Assembly (NCBI GenBank): GCA_025210555.1
Contig: JAOARL010000036.1
Span: 1 to 64,000 of the forward strand
DNA length: 64,000 bases
Source of the DNA: Clostridia bacterium
GTDB taxonomy: Bacteria; Bacillota; Clostridia; Lachnospirales; JAOARL01
Direction: 5' to 3'
Shown here: positions 1 through 64,000 of the stretch, one piece after another
Position numbering within the stretch: position 1 is the first letter of the stretch
Layout of the letters: every line of letters begins with the position of its first letter
Translations under genes and position numbers: made by a program
Notes under the pieces: generated by a model
What the model saw: only the letters and a program-made list of their open reading frames with translations
Database searches by the model: none
Told to the model about the DNA's origin: nothing

Positions 1-47
1 GCTGACTTGTAATCAGCAGGTTATCGGTTCAAGTCCGATCGTCGGCT
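1..47 (+). tRNA. tRNA-Thr(TGT), 5' truncated
   Basis: Only the 3' part is in the window. The anticodon arm has a 7-nt loop CTTGTAA with anticodon TGT, read as Thr (ACA codons). The T-arm ATCGG-TTCAAGT-CCGAT is standard, and the 3' acceptor strand is CGTCGGC with discriminator T. No CCA is encoded. Confidence 0.88.
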
Positions 48-51
48 TTTT

Positions 52-133
52 GGAGGGGTTCCCGAGTGGCCAAAGGGGGCAGACTGTAAATCTGTTGCAT
101 CTTGCTTCGAAGGTTCAAATCCTTCTCCCTCCA
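52..133 (+). tRNA. tRNA-Tyr(GTA)
   Basis: Class II tRNA with a long variable arm. The acceptor strands GGAGGGG and TCCCTCC pair with one G.U. The anticodon loop CTGTAAA carries GTA. The T-arm GAAGG-TTCAAAT-CCTTC is standard. The 3' CCA is not encoded. Confidence 0.93.
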
Positions 134-150
134 TCAATTTAATATTATAA

Positions 151-224
151 CGCGGAGTGGAGCAGTCTGGAAGCTCGTCGGGCTCATAACCCGAAGGTCG
201 TTGGTTCTTATCCAGCCTCCGCAA
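151..224 (+). tRNA. initiator tRNA-fMet(CAT) with unusual T-loop
   Basis: The first acceptor pair is a C-A mismatch (CGCGGAG against CTCCGCA) and the anticodon stem has three G-C pairs (GGG/CCC around CTCATAA). Both are hallmarks of bacterial initiator tRNA. The T-loop reads TTCTTAT where TTCAAAT or similar is expected, so positions 57 and 58 are both U. CCA is not encoded. The rest of the fold is normal. Confidence 0.9.
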
Positions 225-228
225 TTTT

Positions 229-304
229 GCCCGAATAGCTCAGTCGGTAGAGCAGAGGATTGAAAATCCTCGTGTCGGTGGTTCGATTCCGCCTTCGGGC
301 ACCA
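229..304 (+). tRNA. tRNA-Phe(GAA)
   Basis: Full cloverleaf with acceptor GCCCGAA/TTCGGGC, anticodon loop TTGAAAA carrying GAA, and T-loop TTCGATT. It is the only tRNA of the five with an encoded 3' CCA (positions 302-304). Confidence 0.95.
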
Positions 305-309
305 TTTTT

Positions 310-382
310 GGGCCATTAGCTCAGTCGGTAGAGCACCTGACTTTTAATCAGGGTGTCCCGCGTTCGAGTCGCGGATGGCTCA
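310..382 (+). tRNA. tRNA-Lys(TTT)
   Basis: Acceptor GGGCCAT pairs with ATGGCTC (one G.U). The anticodon stem CCTGA/TCAGG holds loop CTTTTAA with anticodon TTT. CCA is not encoded. It is the last gene of the tRNA array, followed directly by a terminator. Confidence 0.94.
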
Positions 383-388
383 TAAATA

Positions 389-418
389 AGCTTTAAGATT
401 AGTCTTAGAGCTTTTTTT
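389..418 (+). terminator. terminator of the tRNA array
   Basis: A 10-bp stem AGCTTTAAGA/TCTTAGAGCT (one G.U) with loop TTAG is followed by a run of T, ending the tRNA operon. Confidence 0.85.
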
Positions 419-434
419 GTGCGTTGAAATTATA

Positions 435-463
435 TTGAAAAAGACCTTTAAAACCGATATAAT
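435..463 (+). promoter_or_regulatory. sigma-A promoter of yaaR-holB-ricT-trmN6
   Basis: TTGAAA, a 17-nt spacer and TATAAT, placed about 20 nt upstream of the yaaR GTG start. Confidence 0.8.
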
Positions 464-482
464 ATATGAAGGAAGTGATTAT

Positions 483-920
483 GTGAAAATAGAAGGAATT
501 AACCAACTTAATAATGATATAGCAGTGAATAATGAAAGTACTAGAAGAGTTAATTCTAAGGAATTCACACTATTTAGTAATATAGATAAAAGCGAACTTA
601 AAGATAGGCTTGCTTCTCTTTATAGTGAAATAGTAGATCAAGGTGAAAAAGTCTCTAAGAATGCAGATATAAGAGAATTTAAAAAGTATAGAGCTAAGGT
701 ATCTGAATTTATGAATGAAGTTGTAAATCATTCATATGAGTTTTCAAGGGAAAATTACTTGAATCATAGAGGAAGACAAAAAACACATACTATGGTAAGA
801 AAAGTTGATAAAGCTCTAGATGATCTTGCCCAAGATATAATAAATAAAGAATCAAATAACATGAAAATAGTATCAAAGATTGAAGATATAAAAGGTCTTA
901 TATTAGATATAATGACATAG
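483..920 (+). CDS. yaaR: YaaR family protein (DUF327)
   Basis: This 145-residue protein matches the usual length and position of the Firmicutes YaaR/DUF327 family, whose function is not established. The likely start is GTG at 483, behind an AAGGAAGTGA ribosome site. An upstream in-frame TTG lies inside the preceding terminator and is rejected. The sequence is helical and charged, with no signal peptide or membrane segment. It is the first gene of a unit with holB, ricT and trmN6, the order seen in Bacillus subtilis (yaaR-holB-yaaT-yabA-yabB). The assignment rests on size, sequence flavour and synteny. Confidence 0.8.
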   Translation: MKIEGINQLNNDIAVNNESTRRVNSKEFTLFSNIDKSELKDRLASLYSEIVDQGEKVSKNADIREFKKYRAKVSEFMNEVVNHSYEFSRENYLNHRGRQKTHTMVRKVDKALDDLAQDIINKESNNMKIVSKIEDIKGLILDIMT

Positions 921-929
921 GGAGATAGA

Positions 930-1925
930 ATGGATAAATTTAATGATATTTTAGGAAATATAAATATTAGAAGGAATTTACAATACTCTATAAAAAATAA
1001 TAGAGTTGTGAATTCCTATATTTTTAATGGAGAAGAAGGTCTATTAAAAGAAGAAACGGCACTTGTATTTGCTAAGACTTTATTGTGTGAAAAAAATAGT
1101 GAAGAACCTTGTGGGAAATGTGTTTCATGTAAAACTTTTTCAGAGAATAATAATCCTGATTTCATTAAGATAAATGAAGAAGGATCAAGTTTAAAAGTAG
1201 AAGAAATAAGAGAAAAGTTAGTAAGTGATGTAGAAATAAAACCATATAGTAGTAAATATAAAATTTATTATATAAATAGAGCTGATTTAATGACTGTTGG
1301 AGCTCAAAATGCAATATTAAAGACTTTAGAAGAGCCACCAAAATATGTAATAATATTGCTTATTGCAAATGATAAAAGAAACTTCCTAGAAACTATATTA
1401 TCAAGATGTGTTACTTATGATTTCAAAGAATTAACAAATGATGAAATAAGCACTTATATAGAAAATAACTATACTTTAGATAGTTATGATAAAGAAGTAG
1501 CTGTAGGGTATGCAAGAGGCTATATATCTAAATTGGATAACTTTTTAGGCTCTAGTGATGAGAAAAACAAAAGAAGTTTAGTTCAAGATATTATTGAAAG
1601 GTTAGATAAAGAAGATTTTATGTCAATATTTGATATAGCAAAAGAATTAGAGAATAATAAAGAAAATATAGATGATTTGCTAGATATATTTATTAGTTAT
1701 TATAGAGATATGATAATAGTAAAAAGTGAAATAGATGATAAATACATAATAAATAAAGATAAAAAAATTTTTATTAGAATGTTAGCAAAGAATGTTGAGA
1801 TGAGTGAAATCTTTAATAATTGTGATATAATAGAGAGAACTAAAAGGTTTATAAATAGTAATACAAATTTTAAGTTAACTATTGAAAATATGTTAATGGA
1901 ATTAAAAGGAGAAAAAGTATGGTAA
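930..1925 (+). CDS. holB: DNA polymerase III subunit delta' (HolB)
   Basis: This clamp-loader subunit of the replicative polymerase opens the beta clamp together with delta and the gamma/tau subunits. The 331 residues show a degenerate P-loop region (FNGEEGLLKEETA), a Cys-rich zinc module (CGKCVSCKTF, about residues 54-65), the sensor stretch with AILKTLEEPP, and the SRC motif (LSRCVTYDF) of clamp-loader AAA+ subunits. The imperfect P-loop is normal for delta'. A GGGAGATA ribosome site precedes the ATG. The end overlaps ricT by 7 nt, which suggests translational coupling. Confidence 0.94.
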   Translation: MDKFNDILGNINIRRNLQYSIKNNRVVNSYIFNGEEGLLKEETALVFAKTLLCEKNSEEPCGKCVSCKTFSENNNPDFIKINEEGSSLKVEEIREKLVSDVEIKPYSSKYKIYYINRADLMTVGAQNAILKTLEEPPKYVIILLIANDKRNFLETILSRCVTYDFKELTNDEISTYIENNYTLDSYDKEVAVGYARGYISKLDNFLGSSDEKNKRSLVQDIIERLDKEDFMSIFDIAKELENNKENIDDLLDIFISYYRDMIIVKSEIDDKYIINKDKKIFIRMLAKNVEMSEIFNNCDIIERTKRFINSNTNFKLTIENMLMELKGEKVW

Positions 1926-2809
1926 AAATGGTAGCCGGGATAATTTTTAAAAAGATCGGTAAGATATATTACTTTGATAAAGGAAATATTGAAGTAAAAG
2001 TTAATGATAAAGTTGTTGTAGAAACAGCAAGGGGGTTAGAGTTAGGAACTGTTGTATTAGATAATAAAGAAGTAACAAATGAAGACATAATAAAGACTCT
2101 TAAACCTATTATAAGAATAGCTAGTGAAAAAGATATTAAAATATATGAAGAAAACTTGGCTGAAGCAAAAGATGCTATGGAAATATTTAAGGATAAGATA
2201 AAGAAGTATAAACTTGAAATGACACCAATAGATATAGAAATAACTTTTGATAAAACTAAAATTATATTTAACTTTGTATCAGAAGATAGAGTTGATTTTA
2301 GAGAATTAGTTAAAGAATTAGCAGCTATATTTAAAAGAAGAATTGAATTAAGACAGATTGGTGTTAGAGATGAAACAAAGAAAATTGGTGGAATAGGAAT
2401 GTGTGGCAAAGAACTTTGCTGTAAGAAGCATTTAAGAGAATTTCATCCAGTATCAATAAAGATGGCTAAGAATCAAAACTTATCATTAAATCCAAGTAAA
2501 ATTTCTGGAGTATGTAAAAGACTTATGTGTTGTCTTCAATATGAAGATGAAACATATAAAGAACTTAATAAAAGACTACCAAGTGTTGGAGATGAAGTAG
2601 AATTAAAAGATGGAAGAATAGGTAGAATTCAATTTATTAACGCGTTAAGAGAAGAAGCAAAAGTAAATGTTTTAGAAAAAGGTGAAGTAGTAGATATTGT
2701 TAATGTCAAGATTGATGAATTTAAAATAACTAAAAAGATAAGAAAAAATAAAAATAAAGATGTAAGTAAACAAGAATTTAAGGAACTTAAAAAGTTAGAG
2801 GATAAGTAA
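1919..2809 (+). CDS. ricT: RicT (YaaT), PSP1-domain regulator
   Basis: RicT belongs to the PSP1 family. In Bacillus it forms the Fe-S-containing RicT-RicF-RicA complex that promotes RNase Y-dependent mRNA maturation and Spo0A phosphorylation. The 296 residues carry the conserved cysteine cluster: GMCGKELCCKKHL near residue 160 and GVCKRLMCCLQYE near residue 197. The start lies inside the holB end, with AAGGAG 7 nt before the ATG. The stop overlaps the trmN6 start by one base (TAATG). No ricA or ricF homolog is seen in this window. Confidence 0.93.
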   Translation: MVKMVAGIIFKKIGKIYYFDKGNIEVKVNDKVVVETARGLELGTVVLDNKEVTNEDIIKTLKPIIRIASEKDIKIYEENLAEAKDAMEIFKDKIKKYKLEMTPIDIEITFDKTKIIFNFVSEDRVDFRELVKELAAIFKRRIELRQIGVRDETKKIGGIGMCGKELCCKKHLREFHPVSIKMAKNQNLSLNPSKISGVCKRLMCCLQYEDETYKELNKRLPSVGDEVELKDGRIGRIQFINALREEAKVNVLEKGEVVDIVNVKIDEFKITKKIRKNKNKDVSKQEFKELKKLEDK

Positions 2810-3525
2810 TGAGAAGGATTGATGATTTAGAAAGAAATGGATTTAAAATAATTCAAGAAACAGATAGTTTTTGTTTTGGAATAGATTCAGTTCTTTTAGC
2901 AGATTTTATTAAAGAAAACAAAAAAGCAAAAGTTATTGATCTAGGAACGGGGAATGGAATTATTCCTCTTCTTCTTATAGCTAGAGATAAAATAGAAACT
3001 GCTGTGGGAATAGAAATTCAAAAAGCTAATGTTGAATTAGTAAAAGAAAACATAGAGCTAAATAATATAGAAGAAAAATTCAAGGTTGTTGAAGCTGATA
3101 TAAAAAATATTAGTGACATGTATAAAACTGATAAGTTTGATATAGTAGTTACAAATCCACCATATATGAAAGTTGGAACAGGTAAAGTAAATATAAATGA
3201 ATCAAAATTGATAGCAAGACATGAAGTGATGTGTAAATTGAAAGACGTAATAAGAAATTCTAGTAAAATATTAAAAGAATATGGATACTTTTATATGGTA
3301 AATAGAGTAGACAGGTTTAATGAATCTATTACTCTAATGAATGAATATAAAATTAATCCTACAAGGATTAAATTTATAAAACCTGATAAAAATAAAAAAG
3401 CAAATTTATTTTTAATTGAAGGTAGAAAACTAAGTAAAGAAAACTTAGTTATCGAGCATGATTTAGAAGTATATAAAGATAATGGAGAATATACAGAAGA
3501 AATCATGGCAATATACTACAACTAG
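2809..3525 (+). CDS. trmN6: tRNA1(Val) (adenine-37-N6)-methyltransferase
   Basis: SAM-dependent methyltransferase of the YabB/YfiC family. The SAM-binding loop is VIDLGTGNGIIPLLL (about residues 43-57), and the catalytic NPPY motif of N6-adenine methylases appears as TNPPYMKVG (about 115-123). The 238-residue length is typical. The start overlaps the ricT stop (TAATG), so translation is probably coupled. Synteny with Bacillus yabB supports the call. The exact tRNA target is inferred from the family. Confidence 0.87.
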   Translation: MRRIDDLERNGFKIIQETDSFCFGIDSVLLADFIKENKKAKVIDLGTGNGIIPLLLIARDKIETAVGIEIQKANVELVKENIELNNIEEKFKVVEADIKNISDMYKTDKFDIVVTNPPYMKVGTGKVNINESKLIARHEVMCKLKDVIRNSSKILKEYGYFYMVNRVDRFNESITLMNEYKINPTRIKFIKPDKNKKANLFLIEGRKLSKENLVIEHDLEVYKDNGEYTEEIMAIYYN

Positions 3526-3534
3526 GAGGGTGTT

Positions 3535-5277
3535 ATGAAAAAAGGCGTTTTTGTAAAAATAGTAGCAATTATAGTTATGCTTGCAGTAATTATAAATGCA
3601 ATCTATTTATTCTTTTTAAAAGGATTAATAACAGATGTTATTATGACAGAAAAGGGAGAAAAATTAGCAGCGGGGATTAAGACAGCAAATGAAATGGCAG
3701 ATTTATATTATGAGGGAGACTGGAGCATAAAAAATGGAGCTATTCATAAAGGTGAGTTTTTTATAGGAAATGGAAATAAGGAAGTTGCAGTTAATGATTT
3801 AACTGATTTAATTGCAGAAAAAACAGATACAATAGTTACAATATTTATGTATGATGAAAAGGCAACAATTGATAGTAATTTAGCTAAGTTCGTTAGGGCT
3901 TCTACAAATGTTAAGTTGAAAAATGGAGAAAGAGCTATAGGTACATATGTATCAAAAAAGGTTGGGGATATAATTCTTTCTAAAAAAGCTTATAGTGGAA
4001 CAGCAAATGTTGTTGGCGTTGATTATTTAACAGAGTATGAACCAATATTAGATAAAGATAAAAATGTAATAGGAATATTATTTGCAGGAACGAAGATAGA
4101 TACTATAGCAAGTGTTGTTAAGAATGTATATATAGAAATTATGAAAATTTCAATTTTAACAATTGCAATAGCAATTGGAATAGCATATGCTTTTGCGGCT
4201 ATGATAAGAAAGAATTTAAATGTTCTTAAAGATGGAATAAGAAAAGTTGCAGAAGGTGATTTAACATCAAAAGTAGCAATAAATTCTAATGATGAATTTG
4301 GAGAAACATCAGATTATTTCAACAACATGGTGGATAAGTTATCACTTCTTGTTAATAACATAAGTAGTTTTTCAAATGATATTGAGAAAGATGCAAAAGA
4401 ACTTAAAGGTATGACGGCTCAGACTGCAGAATCAATAAATCAAATTTCATCAACAATTGAAGATATTGCAGAAGGTGCAACTAATCAAGTTGAAGTTGTA
4501 AATGATACTGCAAGTAATTTTACAGAACTTGAAAAGAATTCTAATAAAATAGAAGAAAAAGCAAATGATATGAATGAATCTTCTAATGAAATAAAGGATA
4601 TGAGTGTTAAAGGATTAGGTGTAATAACAGAATTAAATGATGCTAAAGAGGAAAATTTAAAATCAATAGAACAAATCAAGAAAGTTGTTGAAGGATTAGC
4701 ATCTAGAGTTAATGAGATAGAAGAGTTTACTCAGGCAATATCTCAAATAGCAGAGCAAACTAATTTGCTTTCTCTTAATGCTTCAATAGAAGCAGCAAGA
4801 GCTGGAGAACATGGAAGAGGTTTTGCAGTAGTTGCAGAGGAAATAAGAAAGCTTGCAGAAGAATCTGGGAATTCATCAGATAAAATAAAGAAAACAATTG
4901 AAAATATATTAGTAGAGATGGTTTCAGTTAAAAAATCTGTAGAGATTGCAAAATCTGTATCTGAAAAGCAGGAAAAATCAGTTGAGAGTACTGAAAATAT
5001 ATTTAAAATGCTTGATGAAAGCATAAATAAATCAATAACAGATATTAGAGATATATATGATAAAGTTGTTGAATTCAAAGTTATTAAAGATAAAGTAACT
5101 GAAAATATAGCAAAAATATCAGATGTAACTGAACAAACAGCTGCTTCAACAGAAGAAGTTGCTGCTACAATAGAAGAACAAAATGCATATATTGATAGAA
5201 TTAATGATTCAGCAGATAAACTTAAAGATAAAGTAAAAGATCTTAACGATAAGGCTGAAGAGTTTAAAGTTAAATAA
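3535..5277 (+). CDS. methyl-accepting chemotaxis protein with extracellular Cache domain
   Basis: This transmembrane chemoreceptor has an N-terminal membrane helix (about 7-29), an extracellular single-Cache-type sensor (about 35-195) and a second helix (about 202-223). A HAMP linker and a long coiled-coil signalling domain follow. The kinase-control hairpin is visible as [19 protein letters not shown] followed by [18 protein letters not shown] (about 405-445). It would control CheA autophosphorylation. The ligand cannot be read from sequence. The gene sits between trmN6 and rsmI, which are nearly adjacent in Bacillus, so it looks like an insertion into a conserved block. It has its own AGGAGGGTG site and a terminator. 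Confidence 0.95.
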
Positions 5278-5280
5278 TAT

Positions 5281-5309
5281 AAAGCTGCTTTTAATAGCGG
5301 CTTTTTTTT
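5281..5309 (+). terminator. terminator after the chemoreceptor gene
   Basis: Stem AAGCTGCT/AGCGGCTT (one G.U) is followed by eight T. Confidence 0.88.
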
Positions 5310-5337
5310 GTTATAATTCTTATTAGAGGAGATGAAT

Positions 5338-6183
5338 ATGAGCGGAATATTATATATATGTCCAACGCCAATAGGAAATTTGGAAGACATAACAATAAGA
5401 ACATTGAATATATTAAAAGAAGTAGATTTTATAGCTGCTGAAGATACTAGAAATACAGTTAAGATTCTTAATCATTATGATATAAAAAATAAAATGATAA
5501 GTTATCATGAACATAATAAAGAAAAATCAGGTCCTGAAATAATAAAGAAAATTAAAAATGGTGAAAATGTAGGAATAGTAACAGATGCAGGAATGCCAGG
5601 AATATCAGATCCAGGCGAAGAGTTAGTTAAATTAGCTTTTGAAGAAGATATCAAAGTAGTAGGACTTCCAGGTGCAACAGCTTCAATAACAGCACTAGTA
5701 ACATCGGGTCAAAATACTAGATATTTCTGTTTTGAAGGTTTTTTACCAAGAAAAAATAAAGAGGTAAAAGAAAGAATAGAACTTCTTAAAAATGAGACAA
5801 GAACTATAATTTTATATGAGTCTCCACATAGATTAAAAGAAACATTAAAACTTTTAAATAAAGAACTTGGAAATAGGAGTATTACTATTTCTAGAGAAAT
5901 AACAAAGAAATTTGAAGAAATAGTTAAAACAACCTTAGATAAGGCCCTTGAAATTTATATTGAAAAAGATCCAAGGGGAGAATATGTATTAATAATAGAA
6001 GGTAAAGATTTAAAAGATATAGTTAAAGAAGAAGTAGAAAAATGGGATGAAATATCAGGTGAAGAACATTATATGAAATATATTAATGAAGGATATAATA
6101 ATAAAGAGGCAATGAAATTAGTGGCCAAAGATAGAAATGTGAGTAAAAGAGAAATATATGCAATATTAAATAAAGATAAGTAG
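5338..6183 (+). CDS. rsmI: 16S rRNA (cytidine-1402-2'-O)-methyltransferase (RsmI)
   Basis: SAM-dependent tetrapyrrole-methylase-fold enzyme that 2'-O-methylates C1402 of 16S rRNA. Family motifs include the N-terminal YICPTPIGNLEDITIRTL, AEDTRNT, TDAGMPGISDPGEELV (about residues 80-95) and the conserved YESPHRL. ATG 5338 is chosen over 5332 because AGAGGAG lies 6 nt before 5338 and abuts 5332. That gives 281 residues, a normal length. Synteny with Bacillus yabC supports the call. Confidence 0.95.
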   Translation: MSGILYICPTPIGNLEDITIRTLNILKEVDFIAAEDTRNTVKILNHYDIKNKMISYHEHNKEKSGPEIIKKIKNGENVGIVTDAGMPGISDPGEELVKLAFEEDIKVVGLPGATASITALVTSGQNTRYFCFEGFLPRKNKEVKERIELLKNETRTIILYESPHRLKETLKLLNKELGNRSITISREITKKFEEIVKTTLDKALEIYIEKDPRGEYVLIIEGKDLKDIVKEEVEKWDEISGEEHYMKYINEGYNNKEAMKLVAKDRNVSKREIYAILNKDK

Positions 6184-6191
6184 GTGATAGA

Positions 6192-6761
6192 ATGGAAATA
6201 TATCAAACTCTTACCAATTTAGATGTAAGAGATTTATATAAGAGCATGTTATATTCAAAGATAGGATATGTAATGTTATATATAATAATAACTTTAATGA
6301 TTGCTCTTGAAATAATAGTAGCATATAAAGAAGGAAATTATGGAAAGATGTTTTTTAATTTCATTTTTGTAATAATGTCAGTAGTAATACCTTTTATTGT
6401 AAATAGGGCTATCGATTTAAAAACAAGTGAAGAGATTAAAATGAATGTAAAGTACGAATTTTTAGAAGATAAGATAGCATATACAATAGATGATATGGCT
6501 TCAGAAATGCATTATAAATTAATAAAAAATATTATTGAAACAGATGAAAGTTTATATATTTTAGGTAATAAAGGTCATAATATAATATTAAAAAAATCAG
6601 AAAACATAACTAAAGAGTTATTAGATAAACAAATTAAAACATCTAAAGCTATTAAAGTTGATAGAAGTATTAGAAAGCTTATGAGTTTCTTTGCTACGTT
6701 TATAATAATACTATTAATGATATCAGCAATTTATAGAACAATAACAGCAATACTAAATTAA
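6192..6761 (+). CDS. YcxB-like membrane protein
   Basis: This 189-residue protein has two close hydrophobic helices near the N-terminus (about 26-45 and 52-70) and one at the C-terminus (about 165-187). They flank a cytosolic segment (YEFLEDKIAYTIDD ... KLIKNIIETDESLYIL) that resembles the YcxB-like C-terminal domain. The biological role of this family is unknown. The gene lies 8 nt after rsmI with an AGGTGAT ribosome site and ends at a terminator, so it probably shares the rsmI transcript. Confidence 0.6.
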   Translation: MEIYQTLTNLDVRDLYKSMLYSKIGYVMLYIIITLMIALEIIVAYKEGNYGKMFFNFIFVIMSVVIPFIVNRAIDLKTSEEIKMNVKYEFLEDKIAYTIDDMASEMHYKLIKNIIETDESLYILGNKGHNIILKKSENITKELLDKQIKTSKAIKVDRSIRKLMSFFATFIIILLMISAIYRTITAILN

Positions 6762-6783
6762 TAGCTTTTTAAGCTATTTTTTT
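6761..6783 (+). terminator. terminator after the YcxB-like gene
   Basis: Short stem ATAGCTT/AAGCTAT is followed by seven T. It starts at the last base of the stop codon. Confidence 0.75.
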
Positions 6784-6810
6784 GATTTTTGGGTAAAAAA
6801 TAGTTATAAT
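6782..6810 (+). promoter_or_regulatory. sigma-A promoter of metG
   Basis: TTGATT, a 17-nt spacer and TATAAT, directly after the upstream terminator and about 35 nt before the metG start. Confidence 0.75.
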
Positions 6811-6844
6811 AACAATTAATGTTTAATGAAAGAAGATGATAGAT

Positions 6845-8785
6845 ATGGCAAATAATACGTTTTATACAACAACTCCTATATATTATCCAAGTGGTAAGTT
6901 TCATATAGGTACTGCTTATACAACAATATTTACGGATGTATTAGCTAGATACAATAGGCTAAAAGGAAAAGACGTAAGGTTTTTAACAGGACTTGATGAA
7001 CATGGTAATAAGATTCAAACAGTTGCTGAAGAAAGAGGATTAACTCCTCAAAAGCATGTTGATGAAATGGCAGATGAAGCTAAGGAACTTTGGAAACTTC
7101 TTAAAATATCAAATGATGATTTTATAAGAACAACTGAAGAAAGACATAAAAAAGTTGTTAAAAGAATATTTGAAAAGTTTATAGAACAAGGTGATATATA
7201 TTTAGGAAATTATGAAGGGTTATATTGTAAGCCTTGTGAGAGTTTTTATACTGAAACACAATTAGTAGATGGAAAATGTCCAGATTGTGGAAGAGAAGTA
7301 GATAAGATTAAAGAAGAATCGTATTTCTTTAAAATGAGTAATTATGTAGATAGATTAGTAAATTTATATGAAAAAAATCCTAAATTTATTAGCCCTGAGT
7401 TTAGAAAGAAAGAAATAATAAATAACTTTATTAAACCAGGTCTTGAGGATCTTTGTGTATCAAGAACTACATTTGATTGGGGAATTAGTGTAGATAGTAA
7501 TCCTAAACATGTAATTTATGTATGGATAGATGCATTAACAAATTATATAACAGCGCTTGGATACGATCCAGATGGTAATCATAGTGAGTTGTTTAATAAG
7601 TTCTGGCCAGCTAATGTTCAAGTAGTAGGAAAAGACATAATAAGATTCCATACTATCTACTGGCCAATAATGCTTATGGCATTAGGGCTTGAAGTTCCAG
7701 AAATGATATATGCACATGGATTCTTTATGATGAAAGATGGAAAAATGAGTAAGTCTAAAGGGAACGTTATATATCCAGAAATGATAGTTAACAAGTATGG
7801 AAATGATGCGTTAAGATATTATCTTTTAAGAGAATTACCATATGGACAAGATGGTGTATTTACTCCAGATGGGTTTGTTGCAAGATATAATGCAGATTTA
7901 GCAAATGATTTAGGAAATCTTTTAAATAGAACAGTTGCTATGATTGATAAATATTTTGATGGAGAAGTACCAGAATATAAAGGAAACGTAACAGCATTTG
8001 ATAGTATTTTAAAAGAATTTGCAGATAATGCCGTAAGAAACGTTGAAAATTTAATGGATGAATATAAGGTTCCAGATGCTATGTCTGAGATATGGAATTT
8101 AGTTTCAAGAAGTAATAAATATATTGATGAAACTATGCCATGGGTATTAGCTAAAGATGAAGCGAAAAAAGAAGAACTAGGATCAGTTATGTATCATTTA
8201 GCAGAATCTTTAAGAGTGATAGCTACAATGGTAGCACCAATTCTTTTAGACATGTCAGAAGAAATGTATAAACAATTAGGAGTTAAAGAAGAAGCTAGAA
8301 ATTGGAATGCTATAAAGGATTTTGGAACTTACAAGTTTGATAAGGTTCAAAAAGGTATTATAGTGTTTAATAGATTAGATGTTAATGAAGAAATAGAGTA
8401 TATAAGAAATGAAATGAGTAAGACAGTTAAAAAACCTGTACAAGAAGTTAAGGAAGAAGATTATATTACTTTTGATGATTTTAGTAAAGTAGATATGAAG
8501 GTTGGTAAAGTATTAGAATGTGAAAAGCATCCAGATGCAGATAAACTTTTAGTATCTAAAGTTGAAGTTGGAGAAGAAGTAAGACAAATTGTTTCAGGAA
8601 TATCTAAATTTTATTCACCAGAAGATATGATTGGAAAAAAAGTTGTGGTAGTTACTAACTTAAAACCAGCTAAACTTAGAGGTGTAATGTCTGAAGGTAT
8701 GATTCTTGCTGCTGGTGATGGTAAAAAGTCATTATCAGTTGTGGAAATTGAGGATAAGATAAATACAGGTGAAGAGGTTTGTTAA
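6845..8785 (+). CDS. metG: methionyl-tRNA synthetase
   Basis: Class I aminoacyl-tRNA synthetase that charges tRNA-Met. The N-terminal catalytic core has the HIGH variant (KFHIGTAYT), a zinc-binding knuckle (CKPCESFY ... CPDCGRE) and KMSKS (DGKMSKSKGN). A helical anticodon domain follows. A C-terminal tRNA-binding OB domain (about 545-646) contains VGKVLECEKHPDADKLLVSK. At about 646 residues it matches MetG with a fused dimerisation domain. ATG 6845 is preferred, with AGAAG 9 nt upstream. An in-frame ATG at 6836 is possible but sits on the ribosome site. Confidence 0.97.
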   Translation: MANNTFYTTTPIYYPSGKFHIGTAYTTIFTDVLARYNRLKGKDVRFLTGLDEHGNKIQTVAEERGLTPQKHVDEMADEAKELWKLLKISNDDFIRTTEERHKKVVKRIFEKFIEQGDIYLGNYEGLYCKPCESFYTETQLVDGKCPDCGREVDKIKEESYFFKMSNYVDRLVNLYEKNPKFISPEFRKKEIINNFIKPGLEDLCVSRTTFDWGISVDSNPKHVIYVWIDALTNYITALGYDPDGNHSELFNKFWPANVQVVGKDIIRFHTIYWPIMLMALGLEVPEMIYAHGFFMMKDGKMSKSKGNVIYPEMIVNKYGNDALRYYLLRELPYGQDGVFTPDGFVARYNADLANDLGNLLNRTVAMIDKYFDGEVPEYKGNVTAFDSILKEFADNAVRNVENLMDEYKVPDAMSEIWNLVSRSNKYIDETMPWVLAKDEAKKEELGSVMYHLAESLRVIATMVAPILLDMSEEMYKQLGVKEEARNWNAIKDFGTYKFDKVQKGIIVFNRLDVNEEIEYIRNEMSKTVKKPVQEVKEEDYITFDDFSKVDMKVGKVLECEKHPDADKLLVSKVEVGEEVRQIVSGISKFYSPEDMIGKKVVVVTNLKPAKLRGVMSEGMILAAGDGKKSLSVVEIEDKINTGEEVC

Positions 8786-8790
8786 TAACT

Positions 8791-8823
8791 AGAGACTTAA
8801 AGCTAAGCTTTAGGTCTCTTTTA
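8791..8823 (+). terminator. terminator after metG
   Basis: Long stem AGAGACTTAAAGC/GCTTTAGGTCTCT with a small loop and one internal mismatch, then TTTT. Confidence 0.8.
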
Positions 8824-8840
8824 AAAGAGAGGTAAAAAAT

Positions 8841-9599
8841 ATGAAGATATTCGAATCACATGTTCATTATGATGATGAAAGATTTGATAAAGATAGAGAT
8901 GAATTATTAGAAAAATTAAATGAAGAGATAGATGTAGTAGTAAATATAGGAGCAGATATTGAAAGTTCTAAAAGAAGTATACTTCTTTCAAAGATGTATG
9001 ATTATATCTATGCTGCTATAGGGGTTCATCCTCATGATGTGAAAAATCTTAAGGATGAAGATTTATTAAAATTAGAAGAGATGGCAAAAGAGAAAAAAGT
9101 AATAGCCATAGGTGAAATTGGGCTTGATTATTATTATGATAACTCACCAAGAGAGTTGCAGAAAGATTGGTTTAAGAAACAATTAGCCCTAGCTAAAAAA
9201 CTTAAGATGCCTGTTTCAATTCACAGCAGAGATGCATCTAAAGATACTTTTGATATCATTAAAGCATCTGGAGTTAGAGAAGGTGTTATACATTGTTTTT
9301 CAGAAGGAAAAGAAATGGCAAAGGAATATGTTAAGTTAGGATATTATCTTGGAATAGGTGGAGTTTTAACATATAAGAATGCAAGAAAACTTGTCGAAGT
9401 TGTAGAAGAAATAGATATAGAACATTTAGTAATAGAAACAGATGGACCATATCTTTCTCCAGAGCCAAATAGGGGAAAAAGAAATGATTCTAGAAATCTT
9501 AAATATGTAATTGCTAAGATTGCAGAGATTAAAGAGATGGAAGAAGAAGAAGTTGCAGAAATTACTTATAATAATGCAAAAAAGATGTATAGAATATAA
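8841..9599 (+). CDS. tatD: TatD-family metal-dependent hydrolase
   Basis: TIM-barrel amidohydrolase of the TatD DNase family (YabD). Members act as 3'-5' exonucleases or quality-control DNases, but the exact substrate here is unknown. Metal ligands are visible: HVHYDD near the N-terminus, GEIGLDYYY (Glu about 90), HSRDASK, HCFSEG, and the C-terminal ETDGPYLSP with PEPNRGKRN. Its 252 residues and its position after metG match Bacillus yabD. An AGAGAGG-like site precedes the ATG. Confidence 0.93.
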   Translation: MKIFESHVHYDDERFDKDRDELLEKLNEEIDVVVNIGADIESSKRSILLSKMYDYIYAAIGVHPHDVKNLKDEDLLKLEEMAKEKKVIAIGEIGLDYYYDNSPRELQKDWFKKQLALAKKLKMPVSIHSRDASKDTFDIIKASGVREGVIHCFSEGKEMAKEYVKLGYYLGIGGVLTYKNARKLVEVVEEIDIEHLVIETDGPYLSPEPNRGKRNDSRNLKYVIAKIAEIKEMEEEEVAEITYNNAKKMYRI

Positions 9600-9650
9600 A
9601 ATATTACATAAATATTAACAAAGTTAACAAAAACAGAAAGTTTCTAAGAT

Positions 9651-9669
9651 CCCTATTTTAGGGCTTTTT
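9651..9669 (+). terminator. terminator after tatD
   Basis: Stem CCCTA/TAGGG with loop TTT is followed by CTTTTT. Confidence 0.7.
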
Positions 9670-9711
9670 GCATTTCTAATATTTCAATAATGTTACAAAA
9701 AGGACTGTGAT

Positions 9712-9740
9712 TTGACAAATGTTGTTAATAATTATATAAT
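9712..9740 (+). promoter_or_regulatory. sigma-A promoter of the yabE-like gene
   Basis: Consensus TTGACA, exactly 17 nt, then TATAAT. The in-frame TTG at 9712 is this -35 box, so it cannot be the start codon. Confidence 0.85.
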
Positions 9741-9831
9741 ATTTCTTGTGAAAAGATTAACGCTGTTAATTGTCGTTAGTTTTTTTATTTGCAAAAATAT
9801 TTATGAAATCAAAGGAAGGTGTATTTATAAT

Positions 9832-10815
9832 ATGGCCAGGAGCATTAAAATGCTGTCACTTATACCAATAATATTTGCGATGTTTACAGGGAATGTTAAA
9901 GAGGTAAATGTTATTGAAAAGGAATTCACTAGTAATTATGCAACTACAGAAATAACTGTACAGGAATTTTTAGCAGATGCAGAAATTATATTAGACGCAA
10001 AAGATAAAATAAATGTTGGATTAAATGAATATGTAACAGATGATATGAAAATATTTATCGAAAGAGCAATAGAGATAGAGGTTGTTATAGATGGTGAGGT
10101 TAAAACTTACACTACAACAAAAAACACAGTAAAAGAAGCTTTAGTAGAAAATAATATATATTTAAATCCAAAAGATCATATGAATTATAAATTAGATGAC
10201 TTAATTGAAAAAGATATGAAAATAACAGTAGATAAATATAGTGAAAAGATAGTTACGTTAAAAGAATCTATTCCGTATGAAAAACAAGTAGTTAAAGCAA
10301 TGTATTTAGAGGAAGGTGTAACGAAAGTTGGACGTGAGGGAAAAGAAGGTATTAAGGAAAAAGAAGTTAAGATAACTTATATAGGCGGCAAAGAAGTAAA
10401 CAGAGAATCTTTAAAAGAAATAGTAGTAGAAAAACCAGAAGTACACATTGTGCTTAGTGGTGCTGTAAAAGCTTTTAAAGCGGATGATGGAAAAGAATAC
10501 AAATATACTAAGAAACTTGATAACATGAGTGCAACATCATACACAGATAGTATTAGAGATACAGGTAAAGATGCATCTCACCCTGAATTTGGTATTACAT
10601 TTACAGGAACTAGAACTAGAAAAGGTGTAGTTGCAGTTGATCCAAAAGTTATTCCACTAGGAACTAAACTATATGTAGAAGGCTATGGTGAAGCTATAGC
10701 AGAAGACACAGGATCAGCTATTAAGGGATATACAATAGATTTATATGTGTATACACAAGAAGAATCTGATAGGTTTGGAAGACAAGCTAGAGATGTGTAT
10801 ATTCTTGCAGAATAA
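9832..10815 (+). CDS. yabE: YabE-type cell-wall protein (DUF348, G5, 3D domains)
   Basis: Predicted secreted or anchored wall enzyme related to stationary-phase/resuscitation-promoting factors. The N-terminus is hydrophobic. Two DUF348 repeats and a G5-like segment (about 148-200) come before the C-terminal 3D domain. The three conserved aspartates of 3D are visible in VAVDPKVIPLGT, EDTGSAIKG and TIDLYV. The 3D domain is related to MltA-type lytic transglycosylases. ATG 9832 follows AAGGAAGGTG at a long spacing. A GTG at 9748 would add a better signal-like segment but lies almost at the transcription start. Synteny (tatD-yabE) supports the call. Confidence 0.88.
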   Translation: MARSIKMLSLIPIIFAMFTGNVKEVNVIEKEFTSNYATTEITVQEFLADAEIILDAKDKINVGLNEYVTDDMKIFIERAIEIEVVIDGEVKTYTTTKNTVKEALVENNIYLNPKDHMNYKLDDLIEKDMKITVDKYSEKIVTLKESIPYEKQVVKAMYLEEGVTKVGREGKEGIKEKEVKITYIGGKEVNRESLKEIVVEKPEVHIVLSGAVKAFKADDGKEYKYTKKLDNMSATSYTDSIRDTGKDASHPEFGITFTGTRTRKGVVAVDPKVIPLGTKLYVEGYGEAIAEDTGSAIKGYTIDLYVYTQEESDRFGRQARDVYILAE

Positions 10816-10841
10816 GAGCTAAATATGGCTCTTATTTTTTT
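10814..10841 (+). terminator. terminator after the yabE-like gene
   Basis: AAGAGC/GCTCTT stem overlapping the stop codon, followed by ATTTTTTT. Confidence 0.85.
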
Positions 10842-10963
10842 GTGAAAAAAGTTTAGAAAAAATTAATAATTTTGTAACACTTTTAAATTCGTTATGTTAT
10901 AATTATGTCAACGAAATGCAGTGGTAATAAAGATAACTTAAATTTAGAAGGGGGAAACAAAAA

Positions 10964-13900
10964 ATGAAAAAATTAACAAAGGCTTTGTTAGCAATAATGT
11001 TTATTTTAACATTGGTCTCGACAAGGTCTAGTGCAGTAGATGTAGGTGAATTAATTCCTATAAGAGATATGCCTAATGGAGCTAAATTTTTGGATATATC
11101 AGGGGGGTCTCCTATACAGTGGAAAAAAATGGGAAATAATAAATATTTTTCTGGTGCTGTAGATTTATATGGTGCGTCTGTTACCCTGCACATATGGGGA
11201 AATAATTATGCTAATAGTTCGGGGCAGTATGTGAATTCTACAAACGATGTAATAAATGCAGATTATCCTGGTTTTAGTGAAGAACTTAAAACTGTTCTCT
11301 CAAAAACTCCAAGAGGGATAAAAAATGTATTTTATTATACTTATGCTGAATTAAATGCAGCGCCATTCAGTAGTAATTCTTTGAGAACTACATTTGATGC
11401 TAAAGCTACTTGGACAGACTCGTGGCCTACAACTTCACAAACTTATTCAAGTTCAGGTCAGCATAGAAGGTATTACTATAAAAGATTAAATACAAGTGGA
11501 ACATTTACTGATATTATAATGCATGACGTATATGCGAGTAAAGTTAATAGTACATATGGATATGACGATTTAAGTTATTCAAGACCTTTAGGTATAACCA
11601 TAGATGAGAATGTGATGGTTAGATATGAAGGGTCTAACACATATAGATTAGTACATAAGACGCCTAAAATAGGAGATAGAATAAGAATGTATGAAGTTCC
11701 AAATGGATCTATAGTATATGATCCTGAAGGAGTGTCGCCATATGGGAATTTAGAATGGTTAAAGATTGCAGATAGCCATTTTGCAAAAAATACGGCAACT
11801 TTATGGATGAAAGACAATCATACAAGTTATAGAGGTAGCAATGGTAGCACAACAAGTACATATATAGAGTTTGATGATATGGATGCAGCAACACCATATA
11901 GTACAAGAGATGTTAAAAGTTTTATTGATTCAACTTTTTATAATGGATTAAGTAGTCAATTTAAAAAGATTATAGTGCCGGTGGACCTTAAAACAGGAGC
12001 AACTCAAGCTGGTTCAGGTCAAACAAATACAAATCAAAAACTATTTTTGTTATCAGCAACTGAATTAGGTAGAACAACAGGAGTATCTGATAATGATGGA
12101 GTTGTTTTAGATTATTTTGCAGGGTATTCTAGTTATGCTACAGCTAGAAGAAACTCAGGGTATAGGTATTGGACAAGAACGCCAGATCCATCATATTCAA
12201 CAGGTAGTGTTTTTACAATAGATCATAATGGTGGACACAGTTCAGTATACAATGCAAATGATAGAGATACAGGTCTTAGAGTAGCTGTTAATATAAATGC
12301 AGATACAGAGGTTATATATGAAGGATCTGGTAAATATAGATTACATATAAGAAAAGTTGGAGAGTTTTATAAACTTTCAGAATTAAGACTTGGAGCAGTT
12401 ATTAGAGATCCTGAGGGGACAGCTCCTCATGGAGATGTTAAGTGGCAGATAATGGGACATGATTTTTATAATGCCGGTCAAACTGCTCTTATGATGGAGT
12501 CAACTCATCCTAGTTATAAAGGAACTAATGGATCAAGTACTGTAAGTTATACAGTATTTCATAATAGTTTAGTATCAGCACCATATAAAACAAGAGATAT
12601 ATATGAACTTATAAATGATACAGTATATGTTGGATTATCAGATAAGTTTAAAGCGATAATTAGACCAGTTACTATATATACGGGAGCAAGTAGTGGAGTA
12701 GTAGCTCAAACTAATACTTTAGAAAAGTTGTTTTTACCATCTGCAATGGAACTTGATGCAGTTGCTACAAGTTCACATACAAATGTAGATACAGGTAGTG
12801 ATGGTAAACCTTTTAAATATTATAAATTTGAAGTAGACAAATTAAGAAATTGTGATTATGCATATTGGACAAGAACACCAAGCAAAAGTACAACTAATAC
12901 AGTACATGTTGTTTCGGAAAACGGTGTACTTGAAACTGCAGAAACATCACAAGTAACATATGGATTAAGATTAGTAACAAATGTAGATAATGATGTATTT
13001 GTACAGTATGAAGGCAATAATGAATATAAACTTATAATGCCAACAGTAGGACAAACTTATGATTTAGGAGAAATTCCTTTAGGAAGTATAATTTACGATC
13101 CTTTAGGGGTTGCACCACATGGAAATCTTAAGTGGAAAGTAGTAGAAAGAGATTATTATAAGGCAGATACAAGTTTAATAATGATGGAAAAAGTTCATCC
13201 AGATGGAGCTAAACAATATCATAATATAGCAGTAACAGCCCCATATAATTCAAGAGATATATTTAATTATATGAGTAGTGATTTTCATAGTAACTTATCT
13301 CTTAATATGAGAAGTTCAATAGTTCCAGTAGATATTCAGGTTAGTAAAAATTCAGCTACATCAAATACAACACTTAATGATCAAGCTGTATTTATACCTG
13401 GAGCTAGTGATTTGGGATATAGATGGGGACTTTCTGTTCCGGGAGAGACTTTAACAAAATATCATGAATATTTGTATTCAAATCAAAGAAGAGAAGTAAA
13501 TGGAGAAATATGGACGAGATCTCCAGTTTCAAGTAATTCAACAAACATGTATGTTATGGGAACTACAGGTGAAATAATATCAAATAAAGCAGCCAATACA
13601 TCAACTGGTATGATATTTATGGCTAACTTAAGAAATGATACAAGAGTAAGGTATGATGGCAGCCATATATATAGAGCGCAATGGAACAATATTCCAGATG
13701 TAACAATTGATCAAGCTAATGCTACTGAGCATGGGCAATATATGGATATAGTATTTACAACATCAGATGCAGATGGATCAGATACACTGACATATAGCCT
13801 AAAAGTAGGAAGTGTTTTAGATGGGAATGATTATAATTCTGGACTTGCAAGCGCAAGTGCAGATTTAAGAGGACAGGGTACAGTTAAATTTAACACTTCA

Positions 13901-14326
13901 GTTATACCAAAAACAACATTAGTTGGTAATTATGAGGATTTAGTATTTAATGGAAAAGTATATATAACTATAACGGTAACAGATGGAAAAGATACAAGTA
14001 TAGCAGCAAAAAAAGAAGTTGTAATAAACACAGCAGCTCTTTCAGGAGGAGATGCAGATGCTTCTAAATTTACAGTTTTAAACGGTGTACCATTCTCAAT
14101 GGAAGTAAAAGATGCAACACTTCTAGGAACAGCAACATCTATACCAGCTGGACTTACAGGAAATATATCTTGTACAGAAATTGGTGGTAAATACATTTTA
14201 CAAGGAACAATAACAGGAACTGCAAGTGAAACATTCCATCCAGTATCTATGACTGGTGGTGGGGCTCTTAAACTTAGACTTTTAAATATGCCTTCACTTG
14301 AACTGTTAAATGTTTCGTTCTATTAA
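10964..14326 (+). CDS. large secreted protein with four tandem DUF6273-like repeats
   Basis: This 1120-residue protein has a clear signal peptide (about residues 1-24, TRSSA then VDVGE). Four homologous units of about 210-227 residues run 25-231, 235-461, 465-691 and 694-905. Junctions recur, for example VRYEGSNTYRLV and IYEGSGKYRLHIRK. Units 2-4 each contain an aromatic signature WTRTP or WTRSP (residues 403, 635, 850) and a downstream G-L-R-V-type strand, as in DUF6273 domains. Unit 1 is divergent. The rest resembles an Ig/cadherin-like domain plus a glycine-rich tail. No SLH or sortase signal is seen. It probably forms an operon with the next gene. Function unknown. Confidence 0.75.
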   Translation: MKKLTKALLAIMFILTLVSTRSSAVDVGELIPIRDMPNGAKFLDISGGSPIQWKKMGNNKYFSGAVDLYGASVTLHIWGNNYANSSGQYVNSTNDVINADYPGFSEELKTVLSKTPRGIKNVFYYTYAELNAAPFSSNSLRTTFDAKATWTDSWPTTSQTYSSSGQHRRYYYKRLNTSGTFTDIIMHDVYASKVNSTYGYDDLSYSRPLGITIDENVMVRYEGSNTYRLVHKTPKIGDRIRMYEVPNGSIVYDPEGVSPYGNLEWLKIADSHFAKNTATLWMKDNHTSYRGSNGSTTSTYIEFDDMDAATPYSTRDVKSFIDSTFYNGLSSQFKKIIVPVDLKTGATQAGSGQTNTNQKLFLLSATELGRTTGVSDNDGVVLDYFAGYSSYATARRNSGYRYWTRTPDPSYSTGSVFTIDHNGGHSSVYNANDRDTGLRVAVNINADTEVIYEGSGKYRLHIRKVGEFYKLSELRLGAVIRDPEGTAPHGDVKWQIMGHDFYNAGQTALMMESTHPSYKGTNGSSTVSYTVFHNSLVSAPYKTRDIYELINDTVYVGLSDKFKAIIRPVTIYTGASSGVVAQTNTLEKLFLPSAMELDAVATSSHTNVDTGSDGKPFKYYKFEVDKLRNCDYAYWTRTPSKSTTNTVHVVSENGVLETAETSQVTYGLRLVTNVDNDVFVQYEGNNEYKLIMPTVGQTYDLGEIPLGSIIYDPLGVAPHGNLKWKVVERDYYKADTSLIMMEKVHPDGAKQYHNIAVTAPYNSRDIFNYMSSDFHSNLSLNMRSSIVPVDIQVSKNSATSNTTLNDQAVFIPGASDLGYRWGLSVPGETLTKYHEYLYSNQRREVNGEIWTRSPVSSNSTNMYVMGTTGEIISNKAANTSTGMIFMANLRNDTRVRYDGSHIYRAQWNNIPDVTIDQANATEHGQYMDIVFTTSDADGSDTLTYSLKVGSVLDGNDYNSGLASASADLRGQGTVKFNTSVIPKTTLVGNYEDLVFNGKVYITITVTDGKDTSIAAKKEVVINTAALSGGDADASKFTVLNGVPFSMEVKDATLLGTATSIPAGLTGNISCTEIGGKYILQGTITGTASETFHPVSMTGGGALKLRLLNMPSLELLNVSFY

Positions 14327-14337
14327 GAGTGATATAG

Positions 14338-16317
14338 ATGAAAAAAATATTAATAATATTACTAATATGTTTAACACCGTTAAATGCCTTTGCGGCAGTA
14401 GAGCCGGGTAAAATAGGAGATGTATTTAAACAAACAGATATCGATGGAGTTATAGCTAATGATGCCATATTAAATGGTATCTCTATAACTGACATCGAGT
14501 ATGATACAAGCAAGGATAGTAGAGGTAATAACTATTATATTGCTAAATATGCAGAAGTAGGATTATTTAAAGTTGGTGAAGTAACACCGCTTAAAGTAAT
14601 GACACTTCCAACAAGAAATATAAAGATTGATTTCGGTAATCCAGTAAATTACCAATATGATTCAGTAGATCCAGTAGTTTATACAATTAAATATAAAATT
14701 GTTTATGATGTGTTTGGACAAGCTTCAGTTCCAGTTATTAAAAACTGGACTGAAACAAATAGATATATAGCATTAACAAGAGATCAAGGTCCAACAATAT
14801 CAAACTTTAGTAATGCAATTGTTGCTACAGATACTACAATAGCAATAACAAATGTTTCTGTTAGTGATACTAATGGTATGCATGCGACAGAACCATACAG
14901 ATATTTCTTAAAAGATCAAAATTCTGTTATAACAGATAGTGGATGGCAAGTTACAAATAGTCATACGTTTACTAACTTAGATCCAAATATGAGATATCAA
15001 GTTTGGATGCAAGCAAAGAGTGTTACTGATAAAACATCTGCAACACTGCCAGTAGATTATGCAACTATTGCAAAAGATATAACAGAACTTGTAAAAATAG
15101 AAGGTACAAAAACAAGACTTACTTATAAAATTACAAATGACTCAAATAATGCTAATGTTCCAGAAACTAAAATTCTTGCAACGAATTTAGCAGATGGAAC
15201 AGATATAATATTTGATGATTTTTCTAAAGATGAAATTAGAGTATTAGATGGATTTGATCCAACTAAAGCATATAAGGTTGAGTCGATAACAAGAAATGAA
15301 ACATATGTAGAAAATGCAAAGGTGGTATGGGTAGCAAATTTAACATTTGAAGTTGATACAACACCACCAACTATTGATGAAATTGCACTTAATTATGGTG
15401 ATCAGTACACTGAAAACAGACTGATAGATATTAAAGTTGTTGCAAGTGATAACCAGACACCAAGAGCTAACTTAGAGGTACAATTTTCTAATGATAATAG
15501 TAACTGGTATGGATACAATGGATCATCATGGCAGAAAAATCATTGGGCTGAATATGATAAATATTATTCTCAATATGATATAGGTGCTGATTTTGGTGAT
15601 AAGACAGTTCATGTAAGGGTAAAAGATGAAGAAGGTATTATTGGAACAGATAGTGACCAAATAATTTATAGAGATTCTACATCTACGGCGCCAGGAGTTG
15701 TAATAATTACACCAACACCAACGCCACCACCAGTAGATCCAAATAGTGAAATAGTTCTTCCAGATGGAAGATATGTAATAAAAGATAGATACATTAAGCT
15801 TGAAACTAATACTACAAATGCAGATTCAATTCAATATTCATTTAATGGACTTGATTGGTCTCCATGGGAAAAGGTTAGCGCGAGCAAGGTAACTAAGTAT
15901 GTAAACTTAGATACAGATGTAGGACAAAATCTTAAAATATTTGTTAGAACAAGAAATGCATTAGGAGTAGAATCTGCAGTAGATGTTAAACATTACTTCT
16001 TAGATAATAATGGACCAAAAGTTGTAGTATCAACTGCAATAAAAGCGTTTATTGCTCAAAATGGTACATTAGCTCTTAAGTTAACATTTGAAGATGAAAC
16101 TACAAATGACATTAAGTATACAATAACAGTAACTAAATCAGTTAAGCCGGGAGATCCAGTTGAAGCGCCTATAAGTGTTACTGGTCAAACTGCTGGACTT
16201 TCAAATATAGATGCTGATATTACAGGTCTTACAAAAGGTTTTTATGATGTAGTAGTAACTGGTGAAGACAAGATTGGTAACATAACAACAGAAAAATTAA
16301 GTATTTTAAGTAAATAA
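14338..16317 (+). CDS. secreted Ig/Fn3-like repeat protein
   Basis: This 659-residue protein starts 11 nt after the preceding gene (GAGTGAT ribosome site) and has a signal peptide ending in LNAFAA. The mature part looks all-beta. Fn3/Ig-like segments include TTPPTIDEIAL with a downstream SNDNSNWYGYN, a Thr/Pro linker TPTPTPPPVDP near residue 460, and a repeat of the same fold (SFNGLDWSPWEKVSASK). This alternation is typical of extracellular adhesion or enzyme-accessory modules. No catalytic domain, SLH or LPXTG motif is recognised. It ends at a terminator and is probably co-expressed with the DUF6273-like protein. Confidence 0.7.
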   Translation: MKKILIILLICLTPLNAFAAVEPGKIGDVFKQTDIDGVIANDAILNGISITDIEYDTSKDSRGNNYYIAKYAEVGLFKVGEVTPLKVMTLPTRNIKIDFGNPVNYQYDSVDPVVYTIKYKIVYDVFGQASVPVIKNWTETNRYIALTRDQGPTISNFSNAIVATDTTIAITNVSVSDTNGMHATEPYRYFLKDQNSVITDSGWQVTNSHTFTNLDPNMRYQVWMQAKSVTDKTSATLPVDYATIAKDITELVKIEGTKTRLTYKITNDSNNANVPETKILATNLADGTDIIFDDFSKDEIRVLDGFDPTKAYKVESITRNETYVENAKVVWVANLTFEVDTTPPTIDEIALNYGDQYTENRLIDIKVVASDNQTPRANLEVQFSNDNSNWYGYNGSSWQKNHWAEYDKYYSQYDIGADFGDKTVHVRVKDEEGIIGTDSDQIIYRDSTSTAPGVVIITPTPTPPPVDPNSEIVLPDGRYVIKDRYIKLETNTTNADSIQYSFNGLDWSPWEKVSASKVTKYVNLDTDVGQNLKIFVRTRNALGVESAVDVKHYFLDNNGPKVVVSTAIKAFIAQNGTLALKLTFEDETTNDIKYTITVTKSVKPGDPVEAPISVTGQTAGLSNIDADITGLTKGFYDVVVTGEDKIGNITTEKLSILSK

Positions 16318-16320
16318 TAT

Positions 16321-16348
16321 AAAAGGGCAATTAAATATTGCTCTTTTT
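16321..16348 (+). terminator. terminator of the two-gene surface operon
   Basis: Stem AAAGGGCAAT/ATTGCTCTTT with one G.U, running into a T tract. Confidence 0.85.
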
Positions 16349-16395
16349 AATTGCATTAATTTTAAAACAAATATATAATAAATTTGAAATATGTA

Positions 16396-16423
16396 TTGAC
16401 TTTTTTAGAAAAGTTGATATAAT
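16396..16423 (+). promoter_or_regulatory. promoter of orphan gene 16473, with shared upstream element
   Basis: TTGACT, 16 nt and TATAAT. Upstream, ATTTGAAAT and then ATGTA abut the -35 box. The same layout occurs before other orphan small genes (56115, 54088, 18375). Confidence 0.75.
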
Positions 16424-16472
16424 TAAAATACGTTTTTACAAAATTTTCAGAAAATTAAAAGGAGGAACTGAA

Positions 16473-16730
16473 ATGGAGAAAAAAAGGTTTAATGGAGTTG
16501 AGTTAGGGTTTACAAAACCATATGTATTTAATGGAAATAGTTTTGGACTTGTTGAAAAAAATGAAAATACAGTTCCAACGCAAGAAGAAATGCAAAAAAA
16601 GCAAGTTGAATTGGAGAATAAGCATATTAATGAAACGGCTTTAACTACTGGAAGAAGTCCAGAAGAAGTGAAAGAATTAAATGATATTGCAGAGGAAATT
16701 GCAGGATCATTATATATGAGTAGATACTAA
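16473..16730 (+). CDS. orphan small protein, 85 residues
   Basis: A monocistronic gene with a strong AAAGGAGGAACTGAA ribosome site before ATG 16473, its own promoter and its own terminator. That setting supports a real gene despite no recognised family. The protein is hydrophilic, with a small aromatic/glycine-containing N-terminal half (KPYVFNGNSFGLVE) and a charged helical C-terminal half. There are no cysteines, signal peptide or membrane segment. Its promoter resembles those of other orphan genes here. Confidence 0.7.
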   Translation: MEKKRFNGVELGFTKPYVFNGNSFGLVEKNENTVPTQEEMQKKQVELENKHINETALTTGRSPEEVKELNDIAEEIAGSLYMSRY

Positions 16731-16735
16731 TATTT

Positions 16736-16757
16736 GACCACTAGAGGTGGTCTTTTT
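16736..16757 (+). terminator. terminator after orphan gene 16473
   Basis: GACCAC/GTGGTC stem followed by TTTTT. Confidence 0.85.
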
Positions 16758-16788
16758 AATAGAATAAATATAAGAATTGGAGATTGAT

Positions 16789-17028
16789 ATGGGAAAGGTT
16801 ATAGAGTTATTTAAACATAAAGGTTTAATAGAGTTGACTGAGCCTAACAACCAAGAAATAGTTGATGAAGTTACAAAATTATTTAACGATGCAATAGATA
16901 GTAATCCAGATGGAGTTAGAAAATTTTTTGAAAAGACTTCTAAAGAAGCGATTATAACATTTAAAGATAGTCAAAATCAAGAAAGACAAATGGATGATTT
17001 CTATAGAGATTTTTCCAATTCAAAATAA
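16789..17028 (+). CDS. orphan small protein, 79 residues
   Basis: ATG 16789 follows TTGGAG by 7 nt. The upstream in-frame TTG has no ribosome site. The product is charged and looks helical (EIVDEVTKLFNDAIDSNPDG, then KKFF-like Phe pairs), with no membrane segment and no recognised domain. It is bounded by terminators on both sides, so it is either its own unit or depends on read-through. A promoter was not clear in the short upstream gap. Confidence 0.6.
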   Translation: MGKVIELFKHKGLIELTEPNNQEIVDEVTKLFNDAIDSNPDGVRKFFEKTSKEAIITFKDSQNQERQMDDFYRDFSNSK

Positions 17029-17035
17029 TGCTATT

Positions 17036-17058
17036 AAGGTCACGCTAGGTGGCCTTTT
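17036..17058 (+). terminator. terminator after orphan gene 16789
   Basis: AAGGTCAC/GTGGCCTT stem (one G.U pair) followed by TTTTT. Confidence 0.83.
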
Positions 17059-17104
17059 TAAATGCATTAAAATATGTTATTATGTATGGGATAGGAGATG
17101 AATG

Positions 17105-17983
17105 ATGGAAAGAATAGGAACGGCAAAAAGAACTAAAGAGATAATAGGAAAATATGATTTTTATTTCAGAAAAAAGTTTGGACAAAACTTTTTAATAGAT
17201 CCACATGTACTTGGTAAAATTGTGGATTCAGCTGACATTACAGAAGATGATTTAGTAATAGAAATAGGACCTGGTATAGGGGCTCTTACTCAGTTTATAG
17301 CAGAAAGAGCTGGAAAAGTTGTATGTATTGAAATAGATAGAGATCTTATACCAATACTTAAAGAGGATACTCTTAGTGAATTTGATAATATAGATATAAT
17401 AAATGAAGACGTACTTAAAGTAGATCTTGATGAAGTTATGAAGGAATACGGAAAAGGTAAGAAAGTTAAAGTTATGGGGAATTTGCCTTATTATATAACT
17501 ACACCAATAGTTATGGGACTTTTAGAAAAGGGATATGATGTAGAATCAATAACTGTTATGGTGCAAAAAGAAGTTGCAGACAGAATGAAAAGTGGACCTG
17601 GAACAAAAGACTATGGAGCATTATCAGTAGCAGTGCAATATTATACTGAGCCGTATCTGGTTGCAAATGTTCCACCAAATTGTTTTATGCCAAGACCAAA
17701 TGTTGATTCAGCAGTTATTAATCTTAAAGTAAATAAAAATAAAAATATTAAGGTTTTAGATGAAAAAACTTTCTTTAAAACAGTCAAAGCTGGATTTACA
17801 CAAAGAAGAAAAACTCTCATGAATAGTATTAAAAATTCAGGATTATTTGCAATGACAAAGGAAGAAATTTTAGAGGTAATTGTAGAGTCTGGATTTGATG
17901 AAAGAATAAGGGGAGAAAAGCTTAATTTAGAGGACTTTGGAAGGTTATCGGATAGTATATATAAAAAGATAAATAAGGAGTGA
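17105..17983 (+). CDS. rsmA: 16S rRNA (adenine-1518/1519-N6)-dimethyltransferase
   Basis: RsmA/KsgA dimethylates A1518 and A1519 of helix 45 during 30S maturation. Visible motifs are KKFGQNFLIDP, the SAM loop VIEIGPGIGALTQ, ENDV-type NEDVLKVD, the catalytic NLPYYIT, and the C-terminal QRRKTLMNS. ATG 17105 lies 7 nt after AGGAG; ATG 17102 is too close to it. In Bacillus yabE is followed by rnmV and then ksgA. Here rnmV is absent, and two secreted-protein genes and two orphan genes lie in between. Confidence 0.96.
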   Translation: MERIGTAKRTKEIIGKYDFYFRKKFGQNFLIDPHVLGKIVDSADITEDDLVIEIGPGIGALTQFIAERAGKVVCIEIDRDLIPILKEDTLSEFDNIDIINEDVLKVDLDEVMKEYGKGKKVKVMGNLPYYITTPIVMGLLEKGYDVESITVMVQKEVADRMKSGPGTKDYGALSVAVQYYTEPYLVANVPPNCFMPRPNVDSAVINLKVNKNKNIKVLDEKTFFKTVKAGFTQRRKTLMNSIKNSGLFAMTKEEILEVIVESGFDERIRGEKLNLEDFGRLSDSIYKKINKE

Positions 17984-17988
17984 TTATT

Positions 17989-18312
17989 ATGAATAAAACT
18001 TCTATTGGAATTAAGGAAAACATACTTGTAGCAGCATGTTATTTTATGATACCTTTGCTTCCAATGCTGATTTTTCTTTTTGAAAAAGATAATAAAAAAG
18101 TTAAGTATCATGCAATGCAGGCAATTGTTCTTTTAGCAGCATTTGTACTACTGAAATTTATATTAATAATAACTTTAGTCGGGATTTTATTAATACCACT
18201 TTCAATAATAATTTATTTTGTTTTTTGTATATATTTTATAATTGTAGGACTTGAGGGAAAAGATGTTAGATACACATTTTTTGAAAAAATAATTAAAAAA
18301 ATTTTAGACTAA
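17989..18312 (+). CDS. DUF4870-like small membrane protein
   Basis: This 107-residue protein has three hydrophobic segments (about 11-28, 42-62, 64-88). A histidine motif YHAMQAIVLL sits at the start of the second helix, matching the HASQAL-type signature of the DUF4870/Tic20-like family. The function of these proteins is unknown. The AAGGAG site overlaps the rsmA stop, and ATG 17989 follows by 8 nt, so it belongs to the rsmA transcript. Confidence 0.7.
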   Translation: MNKTSIGIKENILVAACYFMIPLLPMLIFLFEKDNKKVKYHAMQAIVLLAAFVLLKFILIITLVGILLIPLSIIIYFVFCIYFIIVGLEGKDVRYTFFEKIIKKILD

Positions 18313-18313
18313 T

Positions 18314-18342
18314 AAATACAAGGCTTAAGGTCTTGTATTTTT
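18314..18342 (+). terminator. terminator after the rsmA unit
   Basis: AATACAAG/CTTGTATT stem with a 9-nt loop, then TTT. Confidence 0.82.
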
Positions 18343-18374
18343 GTGCTGAAAAATAATAAATTCTAAAAAAGTGT

Positions 18375-18403
18375 TTGACAAATAAAAAATATAAGAGTAT
18401 AGT
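18375..18403 (+). promoter_or_regulatory. promoter of orphan gene 18437
   Basis: TTGACA, 17 nt and TATAGT. TTCTAAAAA lies 5 nt upstream of the -35 box, matching the element before other orphan genes. Confidence 0.78.
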
Positions 18404-18436
18404 TTTGCGTTAACAAACAAAAAGGAGGTGAGAGGG

Positions 18437-18634
18437 ATGTTTAATGAAAGATTACAAGACGAATTAAATTTCAGTGTTGAGTTTAAAGATGGTGAAGCTG
18501 TTCAAGTAGTTGGAGAGAAAGAGAATAGAGTAGCATCTCCAACACCTCAGAGCGAAATTATTAAATTTACACAAACAGGAAACTTTTTGGGCTTAGGAAC
18601 AGAAAGTGACGATTTATCAGAGTATATGAGATAA
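18437..18634 (+). CDS. orphan small protein, 65 residues
   Basis: ATG 18437 follows a near-perfect AAAGGAGGTGA site. The gene has its own promoter and a strong terminator, so expression is likely. The product is acidic and soluble. It has a beta-like start (LNFSVEFKDGEAVQVV), a central polar stretch with SPTPQSE, and a C-terminal ESDDLSEYMR. No family is recognised. It is monocistronic, between the rsmA unit and ileS. Confidence 0.68.
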   Translation: MFNERLQDELNFSVEFKDGEAVQVVGEKENRVASPTPQSEIIKFTQTGNFLGLGTESDDLSEYMR

Positions 18635-18640
18635 TAAAAG

Positions 18641-18664
18641 TATCCCTTCGGGGATATTTTTTTT
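18641..18664 (+). terminator. terminator after orphan gene 18437
   Basis: TATCCC-TTCG-GGGATA hairpin, with a stable UUCG tetraloop, followed by a run of T. Confidence 0.93.
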
Positions 18665-18673
18665 GTAAAAAAT

Positions 18674-18702
18674 TTGACAAAAAAATAAATATTATGTATT
18701 AT
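18674..18702 (+). promoter_or_regulatory. promoter of the ileS T-box leader
   Basis: TTGACA, 17 nt and TATTAT, just after the preceding terminator. Confidence 0.75.
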
Positions 18703-18711
18703 ATTTGGTAA

Positions 18712-18979
18712 GTTAAAAACTAAAAAGCAAAGATTAGGAAAGTAATAAATTATAAAAGTTATAGAGAGTCGGGAATGGTGGAAACCTGATGCAAGTAATG
18801 ATTTATGAAAATCACCTATGAGCTTCTATCTGAATTGAGTAAGATTAGACGTTTCCTTACGTTACAAAGGACACATATGATTAGTATGTGATTGAGGGGA
18901 TATAAAATTTATATCAAATCAGGTGGTACCGCGAAATGTTACTCTTTTCGTCCTGTTGTAGGATGAGAAGAGTTTTTTT
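18712..18979 (+). promoter_or_regulatory. T-box riboswitch, Ile-specific, controlling ileS
   Basis: The conserved T-box AGGTGGTACCGCG is at 18921-18933. The AG-bulge region GAGAGTCGGGAATGGTGG of Stem I precedes it. In the specifier loop CTTCTATCTGAATTG the codon ATC at 18828-18830 specifies Ile. The terminator stem CTCTTTTCGTCCT/AGGATGAGAAGAG with T7 is at 18942-18979. Uncharged tRNA-Ile should favour the antiterminator and allow ileS transcription. Confidence 0.95.
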
Positions 18980-19003
18980 ATTACTAAAATTGAGGAGGAA
19001 ATT

Positions 19004-22000
19004 ATGTACAATAAAGTTGATACAAATCTAAACTTTGTTCAAAGAGAAGAAGAAGTTTTAAAACTTTGGGATGAAAGAAAAGTTTTTGAAAAAAGTATAG
19101 AGGCAAGAGAAGGAGCTGAAGTGTTCACGTTTTACGATGGACCGCCAACAGCTAATGGTAGACCGCATATAGGTCACGTTTTAGGTAGGGTTATAAAGGA
19201 TGTTATGCCTAGATATAAAGCTATGCAAGGTTACAAAGTTTTAAGAAAGGCTGGATGGGACACGCATGGTCTTCCAGTAGAACTTGCTATCGAGAAAAAA
19301 TTAGGACTTGATGGTAAAGCTCAAATTGAAGATTATGGTATAGAGCCATTTATAAAAGAATGTAAGGAAAGTGTTTGGGAATATAAAGGACTTTGGGAAA
19401 GATTCAGTAAGAAAGTTGGATACTGGGTTGATATGGATGATCCATATATAACTTATGATAATAATTATATTGAATCAGTATGGTGGTCTTTAAAGCAAAT
19501 ATGGGATAAAGATTTATTATACAAAGGGCACAAGATCGTTCCTTATTGCCCAAGATGTGGAACTGCTTTATCAAGTCATGAAGTAGCTCAAGGTTACAAA
19601 GATGTTCATGATAAAACAGTAATAGCTAAATTTGAAGTTAAAGGTAAAGAAAATGAATATATTTTAGCATGGACGACAACTCCATGGACATTACCATCAA
19701 ACTTAGCATTAGCAGTTAATCCAAACGAAACTTACGTTAAAGTAAAAGCTAATGACGAATATTATATATTAGCTGAAGCTTTAGTAGAGAAAGTTGTAGG
19801 AGAAGCTGAAGTAGTAGATAAATTTACTGGTAAAGAGCTTGAGGGAACAGAATATAAACCATTATATGAGTTTGCTAAAGTTGAAGGAAAAGCATACTAC
19901 GTAGTATGTGCTGATTATGTAACTTTATCAGATGGTACAGGAGTGGTTCATACTGCACCAGCATTTGGAGCAGATGATGCTGAAACTGGAAGAAGATATA
20001 ATCTTCCATTTATACAATTAGTTGCGCTTGATGGAACATTTAAAGAAGACGTTACACCATGGGCAGGAATGTTTGTAAAAGATGCTGATCCGAAAGTAAT
20101 AGAAGAACTTAAAGAAAGAGGACTATTATTTAAATCAGAGGATTATGAGCATAGCTACCCACATTGCTGGAGATGTGACACACCACTTATCTATTATGGA
20201 AAAGAAACTTGGTTTATAGAAATGACTAAACTTAGAGATAAGATGGTTAAGAATAATAAAATGGTAAATTGGCACCCAGATACAATAGGTGAAGGAAGAT
20301 TTGGAAACTGGATTGAGAATGCAGTTGACTGGGCGCTAAGTAGAGATAGATACTGGGGAACACCTCTTCCTATTTGGGAATGTGACTGTGGACATAGACA
20401 TGCAATAGGTTCAATAGAAGAACTTAAGTCAATGAGTCCTGATTGTCCAGAAGATATAGAATTACACAAACCATATGTTGATAATGTACATCTTAACTGT
20501 GACAAGTGTGGAAAACTTATGACAAGAACACCAGAAGTTATTGACTGTTGGTATGATTCAGGAGCTATGCCATTTGCACAATGGCACTACCCATTTGAAA
20601 ATAAAGAAATATTTGATAATAACTTCCCAGCTAATTTCATTAGTGAAGGAGTAGATCAAACTAGAGGATGGTTCTATTCATTACTTGCTGTATCAACTTT
20701 ATTATTTGATAAGCCGGCATATGAAACGGTAATAGTTTCAGGGCATGTTCAAGATAAAGATGGTAAAAAGATGAGTAAGTCTAAAGGGAACGTAGTAGAT
20801 CCTATGGATGCACTTAATGAGTTTGGAGCGGATGCAATAAGATGGTACTTCTATAGCAATAGTGCTATATGGTTACCAAATAGATTCCATGGAGATGCTG
20901 TAACAGAAGGACAAAGAAGATTTATGGGTACATTTTGGAATACTTATGCATTCTACGTACTTTATGCAAATATAGATAACTTTGATCCAACTAGATATAC
21001 ATTAGATAAAAATACATTAGGTGTTATGGATAAGTGGGTATTATCTAGACTTAATACAGTTATAAAAGAAGTAGAAGAGTTAATGGATGTTTATAAAATA
21101 ACAGAAGCAACAAAAGTTATGGAAAAATTCGTTGATGATTTAAGTAACTGGTACGTAAGAAGAAGTAGAGAAAGATTCTGGGCTAAAGGAATGGAACAAG
21201 ACAAGGTTAATGCATACTTAACATTATATACAGTTCTTACTGAGATGAGTAAAGTAGCTGCGCCATTTGTACCATTTATAGCAGAAAATATGTATCAAAA
21301 CTTAGTATTATCAGTAGATAAGTCAGCTAAGGAAAGTGTTCACTTATGTGACTTCCCTAAATTTGATGGATCTATGATAGATGCTAAACTTGAAGAAGAA
21401 ATGGAAAAAGTTTTAAATATGGTAGTTTTAGGTAGAGCTTGTAGAAATATAGCTGCTATTAAAAATAGACAACCATTATCTAAACTTTATGCTTCAATAG
21501 GATCTGAGTTAGGAGAAATGTACAAAGATGTAGTTAAAGAAGAGCTTAATATTAAAGAAGTTGTTCTTAGAGAAGAACTTGAAGAATTTGCTACATACTT
21601 ATTTAAGCCTAATTTAAAAACATTAGGACCTAAATATGGAAAGCATTTACCTAAGATAAGAGAAGTTCTTATGAATATGAAAGAAGATGGAAAGGAAATG
21701 CTTGCAGTTCTTAAAGCAGGAGATACATATCATTTAAATATTGATGGTTCAGAGCTTGCTTTAGTAGAAGAAGATGTATTGGTAGAAACAGTTAAATCAG
21801 ATGATTATGCTATGGAAACTGATGGTAAGTATACAGTTGTTCTTGATGTTCATATGACAGATGAACTTATAAAAGAAGGTTATGTAAGAGAGATTATAAG
21901 TAAAATTCAAAATATGAGAAAAGAAGCTGGATTTGAAGTTCAAGATACTATTACATTAGAGGCAAAAGAAAATGATATGCTTGTTGCTGTAATAGAAAAT

Positions 22001-22120
22001 AATAAAGCATTAATATTAGACGAGGTTATGGCTACAGACTTAGTGAATAATCTTGATGGATTTGAAAAAGAATTAGATATTAATGGTGAAAAATTAACTT
22101 TAGTAGTTAAGAAAAACTAG
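19004..22120 (+). CDS. ileS: isoleucyl-tRNA synthetase (long, type 2-like)
   Basis: Class I synthetase charging tRNA-Ile, with a CP1 editing domain. Signatures include FTFYDGPPTANGRPHIGH, KAGWDTHGLPVE, the editing-domain AWTTTPWTLPSN, internal zinc-type Cys pairs (YCPRCGT, CWRCDTP, CDKCGK) and KKMSKSKGN. Its 1038 residues and the lack of a C-terminal four-Cys zinc finger fit the eukaryote-like (IleS2) form rather than the shorter bacterial type 1. Type 2 enzymes are often less sensitive to mupirocin, but that is not shown here. A GAGGAGG site and a T-box leader precede it. Confidence 0.97.
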   Translation: MYNKVDTNLNFVQREEEVLKLWDERKVFEKSIEAREGAEVFTFYDGPPTANGRPHIGHVLGRVIKDVMPRYKAMQGYKVLRKAGWDTHGLPVELAIEKKLGLDGKAQIEDYGIEPFIKECKESVWEYKGLWERFSKKVGYWVDMDDPYITYDNNYIESVWWSLKQIWDKDLLYKGHKIVPYCPRCGTALSSHEVAQGYKDVHDKTVIAKFEVKGKENEYILAWTTTPWTLPSNLALAVNPNETYVKVKANDEYYILAEALVEKVVGEAEVVDKFTGKELEGTEYKPLYEFAKVEGKAYYVVCADYVTLSDGTGVVHTAPAFGADDAETGRRYNLPFIQLVALDGTFKEDVTPWAGMFVKDADPKVIEELKERGLLFKSEDYEHSYPHCWRCDTPLIYYGKETWFIEMTKLRDKMVKNNKMVNWHPDTIGEGRFGNWIENAVDWALSRDRYWGTPLPIWECDCGHRHAIGSIEELKSMSPDCPEDIELHKPYVDNVHLNCDKCGKLMTRTPEVIDCWYDSGAMPFAQWHYPFENKEIFDNNFPANFISEGVDQTRGWFYSLLAVSTLLFDKPAYETVIVSGHVQDKDGKKMSKSKGNVVDPMDALNEFGADAIRWYFYSNSAIWLPNRFHGDAVTEGQRRFMGTFWNTYAFYVLYANIDNFDPTRYTLDKNTLGVMDKWVLSRLNTVIKEVEELMDVYKITEATKVMEKFVDDLSNWYVRRSRERFWAKGMEQDKVNAYLTLYTVLTEMSKVAAPFVPFIAENMYQNLVLSVDKSAKESVHLCDFPKFDGSMIDAKLEEEMEKVLNMVVLGRACRNIAAIKNRQPLSKLYASIGSELGEMYKDVVKEELNIKEVVLREELEEFATYLFKPNLKTLGPKYGKHLPKIREVLMNMKEDGKEMLAVLKAGDTYHLNIDGSELALVEEDVLVETVKSDDYAMETDGKYTVVLDVHMTDELIKEGYVREIISKIQNMRKEAGFEVQDTITLEAKENDMLVAVIENNKALILDEVMATDLVNNLDGFEKELDINGEKLTLVVKKN

Positions 22121-22124
22121 TGGT

Positions 22125-22153
22125 AGAACCCTTATATTATAAGGGTTCTTTTT
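22125..22153 (+). terminator. terminator after ileS
   Basis: AGAACCCTTATA/TATAAGGGTTCT stem with a tight loop, then TTTTT. Confidence 0.93.
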
Positions 22154-22191
22154 ATATTATGAAAAAACAAACATAAATTATCAGAAAATTC

Positions 22192-22220
22192 TTGACAATT
22201 AAAACGAAACATGATAAACT
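22192..22220 (+). promoter_or_regulatory. promoter of orphan gene 22266
   Basis: TTGACA, 17 nt and TAAACT. TCAGAAAA lies shortly upstream, a weaker copy of the element seen at other orphan-gene promoters. Confidence 0.6.
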
Positions 22221-22265
22221 GGGTTTAGTCGTTTGAAAAAAATAAAATATAAGGGAGTGATTATT

Positions 22266-22469
22266 ATGTTTAAATTACATTTTGGTAGCTCTTCTATAGA
22301 TGAGGCTAAGAAAAAAGCTGAAGTTTTAAACGCTGAGATTAAAGAATTTGAGGTTGTAGAAATGTTTGGTCAGTTAGATCATGCAGAGAAAAAATATGTA
22401 AAAACAAATGAATTCGATATTAAAAAAGAAAAAATTGATTTCAATAAATTATTAAATGGAGCAGCATAA
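22266..22469 (+). CDS. orphan small protein, 67 residues
   Basis: ATG 22266 follows AAGGGAGTGATTATT. The upstream in-frame TTG has no ribosome site. Product: a basic/acidic mixed helix (SSSIDEAKKKAEVLNAEIKE), then FEVVEMFGQLDHAEKKYVKT and a Lys-rich tail ending NGAA. No domain, signal peptide or membrane segment is recognised. It is monocistronic with its own promoter and terminator. Confidence 0.68.
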   Translation: MFKLHFGSSSIDEAKKKAEVLNAEIKEFEVVEMFGQLDHAEKKYVKTNEFDIKKEKIDFNKLLNGAA

Positions 22470-22482
22470 AATAGACCCCTTT

Positions 22483-22512
22483 AACCCTTTGGAATAGCCA
22501 GAGGGTTTTTTT
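22483..22512 (+). terminator. terminator after orphan gene 22266
   Basis: AACCCTTTGG/CCAGAGGGTT hairpin followed by T7. Confidence 0.88.
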
Positions 22513-22554
22513 ATTTATGTTAATATAGTAGAATTGTTTTATAGGAGTGATTAT

Positions 22555-23211
22555 ATGAGTAAGTTATCAAATTTATTAATTATGATAAAGTTGCTTCAAA
22601 CTGGGAAAAAATACTCAATTAAAGAACTTGCAGAAAAGCTTGAAGTATCAGAAAGAATGGTTAGAAAATATAAAGATGATCTTGAAATGGCTGGTATATA
22701 TATAGATTCAATAAAGGGTATATATGGAGGCTATGTTTTGAATGAAAAACTTAGCAAAATAAGTATAGGATTATCTAAATACGATGTTGACTTATTAGAA
22801 AGTATTGAGAAAAGACTTGAAAAAGATAAAGAATTTGAAATGAAGAAAGAATTAATAGATTTAGTAAATAAAATAGCTGATAGCTATAATGAAAGAAAGA
22901 GTAAAGAATATAGTATTCCTTATATAAGGGATGATTTAGATAAGCAATACATGAAAGAAGAAAAGAAAAAATATAATGATTTTAACAGAGCAATAAAAGA
23001 GCATAATAAGGTTTTTGTTAAGTTTATATCAGTTAATTCTAAAGTTAGTGAAAGAGTTATTCACCCATGTGAGATGTTTGCATATAATGATTATTGGTAT
23101 GTTGCTGCCTTTTGTGAGAAAAGAGCAGAAATAAGGCATTTTAGATTGATGAGAATAGTTGAATATAGAGTGTTAAATGAAAAATATGAAAAAACCTTAA
23201 TAAATAGATAA
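22555..23211 (+). CDS. WYL-domain transcriptional regulator
   Basis: This 218-residue protein has an N-terminal winged HTH (about 1-60: YSIKELAEKLEVSERMVRKYKDDL, given here as a description of the HTH, helix 3 being SERMVRKY). The C-terminal half contains the WYL signature region: HPCEMFAYNDYWYVAAF followed by RHFRLMRI. WYL domains bind nucleic-acid or nucleotide ligands and regulate many stress, nucleotide and defence loci. The gene is upstream of and co-oriented with the SIS and HAM1-like genes and may control them. ATG 22555 follows AGGAGTGA; the longer upstream start lacks a site. Confidence 0.85.
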   Translation: MSKLSNLLIMIKLLQTGKKYSIKELAEKLEVSERMVRKYKDDLEMAGIYIDSIKGIYGGYVLNEKLSKISIGLSKYDVDLLESIEKRLEKDKEFEMKKELIDLVNKIADSYNERKSKEYSIPYIRDDLDKQYMKEEKKKYNDFNRAIKEHNKVFVKFISVNSKVSERVIHPCEMFAYNDYWYVAAFCEKRAEIRHFRLMRIVEYRVLNEKYEKTLINR

Positions 23212-23226
23212 AGTGACAATATAGTT

Positions 23227-23266
23227 CCTCTTTTAGTGATAATTTATCATTAAGGGAGGTTTTTTT
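23227..23266 (+). terminator. terminator hairpin whose 3' arm contains the next gene's ribosome site
   Basis: A 15-bp stem (arms 23227-23241 and 23245-23259, fully paired with three G.U pairs, loop ATT) is followed by T7 and then the ATG of the SIS gene. The 3' arm ends in AAGGGAGG, which is that gene's Shine-Dalgarno sequence, 7 nt from the start. The element can end the WYL transcript. It can also mask translation of the SIS gene in any read-through RNA. Confidence 0.85.
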
Positions 23267-24235
23267 ATGAAAAAAAATATGAATTATAACTTTGAGGCTT
23301 TACTAGAAAGAATTAAAGATGCACATCTTAAAACTGATGGATATGAGAAGCTAAGAGAAAGTATTTCTAATATAAAGGGTAATACATTTATAACTGGAAC
23401 AGGAGGTTCTTATGCAGTAGCTAGTTTTGCTAAAAGTGTATTAAAAAATGAAATAGAAGGTCAGGTTAGTGTACTTAAACCGAGAGACGTTTTATTTGAA
23501 AATATAGATTATATAGATAATATAATTGGGTTTTCATATTCAGGAAAGAGTCCAAGTATAAAAAATGCAGTAAGTAGAGATATACAGAATAAGATTATAA
23601 TTACGGCAGACGGAGAAAGGGCAAAACTGAAAATGTTAGGTGCTGATATTGTAGATTATGGTTTTGGAAAAAAAAGTTTTATATCAATAGGATCCAGTAT
23701 CGTTCCAATGAGCATGCTATTAAGATACGGTTTAGGTATAAATGCTAAAGAGATTATAGCTATTTGTGCAGAATTTATAAAAAAGTCATTAGAATTTGAA
23801 ACAAACAATATATATGATAAAAATAAAATTTTGGAGGTGTTTGGAGATGCTAGAACATATACTCCTTATAATATATTGGAATCTAACATAATAGAATCTG
23901 GCATGATGCCAGTGATAAAACATGAGAAAAATGATTATAGTCATGGACGAAGTATATTAAATTATAATTTTAGAAATAGTAATGGTATTTACTTGATAAA
24001 TGAAAAAACTAGTCAAGATGAAATATTGGTTAATAATTTTCTGCCAAAATTTTATAACAATTTGACTGTTGTTGAATCAGAGAATGTTGGAATCACAGGT
24101 GAGTTTGAACTTGCTGTTAAGAGTATGTTTATAACTAAAGAAATGGCGAAAATAGCTAACATAGACCTTTCAAATGTAAATTATCCAGAAGATGTTAGAG
24201 ATATTTACTCATTTGATGAACTATCTAATAATTAA
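23267..24235 (+). CDS. SIS-domain (sugar isomerase fold) protein
   Basis: This 322-residue protein carries SIS phosphosugar-binding signatures. TFITGTGGSYAVASF (about 38-52) corresponds to the first glycine/serine loop, and IGFSYSGKSPSIKNA (about 85-99) to the S-x-S-G-x-(T/S) loop. A second SIS-like half follows, as in GlmS- or FrlB-type proteins, but no glutaminase domain is present. The substrate is unknown. The ribosome site lies in the 3' arm of a terminator hairpin. The HAM1-like gene starts 14 nt downstream, so the two are probably co-translated. Confidence 0.78.
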   Translation: MKKNMNYNFEALLERIKDAHLKTDGYEKLRESISNIKGNTFITGTGGSYAVASFAKSVLKNEIEGQVSVLKPRDVLFENIDYIDNIIGFSYSGKSPSIKNAVSRDIQNKIIITADGERAKLKMLGADIVDYGFGKKSFISIGSSIVPMSMLLRYGLGINAKEIIAICAEFIKKSLEFETNNIYDKNKILEVFGDARTYTPYNILESNIIESGMMPVIKHEKNDYSHGRSILNYNFRNSNGIYLINEKTSQDEILVNNFLPKFYNNLTVVESENVGITGEFELAVKSMFITKEMAKIANIDLSNVNYPEDVRDIYSFDELSNN

Positions 24236-24248
24236 AAGGAGTGATTTT

Positions 24249-24815
24249 GTGAAAGAAATAGTTTTTGTGACTAGTAATAAGGGAAAAATAGAGTCAGCTA
24301 GAAAAGAATTAAAAGGCGTTAGTGTTTTAGCTTATGAAGCAGAATTAATAGAGCCGAGAAGTGAGGATATAAAAGAAATTGCAAAACAAAAAGTTATGCA
24401 AGCGTATAATATAGTAAAAAAACCATGTATAGCGGTTGATGTTGGATTTTTTGTTAAAGAGCTTAATGGATTTCCAAAAGCATATGTTAATCATATGCTT
24501 GGAACAATTGGCGTAGAGGGACTTATTAAGCTTATGAAGGGGGCTGGAGATAGATCGGCTGAATTTAGACATTGCCTTGCTTATTATGATGGAGAGATAT
24601 TTAAGTTTTTTGAAGATAAAGCTGAAGGGAGTATTTCAGAAAGTATTAGAGGGAATGATAATGCTAAAAAATGGTCGGAACTTTGGTATATATTTATTCC
24701 AAAATGGACTGATAAAACATTAGCAGAATTTACAGAAGAAGATTATAAAAAACATTTAGAAAATAAAGATGACAAATGTATGCAGGATTTTGCAAAGTGG
24801 TATTTGAATAATTAA
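24249..24815 (+). CDS. divergent HAM1/RdgB-family nucleotide hydrolase-like protein
   Basis: The 188 residues begin like HAM1 (non-canonical purine NTP pyrophosphatase): VFVTSNKGKIESARKEL, SEDIKEIAKQKVMQAY, and IAVDVGFF for the usual DSGL region. GFPKAYV and RSAEFRHCLAYYDG follow. The FGYDPxF base-recognition motif and the C-terminal SHR motif are not seen; that region reads KKWSELWYIFIP. GTG 24249 follows AAAAGGAGTGATTTT. The longer ATG at 24192 would overlap the SIS gene and has no site. Probably a family member with altered substrate. Confidence 0.75.
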   Translation: MKEIVFVTSNKGKIESARKELKGVSVLAYEAELIEPRSEDIKEIAKQKVMQAYNIVKKPCIAVDVGFFVKELNGFPKAYVNHMLGTIGVEGLIKLMKGAGDRSAEFRHCLAYYDGEIFKFFEDKAEGSISESIRGNDNAKKWSELWYIFIPKWTDKTLAEFTEEDYKKHLENKDDKCMQDFAKWYLNN

Positions 24816-24896
24816 TTGTTATGATAGTTTAATATATAGAAAAACTTATTCATGTTTGTTATAATATAGAAAGAATATGAAAAAGAGGTATTAAAT

Positions 24897-25778
24897 ATGA
24901 ATGCTGAAAAAAATTATTTATATAGTAATTACTCTGTTTTAAGTAATGTTGTAGAAGAAAGAGAGTATGAAGATGTTAAAAATGAATTAGGTTTACTATC
25001 TGAGTATATAGAGATACTATATACATTGGATATTTTTACAGAGAAGCAATTTAAGTCTATATATGTAAATATAAAGGGTGAGGAAGAAAAGTTTGATGAA
25101 AACTTTAAAAAACTCTTAAATTTAAATGTTATAAGAAAAATTACAATGGAAGATAGTGGAAGAAAAGAAGACGTTTATTTTTTAGCTAATAATGGTGCAA
25201 AATATATAGAAGAAACTAATGATGCTGAGATAGAATATGAAGAAAAAACAGCTGAGTATTTTAATGATAATATAGATAAACTTCTTGCTAAACTTGTAAC
25301 AAATGAACTCGTTATTAAGTATTTTAATGAGTGTAGCTTATTTCATTCATTTGAGATTAATCCTAGAATAGAGATTGAATATAACGAAGAAAAAGGATAT
25401 ATAGAGCCAAGTGCAGTTATAAACTTTGGTGAAGATTTAAATCATGTACATTTTTTAGTATATACTTTAAGAAAGTTTGAAGGATGGAAAGAAGAATCAG
25501 TTCAAAATTTAAGTTATTTAGAGGCTATGTATTTAACTTTTGAAGAAAATGAAATAATAACTAAAAAGCCATTATTGCTGTGTGTATGTGAAGATGAAAA
25601 ACAAATGATGGAATTATACAAAGAACTTGAAGAAACAGAAATACCATTAGATTTTGTTATGTTTATAACAGATGAAGATATATATTCAAAAGAGGCTTAT
25701 AAAAGCATTACAATAATATATAAAGATGAAGAAGAAAAAGTGCAAACTAAAAATGTTGAAATAAATGAAATGAGGTAA
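24897..25778 (+). CDS. uncharacterised acidic protein with possible winged-helix start
   Basis: I do not recognise this 293-residue protein. The N-terminal third looks like a winged-helix module (LDIFTEKQFKSIYV, LLNLNVIRKITM, YFLANNGAKYIEE), somewhat like replication-relaxation or phage-type wHTH proteins. The rest is an acidic alpha/beta region (IEPSAVINF, HVHFLVYTLRKFEG, KPLLLCVCEDEK). No signal peptide. A TATAAT lies about 30 nt upstream at 24860. The gene ends 2 nt before rpiB, so it is probably co-transcribed with rpiB, wecA and wecB. Confidence 0.55.
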   Translation: MNAEKNYLYSNYSVLSNVVEEREYEDVKNELGLLSEYIEILYTLDIFTEKQFKSIYVNIKGEEEKFDENFKKLLNLNVIRKITMEDSGRKEDVYFLANNGAKYIEETNDAEIEYEEKTAEYFNDNIDKLLAKLVTNELVIKYFNECSLFHSFEINPRIEIEYNEEKGYIEPSAVINFGEDLNHVHFLVYTLRKFEGWKEESVQNLSYLEAMYLTFEENEIITKKPLLLCVCEDEKQMMELYKELEETEIPLDFVMFITDEDIYSKEAYKSITIIYKDEEEKVQTKNVEINEMR

Positions 25779-25780
25779 TT

Positions 25781-26218
25781 ATGATATATTTAGGATCGGA
25801 TCATGGGGGATTTGAGTTAAAAACTAAAGTAAAAAAACACTTAGACAGTTTAACTGTAGAATATATAGATTTAGGGTGTGACTCAAACGATTCAGTAGAT
25901 TACCCTGTTTATGCAAAAAAAGTTGCAGATAAAGTGATTAAAGATAAAACTTCTTTAGGAGTGCTTATCTGTGGCACAGGGATAGGTATGAGCATTGCAG
26001 CTAATAAAGTTAAAGGTATAAGAGCAGCGCTTTGTTCAGATTGCTATACAGCTAAAGTTACTAGAGAGCATAACAATTCAAATGTACTTGTTATGGGCGG
26101 AAGAGTAATAGGGGAAGAATTAGCTAAAGAAATAGTTGAAGGGTTTATAAAAACTGATTTCTCAGGTGATGAAAGACATGTGAGAAGATTAAATATGCTT
26201 GAAGAGAGTGATTGTTAA
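25781..26218 (+). CDS. rpiB: ribose 5-phosphate isomerase B
   Basis: RpiB/LacAB-family enzyme interconverting ribose 5-phosphate and ribulose 5-phosphate in the pentose phosphate pathway. The 145 residues include IYLGSDHGGFELK at the N-terminus, the catalytic-Cys loop VLICGTGIGMSIAANK and SDCYTAKVTREHNNSNVLV. The order rpiB-wecA-wecB-atp is familiar in Firmicutes. The stop overlaps the wecA ATG by one base. Confidence 0.95.
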   Translation: MIYLGSDHGGFELKTKVKKHLDSLTVEYIDLGCDSNDSVDYPVYAKKVADKVIKDKTSLGVLICGTGIGMSIAANKVKGIRAALCSDCYTAKVTREHNNSNVLVMGGRVIGEELAKEIVEGFIKTDFSGDERHVRRLNMLEESDC

Positions 26219-27267
26219 TGATTTATAATATAGAGATGATTATGGTGCTTATAGTGTTTATATTTGCATTCGTAATATCATTTTTATCAGTGCCATTTAG
26301 TAAATGGCTTGCTTTTAAGCTTGGAGCTATAGCACATCCAAGAGAGAGAGATATACATAAAAAACCTATGCCAAGACTAGGTGGACTTGCTATAAATATT
26401 GGAGCTTTAATAGCAATACTTTTATTTTCTCCAATACTTAAAGTTTTTGATCCAAAGCAACTTTTAGCAATAGTCATAGGAGCACTTTTTATAATAATTG
26501 TTGGAGTAATTGATGATATAAAAGTTATAAGAGCTAGACATAAGTTAATTGGTCAAATAGCAGCAGCTGGATTAATAGTTGCATCTGGAATAACTATAGA
26601 TATGGTATCGTTTCCATTTCTTCCGGAAGGAGTTTTAAGATTTGGAGTATTTGCTTATCCAATAACTATGATATGGATTATTGGTATTGTAAATGCAGTG
26701 AATTTTATAGATGGCTTAGATGGTCTTGCAGCGGGAGTATCATCGATTGCATCATTAGCACTTATGTTTATAGCCATATTTGTTGGAGAATCAGTTAATG
26801 CAGGAGGATCAGCAGTTTTAACAGCAGCTTTAGCTGGAGCAAGTGTAGGATTCCTTCCATATAACTTTAATCCGGCCCAAATATTTATGGGTGATGCAGG
26901 ATCAGGATTTTTAGGATATATTTTAGCAATAGCAGCTATTATGGGAATGTTTAAAGGATATGCAATTGTGGTTATTGTATTGGTTTTAGGACTTCCTATA
27001 TTTGATACTGCTTTTGCAATAATAAGAAGAATTATGAGTGGTAAATCTATAACAGAAGCTGACAGAGGACATTTGCATCATAGACTTATGGACAGTGGTT
27101 ATTCGCATAAGAGAACAGTTTTAATACTTTACGCAGTAGGAATGCTTTTTGGAGTAACTGCAATATTGCTTACATTTAATGCTGTATATTATTCAGGGTT
27201 AACTGTATTTATACTAGTTATGCTAGTATTCTTTATAACAAGAAAACCAAAAGAGCCTAAAGCATAG
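26218..27267 (+). CDS. wecA: UDP-GlcNAc:undecaprenyl-phosphate GlcNAc-1-phosphate transferase (WecA/TagO)
   Basis: Polytopic MraY/WecA-family transferase that starts synthesis of wall teichoic acid or other surface glycans on undecaprenyl phosphate. About ten membrane helices are visible. Motifs are MPRLGGLAIN, the metal-binding GVIDDIK, NAVNFIDGLDGLAAG, PAQIFMGDAGSGFLGY and the cytosolic GHLHHRLMDSG. ATG 26218 overlaps the rpiB stop (TAATG) and follows GAGAGTGA. The glycan product is not specified by sequence. The 3' end runs into a terminator hairpin. Confidence 0.93.
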   Translation: MIYNIEMIMVLIVFIFAFVISFLSVPFSKWLAFKLGAIAHPRERDIHKKPMPRLGGLAINIGALIAILLFSPILKVFDPKQLLAIVIGALFIIIVGVIDDIKVIRARHKLIGQIAAAGLIVASGITIDMVSFPFLPEGVLRFGVFAYPITMIWIIGIVNAVNFIDGLDGLAAGVSSIASLALMFIAIFVGESVNAGGSAVLTAALAGASVGFLPYNFNPAQIFMGDAGSGFLGYILAIAAIMGMFKGYAIVVIVLVLGLPIFDTAFAIIRRIMSGKSITEADRGHLHHRLMDSGYSHKRTVLILYAVGMLFGVTAILLTFNAVYYSGLTVFILVMLVFFITRKPKEPKA

Positions 27268-27279
27268 GCTCTATTTTTT
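27252..27279 (+). terminator. terminator-like hairpin overlapping the wecA stop
   Basis: AGAGCCTA/TAGGCTCT perfect stem containing the TAG stop, then ATTTTTT. The wecB ribosome site follows directly, so it may attenuate rather than end the operon. Confidence 0.75.
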
Positions 27280-27291
27280 AGGAGGATTTTT

Positions 27292-28407
27292 ATGATTAAA
27301 GTAATGAGTATTTTTGGAACTAGGCCAGAGGCTATAAAAATGTGTCCGGTAGTTAAAGAATTTGAAAAAAGGGAAAATATAGAAAGTGTTGTTTGCGTTA
27401 CAGCTCAGCACAGAGAAATGTTAGATCAAGTTTTAGAAATATTTGATGTTAAACCCGATTATGACCTTGATTTGATGAAAGACAGACAAACTATAACAGG
27501 TATAACTACAAGAGTTTTAAATGGACTTGAAGAAGTTATAAAAAAAGAAATGCCAGATATGATACTTGTACATGGAGATACTACAACAACTTTTGCTGGA
27601 TCATTAGCAGCGTTTTATAATAAAGTCGCTGTAGGGCATGTAGAGGCCGGTCTTAGAACATATAATAAGTATGAGCCATATCCAGAAGAAATGAATAGAA
27701 AATTAACAGGAGCTCTAGCGGATTTACATTTTGCACCAACAGAAAATGCTAAGACTAATTTACTTAAAGAAGCAGTTAATGAAGATATAATTTTAGTTAC
27801 GGGAAATACAGTTATAGACGCTCTTAAGGATACGATTGAAGAAGATTATGAGTTTGAAAATAAGGATTTAAATAATATAGATTTTGAAAATAAGAAAGTA
27901 ATAGCTATGACAGCACATAGAAGAGAGAACTTAGGGGAGCCTCTTGAAAATATATGTAAATCAGTAGAAAAGATAGTTGATTTGAGAGACGATGTTGAAG
28001 TTGTATATGCTGTGCATCTTAATCCAGCGGTTAGAGAAGTTGTAAATAGAATATTGGGTGATAATAAAAAAGTACATTTAATAGACCCGCTTAATATAAA
28101 GGATATGCACAACATGCTTAAAAAGTCTTATATGGTAATGACGGATTCAGGTGGGCTTCAGGAAGAAGTTCCATCACTTGGAAAACCTGTATTAGTACTT
28201 AGGAATGTTACTGAAAGACCAGAAGGTGTTGAAGCTGGCACGTTGAAATTAGTTGGAACAGATATTGATTATATATATAATAATGCTATGAAATTAATAG
28301 ATAGTGAGGAAGCATATAAAAAGATGGCTGAAGTTAAAAATCCATATGGAGACGGATTTGCATCTGAAAAAATTGTGGATGGGATAGAAAAATACTTTAA
28401 TAAATAG
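27292..28407 (+). CDS. wecB: UDP-N-acetylglucosamine 2-epimerase (non-hydrolysing)
   Basis: MnaA/WecB enzyme converting UDP-GlcNAc to UDP-ManNAc for surface polysaccharide synthesis. The 371 residues have the typical IFGTRPEAIKM start, TAQHREMLDQVL, VHGDTTTTFAGSLAAFY, GHVEAGLRT, the active-site stretch TAHRREN and TDSGGLQEE. It lies between wecA and the atp operon, as in many Firmicutes. The GGAGG site is next to the upstream hairpin. Confidence 0.96.
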   Translation: MIKVMSIFGTRPEAIKMCPVVKEFEKRENIESVVCVTAQHREMLDQVLEIFDVKPDYDLDLMKDRQTITGITTRVLNGLEEVIKKEMPDMILVHGDTTTTFAGSLAAFYNKVAVGHVEAGLRTYNKYEPYPEEMNRKLTGALADLHFAPTENAKTNLLKEAVNEDIILVTGNTVIDALKDTIEEDYEFENKDLNNIDFENKKVIAMTAHRRENLGEPLENICKSVEKIVDLRDDVEVVYAVHLNPAVREVVNRILGDNKKVHLIDPLNIKDMHNMLKKSYMVMTDSGGLQEEVPSLGKPVLVLRNVTERPEGVEAGTLKLVGTDIDYIYNNAMKLIDSEEAYKKMAEVKNPYGDGFASEKIVDGIEKYFNK

Positions 28408-28418
28408 GAGTGTAGGAT

Positions 28419-28712
28419 ATGAAGAAGATATATAAATTAATAACATTAATAGTTGTTGCAAGTTTGATTTTTGTAGTTAAAGAAATTGAAGTCCAAAAGG
28501 AAAAAGATATGCTGATCAAACAAAAGGAAAGAGAAGAGATTTTGGAAAGGCAACATGATCGTTCAAGTTATAGAAGGCATTATTCTGGCATATCTCTACT
28601 AGACTTTATAAAATATGATAATGAAACGGTAATATTGCATATTGTGAAAGATAAGGAGAAAGTAAGTATAAAAGACAATGAGGTTATTGTTGAATATATA
28701 CAAATAATTTAG
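28419..28712 (+). CDS. small membrane-anchored orphan protein, possibly frameshifted
   Basis: The 97-residue frame has an N-terminal hydrophobic helix (about 5-21) and a charged extracytoplasmic part (KEKDMLIKQKEREEILERQ, then ILHIVKDKEKVSIKDNEVIV). No family is recognised. Beyond the TAG stop, the -1 frame stays open to TGA at 28769-28771 and reads NNLEDEYFKRIDAIKLEFE and onward, similar in character. One missing A in the run near 28703 would join the two parts into about 117 residues. It lies between wecB and the atp promoter with an AGGAGTG site. Confidence 0.5.
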   Translation: MKKIYKLITLIVVASLIFVVKEIEVQKEKDMLIKQKEREEILERQHDRSSYRRHYSGISLLDFIKYDNETVILHIVKDKEKVSIKDNEVIVEYIQII

Positions 28713-28856
28713 AAGATGAGTATTTTAAGAGAATAGATGCTATAAAACTAGAATTTGAATATCGTAATTGATTGTAATTAAACAGGCAGAGGAGTAGGGA
28801 CATAAAAGGTTAGTTAAAAGAAAAAATTAAGTGAATGAATAAATCTTTAAAATAAA

Positions 28857-28894
28857 TGTCTATAAATATAAAATATACTTTAGATTTATAGACA
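28857..28894. repeat. 11-bp inverted repeat overlapping the atp -35 box
   Basis: Perfect arms TGTCTATAAAT (28857-28867) and ATTTATAGACA (28884-28894) with a 16-nt spacer. The second arm ends exactly with the -35 hexamer TAGACA. The A run that follows makes it unsuitable as a + strand terminator, so an operator is possible. Confidence 0.7.
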
Positions 28895-28917
28895 AAAAAA
28901 TACTGTATGTGTATAAT
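28889..28917 (+). promoter_or_regulatory. promoter of the atp operon
   Basis: TAGACA, 17 nt and TATAAT, about 25 nt before the first atp gene. Confidence 0.78.
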
Positions 28918-28941
28918 TAAAGGGATTAAGGGGTGCTTAAA

Positions 28942-29169
28942 GTGAAAATAGACAGTAAAGTAATTAAAATGCTTGGATTGGTTTCACATCTAGGAATAAC
29001 AATGATTGTGCCAATTGTTATGTGCATATACATTGGTGTTTATTTAGATGAGAAATTTAATACCGGAGCTATTTTTTTAGTTATTTTCACATTATTAGGT
29101 ATTTTAGCAGCCTTTAGAAATATGTATTATTTAGTCATGAAAATGTCTGAAGACAAGGATAAGAAGTAA
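28942..29169 (+). CDS. atpZ: AtpZ/AtpI-family small membrane protein
   Basis: This 75-residue protein has two membrane helices (about 16-36 and 45-66) with a short YLDEKFNTG loop. It fits the AtpZ/F0F1-ATPase-associated family thought to aid rotor assembly or cation supply. GTG 28942 follows AAGGGG at good spacing; an earlier GTG at 28933 lies within the ribosome site. It is the first gene of the atp operon, and its stop overlaps the next start (TAATG). Confidence 0.8.
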   Translation: MKIDSKVIKMLGLVSHLGITMIVPIVMCIYIGVYLDEKFNTGAIFLVIFTLLGILAAFRNMYYLVMKMSEDKDKK

Positions 29170-29531
29170 TGAATGAGTACAATAATAAAAAAATATTTAT
29201 AATATCGTTTATAATAGCGGTGCTGTTTTCTATAATAGCTAGCTTTATAATAAAAGAAGATTTGTATGGCTTTGTAAAAGGGGTTATGTTTGGAAGCGCC
29301 TTTGCAGTGCTTAAAGTTAAAATGATTGAACTTAATGTTAAAAAAATATTAGGTAAAAGATATAACTTTGATTCTGCATATAGGTCTGGAATGGTAAGTT
29401 ATTACGTAAGACTTATGATTTCGCTACTAATACTTTTTGTGGCCATTCAAATGTCAAAAAATACTTTTATAGGAGTGTTATTTGGATTTATAACACCTAA
29501 ATTAGCAATAATTTTAATAAGTATTTTTTAA
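29169..29531 (+). CDS. atpI: ATP synthase subunit I
   Basis: This 120-residue hydrophobic protein has four predicted helices, as in AtpI, a chaperone-like factor for assembly of the c-ring. Conservation is weak, so the call relies on topology, length and its position between AtpZ and subunit a. ATG overlaps the atpZ stop. Confidence 0.78.
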   Translation: MNEYNNKKIFIISFIIAVLFSIIASFIIKEDLYGFVKGVMFGSAFAVLKVKMIELNVKKILGKRYNFDSAYRSGMVSYYVRLMISLLILFVAIQMSKNTFIGVLFGFITPKLAIILISIF

Positions 29532-29555
29532 CCTTTCTGAAAGGGGGAGAAATAA

Positions 29556-30245
29556 TTGGAATTTGGAATTAAAAGAGTATTCACTATACCATTTAAATTA
29601 TTTGGAGAAGATATAGTAATTACTGAAACAATTTTTAATACTTGGATAATAATGGCAATACTAATAATGTTTGCAGTTATAGTAAGATTAAGTGTTAAAA
29701 ACTTTGAGAAGCACCCAAAAGGATTTCAAAACTTTATAGAAGCTTTAGTTTCAGGACTTAATAATCTTACTTCAAATACTATGGGAGAAAAGAATAAGGC
29801 ATTTGCTGGATATTTTGGAACAGTATTTTTATTTATACTACTTTCAAATTTATCAGGTCTTTTCACATTAAGACCACCAACAGCAGATATAGCAACGACT
29901 CTTGGTCTTGCGCTTATTACATTTATCCTAGTTCAGTTCTTTACAATGAGAACAAGAGGTATAATTGGATACATTAAGAAGTTCTTTGAACCAATACCAA
30001 TGCTATTTCCTCTAAATGTTATTGGGGAAGTTGCAAATCCAATTTCTCTAGGATTCCGTCTTTTCGGTAACATCCTAGGAGGGCTAATAATAATGAATTT
30101 ATATTATTCATTATTGCCACTAATGGTTAAGTTTGGAGTGCCAGCAGCGCTACATTTTTACTTTGATGTATTTGCGGGGGTATTACAAACGCTAATTTTT
30201 GTAATGTTAAGTATGACTTTTGTTGCAGGTGCAACGGAAGAGTAA
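29556..30245 (+). CDS. atpB: F0F1 ATP synthase subunit a
   Basis: Membrane stator subunit that forms the ion half-channels against the c-ring. The 229 residues include the conserved arginine helix (SLGFRLFGNILGGLI, about 162-176) and the C-terminal helix with VFAGVLQTLIFVMLSM. The start codon is TTG at 29556, supported by AAGGGGGAG 6 nt upstream; no better ATG is available. Ion selectivity is set mainly by subunit c (see atpE). Confidence 0.93.
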   Translation: MEFGIKRVFTIPFKLFGEDIVITETIFNTWIIMAILIMFAVIVRLSVKNFEKHPKGFQNFIEALVSGLNNLTSNTMGEKNKAFAGYFGTVFLFILLSNLSGLFTLRPPTADIATTLGLALITFILVQFFTMRTRGIIGYIKKFFEPIPMLFPLNVIGEVANPISLGFRLFGNILGGLIIMNLYYSLLPLMVKFGVPAALHFYFDVFAGVLQTLIFVMLSMTFVAGATEE

Positions 30246-30578
<333 letters not shown>

Positions 30579-30604
30579 TTCCTTACAAAAAGGAGGTATA
30601 AAAA

Positions 30605-31120
30605 TTGAACGAGATGTTGAGTTTTGATGCTGGACTTTTGCAAGGAATTGCAATTCAGATGTTAAATACAGCGATATTATTTATAGTGATGTCAAAGCTG
30701 TTATTTAAGCCAGTATCAAATTTTATGGAAAATAGAAAAGCAGAAATAGTAAAAGATATTAAAACTGCACGTGATAAAGAGCGTAATGCAGAAGAATTAG
30801 AAAAGAAATATAATGAAAAACTTAAGAACATAGATAAAGAAAAAGAAACTATTTTAACAGAGGCAAGAAAGACAGCTCTAGATATGAAAGATAAAATAAT
30901 TGGAGAAGCTAAAGTAGAAGCTTCTAAAATTATTGATAGAGCAAATGCTGAAGTTGAAAAGTATAAATCTAATGCGCAAGATACTATTAAGAAAGAAATG
31001 ATAGGAGTTGCATCAGAAATATCTAAAAAAGTTATTGATATAGAGCTTGATGAAGATAAGCATATAGAAGTAATAGATACAGCAATTGAAGAGTTTGGGG
31101 ATATGGAATGGATAGGATAG
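30605..31120 (+). CDS. atpF: F0F1 ATP synthase subunit b
   Basis: Peripheral stalk subunit. One N-terminal membrane helix (about 12-32) is followed by a long charged coiled coil (KDIKTARDKERNAEELEKKY and beyond). The TTG start at 30605 is supported by AAGGAGG 8 nt upstream. The gene overlaps atpH by 13 nt, consistent with coupled translation of the two stator subunits. Length 171 residues is normal. Confidence 0.93.
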   Translation: MNEMLSFDAGLLQGIAIQMLNTAILFIVMSKLLFKPVSNFMENRKAEIVKDIKTARDKERNAEELEKKYNEKLKNIDKEKETILTEARKTALDMKDKIIGEAKVEASKIIDRANAEVEKYKSNAQDTIKKEMIGVASEISKKVIDIELDEDKHIEVIDTAIEEFGDMEWIG

Positions 31121-31650
31121 TATCTGGGAAATATGCTAAAGCTCTATACGATATTGCATTAGAAGAGAATAAATTAGGTATTTACGAAGAAGAAGTTAGG
31201 TTTATTAAAGAAATGTTTTTGAAAGAAAAAGATATTCTTAAAGTTTTATCTAATCCAAATGTGGATAGTAGAGATAAAAAAGATTTAGTTTCTAAGCTGT
31301 TTGGGAAGGCTGAAAATAATACTGTGAGTTTTATTAAACTTATGATTGATAAAAATAGAAGTGAGTATATTATAGATAGTTTAGATGAATTTTTAAAATT
31401 AATTAAAATTAAAAATAATATATTAGTAGCAACTATAATTTCAGCTAAAGAACTTTCGGAAGATAAAGTAGAAAAAATTGGAAGTATACTTGAAACTAAG
31501 TTTAAGAAACAAATAGAATTAGAAGTTAAAGTTGATGAATCAGTAATAGGCGGTTTTTTAGTTAAAGCTGAAGATTACGTTTTTGATATGACTATAAACG
31601 GTAAAGTTGAAGAGCTTAAAAAGAAGCTCAATGAAGTAAGCTTTGCTTAG
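31108..31650 (+). CDS. atpH: F0F1 ATP synthase subunit delta
   Basis: The stator subunit linking b to the alpha3-beta3 head. The N-terminal six-helix domain begins [16 protein letters not shown]. The C-terminal region has the usual [23 protein letters not shown] signature, shown here as [15 protein letters not shown]. Length 180 residues. The ATG lies inside the end of atpF. Confidence 0.94.
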
Positions 31651-31664
31651 AAAGGAGACTGACA

Positions 31665-33173
31665 GTGAATTTAAGACCAGAAGAAATAAGTAGTGTTTTA
31701 AAAGAAGAAATTAAAAACTATGAACAAAAACTTGATGTTAAAGAAGTTGGGTCTGTAATTCAGGTTGGAGATGGTATTGCACGTATTCATGGACTTGAAA
31801 GTGCAATGGCAGGAGAACTACTTGAGTTTTCTAATGGAGTGTATGGAATGGCACTTAACTTAGAAGAAAACAATATAGGGGTAGTTTTACTTGGATCAGA
31901 TGATGGTATAAAAGAAGGGGATAGTGTTAAATCTACTGGAAGAATAGTTGAAGTTCCAGTTGGAGACGTTATGCTTGGAAGAGTTGTTAACTCACTTGGA
32001 CAACCTATAGATGGTAAGGGTCCAATAAATACTGATAAAAGAAGACCAATAGAAAGAGTTGCGCCAGGGGTTATAGAAAGAAAATCAGTTGATGTTCCAC
32101 TTCAAACAGGAATTAAAGCTATTGATGCAATGGTTCCAATTGGAAGAGGACAAAGAGAGCTTATAATAGGTGATAGACAAACTGGTAAGACTACTATAGC
32201 AATAGATACAATTCTTAATCAAAAAAATACAGATGTAAACTGTATATATGTAGCAATAGGTCAAAAAGCATCTAGTGTTGCAAATATTGTTAAAACTTTA
32301 GAAGAGGCTGGAGCTATGGATTATACAACTGTAGTTGCAGCAACGGCAAGTGAACTTGCGCCACTTCAATTCTTAGCGCCTTACGCTGGAGTTGCAATTG
32401 GAGAAGAATGGATGGAAGATGGGAAAGATGTACTTGTAATATATGATGACCTTTCTAAACATGCGGTAGCATATAGAGCAATGTCATTACTTCTTAGAAG
32501 ACCGCCAGGAAGAGAAGCTTATCCTGGAGATGTATTCTATCTACATTCAAGATTACTTGAAAGAGCAGCTAGAATTACTGAAGAAGTAGGAGGAGGATCA
32601 ATTACAGCACTTCCTATAATTGAAACTCAAGCTGGAGACGTTTCAGCTTATATACCTACAAATGTTATTTCGATAACAGATGGACAGATTTATCTTGAAA
32701 CTGAATTATTTAACTCGGGAGTTAGACCTGCAATAAATCCAGGACTTTCTGTTTCTCGTGTTGGAGGAGCAGCGCAAGTTAAAGCAATGAAAAAGTTAGC
32801 AGGACCTGTTCGTGTTGAGCTTGCTCAATACAGAGAACTGGCAGCATTTGCTAAGTTTGGATCGGATTTAGATAAAGATACGCAAGCTAAATTAGCACAA
32901 GGGGAAAGAATTGTTGAGATACTAAAACAGCCTCAACATAAACCTCTATCAGTTGTTCATCAAATTCTTATGTTATATGTTTCAACTAAGAAGCATTTAA
33001 CAGATGTAGCTGTTGAAAATGTATTAAGATTTGAAAATGAATATTTAGAATTTGTTGATACAAAGTATACTAAGTTAATTGAGGATATTGAGAGTAAGAG
33101 AGTTATAGATGAGACGACTGAAGAAGAAGTAATTAAGTCTATAACAGACTTCAAGTCTTCTTTTAAGGGTTAA
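31665..33173 (+). CDS. atpA: F0F1 ATP synthase subunit alpha
   Basis: Non-catalytic nucleotide-binding subunit of F1. The Walker A motif is [15 protein letters not shown] (about residues 168-182). The Walker B region is [16 protein letters not shown], and the alpha signature [14 protein letters not shown] includes the arginine finger. Length 502 residues. GTG start at 31665 follows AAAGGAGACTGACA. Confidence 0.97.
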
Positions 33174-33186
33174 AGGGGTGTTTTAA

Positions 33187-35503
<2,317 letters not shown>

Positions 35504-35512
35504 GGTGGTGTT

Positions 35513-35926
35513 ATGACAGACAAACAATTTAAGTTATCTATAGTAACGCCAGACAAGGTTTTCTTTGAGCAAAATGCAGAAATGATTATAATAACAACTA
35601 CAGAAGGTGAAATGGGTATACTTAAAAGTCACGAACCAGTAACAGCAGTGCTTAAGATAAAAGCTATTGATATTATTTCAAATGGTGAAAGAAAGAGTGC
35701 TTTTGTTGCAGGAGGTTTCGTCGAAGTTAAACCAGATAAAGTTAGAATCATAACTGATTCTGCAGAGTGGCCAGAGGAAATAGATGTAGAAAGAGCAACT
35801 AAAGCTAGGGAAAGAGCTACCAAAAGATTAGGGAGCGATAAGCACTATAATAGTGAGAGAGTTCAATTTGCTTTAGAAAGAGCAGAGGCAAGACTAGCTT
35901 TGCTTGAGAAAATTAAAAGTAATTAG
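35513..35926 (+). CDS. atpC: F0F1 ATP synthase subunit epsilon
   Basis: Rotor-associated regulatory subunit, 137 residues. It has the N-terminal beta-sandwich (LSIVTPDKVFFEQNAEMI, TTEGEMGILKSHEPV, FVAGGFVEVKPDKV) and a C-terminal two-helix tail. It is the last gene of the atp operon and is followed by a strong terminator. Confidence 0.95.
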   Translation: MTDKQFKLSIVTPDKVFFEQNAEMIIITTTEGEMGILKSHEPVTAVLKIKAIDIISNGERKSAFVAGGFVEVKPDKVRIITDSAEWPEEIDVERATKARERATKRLGSDKHYNSERVQFALERAEARLALLEKIKSN

Positions 35927-35954
35927 ACGTAATTTTAAATTACGTCTTTTTTTT
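35925..35954 (+). terminator. terminator of the atp operon
   Basis: AGACGTAATT/AATTACGTCT hairpin followed by eight T. Confidence 0.93.
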
Positions 35955-35998
35955 ATGCCTTAATAAGGTATAATATAGATAATTAAAAGGGGGATGAA

Positions 35999-37726
35999 AT
36001 GAATAATAATACTAAATATAGAAGTTTTGCTAAAAAGTTTATATATCCATATAAATTAAAATATTTATTACTTTTTATAACAATGATTATAGAAATAGGT
36101 TTTTTAGTTGCCATTCCACTTATATGGGGGAAAGCTATTGTTGATATAACAAAGTATGATATAGACAACTTAAAGATTAATATAGGAATATTAGTAGTTA
36201 CAAAGGTATTATATTTAGTTTTTAGTTATATAAGACCTTATATTAGTTTTAAAATTAGAACAGATTTACACTATGACTTAAGGTTAGCAATATATGAGAA
36301 AATGTTAAAACTTGAAGTAAGAGCTTATGAAAAAATTAAGATGAGTCAGTTTTTATCAAGGATAAATAACGAAGTAGCAGAGGTGTCAAGAACACTTGAT
36401 AAAATGCTTGTAGCTATTATGGATGTTGTAACGTCTATTACTATTGTTGGAGTAATATTTTCAAAGAGTATATTACTTGGAGCAATAACAACATTTACTC
36501 TTCCAATTTTATATTTATTATTCAAGAAATATGGAAAAATAATAAAAGAAGAAGCAATTGAACTAAAAAATAAAAAGGAAAAGTTCCTTAGTCAGGTTCA
36601 TGAAGTTATATTAGGTATAAGAGAAGTTAAAAGTCTTGGAATAGAAGAGTATGAAAAACATAAAGCAGAAAAACTTGGTAAAGCAGTAAAAGATGAAGCT
36701 ATGATATATAGAATGGTGTCAGTTAAGTCTTTGGTTATATCAAAATTAATAAACTTGATATCAGAAGTATTAGGAATAATAGTATGTATTTATCTAGTTA
36801 TAATTAATGCACTTAATCTTGAATATTTGATAGCGTATAGATCATATTCATTAAAGTTAAGAACTTATATGAAAAATATAACAAGTTTTAATTTAGACTA
36901 TCAACAACTTTTAGTTTCTGTAGATAGGATAATGGAAATTCTTGATAATGATAATTATCATGATGATGTATATGGAGAAAAATGTATAAGTGAAATAGAT
37001 GGAAGTATAGAATTCAAAGATGTAGAGTTTGAATATATTGAAGGCGTAGATATTTTAAAAGATTTTAGTATGAATATTAGTCCAAAATCAAAGGTTGCTG
37101 TAGTAGGAAAATCAGGATGTGGAAAATCTACTATATTTAATATATTATTAAAGTTTTATAACATTAAAAAAGGAAAAGTTTTAATTGGTGGAAATGAATT
37201 AGAGGAATTTAACGAGGATTCTCTTAGAAAACATGTATCTGTAATAAGACAAGATGTTTTCCTATTTAATGCAACAATAAAAGAAAACTTAAGATTAGCA
37301 AAAAGTGATGCAACGGATGAAGAAATTGAGAGTGCTTGTAAAAAAGCCGTTATACATGATTATATAATGAGTCTTGAAAAGGGATATGAAACATTAGTTG
37401 ATGAAGGTGCAGAAACATTTTCAGGTGGACAGAAACAAAGAATATCTATAGCAAGAGCAATTCTTAAAAATTCTAAAATAATGTTATTTGATGAGGCAAC
37501 TAGCGCATTAGATAATGTTTCTCAAAAATACATAAATGATGTTTTGAATGATATAAAAAAGGAGCATACTATAATAGTAATAGCTCATAGATTAGAAAAT
37601 ATAAAGGATGCAGATGAAATTTTTGTTATTGATAAAGGTAGAGTAGTGGCACAGGGGAAGCATGAAGAACTGCTAAAAAGGAATGAGGTATATAAAGATA
37701 TAAATCTAGAAGGGGTAAAAGCATGA
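35999..37726 (+). CDS. ABC exporter with fused membrane and ATPase domains
   Basis: This 575-residue half-transporter has an N-terminal six-helix exporter domain (about 20-300) and a C-terminal ATPase. Walker A is VVGKSGCGKST, the Q-loop is VIRQDVFLFN, the signature is ETFSGGQKQR, Walker B is IMLFDEATSALD and the H-loop is VIAHRLEN. It is of the lipid/peptide/multidrug exporter type; the substrate is unknown. Being a single half, it probably forms a homodimer. The stop overlaps the following transporter gene (ATGA). Confidence 0.93.
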   Translation: MNNNTKYRSFAKKFIYPYKLKYLLLFITMIIEIGFLVAIPLIWGKAIVDITKYDIDNLKINIGILVVTKVLYLVFSYIRPYISFKIRTDLHYDLRLAIYEKMLKLEVRAYEKIKMSQFLSRINNEVAEVSRTLDKMLVAIMDVVTSITIVGVIFSKSILLGAITTFTLPILYLLFKKYGKIIKEEAIELKNKKEKFLSQVHEVILGIREVKSLGIEEYEKHKAEKLGKAVKDEAMIYRMVSVKSLVISKLINLISEVLGIIVCIYLVIINALNLEYLIAYRSYSLKLRTYMKNITSFNLDYQQLLVSVDRIMEILDNDNYHDDVYGEKCISEIDGSIEFKDVEFEYIEGVDILKDFSMNISPKSKVAVVGKSGCGKSTIFNILLKFYNIKKGKVLIGGNELEEFNEDSLRKHVSVIRQDVFLFNATIKENLRLAKSDATDEEIESACKKAVIHDYIMSLEKGYETLVDEGAETFSGGQKQRISIARAILKNSKIMLFDEATSALDNVSQKYINDVLNDIKKEHTIIVIAHRLENIKDADEIFVIDKGRVVAQGKHEELLKRNEVYKDINLEGVKA

Positions 37727-38598
37727 ATTTAGTAATATTATTTAGTTTAGCATTTGTATTTTGTTCTCTAAATCAAATATTTCAAGAGAAGACAGTACAC
37801 AAATATGGATTTAAAAAGCATGGAGTTGTTAAATTTGTTCAGATGGCATTTTTTACATTATTGATAATGGGTATAGGTAGATTAATAGGAGGACAAGCAG
37901 AAATATTTAAATATAAGTTTGAGTTTAATTATTATGTGTTAGGTCTTATATTAGCACAAGGAGTTTTAGGTTTTTTTGTCACGTGGCTTTTCAACAAGCT
38001 TCTTGAAAAGACAGAGATATATTCACTTGGGCTTATTATGAAGATGAATATAATAATAGTTCTTTTGATTGATTATTTTAAGGGGGATGTAAATATAACA
38101 TTTATGATGCTTGGATATATAATAATGTTCCTGATTGGAATATTTATAGTTTTAGATATCCATACATTAAAGGGGCATCATTTTAAAGAAGATTTAAAGT
38201 ATATAGAATATATTTTGGCTATATTTGTGGTAGGTATTATATCACCATATTTAATAAAGTTATCTCTTGATACAGGAACTATAAATGCAGAAACAGTATC
38301 GTTATTTAGTACTAGTATAATAGCTATGATGTTTGTTGTTGTATTTAAAATTAAAATAGATAAAGAATCGTTTATAGAATATATACCTCAATCATTATCA
38401 GCTGTTATTAGTGGGGTTGCTATCAATAATATAATAGCTGAGTACGGAGTTTTCTATAGCGTACTTATTACTACTTCGGTAATAATAGGTGTAACAATTC
38501 TATCAAGTGTGGTTCTTAAAGATAAAATTAGTTTTAGAAAATATACAGGAGTTGTAATAGCAGCTATTGGATTTTTCTTAATATCAATAAATTTATAA
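37723..38598 (+). CDS. EamA/DMT-type membrane transporter
   Basis: This 291-residue protein has about ten hydrophobic helices. Two halves look alike, as in drug/metabolite transporters. The second half ends with the usual pattern LITTSVIIGVTILSSVVLKD then KYTGVVIAAIGFFLI. The substrate is unknown. Its ATG overlaps the ABC exporter stop by 4 nt, so the two are translationally coupled. A hairpin terminator shared with convergent asnA follows. Confidence 0.75.
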   Translation: MNLVILFSLAFVFCSLNQIFQEKTVHKYGFKKHGVVKFVQMAFFTLLIMGIGRLIGGQAEIFKYKFEFNYYVLGLILAQGVLGFFVTWLFNKLLEKTEIYSLGLIMKMNIIIVLLIDYFKGDVNITFMMLGYIIMFLIGIFIVLDIHTLKGHHFKEDLKYIEYILAIFVVGIISPYLIKLSLDTGTINAETVSLFSTSIIAMMFVVVFKIKIDKESFIEYIPQSLSAVISGVAINNIIAEYGVFYSVLITTSVIIGVTILSSVVLKDKISFRKYTGVVIAAIGFFLISINL

Positions 38599-38602
38599 TA
38601 GT

Positions 38603-38639
38603 AAATACTATAAAAGCAAATGCTTTTATAGTATTTTTA
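38603..38639. terminator. hairpin terminator between convergent EamA gene and asnA
   Basis: A 16-bp perfect stem AAATACTATAAAAGCA/TGCTTTTATAGTATTT with loop AA, then TTAT-rich sequence on the + side. The asnA stop codon lies within the 3' arm, so the hairpin also forms at the end of asnA mRNA. Confidence 0.85.
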
Positions 38640-39627
38640 TTTTATTTTCTTCACAAGTTTTAATCATTTTTTCTGGCCATATAGAAGCTTGAACTTCTCC
38701 TATATGAGCTTTTTTAAGCATGTACATACATATTCTTGATTGTCCAATTCCGCCACCTATAGTAAGCGGTAAAACTTCTTCTATTATTCCTTTGTGAAAT
38801 GGGAAATCTTTTCTATTTTCGGCATTAGCTTTTTTAAGTTGAGAAAGCATAGTTTCTTTATCTACTCTTATTCCCATAGAAGAAAGTTCATAAGCTTTCT
38901 CAAGTACAGGATGCCAAACAAGGATATCACCATTTAATGACCAATCGTCATAATCAGGAGCTCTACCATCATGTTTTGATCCTGATTCTAAAATATCACC
39001 TATTTGCATTAAAAACACAGCTTTATGTTTTTCGACAATAAGGTTTTCACGCTCTTTATCAGTTTTACCTGGGTACATATCTTCTAGCTCTTGAGTAGTA
39101 ATAAAAGTAATATCTTCTGGTAAAATACTTTTAATTGATGGATGAATAGCTTCTACATATTTCTCAGTTGATTTTAAAGCTTCATAGATTCCTTTTACAG
39201 TCTCTTTTAATGTTTTTTCTGTTCTCTCTTCTTTTGAAATAACCTTTTCCCAGTCCCACTGGTCAACGTAGATAGAGTGAGTGTTATCAAGTTCTTCGCA
39301 TTTTCTAATTGCATTCATGTCTGTGTAAATACCTTCACCAGGTTTGAACTCATATCTATGAAGAGCCATTCTTTTCCATTTAGCAAGAGAGTGTACAATC
39401 TCAGCCTTAGTGCCCATGTCATCTATCTCAAATGAAACAGGATCTTCAGTCCCGTTTAGGTTATCATTAAGCCCACTAGTTGGATCTACAAAAAGAGGTG
39501 CAGACACTCTATATAAATTAAGTCTTTCTTTTAATTCTTCTTGGAATTTAAATTTTATTTCCTTTATTGCTTCTTCAGTTTCTCTAAGTGTTAAGGTTGG
39601 TGCATAATCTTTTGGTATTATAAGCAT
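38626..39627 (-). CDS. asnA: aspartate-ammonia ligase (AsnA)
   Basis: Ammonia-dependent, AMP-forming asparagine synthetase related to class II aspartyl-tRNA synthetases. The 333 residues include the N-terminal FQEELKERLNLYRVSAPLFV, the substrate-binding DPTSGLNDNLNGTE, VHSLAKWKRMAL, YVDQWDWEKV and the C-terminal GGGIGQSRICM. The AAAGGAGAG site precedes ATG at 39627. Expression should respond to uncharged tRNA-Asn through the T-box leader upstream. It is the only large - strand gene in the window. Confidence 0.97.
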   Translation of the reverse strand: MLIIPKDYAPTLTLRETEEAIKEIKFKFQEELKERLNLYRVSAPLFVDPTSGLNDNLNGTEDPVSFEIDDMGTKAEIVHSLAKWKRMALHRYEFKPGEGIYTDMNAIRKCEELDNTHSIYVDQWDWEKVISKEERTEKTLKETVKGIYEALKSTEKYVEAIHPSIKSILPEDITFITTQELEDMYPGKTDKERENLIVEKHKAVFLMQIGDILESGSKHDGRAPDYDDWSLNGDILVWHPVLEKAYELSSMGIRVDKETMLSQLKKANAENRKDFPFHKGIIEEVLPLTIGGGIGQSRICMYMLKKAHIGEVQASIWPEKMIKTCEENKIKIL

Positions 39628-39672
39628 ATTGATCTCTCCTTTAAATTTGTTTTGAGTTTTTAAAATATATTT

Positions 39673-39690
39673 ATAAAATGCGCATTTTAT
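39673..39690. repeat. 18-bp perfect palindrome in the asnA leader
   Basis: ATAAAATGCGCATTTTAT lies between the T-box terminator and the asnA ribosome site. It could be an operator or a small hairpin. Confidence 0.6.
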
Positions 39691-39703
39691 TAAAAATAAA
39701 TAA

Positions 39704-39980
39704 TAAAAAAACTCCCATCCCTGTAAAAGGGACGAAAGTTATATTCCGCGGTACCACCCAACTTAGCACTCTTATGTGCTCGCCTTAACGATACAGATTT
39801 AAATCGATATCGCTCTACTATAACGGGTAGAAAACGTTTAAGCCTACTATCAAAATTGATTTCGGTTAAAAGCTCTGAGATGTTCTTCTGTATAAACTAT
39901 CTACTAGGCTTACACCAACCCTAGCTCGCTTTAGAATCATTTAAACTTACTTCTTCTCTTCAACGCTAATTATTTATTTC
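39704..39980 (-). promoter_or_regulatory. T-box riboswitch, Asn-specific, controlling asnA
   Basis: On the - strand the T-box GGTGGTACCGCG is at 39748-39759. The specifier loop contains AAC (39882-39884), an Asn codon. The terminator arms AACTTTCGTCCC and GGGATGGGAGTT followed by T7 occupy about 39704-39740. Low Asn-tRNA charging should favour antitermination and asnA expression. This leader fills most of the asnA-to-40089 gap. Confidence 0.94.
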
Positions 39981-39985
39981 GTAAG

Positions 39986-40014
39986 AGTATAAAATAATTT
40001 ATAAAATTTGTCAA
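39986..40014 (-). promoter_or_regulatory. promoter of the asnA T-box leader
   Basis: - strand TTGACA (40009-40014), 17 nt and TATACT (39986-39991). Confidence 0.82.
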
Positions 40015-40021
40015 ATAATTT

Positions 40022-40049
40022 TAATGAAAAAGTTTCAAAAAGCCGATAT
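40022..40049 (+). promoter_or_regulatory. sigma-28-like promoter of the SLH surface-protein operon
   Basis: TAAT, 16 nt and GCCGATAT. The last is a perfect match to the flagellar sigma-28 (SigD) -10 element. A sigma-A-like TATAAT also lies at 40059-40064, but with a poor -35. Confidence 0.5.
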
Positions 40050-40088
40050 AAAATATGATATAATGCTTATAAATAAAGGGGGATATAT

Positions 40089-43000
40089 ATGAAAAAAATA
40101 TTTTTGATTTTAAGTTTATTTTTAACAATAGTAATAGAAAATTATGCAGCAAGTCCAGATTTAGGTTTTAAGTGGGATAGAACAAGAACACTTGATAATA
40201 ACCTTAACTTTACTTCAAATATCGGTAAGGATGAGGCTATGCTCGAATTTGAGTATGAAGATAATGGAGTGTACATGCTTGAGTATTTCCTAGAGGATGG
40301 AAATAAAACAAGCATAATTATTAATAGAAATAATGATGCTACATTGTTTGATTATAGACAATTTAGAGATGATGTAGGGCCAAAAGGTTCTTGGGGTAAT
40401 AATGTAACTATTACAGAGTATGTTGATAAAGGTTATCAGATTTGGAATTACGATACTCAGGCATTTGAAGATGTTAACCCAAAACCAACACAAGTAATAT
40501 ATGGTATCAATAAGGCCGATAAAAAGACAGGTAAAATATTTAAAATTGAAAATATGACGGTAAAATTCAAATGGGATGCTAATTTTAATAAATTCTATAT
40601 ATCAGTAGATAAGTTAAAGGAAAGCCATATGCATAACTTTAGATTAACCTTAGATGGAGCAGAAAAGAAAACACTAAATATTCTTAGAAGGTTAAGTTTT
40701 GTAACAAAACCAACTCACTGGGTTAATGATTCGGGAGCCAAAGATAGAGATTTTATTGAGTACTCAGTCTTGGCTACAGAAAGACCTGGATCAGTGCCAG
40801 GGCTTAGAATAGAAATACAAAAACCAAAAGAGGTAGATTTAAATATTGCAAATCCAACATATGGAACATTTGTTGATATAAATGATACATTAGGTGGAAA
40901 ACTTGAGACAACAGTTAACTTAAAAGAAAAATTAGGTCAATTCGAAGACAAGACACCTGAGTATTTCCAGTTTAAATTCAAATTTGCAGGTGATACAGGA
41001 ATATATTCAAGCGGTAAAAAAGGAGATTATAAAGTAGTAGGAGATAAATATATAATTGATGTAGTAAAAGAAAATGACGATGGAACAGGAACACCTTTAG
41101 ACGCAGATTTCGTGTCATGGGGTAATCTTGAATATAGTAGAATATATGATCCAACAGAAGCAATAATACAGGCTACAGAAGTAATAAATTATGATTTTGA
41201 TATAAATTATAAGCCATCTGGGGATTTAGCTTTTGCTTATACATATCTTAATTATAGAATTTTAAGAAAGACAGTAGATAGCACGTTCCTTGTAATAAAA
41301 CCTTATAAAGGATCTGGAATATATGATGTTTATCAAACTAATACAAGAGTAACAGATAAAGACTCGATATATTTTACTAAGTGGGTTGATCATTGGGCTC
41401 AAAATGCAAAAGAAGATATATATATACCCGTTGACGTTGCAAGAAGTTCATTTGGAGACGCATTTTATACATTTAAGATGCAATATCACTTTGATCAGGA
41501 AAGCGGGGAGATACCATCACAACTTTTAGTATATAATGCAAATTTAGATACTATTATAAATCCACCGATACCAGAGTTAAGAGATATATCAGATATAAAG
41601 GTTGTACCAGCTGAAAATATAAATGACGATCCAACTAAGGTCGAGTTTATTGCTAAGTGGAAGATACCTAATAACTTAGGAGACTTATTACCAGATAGTG
41701 ACAATAGACTTTGGTATGAGATAAAACTAAATACAATGCCAACAGATTATGTAAATAGCGAGAATTCAGCGCTTAGTCAATATTATCAGATTGCTAAGGT
41801 TGTATATATAACAAAAGTAGGTCTTGAATATTTTATAAACGAAGAAGGAGAAACACCTGTAAAAGTAAACTTAGGAACAGGGTATTTTGAAAAGAAAATT
41901 GTACTTAAAGATGAAACGGGTTGGGTTGATTATAAACTTCCTAACTGGACAGGAACACTTGGAAATTTACTTATGCCATCAGGTGGAACAGTAGGGGATT
42001 ATAATCCAGAAAATACAACACCTAAAAATGATTTCTTTAAAGATTTTGTTAAAAACGTTCCAAAGATTTATTTCATAAGTATGAAATCTTACCATGACAG
42101 AGATACTGGAAATGTAACAAATGAACTTACATCTAGTGATGATAGCGTTCCAGTAAGTGTTTCACTTGATTTAACTAATGAAGAAGTTCCAAACCCAACT
42201 AACATAGTTATTGATGATATAACTAAAGAAGAAGCTATAGTTGATTGGATTGAAGTAGATGCAACTACATATGATTCATATATGCTTGACTCTATAGGAG
42301 TAGATTTAGATTCAAAGCACTATGAGTTTTATATATCTCAAGAAAAAAGTAAGATAGATCAATTAAGAGCATTAGGAAAGATAACTGCAAAAGAGGAAGT
42401 GTTACTTGCAGACTTAGCAGGCTTAGTTGATGCAGGTACTAAGGCTAAAGAAGTAGGAGAGGATTATTCTTTATATGATATTTCTGATGCAGATTTAAAT
42501 AATTTAAGAAATGGAAATATAATTAGGGTTACAACAGAAACAGATAAACTTAAACTAGAAAATTTAGATATAAATCAAACGTATTTTATAATACTTAGAA
42601 CAAAACTTAATGTGTCTAAAGGAGGAACACCTTTAGATGCAAGGTATTCGATATTAACAGAAATTAAAACATTTACAACAAAGTATGATACAGATGGAAT
42701 TGATAATATTAAGTCAAGCCCAGAAAGTCCATCAAATCTTGAGGTTTTTGGAGAAATTACAAACACAAGTGGAAATATTAGATGGGATATTGATGTAACA
42801 GCATATGAAGGTGGGGATTACATAGGTTATGAACTTATAAGAATACCTAAAAAACCTTTAGAAGATGTAGATAAAACAAAAGGAAAAAGTATAGTAGATA
42901 TAATAAATACAAATAAATATGATGGAATCGAAGTTTTCAGACTAAGAAAAGCAAGTATTGAAAAATACAATAAGACGACTCTTTTGTATGAACCAGCAAC

Positions 43001-44855
43001 ACTCAATACTTACAAGTCAGAAACAGGAAAAGAAATATATGGTGAGAATGAACTTTCGCCGAATGATATTTATTACTATTTTGTTAGAGCCATTAGATAT
43101 GATAATGCAGATACTTATGTGTCAAATTCATTTTGGGGTATGACAACTATAACAACTGCACCAATAGATAGTGCAATTAATCTTAACTATGAAAGAGGAA
43201 GTGATTATAGTAGAGATAAATATAAAGAAGTTGTTGTTAGCTTTGATGCTCCAGTATTAGATGAAACTAAGGTGCCTAGTGAGTATGAGTTTAAAATAGC
43301 GGTTAGAGCAAAAGAAGCATATTTAGAAACTTATTCTATAACTAGATTAGCTGTTAAAAATTCAGATGTAGCTGGATATAAAAGATATGTATATAAAGTT
43401 AGCGGACTTAAGTCGGGTACGAAATATTATGTTAAAGTTAGAATATTGGATAAAACTAAAGGAGCTTTAATTGATGGTACTTATCCATCATCAGCATATT
43501 CAGAATATGTTGAAGCAAGAACGGAATTTAATCAAGATGATTATGATGATAGTAAAAAATATGAAGAGTATATAAAGTACTATCTAAGTAAATTAGAAGG
43601 AATTAAGAATGTTAAAGAGTGGGAAATAGATTCAGATGATGATGACGATGAGATTTATAAATATAGATATGATGTTATTAGAGAAGAATTAGAAGATCCA
43701 TATAAGGATGAGTTTTTATTAAAATCATTTACAGATGAGGATAAAGAAACTATTACATACTATTTGCCATCAGACATGATAAAGGCATTAAATGATAATA
43801 AAAAAGTACTTAAGTTTAAAGAAGAAGATCTAGAAATAATGATAAGACCTAATAGTTTTATAGAAGAAAAAACAGATGGTCTTGATGAAATTTTAGATGA
43901 AATAGATGATGAAGATATAGAAGATTATGGAATAAAGATAAAAGTAGAAAGAGATGAATATAGCAAAGATATAGATGACTATGAACCACTTACAGATGAA
44001 GTAGAAATAGATATTGATGCTGTAGGATTTGAAAAAACCGAACTTGATCTTGAAGATGCAATACTTACAGAAGTTGAGAAAGTTATAAAGAAAGATCAAG
44101 AGGATTTTGCAGATGATTTAAAATCTAAAATAGATGATGATGAAGATGAGATATTAGACTTCATAAATGATGAAATAGATGATACTAAAGAAAGAATTAG
44201 AAAAGCAGTAGAAGATGAGCTTGAAGATAACCTTGAAGGTGATGAATCTATAAGTGAAATTGAGGAAAGTATAGTCGTTAAATATGTAAGTTCGGATATT
44301 AGTGGAGTTAAAATATTTGCTAGAGATGGAAGTAAATGGGAAAAACTTACATCTTTAAATAATGGATTTGTTTCATCAGAAACAGAAATAATTGGAAGTT
44401 ACATAGCTGCAAAATATGAAAATGAATATAAAGAATTAAATTCATATGAAGAAAGTAGTAAAATAAAGAGTTTGATAGAAAAATATGAGCTAAAAGATTA
44501 CATAGGAAATGATTATTACTTTAACAAAGATGATAAAATAACGGTTTATGAAGTTAATAGTATGGCTAAGAGAATGACTGGTGATAATACATCTTATATT
44601 AAGTATAAAGATGAACAAGATATAAGTTATGAAGAAGCTTGTTACATCGCTATGAAAACTTTTGAAAAGAAAACAAATATAAATATAAATTCAATGGTTA
44701 TTAATAATCATAGCATTACAGGACTTAGTTATAAGTATGAGAAATATGTAATGGCAGCTGTAGAATATGGAATAATTGATGAAGATAAAGAATTTAAAGA
44801 AAAAGCAACTATAGGGGATATATTAGAAATATTTAAAAATGTAGAGGAGTACTAA
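40089..44855 (+). CDS. giant secreted Fn3 protein with acidic region and SLH-like C-terminus
   Basis: 1588 residues with a signal peptide (about 1-20, ending NYAAS). The N-terminal two thirds look all-beta. Fn3-like domains are near 700-865, 877-1010 and 1024-1150 (for example NPTNIVIDDITKEEAIVDWI, SPSNLEVFGEIT). Residues about 1181-1394 are extremely acidic, with runs such as DSDDDDDE and EIDDEDIED. The last 135 residues (EEACYIAMKTF, EKYVMAAVEYGIID) resemble degenerate S-layer homology repeats. It is probably a wall-attached adhesin or S-layer-associated protein. The next gene starts after one base and shares the C-terminal layout. Confidence 0.75.
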   Translation: MKKIFLILSLFLTIVIENYAASPDLGFKWDRTRTLDNNLNFTSNIGKDEAMLEFEYEDNGVYMLEYFLEDGNKTSIIINRNNDATLFDYRQFRDDVGPKGSWGNNVTITEYVDKGYQIWNYDTQAFEDVNPKPTQVIYGINKADKKTGKIFKIENMTVKFKWDANFNKFYISVDKLKESHMHNFRLTLDGAEKKTLNILRRLSFVTKPTHWVNDSGAKDRDFIEYSVLATERPGSVPGLRIEIQKPKEVDLNIANPTYGTFVDINDTLGGKLETTVNLKEKLGQFEDKTPEYFQFKFKFAGDTGIYSSGKKGDYKVVGDKYIIDVVKENDDGTGTPLDADFVSWGNLEYSRIYDPTEAIIQATEVINYDFDINYKPSGDLAFAYTYLNYRILRKTVDSTFLVIKPYKGSGIYDVYQTNTRVTDKDSIYFTKWVDHWAQNAKEDIYIPVDVARSSFGDAFYTFKMQYHFDQESGEIPSQLLVYNANLDTIINPPIPELRDISDIKVVPAENINDDPTKVEFIAKWKIPNNLGDLLPDSDNRLWYEIKLNTMPTDYVNSENSALSQYYQIAKVVYITKVGLEYFINEEGETPVKVNLGTGYFEKKIVLKDETGWVDYKLPNWTGTLGNLLMPSGGTVGDYNPENTTPKNDFFKDFVKNVPKIYFISMKSYHDRDTGNVTNELTSSDDSVPVSVSLDLTNEEVPNPTNIVIDDITKEEAIVDWIEVDATTYDSYMLDSIGVDLDSKHYEFYISQEKSKIDQLRALGKITAKEEVLLADLAGLVDAGTKAKEVGEDYSLYDISDADLNNLRNGNIIRVTTETDKLKLENLDINQTYFIILRTKLNVSKGGTPLDARYSILTEIKTFTTKYDTDGIDNIKSSPESPSNLEVFGEITNTSGNIRWDIDVTAYEGGDYIGYELIRIPKKPLEDVDKTKGKSIVDIINTNKYDGIEVFRLRKASIEKYNKTTLLYEPATLNTYKSETGKEIYGENELSPNDIYYYFVRAIRYDNADTYVSNSFWGMTTITTAPIDSAINLNYERGSDYSRDKYKEVVVSFDAPVLDETKVPSEYEFKIAVRAKEAYLETYSITRLAVKNSDVAGYKRYVYKVSGLKSGTKYYVKVRILDKTKGALIDGTYPSSAYSEYVEARTEFNQDDYDDSKKYEEYIKYYLSKLEGIKNVKEWEIDSDDDDDEIYKYRYDVIREELEDPYKDEFLLKSFTDEDKETITYYLPSDMIKALNDNKKVLKFKEEDLEIMIRPNSFIEEKTDGLDEILDEIDDEDIEDYGIKIKVERDEYSKDIDDYEPLTDEVEIDIDAVGFEKTELDLEDAILTEVEKVIKKDQEDFADDLKSKIDDDEDEILDFINDEIDDTKERIRKAVEDELEDNLEGDESISEIEESIVVKYVSSDISGVKIFARDGSKWEKLTSLNNGFVSSETEIIGSYIAAKYENEYKELNSYEESSKIKSLIEKYELKDYIGNDYYFNKDDKITVYEVNSMAKRMTGDNTSYIKYKDEQDISYEEACYIAMKTFEKKTNININSMVINNHSITGLSYKYEKYVMAAVEYGIIDEDKEFKEKATIGDILEIFKNVEEY

Positions 44856-44856
44856 G

Positions 44857-47800
44857 ATGAAAAAAATAATAATAGCATTTTTTCTAAGTATATGTTTTCC
44901 AATATTATCATTTGCTAATAAGCAGAATGAAATTGGTAGTGTTGAAGTAACAGAGGTATCTTATACCTTTGTTACAGATGATGCTACTGGAAAAGTTACT
45001 ATGAAACCAAGAATTGTATTATCATTTACACAAAAAGGTCCATCTGCTGAAGAAGATACAGAAACTGGTGTAATTGATGGAGCTGGACTTCACGTAGCTG
45101 AGAAGTATGAAATATACAAAGTAGATAAAACAGCAAATACAGAAGAGGTTTTAATTGATACAGTAGAAGCTAGTACTTCAACTTATGAAATTACAACAGG
45201 TATAGAAGCTGGTAAAGTTTATGGATTTAAAGTTGTACCTTACCATATGCATGAATATACAATAGATGCAGATGGGAATAAAGAAACTAGAAGAGCTCCT
45301 AGCATAGAGCCAATAAATCATCCATATGCATATGCAATGACAGACCTTAATACTAAAGTTGAAGGTGAGGGTAAAAAACTTACTGTAACATGGGAAGATT
45401 TAGGAGATGGAATAAATTATGATATCTACTATGAAAAAGGTGACATAGACAGTATAGGAAACATGAATGGTAGAATTCAATTAGTTAAAGATGAATCAAC
45501 TAAATTTGTAGATAAAGAAACATTTAGAGCAAGACTAAAATATACTATTAGTAATGAGAGTATAGTTGCGGGGCAGATATATTCAGTTATAGTAGTTCCT
45601 AATGTAACAAATATTGATGGGGTTAACTTAAAGAAAAATCCTAAGCCTTATATTGCAACAGGATCAACAGAAATACCACTTGACATATATGAGCAGGGAG
45701 AAAAATATGTTAGGTTAGTATGGTTTGGTATAGATAATACTATTGGTTCTGGAGGAGGAGCTGATGAGTACAGTATAAAAGAAGTTCACTTATTAAAAAA
45801 AGATGGTGAATCTGGAAGTCAAACAATAATAGCAAAAATATTTGGGGAAGATGCAGTAGATATTGGATACTACACAGATATAAAGCCATCTGGATCAACA
45901 TTTTATAAGATAAAGCTTATTTATACAAAGATAGAAGGTGGTGTTAATATAGACTTTAATATGGAATCTGATTGGAAAGAATATAATCCAGAGTTCATAA
46001 AGTTAATACCAATAAAGCCGGAAGTTCCAAATTATGGAACTAAATTATCAGGAGATGATAATGGAGTTGCCGATTTAAGTAGTTATAAAGGAGCTTTAAA
46101 TGTTAATAATGTTAATAATACTATTAATTATGTGTGGAGTTCATTTAGACATGCTGATTATGATAATGAGACAGAAGATATAATAACGAATTATGAAGTG
46201 TTTTATGATGTTTGGGTAACAGATAGTTTAGAACACGTGCATACTACTTTTTTACCTAAGATAGAGGAAGATATCTATGCAAAAGCTACAAAAGATACAG
46301 ATGATGAAATCAAGAATGTAGCTGGTGACGGAATTGGATTTAGGAAAACAATATCGCAATATGTTAAAGTAACAAAAGATGAAGCTTTAGCAGATGTATA
46401 TACTAAAGAAAATTTAGTTCCAAATAAAATTTATTATTTAAAAGTAGTTGCGAAAAGAAAAATAGGGGATGTATATGTGACATCTCAGCCAAATGTAATG
46501 GCAATATTCTATGATTACAATGGAAATGTATACACGCCAAGGGTTATTGCAGAGAGTGTTGTAAAAGAAAAAGAGGTACTTCCTGCAGAAGTAACAGTTG
46601 AATGGAAGAAAAAATGGTTTGAAATTACAGACATAATAGCTAATGATAAGAAATGGGTTTCAAAAGTTTGGACAGATGGAACGGCAGTTCATCTTACAAA
46701 ACAAGATGCAATGGAAGAAATAATATTAGATTCTACATTTGATATAGACAGACTTAAAACAATTCTTACAGATGCTACTTTTAGCAGTAGATTTTTAGTT
46801 AGAGAAGTAGAGCTTGGCGATGACATTAAGTATGAATTTAGAACTGAAAAGTATGAAGACGTTTTAAAGTATATCAATGAGAAGAAAAAAATAGATGCGA
46901 CATATAGCTTAAGTAAATATTTAGATGATATAAATAAAGAAATAGCAGCAGATAGTAATTGGAATAAAATAGAGGCTACTGAAGATACAGCAGATATAAC
47001 AAAAAATACTTTTAACTATAAAAAAGAAGAATTAGAGGAGAATACTGCATATTTGATGTTACTGAGAGGTTATAGAGAAATTCCAGGTGGAAGCATTTTA
47101 TATGCTACATATCCTTCGCCGCTTGTTATAACTACAACTAAAACAGTGACACCGCCAGTAATAGATCCAACAGTTCCAAATTTAATGTTAGATAGTAAAA
47201 AAGATACAGAAGCAGTAGTGAAGTGGGAATATAACACAGCATTTACATATACTGTATATATAGGAGAAGAGGAAGATTTCTCAAAATCAAAAGAAGTTGA
47301 ATATACAGTGCCAACTGATAATACAGATTCCAATTTCCCTGCTGATGGAAAAATGTTTAGGGTAACACTTAAGGATCTATTCCCTAAATCAGGTTATTAT
47401 TTATGGATAAGGTCTAAGCAAGCTAATGGATCAAAAGAATCGAAGGTTAGTAATGCACTTCACATTATTACAGAAGATGTACTACCAGAACCTTTATTGC
47501 CGCCAGATGCACTTGGTATAGGTAGTGAAGATGATGCAATAGGAAGTGATTATATAACTATTGAGTGGCTTAGAGAAGAAGATGATGTTAAGTGGGAAAA
47601 GATAACAGATAGAAATATTGTTAAAGAATACTCATATGTTATAGAGGCAGCTAACAACTTAAGGTTTTTAGATAGTGAAATAGTAGAAGTGTCTAAAACT
47701 AATGTTGGAAGTACTATTGAAAATTTTGAGGTAATATCTATGGAGTCGGCTAAGTTTAAAAATTTAGAAGCGAATAAAAAATATTACTTTAAGATTAAGA

Positions 47801-48975
47801 CTAAATTAGTAGTTAAAGATAAAGGTAGTGATAAGAGCTTATCAAAAGAGTCAGAGTATTCTTCTGTTAGAATTTTTTCAACAGCATATGGTAACGAATA
47901 TGATGGCGATGTAGATAAGAGTAAGATAGAAGACAGAGATATGATAGTTGAATCATATGATGATCATAAGTGGAAATATGTTATATATGGCCACCATAAA
48001 TTCATAAATGAATTCCTTAAAAATGAAGGAAATGAATTTGAAGTAGATATGGAAAAATATGGTAGTAAAACTATAAGAGAAAGAAAAATTGTAATACCTA
48101 AAACTGCATATAAAGCACTACTTGATGAAAAAATAACACTAGATATTAAGACTAGGGATAATGAATATAAGCTGCCAGTTAAAGCTATTGGAGATTTAAA
48201 TAAAAATTATAGAGAGATTATTATAAAAATCAAGGAAAGTAATGAAGACGAAAACTTCGATGATGTAGTTTCTGAAAAAGAGAAACTAGAGATTATGTTT
48301 AAAACGGATGCCGGTTATGAAAAAATTAATAGTTTAGAAAAAGATATAGAAATTAAGATGGAAGTTAACTCATATTATGATAATTATAAAGCATATGCTA
48401 AAAATGAAGATTATGGTAAGTGGGAACAAATTAAAATATTAAACTTTGATAGTGAAGATGATATTATAACAGCAAGAACTAATATATTAGGAACTTACTT
48501 AGTTAATAATCAAAGAAATGTTAGAGTTAGCTCAGATAGTAGTATGTATATAAATGCAGTTCAAAATATAAATAATGTTGCAGAGATTGAAAATATAAAT
48601 TATTTAAATGAAAATGCAAGTATGAAAAATGTTAATGCTAATCAAATTGTTTATGGACTTCTTATGAGAAAAGATACGACATTGAAAGATTCTTATAAGA
48701 GTGATATAGAAAAGCTTATGAGAAGAGCAGGATTTGATTTAGGAAATAAAGAATTAACTAATTATGAAGCTATAAAAAAGATTGTAAGATTTTATGAAAT
48801 TAAATCTGGTGAAGCTATAGAAGTTGATGAAGATATAATAACTAATAGTGATTTCTCAGATATAGCAATTCTTAAAGGAATTCAATTAGGAATTGCTAGC
48901 AATAATACCAATATTTATGCTAAAATAAGTGTTAAGGAGTTTTTAATAAACTTAAATAAGGTATTAAATTATTAA
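44857..48975 (+). CDS. giant secreted Fn3 protein, paralog of the upstream surface protein
   Basis: 1372 residues with a signal peptide (ending LSFANK). Several Fn3-like domains are visible (VEVTEVSYTFVTDD at the start, KKLTVTWEDLGDGINYDIYY near 180, VPNLMLDSKKDTEAVVKWEY near 773, ALGIGSEDDAIGSDYITIEW near 885). The C-terminal part (about 1015-1372) parallels the upstream protein: a beta domain with GKWEQIKIL and TNILGTYLV, then SLH-like helices (YEAIKKIVRFYE, AILKGIQLGIA). It starts one base after the upstream stop, with GAGGAG 8 nt before, so synthesis is coupled. Confidence 0.75.
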   Translation: MKKIIIAFFLSICFPILSFANKQNEIGSVEVTEVSYTFVTDDATGKVTMKPRIVLSFTQKGPSAEEDTETGVIDGAGLHVAEKYEIYKVDKTANTEEVLIDTVEASTSTYEITTGIEAGKVYGFKVVPYHMHEYTIDADGNKETRRAPSIEPINHPYAYAMTDLNTKVEGEGKKLTVTWEDLGDGINYDIYYEKGDIDSIGNMNGRIQLVKDESTKFVDKETFRARLKYTISNESIVAGQIYSVIVVPNVTNIDGVNLKKNPKPYIATGSTEIPLDIYEQGEKYVRLVWFGIDNTIGSGGGADEYSIKEVHLLKKDGESGSQTIIAKIFGEDAVDIGYYTDIKPSGSTFYKIKLIYTKIEGGVNIDFNMESDWKEYNPEFIKLIPIKPEVPNYGTKLSGDDNGVADLSSYKGALNVNNVNNTINYVWSSFRHADYDNETEDIITNYEVFYDVWVTDSLEHVHTTFLPKIEEDIYAKATKDTDDEIKNVAGDGIGFRKTISQYVKVTKDEALADVYTKENLVPNKIYYLKVVAKRKIGDVYVTSQPNVMAIFYDYNGNVYTPRVIAESVVKEKEVLPAEVTVEWKKKWFEITDIIANDKKWVSKVWTDGTAVHLTKQDAMEEIILDSTFDIDRLKTILTDATFSSRFLVREVELGDDIKYEFRTEKYEDVLKYINEKKKIDATYSLSKYLDDINKEIAADSNWNKIEATEDTADITKNTFNYKKEELEENTAYLMLLRGYREIPGGSILYATYPSPLVITTTKTVTPPVIDPTVPNLMLDSKKDTEAVVKWEYNTAFTYTVYIGEEEDFSKSKEVEYTVPTDNTDSNFPADGKMFRVTLKDLFPKSGYYLWIRSKQANGSKESKVSNALHIITEDVLPEPLLPPDALGIGSEDDAIGSDYITIEWLREEDDVKWEKITDRNIVKEYSYVIEAANNLRFLDSEIVEVSKTNVGSTIENFEVISMESAKFKNLEANKKYYFKIKTKLVVKDKGSDKSLSKESEYSSVRIFSTAYGNEYDGDVDKSKIEDRDMIVESYDDHKWKYVIYGHHKFINEFLKNEGNEFEVDMEKYGSKTIRERKIVIPKTAYKALLDEKITLDIKTRDNEYKLPVKAIGDLNKNYREIIIKIKESNEDENFDDVVSEKEKLEIMFKTDAGYEKINSLEKDIEIKMEVNSYYDNYKAYAKNEDYGKWEQIKILNFDSEDDIITARTNILGTYLVNNQRNVRVSSDSSMYINAVQNINNVAEIENINYLNENASMKNVNANQIVYGLLMRKDTTLKDSYKSDIEKLMRRAGFDLGNKELTNYEAIKKIVRFYEIKSGEAIEVDEDIITNSDFSDIAILKGIQLGIASNNTNIYAKISVKEFLINLNKVLNY

Positions 48976-48987
48976 GGGGAGGAAAAC

Positions 48988-49830
48988 ATGAAAAAAATAG
49001 TTAGTATATTAGCAGCATTTATGATGTTTGTAAGTGTTAGTAGTGCAAACTCAATAATTCATACAGTTGAGCCATTATCGGCAAATGGAGTATGGAAAGT
49101 AAAACTTGAATGGACATCTCCGAGTGAAGACGCAATTCAAATTACAGGATATAACAGAGTTGGAGAGGGAGCAGTAGAGGTTGGATATAGGTCAGGTAAA
49201 GATGTACCTAATCTTAGTGAGGTAACAATATACATAGAAGGAATGGATGTAAAGCCAATTATAATGCTTAGAAATAAAGGAAGAGAAGAACTTAAATTTA
49301 CAGATCTTCCTGGTAATAGCGAAATAATAGATGCTATTAAAGTTTTAAATGAAAAAGAAATAATTAAAGGATATCCAGATGGAACATTTAAACCAGACAA
49401 GAGTGTAAGTAGAGAAGAATTTGCAAAAATGCTTACAGTTGCAGCTCAGTTTAGAGTTCAAGAAAATTTAACTAGTAGATTTACAGATTTACCAAATTCA
49501 CAATGGTCAAAAAATTATGTAATGACTTTAGTTAATAAAGGTATTTTAACTGGAAGAACTTATACAGAATTTGCACCAAGTGGAAAGATAACGTTAGGAG
49601 AGCTTTTAACAATACTTAATAGAACTTATAAAATTGAAGCTTCATATAATGGTGTTGTAAAAACTACAAATCATTGGTCTAAAGATAACTTTACAAAAAT
49701 GGTAAAAGCAGGAATTCTTAAAACTGATGATAGTTTATATACAAATTTAAATTTAGATAAAGCACTTACAAGAGCAGAATGTTCATTGCTTTTAGCAAGA
49801 GTTTTTGATACGAATTATGAGGTAAGATAA
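48988..49830 (+). CDS. S-layer homology protein with three SLH domains
   Basis: This 280-residue protein has a signal peptide (1-20, ending VSSA), an N-terminal beta domain (about 25-100) and three SLH repeats at about 104-152, 164-213 and 227-272. SLH1 is close to consensus (NEKEIIKGYPDGTFKPD, then SREEFAKML). SLH2 (LVNKGILTGRTYTEFAP) and SLH3 (MVKAGILKTDDSLY, TRAECSLLLARV) are good matches. SLH domains bind pyruvylated wall glycans. It is the third gene of the operon and could serve as a wall anchor for the larger proteins (inference). AAGGGGAGG site. Confidence 0.9.
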   Translation: MKKIVSILAAFMMFVSVSSANSIIHTVEPLSANGVWKVKLEWTSPSEDAIQITGYNRVGEGAVEVGYRSGKDVPNLSEVTIYIEGMDVKPIIMLRNKGREELKFTDLPGNSEIIDAIKVLNEKEIIKGYPDGTFKPDKSVSREEFAKMLTVAAQFRVQENLTSRFTDLPNSQWSKNYVMTLVNKGILTGRTYTEFAPSGKITLGELLTILNRTYKIEASYNGVVKTTNHWSKDNFTKMVKAGILKTDDSLYTNLNLDKALTRAECSLLLARVFDTNYEVR

Positions 49831-49832
49831 TG

Positions 49833-49856
49833 AAAGACGCTAAGGCGTCTTTTTTT
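49833..49856 (+). terminator. terminator of the surface-protein operon
   Basis: AAAGACGC/GGCGTCTTT hairpin followed by T. Confidence 0.88.
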
Positions 49857-49925
49857 ATGAATATAATGGCAAAATAAGGAGATAAATGATAAGATTATTT
49901 TATAAACTAAAAGGGGGATTTAGGT

Positions 49926-51065
49926 ATGGCAAAATATTTTTTTACATCAGAATCTGTTACTAAAGGGCATCCTGATAAAGTTTGTGACCAAATATCAGAT
50001 GCAATTTTAGATGCTTATCTAAAAGGAGATAAGTATTCAAGGGTTGCTTGTGAGGTTGCAATAACAACGGGTAAAGTATTTGTAATAGGAGAAATAACAT
50101 CAAAAGCAACTGTAGATATTAAGGAAGTTGTTAGAAAAACACTTTGTGATATAGGATATAAAGATGATGAGTTTATGTTTAATCCATATAAATGTGAAAT
50201 AAATGTATTTTTAGATAAGCAATCTGAAGATATAGCAGGTGGAGTAGATAATGCATATGAAACAAGAGATAAAGAAGATAGAGAATTAGGGGCTGGAGAT
50301 CAAGGTATAATATTTGGTTATGCGTGTGATGAAACTGATAACTTAATGCCAACAGCAATAGAATATTCACATAGACTTACTAGAAAACTAGAAGAGGTAA
50401 GAGAAAAAGGAATCATTGATTACTTAGGACCAGACGGTAAGAGTCAAGTGACTGTTGAGTATGATGATGATAAAGTTGTAAGATTTGATACAATTATAAT
50501 ATCAACTCAACATTTAGATGGAGTAAGTAGTGAGCAAATAGAAGAAGATGTAATTGAAAAAGTTATAAAGGAAGTTGTTCCAAGTGAGTATATTGATGTT
50601 AATACTAAAATATACGTTAATCCATCTGGAAGGTTTGTTGTAGGTGGACCTGTTGGAGATGCAGGAGTAACAGGAAGAAAAATAATTGTAGATACATATG
50701 GAGGATATGCTCCACATGGTGGAGGAGCGTTCTCTGGAAAGGATCCAACTAAAGTAGATAGATCAGCTGCGTATATGGCAAGATTTGTATGTAAGAATAT
50801 AATAGCTAAGGGATTAGCTAAGAAGTGTCAACTTCAAATAGCTTATGCTATTGGAATAGCAAATCCAGTTGCTATAAATATAAATACATATGGAACTAGT
50901 GAAATGAGTAATGAAGAGTTAGAAAAATATGTAATGGACAATTATGATTTAAGACCATCAAAAATAATTGAAAGATTAAAACTCAGAAGTCCAATGTATC
51001 AAGTTACTGCTAGCGGTGGTCATTTTGGTAGGGATAGTTTTACTTGGGAAGAAATTCATAATTAA
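49926..51065 (+). CDS. metK: S-adenosylmethionine synthetase
   Basis: MetK makes SAM from methionine and ATP. The 379 residues include SESVTKGHPDKVCDQISDA, GDQGIIFGYACDET, the C-terminal GGGAFSGKDPTKVDRSAAY and TASGGHFGRDSFTWE. AAAAGGGGGATTTAGGT precedes the ATG. The 70-nt gap upstream is too short for a SAM riboswitch and shows no such structure. Confidence 0.97.
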   Translation: MAKYFFTSESVTKGHPDKVCDQISDAILDAYLKGDKYSRVACEVAITTGKVFVIGEITSKATVDIKEVVRKTLCDIGYKDDEFMFNPYKCEINVFLDKQSEDIAGGVDNAYETRDKEDRELGAGDQGIIFGYACDETDNLMPTAIEYSHRLTRKLEEVREKGIIDYLGPDGKSQVTVEYDDDKVVRFDTIIISTQHLDGVSSEQIEEDVIEKVIKEVVPSEYIDVNTKIYVNPSGRFVVGGPVGDAGVTGRKIIVDTYGGYAPHGGGAFSGKDPTKVDRSAAYMARFVCKNIIAKGLAKKCQLQIAYAIGIANPVAININTYGTSEMSNEELEKYVMDNYDLRPSKIIERLKLRSPMYQVTASGGHFGRDSFTWEEIHN

Positions 51066-51093
51066 AAGGTTGTATTTTAAGTATATAGTGTAA

Positions 51094-51122
51094 TTGACAA
51101 AAAATATGATTGGGCATATAAT
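51094..51122 (+). promoter_or_regulatory. promoter of antisense RNA 1
   Basis: TTGACA, 17 nt and TATAAT: full consensus at both boxes. Confidence 0.88.
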
Positions 51123-51127
51123 ATAAA

Positions 51128-51204
51128 TAGGTATAGGCGACTTGTGTATGCCTACAAGCTAAAAGGGTTCATTAAAAAAAGATAGCGTACCGGCTATCTT
51201 TTTT
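51128..51204 (+). ncRNA. predicted antitoxin RNA 1 (about 75 nt)
   Basis: Starts about 7 nt after a consensus -10 box. It contains a 7-bp hairpin AGGTATA/TATGCCT identical to copy 2. The variable segment AAGCTAAAAGGGTTCATTA (51156-51174) can pair with the toxin 1 start region (51297-51315) over 19 nt with two G.U pairs, covering the ATG. It ends at the GATAGC/GCTATC terminator with six T. The likely role is to block toxin 1 translation. Confidence 0.7.
51178..51204. terminator. bidirectional terminator of TA locus 1
   Basis: GATAGC/GCTATC stem flanked by seven A on the left and six T on the right. It can therefore end the + strand RNA and the convergent - strand toxin mRNA. Confidence 0.85.
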
Positions 51205-51220
51205 GTTTGAAAATAGAAAA

Positions 51221-51313
51221 CTATTTTCTACTGAACTTATTACGAAAAAACTCCGTAAATAAGTTGCTTAATATTCCGCAAAGAATATTAAGTATAAAAC
51301 TAAAAGGATTCAT
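51221..51313 (-). CDS. predicted type I toxin peptide 1, 30 residues
   Basis: ATG on the - strand, preceded by AAAGGAGGTGTATA, one of the best ribosome sites in the window. The 30-residue product has a hydrophobic stretch (about 4-20, including FSFILNILCGIL) and a basic tail (EFFRNKFSRK). This matches small membrane-acting toxins of Fst/par-type loci in size and layout. The mRNA would end at the shared terminator 51178-51204. Upstream, CCCCCGAAAGGAGG could fold and partly hide the ribosome site. A paralog lies 320 bp away. Toxicity is inferred. Confidence 0.75.
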   Translation of the reverse strand: MNPFSFILNILCGILSNLFTEFFRNKFSRK

Positions 51314-51412
51314 TATACACCTCCTTTCGGGGGTAAATATAACGTTAGCAGTAAGTTATCATAATGTCGTGGGAGCTTATATGAACTGCTGTTTTGATAT
51401 AATATAGTGTAA

Positions 51413-51441
51413 TTGACAAATTGTAGACTGAAATATATAAT
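51413..51441 (+). promoter_or_regulatory. promoter of antisense RNA 2
   Basis: TTGACA, 17 nt and TATAAT. It lies in the region upstream of toxin 1 on the opposite strand. Confidence 0.88.
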
Positions 51442-51446
51442 GTAAA

Positions 51447-51525
51447 TAGGTATAGGCGACTTGTGTATGCCTAGAGAATCCAAAAGATCAAACAAAAAAG
51501 ATAGCGTGCTGGCTATCTTTTTTTG
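51447..51525 (+). ncRNA. predicted antitoxin RNA 2 (about 75-78 nt)
   Basis: Same design as RNA 1: the identical 5' hairpin module (51443-51473), a variable segment, then the GATAGC/GCTATC terminator with a long T run. The variable segment AGAGAATCCAAAA (51473-51485) is exactly complementary to codons 3-7 of toxin 2 (51614-51626) and does not match toxin 1. Confidence 0.7.
51497..51525. terminator. bidirectional terminator of TA locus 2
   Basis: GATAGC/GCTATC stem with six A to its left and eight T to its right. It can end transcripts from both strands. Confidence 0.85.
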
Positions 51526-51540
51526 TTTGAAAATAGAAAA

Positions 51541-51633
51541 CTATTTCCTACCGAACTTATTACGAAAAAACTCTGTAATTAAGTTGATTAATATTCCACA
51601 AAGAATATTAATGAGAGAATCCAAAATATTCAT
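51541..51633 (-). CDS. predicted type I toxin peptide 2, 30 residues
   Basis: Paralog of toxin 1 with the same AAAGGAGGTGTATA ribosome site. The hydrophobic core is DSLINILCGILINLIT, and the tail EFFRNKFGRK differs from copy 1 by one residue. Most divergence is in codons 3-7, exactly the part complementary to antisense RNA 2. A TATAAT on the - strand about 20 nt before the ribosome site may be its -10 box; no clear -35 was found. Function is inferred from architecture. Confidence 0.75.
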   Translation of the reverse strand: MNILDSLINILCGILINLITEFFRNKFGRK

Positions 51634-51739
51634 TATACACCTCCTTTCGGGGCAATTATAATGATAGGGATAAAAAATAGTGGTGTCTTTATAAATGTAA
51701 TTAAAAGTAAATATTGTTATATAAAATGTAGAAAGTAGT

Positions 51740-51761
51740 CATTATTTTAATAGAAATAATG
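51740..51761. repeat. inverted repeat next to the recD2 -10 box
   Basis: CATTATTT-6 nt-AAATAATG, ending at the base before TATAAT. It may be chance in AT-rich DNA. Confidence 0.4.
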
Positions 51762-51784
51762 TATAATATAAAAAGAGGTGAAAT

Positions 51785-54010
51785 ATGGAAAACATAATTT
51801 CTTTTGAAGGGTCAGTAGATCATATAATATATCAAAATACAGAGAACAACTATGTTGTTTTTTCTTTAGATGTAGATTTTGAGGAGGTTATGTGTGTAGG
51901 TACTTTGATAGGACTTAAGCAGGGTGACTATGTTAAAGTACATGGTAACTGGAAAGAGCATAAACTATATGGTGAACAGCTAGAAGTGACATATTATGAG
52001 AAGATGACTCCAAATAATAAAGAAGCTATTTTAAAGTATTTAGCATCGGGAGTTATAAAAGGAGTAGGGGAAAAGACAGCGGCTAGAATTGTAGATGAAT
52101 TTGGACTTGAAACATTTAATGTTATAGAAAAAGAACATCATAAGTTGGCTAAGATAAAGGGAATTAGCAAAAGGAAAGCAGAAGAGATATATGAAAGTTT
52201 TGCTATTCAATATGAACAAAGAGAAATAATGATATATTTACAAAACTTTAATGTATCAGCAGCATATGCAATGAGAATATATAAAAAATACAAAGAAAAA
52301 ACCATAGAAAAGATAGAAAAAAATCCATATAAACTTATAGATGATATAAAGGGAATTGGATTTAAAATAGCAGATAGCATTGCTATGAAGATGGGAATAG
52401 AAGTGGATTCAGAATATAGAATAATAGCAGTAATAAAACATATATTAACAAGAGAGTTAAGCATAGGAAATGTTTATTTAACGCAAGATAACTTATATAA
52501 GTATTTAAAAGAGTTTGTTAAAGCGGATGAGGAATTATTTTCAAATATCATACTTGAAATGCAAATGGATAAACATATAGTTAGAGAAAGACTTGCGAGT
52601 GATGTTGTTATATATCTTTATGATTATTATAACTATGAGGTGTATACAGCAAGGAAGCTGGTTGATTTAAACCTAGAAAGTGAAGAACTTAAAAGAGTTG
52701 ATAGATATATATCAGAATTTGAAGCTCAAAACGAAATAATTTTAGCAGATATGCAAAAAGAAGCAGTAAAAAATGTGTTTAGAAGTGGAGTAAGTGTAAT
52801 AACTGGGGGACCAGGAACAGGTAAGACGACAATAATAAATTGCATAATACATATCCTTAAAGAGTTAGATGAAAAATATCTTTTAGCAGCACCGACAGGT
52901 AGAGCAGCTAAGAGAATGACAGAGCTAACAGGAGAAAGTGCATATACACTTCACCGAATGCTTGAAATTAATTACGTATCTGATAGTGAAAGCAACCAAT
53001 TTTTTAACAGGAATGAGGAAAATCCGCTAATAGAAAAGTATATAATAGTTGACGAAGTTTCGATGGTAGATATAAATATAATGTTTCATTTGCTTAAAGC
53101 AGTTCAGTATGGAGCTAAATTAATACTTGTAGGGGATGTTGACCAGCTGCCATCGGTAGGTCCGGGAAATGTACTTAAGGATATTATAGATAGTGAAGTA
53201 ATAAATGTAACTAAACTTAATGAGATATATAGACAGAAAGAGGAGAGTTCACTACCGTTTAATGCAAAACTTATAAATGAAGGAGAATATCCAGAGTTTA
53301 ACAAGAGTAAAGACTTTTTTATTGTAAGAAAGGGAAGAGCAGAGGATATAGCAAAAGAAGTAGTTAATCTTATAGTTAATAGATTGCCAACTTATGGGGA
53401 TTATGATCTTTTCGAAGATATACAAGTTCTTTGCCCAATGAAAAAGACACTAGCCGGTGTTAATGATCTTAATATATCACTAAGAGAGGCTCTTAATAGT
53501 AAAGAGGATGAAGAAAAATATGAAGTTACATTTAAAGGCATTACTTTAAGAGAAGGTGACAAGGTAATGCAAGTAAAGAATAACTATGATATTGAATGGA
53601 CTATTTCAAATGAATTAGGAAGAGTTCAAAATGGTAGTGGTGTATATAATGGTGATCAGGGAATTGTAAAAAGTATAAATAAGAGTAAACAGATTATAAA
53701 TGTTCTTTTTGATGATGAGAAAAGAGTGGAGTACGGTTTTGAGGATATAGATGAACTTACATTATCATATGCTATGACTATACATAAATCACAAGGTAGT
53801 GAATATAAGATAGTAATAATACCTGCTGTAAGTGGACCTAGAATGCTTATGAATAGAAATCTCCTTTATACTGCAGTGACTAGAGCTAAGGAATTAGTTG
53901 TAGTTGTAGGGAGAGAAGATACTATTAAAGGTATGATAGAAAATAATATGGAGTTCAAAAGAAATTCTACTTTGGACTTAAGAATTAAAGAGGCAGATAA
54001 TTTATATTAA
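51785..54010 (+). CDS. recD2: RecD2-type DNA helicase
   Basis: SF1B 5'-3' helicase of the RecD/TraA family, active in repair and independent of RecBC. Order: an N-terminal OB-like domain, helix-hairpin-helix motifs (ASGVIKGVGEKTAARIVDEF, then KIKGISKRKAEEI), Walker A TGGPGTGKTTIIN (about 340), Walker B IIVDEVSMVD, VGDVDQLPSVGPGN and the C-terminal motif TIHKSQGSEYKIVIIP with NLLYTAVTRAK. Length 741 residues is normal for RecD2. A TATAAT about 20 nt upstream abuts an 8-bp inverted repeat. AGAGGTGA ribosome site. Confidence 0.95.
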   Translation: MENIISFEGSVDHIIYQNTENNYVVFSLDVDFEEVMCVGTLIGLKQGDYVKVHGNWKEHKLYGEQLEVTYYEKMTPNNKEAILKYLASGVIKGVGEKTAARIVDEFGLETFNVIEKEHHKLAKIKGISKRKAEEIYESFAIQYEQREIMIYLQNFNVSAAYAMRIYKKYKEKTIEKIEKNPYKLIDDIKGIGFKIADSIAMKMGIEVDSEYRIIAVIKHILTRELSIGNVYLTQDNLYKYLKEFVKADEELFSNIILEMQMDKHIVRERLASDVVIYLYDYYNYEVYTARKLVDLNLESEELKRVDRYISEFEAQNEIILADMQKEAVKNVFRSGVSVITGGPGTGKTTIINCIIHILKELDEKYLLAAPTGRAAKRMTELTGESAYTLHRMLEINYVSDSESNQFFNRNEENPLIEKYIIVDEVSMVDINIMFHLLKAVQYGAKLILVGDVDQLPSVGPGNVLKDIIDSEVINVTKLNEIYRQKEESSLPFNAKLINEGEYPEFNKSKDFFIVRKGRAEDIAKEVVNLIVNRLPTYGDYDLFEDIQVLCPMKKTLAGVNDLNISLREALNSKEDEEKYEVTFKGITLREGDKVMQVKNNYDIEWTISNELGRVQNGSGVYNGDQGIVKSINKSKQIINVLFDDEKRVEYGFEDIDELTLSYAMTIHKSQGSEYKIVIIPAVSGPRMLMNRNLLYTAVTRAKELVVVVGREDTIKGMIENNMEFKRNSTLDLRIKEADNLY

Positions 54011-54012
54011 TT

Positions 54013-54038
54013 AAACCAGCTATTTAGCTGGTTTTTTT
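54013..54038 (+). terminator. terminator after recD2
   Basis: AAACCAGCT/AGCTGGTTT hairpin followed by T. Confidence 0.92.
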
Positions 54039-54087
54039 GAATGTAGATATAAATAAACAAAATAAATAAATTTTTCTGAAAATACCA

Positions 54088-54117
54088 TTGACAGACTATT
54101 TATATATTTCATATAAT
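54088..54117 (+). promoter_or_regulatory. promoter of the 54202 gene, with shared upstream element
   Basis: TTGACA, 18 nt and TATAAT. TTCTGAAAA lies exactly 5 nt before the -35 box, and TATAATTAAATCACG continues downstream. Both flanks match the promoter at 56115. Confidence 0.82.
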
Positions 54118-54201
54118 TAAATCACGTACGAAATTTGAAGAGGGCATATACTAGTTCTAAAACATCAGATCTTCATTCAATAAATTAATGGAGTGGTATA
54201 A

Positions 54202-55494
54202 ATGAATGTATCAGAATGTATAGTTGGAAACAAGCATGTTGAAGGCAAACTTCCAGAGTGTGGAACAGTTTGTTGTGGAAATCAAGAAGTTAAAAGTCAA
54301 ATTGCAAGAAATGTAAAAGGTGTTAACAAAAAAATAGGTAAAGAAAGTAGTAAAGTGCAAGGTGAGAGTAAGCTAGTAGAAGAACCTAAGAAAGTTAGAA
54401 ATACTCATTATGATCCAAATCATAATAGTTACGGTACTGACAAGACAGAGGCTAAAAAAGCATATGATAGAGCGGTAGTTGCAAATGATTATGCTAAAGC
54501 AGCTGATATAGAGAAGAAAAACAATATTACAGTAGAAAAAGCTGGAGTGAAAAAGGTTAAGTTTAGTGGAGATAGGGAAACTATAAGAACAGGATACATT
54601 GATTCAAAAGATCATCCTGATTATGATGAAATTGATTTTATGCATGCTGAAGCATTAAAACTTAATCAAACTAATGAAATTAAAGAAGAAAAAACAGAAG
54701 AAGAAGTTTATAATCAGTGGTTAGAAGAAGTTAATGAAACAGCTAAAGAAATAGAAGAAGAGCAAAAAAAGGAAGCAGAAAAAGCTGATGTTGAATATTT
54801 AAAAGATATGGAGAAATTTGTAACAGAAGATTATTATTATGAAAAATATCAAGATGATATAGAAGTAAATAGTAAAAAGAAAAAACATATCGATATGCTC
54901 TCTAAAAAAAGAAGTATAAGAAGAGCTTTAAGCTTAGAATCAGATCAAGGCGATGAAAAAGCAAAGAAACTAATGGAAAAATATGGGATAAAAGAAGAAC
55001 AAATAGTATTAGGTAAACTAATTTCTAAAGGGGTAGTTAGAAGGGTTTTTGAATCTTTAAAAGCTGGAGACTTTGAAACTGTTAGTAGAATAATGAACAA
55101 ATATAAAAATCCAGAATTTATAAAAACTAATACTAGAGCAACTATTAGAAAAGAAGAAGAAAATGTATTTGGAAATTTTCCATATGAAGGAATTCTTGAT
55201 ATAGAAGCAAGTGAAAAAGTTATTAGTAATGAATATGAACTTGCTAAAAGAATGGACTTAGATAAAACTAATGCTGCAAAAGAAGCGGAAAATAAAAAGA
55301 ATGAAATTATATCAGAAGAAGAATTAGCATTTGAAAAAAATATAGCAGCATATAATGAAGAATATGATAAAAAATTAGTAGCTAAATATAAAAATGATCC
55401 AGATAATCAAAGAGATCCAATGGAAGCAATTACAAGACCAATATACATTAAAGGTATGAGTATAGATGAAATAAACGAAGAGTTCTGTAGTTAA
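54202..55494 (+). CDS. highly charged orphan protein, 430 residues
   Basis: No family is recognised. The N-terminus has a cysteine-containing stretch (ECIVGNKHVEGKLPECGTVC), and the rest is very rich in Lys/Glu and probably coiled (EETAKEIEEEQKKEAEKADV and similar). There is no signal peptide or membrane segment. Short motifs such as HYDPNHNSYGTDK and IYIKGMSIDEINEEFCS stand out. It has its own promoter with a 78-nt leader, a GGAGTGG site and a large palindromic hairpin downstream. It opens a cluster of orphan small genes that ends with an amidoligase-family gene. Confidence 0.72.
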   Translation: MNVSECIVGNKHVEGKLPECGTVCCGNQEVKSQIARNVKGVNKKIGKESSKVQGESKLVEEPKKVRNTHYDPNHNSYGTDKTEAKKAYDRAVVANDYAKAADIEKKNNITVEKAGVKKVKFSGDRETIRTGYIDSKDHPDYDEIDFMHAEALKLNQTNEIKEEKTEEEVYNQWLEEVNETAKEIEEEQKKEAEKADVEYLKDMEKFVTEDYYYEKYQDDIEVNSKKKKHIDMLSKKRSIRRALSLESDQGDEKAKKLMEKYGIKEEQIVLGKLISKGVVRRVFESLKAGDFETVSRIMNKYKNPEFIKTNTRATIRKEEENVFGNFPYEGILDIEASEKVISNEYELAKRMDLDKTNAAKEAENKKNEIISEEELAFEKNIAAYNEEYDKKLVAKYKNDPDNQRDPMEAITRPIYIKGMSIDEINEEFCS

Positions 55495-55511
55495 AAATTA
55501 ATAATAATAAA

Positions 55512-55551
55512 AGGTAATAAAATACACCTTATAAGGTGTATTTTATTACCT
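55512..55551. repeat. 40-bp perfect palindrome, probable terminator
   Basis: Two 20-nt arms, 55512-55531 and 55532-55551, are exact reverse complements with no spacer. The inner part ATACACCTTATAAGGTGTAT followed by TTTATT can act as a terminator for the 54202 gene. The full cruciform length is unusual here. Confidence 0.85.
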
Positions 55552-55574
55552 AAAAGTATACGAGGGTGATGATG

Positions 55575-55799
55575 ATGGCAAAAGGCAAGGAAAGAAATAC
55601 CAAAGTAATAACAGCAAAATATAAGCTTGATCAAGGAATAAAATTAAATAATAAGGATTTAATAAAATTAAAGTATTCTCATTTTGATTCGTTTGGGTAT
55701 GAGACGCCTGCTTTAACTGAGGCATTTAATAAAATTTCAAGTCAAAGAATACAAGAGCAGGAAGAAGTAGTAATAGAAAATGGTGAATTGGCTAGATAA
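55575..55799 (+). CDS. orphan small protein A, 74 residues
   Basis: ATG 55575 is the last of three consecutive ATG codons behind GAGGGTG; the earlier two or a GTG at 55566 are possible. The protein resembles its downstream neighbour. Here: KLDQGIKLNNKDLIKLKY, then FGYETPALTEAFNKISSQRI. There: KVIKGEVLTNRDIEVLEKI, then YETEKMTNLFDVVVKQRI. It is soluble, with no known domain. Confidence 0.65.
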   Translation: MAKGKERNTKVITAKYKLDQGIKLNNKDLIKLKYSHFDSFGYETPALTEAFNKISSQRIQEQEEVVIENGELAR

Positions 55800-55825
55800 T
55801 GAGGAGCTAGAAAGAAGGAGCTTTT

Positions 55826-56077
55826 ATGGATGCAGAAATAAAAATAGAATCAGCAGCTATGAGAAAGGTTATAAAAGGAGAAGTATTAACAAATAGAGAT
55901 ATTGAAGTTCTAGAAAAAATAGGTGTTAGTGGAATAACTTATGAAACAGAAAAAATGACAAATTTGTTTGATGTAGTAGTTAAACAAAGGATTGAAAAAG
56001 AAAAAAATATTACTAATATCAACATAAATAAGAGTTTTATAATGAATGAAGTTAATGTTTTAGGATTAGAAATTTAA
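55826..56077 (+). CDS. orphan small protein B, 83 residues, paralog of protein A
   Basis: ATG follows AAGAAGGAG by 5 nt. The shared pattern with protein A is G-x-x-L-x-N-x-D, then YET, LT/MT, F, and QRI-x-x-E, at the same spacing. The C-terminal tail (NININKSFIMNEVNVLGLEI) is distinct. No known domain, signal or membrane segment. It is separated by 26 nt from protein A and is probably co-transcribed with it. Confidence 0.65.
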   Translation: MDAEIKIESAAMRKVIKGEVLTNRDIEVLEKIGVSGITYETEKMTNLFDVVVKQRIEKEKNITNININKSFIMNEVNVLGLEI

Positions 56078-56114
56078 TTCATAAAATAAAGTTTGAAAAA
56101 TTCTGAAAAATGTA

Positions 56115-56143
56115 TTGACAAATTGAAAGAATTTTCATATAAT
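56115..56143 (+). promoter_or_regulatory. promoter of orphan gene 56184, with shared upstream element
   Basis: TTGACA, 17 nt and TATAAT. TTCTGAAAA (56101-56109) lies 5 nt before the -35 box and TTTAATCACG follows the -10. This is nearly identical in layout to the promoter at 54088. Confidence 0.85.
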
Positions 56144-56183
56144 TTAATCACGCTTTACAAAAAAATAACTGGAGGAATAAATA

Positions 56184-56396
56184 ATGAATGATATCAAAGT
56201 AGGAATGCAATCAGAAATAGATGTAATATTCAGTTTTACACATGTAGAAAAGAAAGAATATGAAAAAAGCGACATAAGAGCAGGGATGCAACCAGCTCAA
56301 GAACGTCGTTTTACGTTTGATGAGAATGAGGCATCTAAAAAATATGGATTTACGCCTTGCTGGAAAGTGGAAGAAGAAACTTCACTAGAAGCATAA
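56184..56396 (+). CDS. orphan small protein, 70 residues
   Basis: A monocistronic gene with a strong promoter, a TGGAGGAATAAATA ribosome site and a terminator. It is soluble and charged, with KVGMQSEIDVIFSFTHVEKK, a repeat-like RAGMQPAQERRFTFDENEA and a C-terminal YGFTPCWKVEEETSLEA containing one Cys. No family is recognised. It lies directly before the amidoligase-family gene and could be a partner or substrate (inference only). Confidence 0.7.
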   Translation: MNDIKVGMQSEIDVIFSFTHVEKKEYEKSDIRAGMQPAQERRFTFDENEASKKYGFTPCWKVEEETSLEA

Positions 56397-56421
56397 ATTG
56401 AAATATTTGAATAATAGATAA

Positions 56422-56449
56422 ATTGCACACGAAAGTGTGCGATTTTTTT
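56422..56449 (+). terminator. terminator after orphan gene 56184
   Basis: GCACAC-GAAA-GTGTGC hairpin with a GNRA-type loop, then T7. Amidoligase expression may depend on read-through. Confidence 0.93.
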
Positions 56450-56470
56450 AAAAAACTAGGGGTGGTTTTA

Positions 56471-57319
56471 ATGAATGGATTATTAACTACGACTGTTGGA
56501 TTTGAGCTAGAAGGTACTAATGTAACTAGAAAGAAAGTTGCAGAAGTTGTTAATAGTGTTATAAGAGGAACAATAAATGAGAAAATATCTAAAGAACAAG
56601 AGCCTGAGAGCGTTAAAATGGCACTAGATAACATGGGTGTTATTAGAGATGCTAATTACTATGAGTATAAAGAACATATGGATGTTGATGTTTATGATAT
56701 AGTAGGTGAAAAAACATGGAAGGTAGTAGAAGATTTTAGTATTTATCCAAGTTATGGAATGGATAGATGTTTTGAAGTCGTTACGCCTGTTATTAGTGAG
56801 GAAAAAGATTTAAGCAAACTTTGGAAAATAATGAGAAGATTAAACAAAGTTAAAGCCTTAACTAATGATTCTTGTGGAATGCATATGCATATAGGTATAG
56901 ATGACCCCAATCATGTTAAAAAATTTATAATGGGAATTTATGAAAATCAAGATTATTTAATTAAGAAGTTTACTAGAAATGAGAATAGATTAGAACGATT
57001 TGCAAAACCTTTTGAAGGTAAAGAAATAGATGAGTTAAAAAATAAAGATGTGAGATGTTTTGAAGATATATTAACCGTATTTACAACTAAAGAAGATATG
57101 TATGATTATTCAAACAAAGATACTAAACATAGAATATTAGGATTAAATTCATTAGTAGCAGGACATGTTGAATATAGAGCTTCTGACGGTACTGTGGAAG
57201 AAACAGTTGCAAAAAGTTTATTTGAAGATATAACATATATATATGAAGAAACAAAGAATAATAGTAATTCAACAATTGTATTCCCTACGTATGAAGAGGT
57301 TGTAGTTTATGGAAAATGA
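56471..57319 (+). CDS. amidoligase-family protein
   Basis: This 282-residue protein matches the glutamine-synthetase-fold amidoligase family. It begins TVGFELEGT (about 8-16), then has a CFEVVTPVI strand (about 100-108), the metal/ATP-site stretch NDSCGMHMHIG (about 133-143) and the C-terminal HVEYRASDGT (about 232-241). The usual E, H and R ligands are present. Family members form amide bonds on peptides, proteins or wall components; this substrate is unknown. ATG 56471 follows AGGGGTGG. An upstream TTG lies inside the terminator and is rejected. Confidence 0.82.
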   Translation: MNGLLTTTVGFELEGTNVTRKKVAEVVNSVIRGTINEKISKEQEPESVKMALDNMGVIRDANYYEYKEHMDVDVYDIVGEKTWKVVEDFSIYPSYGMDRCFEVVTPVISEEKDLSKLWKIMRRLNKVKALTNDSCGMHMHIGIDDPNHVKKFIMGIYENQDYLIKKFTRNENRLERFAKPFEGKEIDELKNKDVRCFEDILTVFTTKEDMYDYSNKDTKHRILGLNSLVAGHVEYRASDGTVEETVAKSLFEDITYIYEETKNNSNSTIVFPTYEEVVVYGK

Positions 57320-57349
57320 GAACTTATATAATATATGAGTTCTTTTTTT
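57319..57349 (+). terminator. terminator after the amidoligase gene
   Basis: AGAACTTATAT/ATATGAGTTCT-type stem followed by seven T. Confidence 0.82.
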
Positions 57350-57413
57350 ATTGCAACTAAACAGTTCGTATAATATGTATTTACTTTAAGTTATTAAGTA
57401 GTAACTTAATAAT

Positions 57414-58034
57414 ATGATATTAGAATTTATATTTGGAAGATACTGCATATTTTGCCAAGCTATAATAAGTGATGGACATATGTGTAGTAAGTGTAAAAAA
57501 GATTTACCGTATACAGATAGGGAAGTTATAAAAATAAAAGAGGATGATAATTATTTGAGTGTTAAAAGTGTATTCTATTACGAAGATTATATAATGGACT
57601 CTATATATAGGTTTAAGTATAAAAATAGAAAACACTATGCTAAATATTACGCAAGATATATGAAAAGTATTATTGATAATAGATTTGACGTAATAACTTA
57701 TGTACCTATAAGTAAAAAGAGACTTAAGGAAAGGGGATATAATCAAGCAGAAGTTTTAGCGAAAGAGCTGGGTAAACTTATTAATATAGAAGTAAAAGAA
57801 TTAATATATAGGCATAAAGACACTCAAAAGTTAAGGAACAAAGGGGTTGAAGCTAGAAAAAATATAATTGAAGGAGTTTTTAGAAAAAAATGTATGGTAA
57901 AGGGTAAAAAAATTTTATTAATAGACGATATATATACTACCGGAACTACATTAAATGAGTGTAGTAAAGTGTTAAATGGTAATAATGTGCATTGCTTAAC
58001 ATTAGCTTGTGGAAAAAATACTAAAAAAAGTTAA
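57414..58034 (+). CDS. comF: ComF-family phosphoribosyltransferase-like protein
   Basis: The 206 residues have an N-terminal zinc-ribbon (CIFCQAII, CSKCKKDLPY) and a C-terminal PRTase fold with YVPISKKRLKERGYNQAEVLA and the PRPP loop ILLIDDIYTTGTTLNEC. ComFC proteins support DNA uptake or fork restart in competent bacteria. In Firmicutes comF is commonly next to flgM-flgN-flgK, as here. No good ribosome site precedes the ATG, so the start is less certain. Confidence 0.92.
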   Translation: MILEFIFGRYCIFCQAIISDGHMCSKCKKDLPYTDREVIKIKEDDNYLSVKSVFYYEDYIMDSIYRFKYKNRKHYAKYYARYMKSIIDNRFDVITYVPISKKRLKERGYNQAEVLAKELGKLINIEVKELIYRHKDTQKLRNKGVEARKNIIEGVFRKKCMVKGKKILLIDDIYTTGTTLNECSKVLNGNNVHCLTLACGKNTKKS

Positions 58035-58058
58035 GGAATTACAGAAATGTACCGATAT
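58032..58058 (+). promoter_or_regulatory. sigma-28-like promoter of flgM and the late flagellar operon
   Basis: TAAG, 15 nt and ACCGATAT, close to the SigD/FliA consensus TAAA-N15-GCCGATAT. It overlaps the comF stop and lies about 40 nt before flgM, the expected target. Confidence 0.7.
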
Positions 58059-58098
58059 ATAATATGAGAGATTGTATAAGGGAAGGTAGGTGAGTAAT

Positions 58099-58386
58099 AT
58101 GGATATTTCAAGAGTTCAAGATGCTATGAGAGTTTATGGAGTGAACAAAGTTGATAAAGTTAAGAAAGTTGAAAAGGCTGAAGGAGCAGCGAAAGCAACT
58201 GGAGAAACTTTTGAAGTCTCAGGTTCAGCTAAAGATTTTAGCAAGATACTTGGGGAAGCGATGAAAGCTCCAGAAGTAAGAGAAGACAAAGTAGAATTAG
58301 CTAAAGAAAATTTAGAGAACGGAAATATTACTCCAGAAGAAATTGCAAATAGTATATTAAGGAATAAACTTAATATCAAATTTTAA
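58099..58386 (+). CDS. flgM: anti-sigma-28 factor FlgM
   Basis: FlgM holds the flagellar sigma factor inactive until it is exported through the finished hook-basal body. The 95 residues have a disordered N-terminal half (VDKVKKVEKAEGAAK) and the conserved C-terminal sigma-binding part (EDKVELAKENLENGNI, then EEIANSIL). ATG 58099 follows AGGTGAG; the upstream in-frame GTG is inside that site. It is under a sigma-28-like promoter, so feedback control is likely. Confidence 0.9.
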   Translation: MDISRVQDAMRVYGVNKVDKVKKVEKAEGAAKATGETFEVSGSAKDFSKILGEAMKAPEVREDKVELAKENLENGNITPEEIANSILRNKLNIKF

Positions 58387-58418
58387 TAAATGCGGAGTAA
58401 ACGCCGCATTTATTTTAG
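58385..58418 (+). terminator. hairpin between flgM and flgN
   Basis: AATAAATGCGG/CCGCATTTATT 11-bp stem, then TTAG. The weak T tract suggests attenuation or RNA processing rather than full termination. Confidence 0.65.
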
Positions 58419-58430
58419 TTGGAGGATGAG

Positions 58431-58934
58431 ATGGCAGGATTATTAGAAGAATTAATTATAAATTTAAATAAGGAAAATGATTTATATAAATCTTTGACGA
58501 ATTTAGGAAGTAAGAAAACTGAATGTATAGTAGAAAATAAGATTGATGAAATTGGTAGTCTTACAAATGATGAACAAAGACTTATAACGGACCTTAATAG
58601 AGTTATTAAAAAAAGAGAAGAACAGTTTAAAGATATAGCGATAGTACTTAGCTTAGACAATCAAGAGATAACTTTAAACGCATTAATAGATAAATTAGAG
58701 GGTAATGAGTCGCAAGCTTCACTTATAGAAGTTAGAGATGAGATATTAAAGAATGTTACCGAAATGAGAGAAGTAAATGAAGAAAATGAAGTTTTAATAA
58801 AGCAATCAATGGAATATGTAGAGTTTACATTAAATGCGATTAAAACAAGTTCTAATATCAGTCAAGATAACGGATATTATGGAGAAGAAATGAGTAGCGG
58901 AAGAAATGCAAATTTCTTTGATTCTAAAATGTAA
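58431..58934 (+). CDS. flgN: FlgN-family flagellar chaperone
   Basis: This 167-residue all-helical protein binds and protects the hook-filament junction proteins FlgK and FlgL before export. It has the usual N-terminal pattern (LLEELIINLNKENDLYKSL) and C-terminal helix MEYVEFTLNAIK. ATG 58431 is 5 nt after GGAGG; an upstream TTG is rejected. It lies between flgM and flgK. Confidence 0.88.
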   Translation: MAGLLEELIINLNKENDLYKSLTNLGSKKTECIVENKIDEIGSLTNDEQRLITDLNRVIKKREEQFKDIAIVLSLDNQEITLNALIDKLEGNESQASLIEVRDEILKNVTEMREVNEENEVLIKQSMEYVEFTLNAIKTSSNISQDNGYYGEEMSSGRNANFFDSKM

Positions 58935-58946
58935 AGGGGTGGAGAC

Positions 58947-60512
58947 ATGGGTTTAGCAAGTTTAACTAGTGCTTTTTCAGGAATGGAAGCTAGTAGAATT
59001 GGTATCGAAGTAACAGGTCATAATATAGCTAATATAAATACATCTGGTTATACAAGACAGCAAATGATACAAGCAGATGGTATTTATAATTATTCATATG
59101 GTGATCAAAACCAGATACTTTCTATTGGAACTGGTACAAGTGTTGATTCTATAAGACAAGTAAGAAATTCATTTTTAGATAAAGAATATCAAACTGAATC
59201 AGGAAGATATGGATTTTATCAAGCAAAAGCACAAGTTATAGATGAACTTGAAACTATATTTAAAGATATAGATCAAAATGGATTTAATCAATCGATGATA
59301 GATCTTAAGAATTCTTTAAATGAGTTATCTAAAAACCCAGATTCACTTGAAGCAAGAGCTTCATTTATACAGGCATCTGTGAACTTTGTGGATAAAGCAG
59401 AGTATTCATGGGGACAAATAGAAACATATCAAAGAGATTTAAATGAAGAAGTAGAGAATGAAGTTAAAAGAATAAATACATTAACTAAAGAAATTTCAGA
59501 ACTTAACTCGCAAATAGTTTTATATGAAATATCTGGAGATAATGCAAATGACTATAGAGATACAAGAAATAGTAAGTTAGATGAATTGTCATCACTTATA
59601 GGAATTGAATACAAGGAAGATAAAACAGGAAGCGTTGTAGTTTTTGCAGAAGGTAATCTTCTTATATCAGATGGTTTTGCAAATCAAATTGAACTTGAGA
59701 TGATTGGCGGAAATCCAAATTTCATGAAACCTGTATGGGCAGATTCAAGAACAGATGTATTTGATTTAAGTAAACCAGTATCAGCAGAACTTGGAAATGA
59801 TACAGGGAAACTTAAAGGAGTTCTTAAGATGAGAGGTTCAGCAGCAGCTAACTACTCAACAGATCCTGCAAGTATAGAAGGAGAGTTAATACCTAACCTT
59901 CAAAGAGATTTCGATATATTAATACATGATATGGTTACAATGATAAATGATACAGTTGCACCACAAAATCATATGAATGGACCTAAAGGGTTAGATGGTA
60001 GCCAATATATAGAAATATTTAAAAGAAAGCCAGTAGATAGATATGATGGAAGTGGAAACTATAATGCTGAAAATCCACTTGCAGCAGAAACATTATATTC
60101 TGCAGGTAATATAGAAGTAAATCCAGAGTTACTTAAGAATTATTCTAAAATTCCATTATCAGTAAATGATGATAGAGGAGATAATTCATTAGTTGAAAAG
60201 ATAATAACAACATGGGAAGAAGATAGATTAACAAGTGATCCAACAGGTGGAACTAAGACAGGATATTTTAAATACTATAATGAAATGGTTTCAGGAATTG
60301 GACTTGAAGGTACTCAAATTAAGAGTACATTTAGAAATCAGGAAAAATTACTTGCACAAATAGATAACCAAAGACTTAGAGTGTCAGCGGTATCTATGGA
60401 TGAGGAATTAAGTGAGATGATGAAATATCAACATGCATACTCAGCAGCAGCAAAAGTTGCTAGTACAGTTGATAGTATGATAGAAACATTAATATTTAGA
60501 TTAGGAAAGTGA
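58947..60512 (+). CDS. flgK: flagellar hook-associated protein 1 (FlgK)
   Basis: First hook-filament junction protein, exported by the flagellar type III system. The 521 residues start with the rod/hook signature GMEASRIGIEVTGHNIANIN then TSGYTRQQ, and end with the D0 helix DEELSEMMKYQHAYSAAAKV. The middle domain is variable. A second FlgK-like gene follows. AAAGGGGTGGAG site. Confidence 0.95.
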   Translation: MGLASLTSAFSGMEASRIGIEVTGHNIANINTSGYTRQQMIQADGIYNYSYGDQNQILSIGTGTSVDSIRQVRNSFLDKEYQTESGRYGFYQAKAQVIDELETIFKDIDQNGFNQSMIDLKNSLNELSKNPDSLEARASFIQASVNFVDKAEYSWGQIETYQRDLNEEVENEVKRINTLTKEISELNSQIVLYEISGDNANDYRDTRNSKLDELSSLIGIEYKEDKTGSVVVFAEGNLLISDGFANQIELEMIGGNPNFMKPVWADSRTDVFDLSKPVSAELGNDTGKLKGVLKMRGSAAANYSTDPASIEGELIPNLQRDFDILIHDMVTMINDTVAPQNHMNGPKGLDGSQYIEIFKRKPVDRYDGSGNYNAENPLAAETLYSAGNIEVNPELLKNYSKIPLSVNDDRGDNSLVEKIITTWEEDRLTSDPTGGTKTGYFKYYNEMVSGIGLEGTQIKSTFRNQEKLLAQIDNQRLRVSAVSMDEELSEMMKYQHAYSAAAKVASTVDSMIETLIFRLGK

Positions 60513-60526
60513 TAGGAGGAAGTTAA

Positions 60527-62068
60527 ATGGGTTCATCGTTTTTAGGGTTTGATATAGCTACTAGAAGTTTAGATATAGCAAGAGGAAACATGGGAATTAT
60601 TAATAATAATATAACTAATGCTAACACACCAGGTTATAGTAGACAGTTAGCGATCCAAGAAGCTACTAAACCAATGTACTCTGGAGATGGAAAAGGAATG
60701 CAAGGTACAGGTGCTGCTATAGTAGGAATAGAGAGACAAAGAGATAGTTATATTGATTATAAATATTGGAATGCTAATTCTAAAAATGGAGAGTATGCTG
60801 TTAAACAAACTCAAATTGGACAAATAGAGACTCTTATAAAAGAACCATCTGAGGGCGGATTTGAAGATTCTATAAATAATTTCTTTGATGCAATGCAAAA
60901 GGCATCGACGAATCCAGCAGATAAGTCAGTAAGATCTAGTCTTATGCAGGAATCTATATCACTTACTAAGTATTTTAATTCTACTGCTGAAGAGCTTAAA
61001 GCTCAGCAGAAGGAACTTAACTTTAGTATTAAAACGAAAGTAGAAGAAATAAATTCAATAGCAAATCAAATTCAAAGTTTAAATGGTCAAATACTTAAGA
61101 TGGAAGTATCAGGAGATATGGCAAATGACTTAAGAGACCAAAGGGATATGCTTATAGATAAATTATCAGGAATTATAAATACAAGTGTTGATTATAGAAC
61201 TAACAATGGAGTAGAAGAATGTATAGTTAGAATAAATAATCAGGTATTAGTAGATAATATTTCAGTAAACGAATTAACAGTTGAAACAAGAGCTGCTAAT
61301 AAAAATGATTCAGATGTAGATAATTTATACGATATAAAATGGAAAAATGGATTAGCTTTCAATATGTATGATGATAATATGACAGGAGAGCTAAGAGGAT
61401 ATATAGATGCAAGAGATGGTAATAACTCTGATGTTGGATATAAAGGTATACCGCATTATATGGAACAGCTAAATAACTTTGCTAGAACATTTGCAATGGC
61501 AATAAATGAAGGTAAACATTTAGATGGTACTAGAATAGAAGGTATAGAAAGCGGACATATCGATGGATATGGTCAAAATGATACAACTGGAAATTACTTA
61601 TTCTCATATAGAGATACAGATGGAACGCCAATAGGAAAATCATCTGGTCCACTTGATTATACTAAGATAACTGCAGAAAATTTTTCTCTTTCAGCAGAAG
61701 TTATGGATAGTCAGGAAAATATATCTTTATCAAACGAAGATGGAAATACAAGTAACAATGAAATTGCAGAGCAAATAAATTTACTTAGAAATAATGCATC
61801 AGTGTTTAAAGAAGGTAAGATAATGGATTACATGAATGCAGTAATGAGTGAAGCTGCAATCGATGTAAATCAAGCAAAGAGAGTAACAAATTCTCAGGCA
61901 AATGTGCTTAAGACAATAACAAACCAGAGATTATCAGTATCTGGAGTAGATATAAATGAAGAAATGATGAATTTAATGAAGTTCCAAAATGCATATAGTG
62001 CATCAGCAAAGGTACTTCAAGTATTAAATGAAATATATAATATAACAATAAATGGAATAGGATTATAG
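60527..62068 (+). CDS. flgK: second FlgK-like hook-associated protein
   Basis: 513 residues. The start LDIARGNMGIINNNITNAN then TPGYSRQLA and the end NEEMMNLMKFQNAYSASAKV are homologous to FlgK. The central domain (TGNYLFSYRDTDG region) differs from the upstream copy. It probably forms an extra or alternative junction ring, or one copy may have specialised. It starts 14 nt after the first flgK with AGGAGGAAG. Confidence 0.9.
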   Translation: MGSSFLGFDIATRSLDIARGNMGIINNNITNANTPGYSRQLAIQEATKPMYSGDGKGMQGTGAAIVGIERQRDSYIDYKYWNANSKNGEYAVKQTQIGQIETLIKEPSEGGFEDSINNFFDAMQKASTNPADKSVRSSLMQESISLTKYFNSTAEELKAQQKELNFSIKTKVEEINSIANQIQSLNGQILKMEVSGDMANDLRDQRDMLIDKLSGIINTSVDYRTNNGVEECIVRINNQVLVDNISVNELTVETRAANKNDSDVDNLYDIKWKNGLAFNMYDDNMTGELRGYIDARDGNNSDVGYKGIPHYMEQLNNFARTFAMAINEGKHLDGTRIEGIESGHIDGYGQNDTTGNYLFSYRDTDGTPIGKSSGPLDYTKITAENFSLSAEVMDSQENISLSNEDGNTSNNEIAEQINLLRNNASVFKEGKIMDYMNAVMSEAAIDVNQAKRVTNSQANVLKTITNQRLSVSGVDINEEMMNLMKFQNAYSASAKVLQVLNEIYNITINGIGL

Positions 62069-62079
62069 GAGGGTAAAAT

Positions 62080-63564
62080 ATGAGAGTTACATCGTCAATG
62101 TTAACAAATAATATGCTATATTCACTTAATAGTAACTTACAGAATATGAGTAAATATGAAACGCAACAGGCGACTGGTAAAAAGATTAATGTACCGTCTG
62201 ATGATCCAATTATTGCAAGTAGATCACTTAGTTTTAGAACAAGTCTTGCAGAAGTTGAGCAGTATGAGAGAAATATATCAGATGCAGAATCTTGGATGGA
62301 TATAACAGAAGGAGCGCTTAAGAATGTTGAGAAAATCTTAACTAAGATGAAAGAGCTTTGCGTTCAAGGTGCAAATGGTGTTCTTACTCAAGATGATAGA
62401 GAAAAGATTGCTCAAGAGCTCAAGCAGCTTAGAGGTCAGCTTACACAAGAAGCAAATACTACTTACGCAGGAAGATATGTATTCTCAGGATACAGAACAG
62501 ATGAAAAAGTAATATTTGATCAAGATAATAAACAAACACATGCTATTCAGCAAGATTTAAATAAATCAAATATGGAAAACATTGGAACTGATAGCTATAG
62601 AATTAGACTTCCATATAATGATACAGGAGTTCCAACAGTAACAATTGGCGGAACTACAATGACAATAACAACAAAAACTACTGCAGACGCAGATGCACAT
62701 ACTCCAGCTTCTGGAGATGTACATTTCATAGCTGAAACAGGAGAATTAGTATTCCATACTGATGAAGTGCCAGCTACTGATAGTACAAATATAAGAATAG
62801 AATATAGTAAAACAGGATTTAAAAAAGGTGATCTTAATCCTAAGATGTATTTTAAAACATTAAATTCAGTTACTGTTGGAGGAAGCATTGGAGCAGTAGA
62901 TGGATCTAATGAAATGAGAATGAATTCTATGAACATAGAGCCAGGTAGTATGGTAGGGCTTCAAGTTGGTGGAGTCAATCCAGCAAATATACATTATGCT
63001 AAAGATGGAGATACAGTAGCACTTGGTCCAGATGATGTTAGAATAGATACAGATACAGGTAAGCTTACATTTGGAACTAACTTTAATCCAGCTGATAACG
63101 TAACAGTTGGAAGTTATAAAACATTTGAAGTTCCAGATGATGATGTTATAGAGTACGAAATAAGTACTAGAAATAAAATGGAAGTTAATACATTAGGTAA
63201 AGACATATTTGCTTCAGATATGATGAGAGATTTAGATGAGCTTATCTTAGCTGTTGAAAGTGGAACTACACCTGATAATGAACTTACAGATAAATTCAAT
63301 AATATGTTAGCTAAAGTAGACCATTATAAAGGAGAAATACTAAGTGAGCATTCAAAAATTGGTGCTAAGATGAATAGACTTGAAATGACAAGTAATAGAT
63401 TATCTGAAGAAAAACTTAGTATAACAAAGCTTCTTTCAGAAAATGAAGATGCAGATTTAGCTGAGGTAGTAACAAATCTTAAAACACAAGAAATGATATA
63501 CAATGCATCACTTTCAGTAGCGTCAAAGGTAGTAAGAATGTCGCTAGTTGATTACTTAAGATAA
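62080..63564 (+). CDS. flgL: flagellar hook-associated protein 3 (FlgL), long form
   Basis: Second junction protein between hook and filament. It has the flagellin-like N-terminus (MLTNNMLYSLNSNLQNMSKY, then GKKINVPSDDPI) and the C-terminal helix DADLAEVVTNLKTQEMIYNA. At 494 residues it is much longer than the usual ~300. The extra sequence is a beta-rich middle region (about 170-360) with two similar halves (GELVFHTDEVPA and GKLTFGTNFNPA), probably surface-exposed. Confidence 0.93.
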   Translation: MRVTSSMLTNNMLYSLNSNLQNMSKYETQQATGKKINVPSDDPIIASRSLSFRTSLAEVEQYERNISDAESWMDITEGALKNVEKILTKMKELCVQGANGVLTQDDREKIAQELKQLRGQLTQEANTTYAGRYVFSGYRTDEKVIFDQDNKQTHAIQQDLNKSNMENIGTDSYRIRLPYNDTGVPTVTIGGTTMTITTKTTADADAHTPASGDVHFIAETGELVFHTDEVPATDSTNIRIEYSKTGFKKGDLNPKMYFKTLNSVTVGGSIGAVDGSNEMRMNSMNIEPGSMVGLQVGGVNPANIHYAKDGDTVALGPDDVRIDTDTGKLTFGTNFNPADNVTVGSYKTFEVPDDDVIEYEISTRNKMEVNTLGKDIFASDMMRDLDELILAVESGTTPDNELTDKFNNMLAKVDHYKGEILSEHSKIGAKMNRLEMTSNRLSEEKLSITKLLSENEDADLAEVVTNLKTQEMIYNASLSVASKVVRMSLVDYLR

Positions 63565-63622
63565 TTAAAGCAAAAGCTTTTATTATATAAATAAAAATTA
63601 TCCAATTATAGGGGGAGTTAAA

Positions 63623-64000
63623 ATGACATTAAACACAAGACATTTTGGAGAAATATCAATTGATGTAGAAAAGGTAGTAAGATTCGAAGAAGGTTTACCA
63701 GGGTTTGAAGATAAGAAAGATTTTATATTATTATCTAACGAAGAAAGCAATACATTCTTCTGGTTACAATCTGTAGAAGATGGAGAAGTTGCATTTGCAT
63801 TAGCAAATCCATTCATTTTCTATCCAGAGTATAGCCCAGAGATTAACGATGAGTACATTTCAGAGTTAGGTGAACTTAAAGAAGAAGATTTAAATATATA
63901 TTCAGTATTAGTAGTGCCAGAAGATATTAAGAAAATGAGTGCAAATCTTAAGGCGCCAATCGTAATAAATAATAAGACAAGAAAAGGAAAGCAAGTAATT
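63623..64000 (+). CDS. fliW: flagellar assembly factor FliW (3' end beyond window)
   Basis: FliW binds flagellin and antagonises CsrA, linking flagellin level to its translation. The visible 126 residues start MTLNTRHFGEISIDVEKVVR and contain FEEGLPGFEDKKDF and FALANPFIFYPEY, the family signature. GGGGGAG precedes the ATG. csrA and flagellin may follow outside the window. Confidence 0.93.
   Translation, partial: MTLNTRHFGEISIDVEKVVRFEEGLPGFEDKKDFILLSNEESNTFFWLQSVEDGEVAFALANPFIFYPEYSPEINDEYISELGELKEEDLNIYSVLVVPEDIKKMSANLKAPIVINNKTRKGKQVI

Follow-up and report, generated by a model that had tools for sequence, protein, structure and literature searches.

What does an amidoligase act on when it is encoded on a chromosome among orphan genes, and do the products of these neighbors take part in its reaction? 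This question is raised by five + strand genes situated between recD2 and comFC in a 64-kb window (i.e., the whole stretch of DNA that was analyzed). As described in the initial annotation, these genes encode a charged protein of 430 amino acids, three small proteins, and an amidoligase-family enzyme, all in one orientation: the orphan protein P430 (54202–55494; 430 aa), the orphan SP1 (55575–55799; 74 aa), its weak paralog SP2 (55826–56077; 83 aa), the orphan SP3 (56184–56396; 70 aa), and the Amidoligase_2 enzyme (56471–57319; 282 aa). Tentatively, we favor the explanation that this is a chromosomal, co-regulated locus of two transcripts around a cyclotransferase-free amide ligase with a glutamine synthetase (GS) fold, the substrate of which may be a co-encoded protein.

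The cluster occupies the recD2–comFC gap

Codon usage was both coding-like and host-like in all five genes (z of 3.2 to 10.9), in contrast to two long ORFs between metK and recD2 (z of –0.4 and –0.6), and their GC3 was host-like as well. Shine-Dalgarno-like sites were read upstream of the cluster genes, and SP1 has further in-frame ATG codons at 55569 and 55572. The flanks consist of recD2 and comFC (identified by profile) and of metK and flagellar genes (identified by reading), i.e., not of phage or integrative-element surroundings. Among fetched relatives, comFC followed recD2 in 22 of 29 (within the 1.5-kb flank fetched), with a gap of at most 165 bp, judged by alignment ends, in 20 of those 22, vs. 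a 3.4-kb gap here that is filled by the cluster. This suggests that the cluster sits in a normally fixed chromosomal spot, although the argument is not absolute, since comFC was not beside recD2 in the fetched flank of 7 of the 29 relatives.

Searches of the cluster genes against Pfam, PHROGs, and NCBIfam recognized no phage, integrase, or transfer gene, and the DNA from 53900 to 57500 had no match in phages or plasmids. In agreement with the earlier remark that known RiPP and transporter genes are missing, the same three resources revealed no dedicated transporter, peptidase, or known RiPP enzyme among the cluster proteins, and a search of these proteins yielded no biosynthetic partner gene.

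Two matched promoters precede two putative transcription units

Two promoters of one type had been noted at this locus, and both were recovered as predicted sigmaA promoters on the + strand. Promoter 1 (54074–54126), which precedes P430, comprises TTCTGAAAA, TTGACA at 54088, an 18-nt spacer, TATAAT at 54112, and AATCACG, while promoter 2 (56101–56152), which precedes SP3, comprises TTCTGAAAA, TTGACA at 56115, a 17-nt spacer, TATAAT at 56138, and AATCACG. Besides the upstream TTCTGAAAA, both have CATATAATTNAATCACG around the –10 region in common, and they were the only ones among the 15 sites found to match the hexamers at 12/12 positions. The exact promoter core (i.e., ATATAATTNAATCACG) occurs at only two places in the 1.56-Mb genome, which are promoters 1 and 2, located 2 kb apart; with up to two mismatches, the core pattern is at background level (11 occurrences vs. 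18 in the control). A similar promoter is situated at 16386–16436 of the window, before a gene for an 85-aa orphan protein.

The cluster is bordered by predicted intrinsic terminators, one after recD2 (+ strand, 54013–54038) and one after the amidoligase gene (+ strand, 57318–57349; absent from a separate terminator scan). Between P430 and SP1, a 40-nt perfect palindrome (+ strand, 55512–55551) is predicted to form an RNA hairpin of –24.3 kcal/mol (z of –6.5). Moreover, the gap between SP3 and the amidoligase gene contains a terminator-like hairpin with an 11-bp stem and a T-run (+ strand, 56420–56449), a possible attenuator that the separate scan lists on the – strand only; folding of the 56400–56470 region gave a z of –6.3. 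The palindrome and both border terminators are additions to the initial annotation. Read from the sequence, promoter 1 would drive P430 and reach SP1 and SP2 only past the strong hairpin, while promoter 2, as a near-copy, would drive SP3 and reach the enzyme gene past the terminator-like hairpin, with terminators bordering both sides.

Such matched promoters would raise both units together, possibly on nutrient shortage via CodY. The genome encodes CodY (4e-41) and contains 26 CodY boxes with at most one mismatch vs. 3 in the control. CodY-box-like sites were identified at promoter 1 (ATTTTTCTGAAAATA at 54070; two mismatches) and at promoter 2 (56097, with three mismatches, and 56130, with two). 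Nevertheless, putative CodY control of both promoters is weakly supported, since these boxes carry two or three mismatches, for which the chance level is ca. 2 (≤2 mismatches) or 18 (≤3 mismatches) sites per 64 kb, and since CodY-like sites showed no excess across the 64-kb window.

A divergent amidoligase with a predicted GS fold

The assignment of the enzyme to the amidoligase family was borne out by its match to Amidoligase_2 (PF12224; 3.2e-29, 103 bits vs. a cut-off of 22), and it is the only PF12224 gene in the genome. Its start was placed at the ATG at 56471, with a Shine-Dalgarno sequence (AGGGGTGG) at 56458; a TTG codon at 56423 lies inside the terminator-like hairpin. The family-invariant residues are kept (G11, E13, E15, D89, S91, I92, E103, V105, G137, H139, H141, R174, E235, and R237, in an alignment numbering that begins one codon early); the list of invariant columns includes this enzyme by construction, and the charged residues and histidines that never vary among the relatives are conserved in it as well. 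When set beside the GS superfamily, the motifs E-x-E, G-x-H-x-H, and E-x-R resemble what we take to be the GS metal and nucleotide ligands.

The best structural neighbors of the AlphaFold model (pLDDT 82, pTM 0.79) were glutamine synthetases (Z up to 13.5; 175 residues, rmsd 3.0), and the GCS-like YbdK group was also retrieved (Z of 11.8, with 206 residues and rmsd 3.9, and 11.6). The fold thus appears common to the enzyme and the GS/glutamate-cysteine ligase superfamily, at 9–16% identity in the structural alignments. Judged from motifs and model, the enzyme is apparently a catalytically intact amide ligase of the predicted GS fold, which would use ATP to activate a carboxylate and subsequently join it to an amine.

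With the phage and mobile-element members of the Amidoligase_2 family (PF12224; PHROG 2443), the enzyme has the domain, the invariant residues, and the predicted GS/GCS-like fold in common. In contrast to them, it is chromosomal, measures 282 aa without the C-terminal tail of the mobile-element cassette members, and is only ca. 28–32% identical to its closest relatives. In a tree of 79 rows (thinned from 199), its very long branch lies outside the cyclotransferase-linked set and joins that of a 564-aa enzyme (L008), with both branches measuring ca. 9–10 changes per column. Because such long-branch joins may be false, only the position outside the cyclotransferase-linked set and the strong divergence were taken from the tree. 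The L008 gene itself has a chromosomal setting, and inspection by eye of the ORFs on its 16-kb contig revealed no cyclotransferase.

The cyclotransferase that accompanies relatives is missing

A gamma-glutamyl cyclotransferase was found within 3 kb of the amidoligase in 184 of 201 relatives' loci, a set that includes near-copies and was partly chosen by the G-[IV]-E-[IV]-E pattern, and in 35 of the 37 loci that stem from the profile search only. The 'UP' profile was left out of the latter analysis because it also matches the amidoligase itself. Among the 17 of 201 loci that lack a cyclotransferase, L070, L108, L222, L229, L234, and L267 end within 150 bases past the enzyme, and L136, although counted as cyclotransferase-free, has one ca. 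2.3 kb off in a longer stretch (L269). In the genome studied here, PF06094 (gamma-glutamyl cyclotransferase) is absent altogether, vs. present in 9 of 14 control genomes, and profile searches of the cluster proteins detected neither a cyclotransferase nor DUF4314, DUF5049, or a second amidoligase-like gene. Since the locus lacks the cyclotransferase family that accompanies the relatives, trimming the product back in this way is improbable.

Many relatives reside in phage or mobile cassettes together with a second amidoligase-like gene, DUF4314, GGCT, and DUF5049 (65 phage records matched, and 80 viral loci out of 431 were kept). Amidoligase–cyclotransferase cassettes are described for TPDSL_ph1, for prophages of Clostridium clostridioforme LM41, and for C. 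difficile Tn6164 (Orf22–Orf23). The amidoligase is the central enzyme in these clostridial prophage and integrative-element cassettes as well as here, but the present locus holds four orphans instead of the cyclotransferase, DUF4314, DUF5049, and the second amidoligase-like gene.

In view of these many cassettes, the locus might stem from a phage or an integrative element, as a cargo gene that was domesticated or has decayed; its amidoligase would then act on a peptide of the cell envelope, with the orphans as envelope partners or further cargo. This would also agree with the published proposal that phage amidoligases serve cell-envelope peptide modification and superinfection exclusion; PMC11318856 and PMC11253131 restate what Iyer et al. 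(2009) proposed on the cell wall for phiEco32. However, the cluster genes include no recognized phage, integrase, or transfer gene and are host-like in codon usage and GC3, their DNA is unmatched in phages and plasmids, GGCT, DUF4314, and DUF5049 are unmatched among their proteins, and the tree sets the enzyme, on its very long branch, apart from the cyclotransferase-linked set, so that we consider a cargo origin rather unlikely.

Candidate substrates among the orphan proteins

No convincing relative of P430, SP1, SP2, or SP3 was found across the searches run, an orphan status that is partly a sampling effect, as the compared genomes include none of the host's genus or family. For P430, this covers phages, plasmids, viral contigs, and PDB sequences, 95 other genomes of the order, and 390 other genomes of the class sample (with at most four candidates scored per genome among the matches listed), as well as an insensitive pattern-based search of genome contigs. 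A phage, plasmid, or defense identity of P430 was rejected for want of a match: among the cluster proteins, PADLOC models returned P430 alone, at an E-value of 0.15 that does not amount to a defense call, and its PHROG (0.012) and Pfam (0.12) matches were read as composition effects. Its single-sequence model shows long predicted helices at low confidence (pLDDT 51). The small proteins were compared with the amidoligase loci of relatives and, in the case of SP2, with its own whole genome; for SP3, viral contigs contained no relatives.

The previously noted relatedness of SP1 and SP2 holds, though weakly (29% identity over 52 aa). Each matches only the other among the window ORFs (E of 1e-4 to 2e-4), and in the whole genome SP1 is the best non-self match of SP2 (E of 0.02), followed by an unrelated place (E of 0.05). 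An identification of SP2 as HypB (NCBIfam E of 0.0035; 17 bits vs. a cut-off of 121) was rejected, as was a likeness of SP1 to a phage ParB/methyltransferase (E of 0.006), for which the SP1+SP2 profile gave an E of 0.14.

Within the favored two-transcript reading, the carboxylate or the amine would most likely be provided by a protein encoded in the same locus, with SP3 as the first substrate candidate because it has its transcript in common with the enzyme. Pupylation (PafA/Pup) would be a parallel for a GS-fold ligase that works together with a small protein, but PafA belongs to a different GS-fold family and SP1–3, by reading, have no Pup-like C-terminus; nor do the three have a C-terminal motif in common (...ELAR, ...GLEI, ...SLEA). 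Moreover, the initial suggestion of a substrate or partner role for the small proteins did not extend to relatives: within the loci searchable, amidoligase homologs (the closest ca. 28–32% identical) occurred without convincing P430, SP1, SP2, or SP3 relatives in all of 120 and all of 201 loci, most of them with no more than 1.5 to 6 kb of flanking sequence. This is the observation that the initial annotation itself had named as refuting. Because of these occurrences, the role of SP1–3 or P430 as putative substrates is unsupported outside this genome, with the reservation that no relative exceeds 32% identity and that the host belongs to an isolated lineage. No experimentally identified Amidoligase_2 substrate was found in the excerpts of the literature searched, where papers repeat the 2009 prediction.

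At its most far-reaching, the locus could represent a new type of protein modification, in which, with the usual eraser missing, a cyclotransferase-free GS-fold ligase would attach an amino acid or a peptide to SP3 and SP1/SP2, with P430 as scaffold or target and the matched promoters responding to nutrient shortage; this version we regard as highly doubtful. A compact chromosomal amidoligase that lacks the cyclotransferase and has only a few co-regulated genes would offer a simple setting for finding an Amidoligase_2 substrate, with three small candidate proteins that are directly testable. Should the orphans not be substrates, the finding is reduced to one further amidoligase of divergent sequence, from a lineage that is isolated.

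Glutamine synthetase, YbdK-type, and plant glutamate-cysteine ligases, with which the enzyme has its fold in common, act on free metabolites. The enzyme might likewise use free metabolites to form an amide or a gamma-glutamyl compound while the orphans do other jobs, which would suit a cluster without a RiPP-like transporter or peptidase. Such a role is nonetheless unlikely, given that the cluster has no biosynthetic partner gene and that the matched promoter ties the enzyme transcript to proteins of an unknown kind. Finally, it is quite improbable that an isolated lineage gathered orphan genes and copied one promoter, leaving the enzyme and the small proteins without a common function: while the look-alike promoter of the 85-aa orphan gene and the partly sampling-dependent orphan status would fit such chance neighbors, all genes lie on one strand, terminators border the set, and the exact promoter core recurs 2 kb apart and nowhere else in the genome.

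An amidoligase cluster between recD2 and comFC

The window encodes a divergent amidoligase that retains the family-invariant residues. Its gene lies in a bordered stretch of the chromosome that has two matched promoters and lacks the usual cyclotransferase. Here, recD2 (51785–54010) and comFC (57414–58034) enclose five plus-strand genes, i.e., those of a charged 430-aa orphan protein (P430), three small proteins of 74, 83 and 70 aa (SP1, SP2 and SP3) and a 282-aa Amidoligase_2 protein (PF12224; 56471–57319). All five are coding by codon usage (z of 10.9, 3.3, 4.3, 3.2 and 7.6, respectively, with 17 other genes of the window as reference), have a GC3 of 0.12–0.23 (vs. 0.16 in the reference genes) and, as read from the sequence, are each preceded by a suitably spaced purine-rich site. 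Because an upstream TTG sits in a terminator-like hairpin, the amidoligase start was placed at ATG 56471.

Among 29 relatives in which the recD2 locus was examined, comFC was found within the 1.5-kb flank of recD2 in 22, and in 20 of these the distance was at most 165 bases by alignment ends. Since both genes are thus usually adjacent but separated by 3.4 kb in the window, the cluster looks like an insertion into a conserved neighbourhood. Its DNA yielded no match to phages and plasmids.

Promoters and transcript layout

The cluster is bordered by terminators at 54013–54038 and 57318–57349. As the promoter scan yielded fewer sites than its shuffles (15 vs. 22.7), perfect sites alone were used, and just two 12/12 matches were located within 53900–57500, both on the plus strand: one preceding P430 (54088–54117) and one preceding SP3 (56115–56143). 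They share TTCTGAAAA, ATTGACA and TTTCATATAATTNAATCACG, and the 16-mer ATATAATTNAATCACG has exact copies only at these two promoters in the 1.56-Mb genome. P430 and SP1 are separated by a perfect palindrome (55512–55551), SP3 and the amidoligase by a hairpin with T-run (56420–56449), so that transcription has to pass a hairpin to reach SP1–SP2, and likewise the amidoligase, unless these have weaker promoters of their own.

The genome encodes CodY, and consensus boxes with at most one mismatch number 26 genome-wide (vs. 3 in a reversed control). CodY-like boxes at the P430 and SP3 promoters have two and three mismatches, respectively, and a second box with two mismatches overlies the SP3 promoter. 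However, sites with at most two (4 vs. ca. 2 expected) or three (13 vs. ca. 18 expected) mismatches show no overall excess in the 64-kb window, so that possible CodY control of the cluster is a lead rather than a result. CodY screening in C. difficile, as described in PMC12772354, has allowed up to four mismatches.

A third promoter like the cluster pair (16386–16436), accompanied by a mismatch-free CodY consensus box at 16442, precedes an orphan 85-aa gene (16473–16730; whole feature 16386–16730), followed by an ORF of ca. 80 aa. Small proteins of no obvious kind lie behind several of 15 genomic CodY-box loci examined.

The amidoligase and its relatives

The enzyme scored 103 bits against Amidoligase_2 (cut-off 22) and keeps the columns invariant among its relatives. 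Its AlphaFold model (28 input sequences; mean pLDDT 82, pTM 0.79) had the GCS-like YbdK group and glutamine synthetases as top PDB matches in Foldseek, and VIA-align gave Z up to 13.5 for glutamine synthetases (175 residues, rmsd 3.0) and 11.8 and 11.6 for YbdK-type chains. From this superfamily membership, ATP-driven carboxylate-amine joining follows as the predicted chemistry.

Counting the window genome, profile searches matched 8 of 96 genomes of the order and 36 of 391 of the class, with at most 32% identity to the window enzyme in all other matches; 65 phage records and one plasmid also matched. Relatives commonly occupy a cassette of a second amidoligase-like gene, DUF4314, amidoligase, gamma-glutamyl cyclotransferase and DUF5049. 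The cyclotransferase lies within 3 kb of the amidoligase in 184 of 201 relatives' loci, and is present in 35/37 loci drawn from profile searches. In contrast, the window cluster lacks it, and a search with PF06094 as the one cyclotransferase family covered found none in the window genome while positive in 9 of 14 control genomes. Moreover, the window enzyme lacks the C-terminal tail of cassette members, and its very long branch in the tree does not fall among theirs.

In mobile cassettes, a second protein was seen upstream at the relatives' loci L002 (211–915), L009 (2332–3054) and L027 (7115–7879); that of L002 matched the PHROG 2443 amidoligase profile (E 3.6e-64) and no Pfam family, with DUF4314 and DUF5049 genes adjoining. 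Another non-cassette member, the amidoligase at L268 (8505–10199), has 564 aa and a long extension at its N-terminus; its surroundings are chromosomal, with no cyclotransferase visible.

Orphan proteins and possible function

P430 and SP1–SP3 had no credible match in Pfam, PHROGs, NCBIfam or PADLOC, although this orphan status weighs less as evidence since the genomes compared all belong to other genera and families. The likeness of SP1 and SP2 is weak (29% over 52 aligned residues) but singles out a neighbouring gene, SP1 being the best non-self match of SP2 in its own genome (E 0.02; unrelated places from E 0.05). SP3 is related to neither. Loose internal DNA repeats mark the C-terminal half of P430 (54990–55337; spacing ca. 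160 nt, i.e., ca. 53 residues).

The two cluster transcripts may act together, and the amidoligase might modify a protein of its own locus, with SP3 as first candidate. Against such own-locus modification count that the same neighbours were seen at no relative's locus and that the small proteins have no shared end motif. A phage cell-wall proposal for the family reportedly originates from Iyer et al. 2009. It is repeated in PMC11318856, PMC11253131 and PMC10580990.

Noncoding units upstream of recD2

Between metK and recD2, two ORFs had non-coding-like codon scores (z of –0.4 and –0.6). The same interval holds two tandem noncoding units (51093–51660), 81–89% identical and ca. 320 bp apart, which had no match in Rfam. 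Each carries TTGACA/TATAAT-like boxes and two hairpins, one short and one terminator-like (AGATAGC...GCTATCTTTTTT), making them candidate tandem small RNAs.
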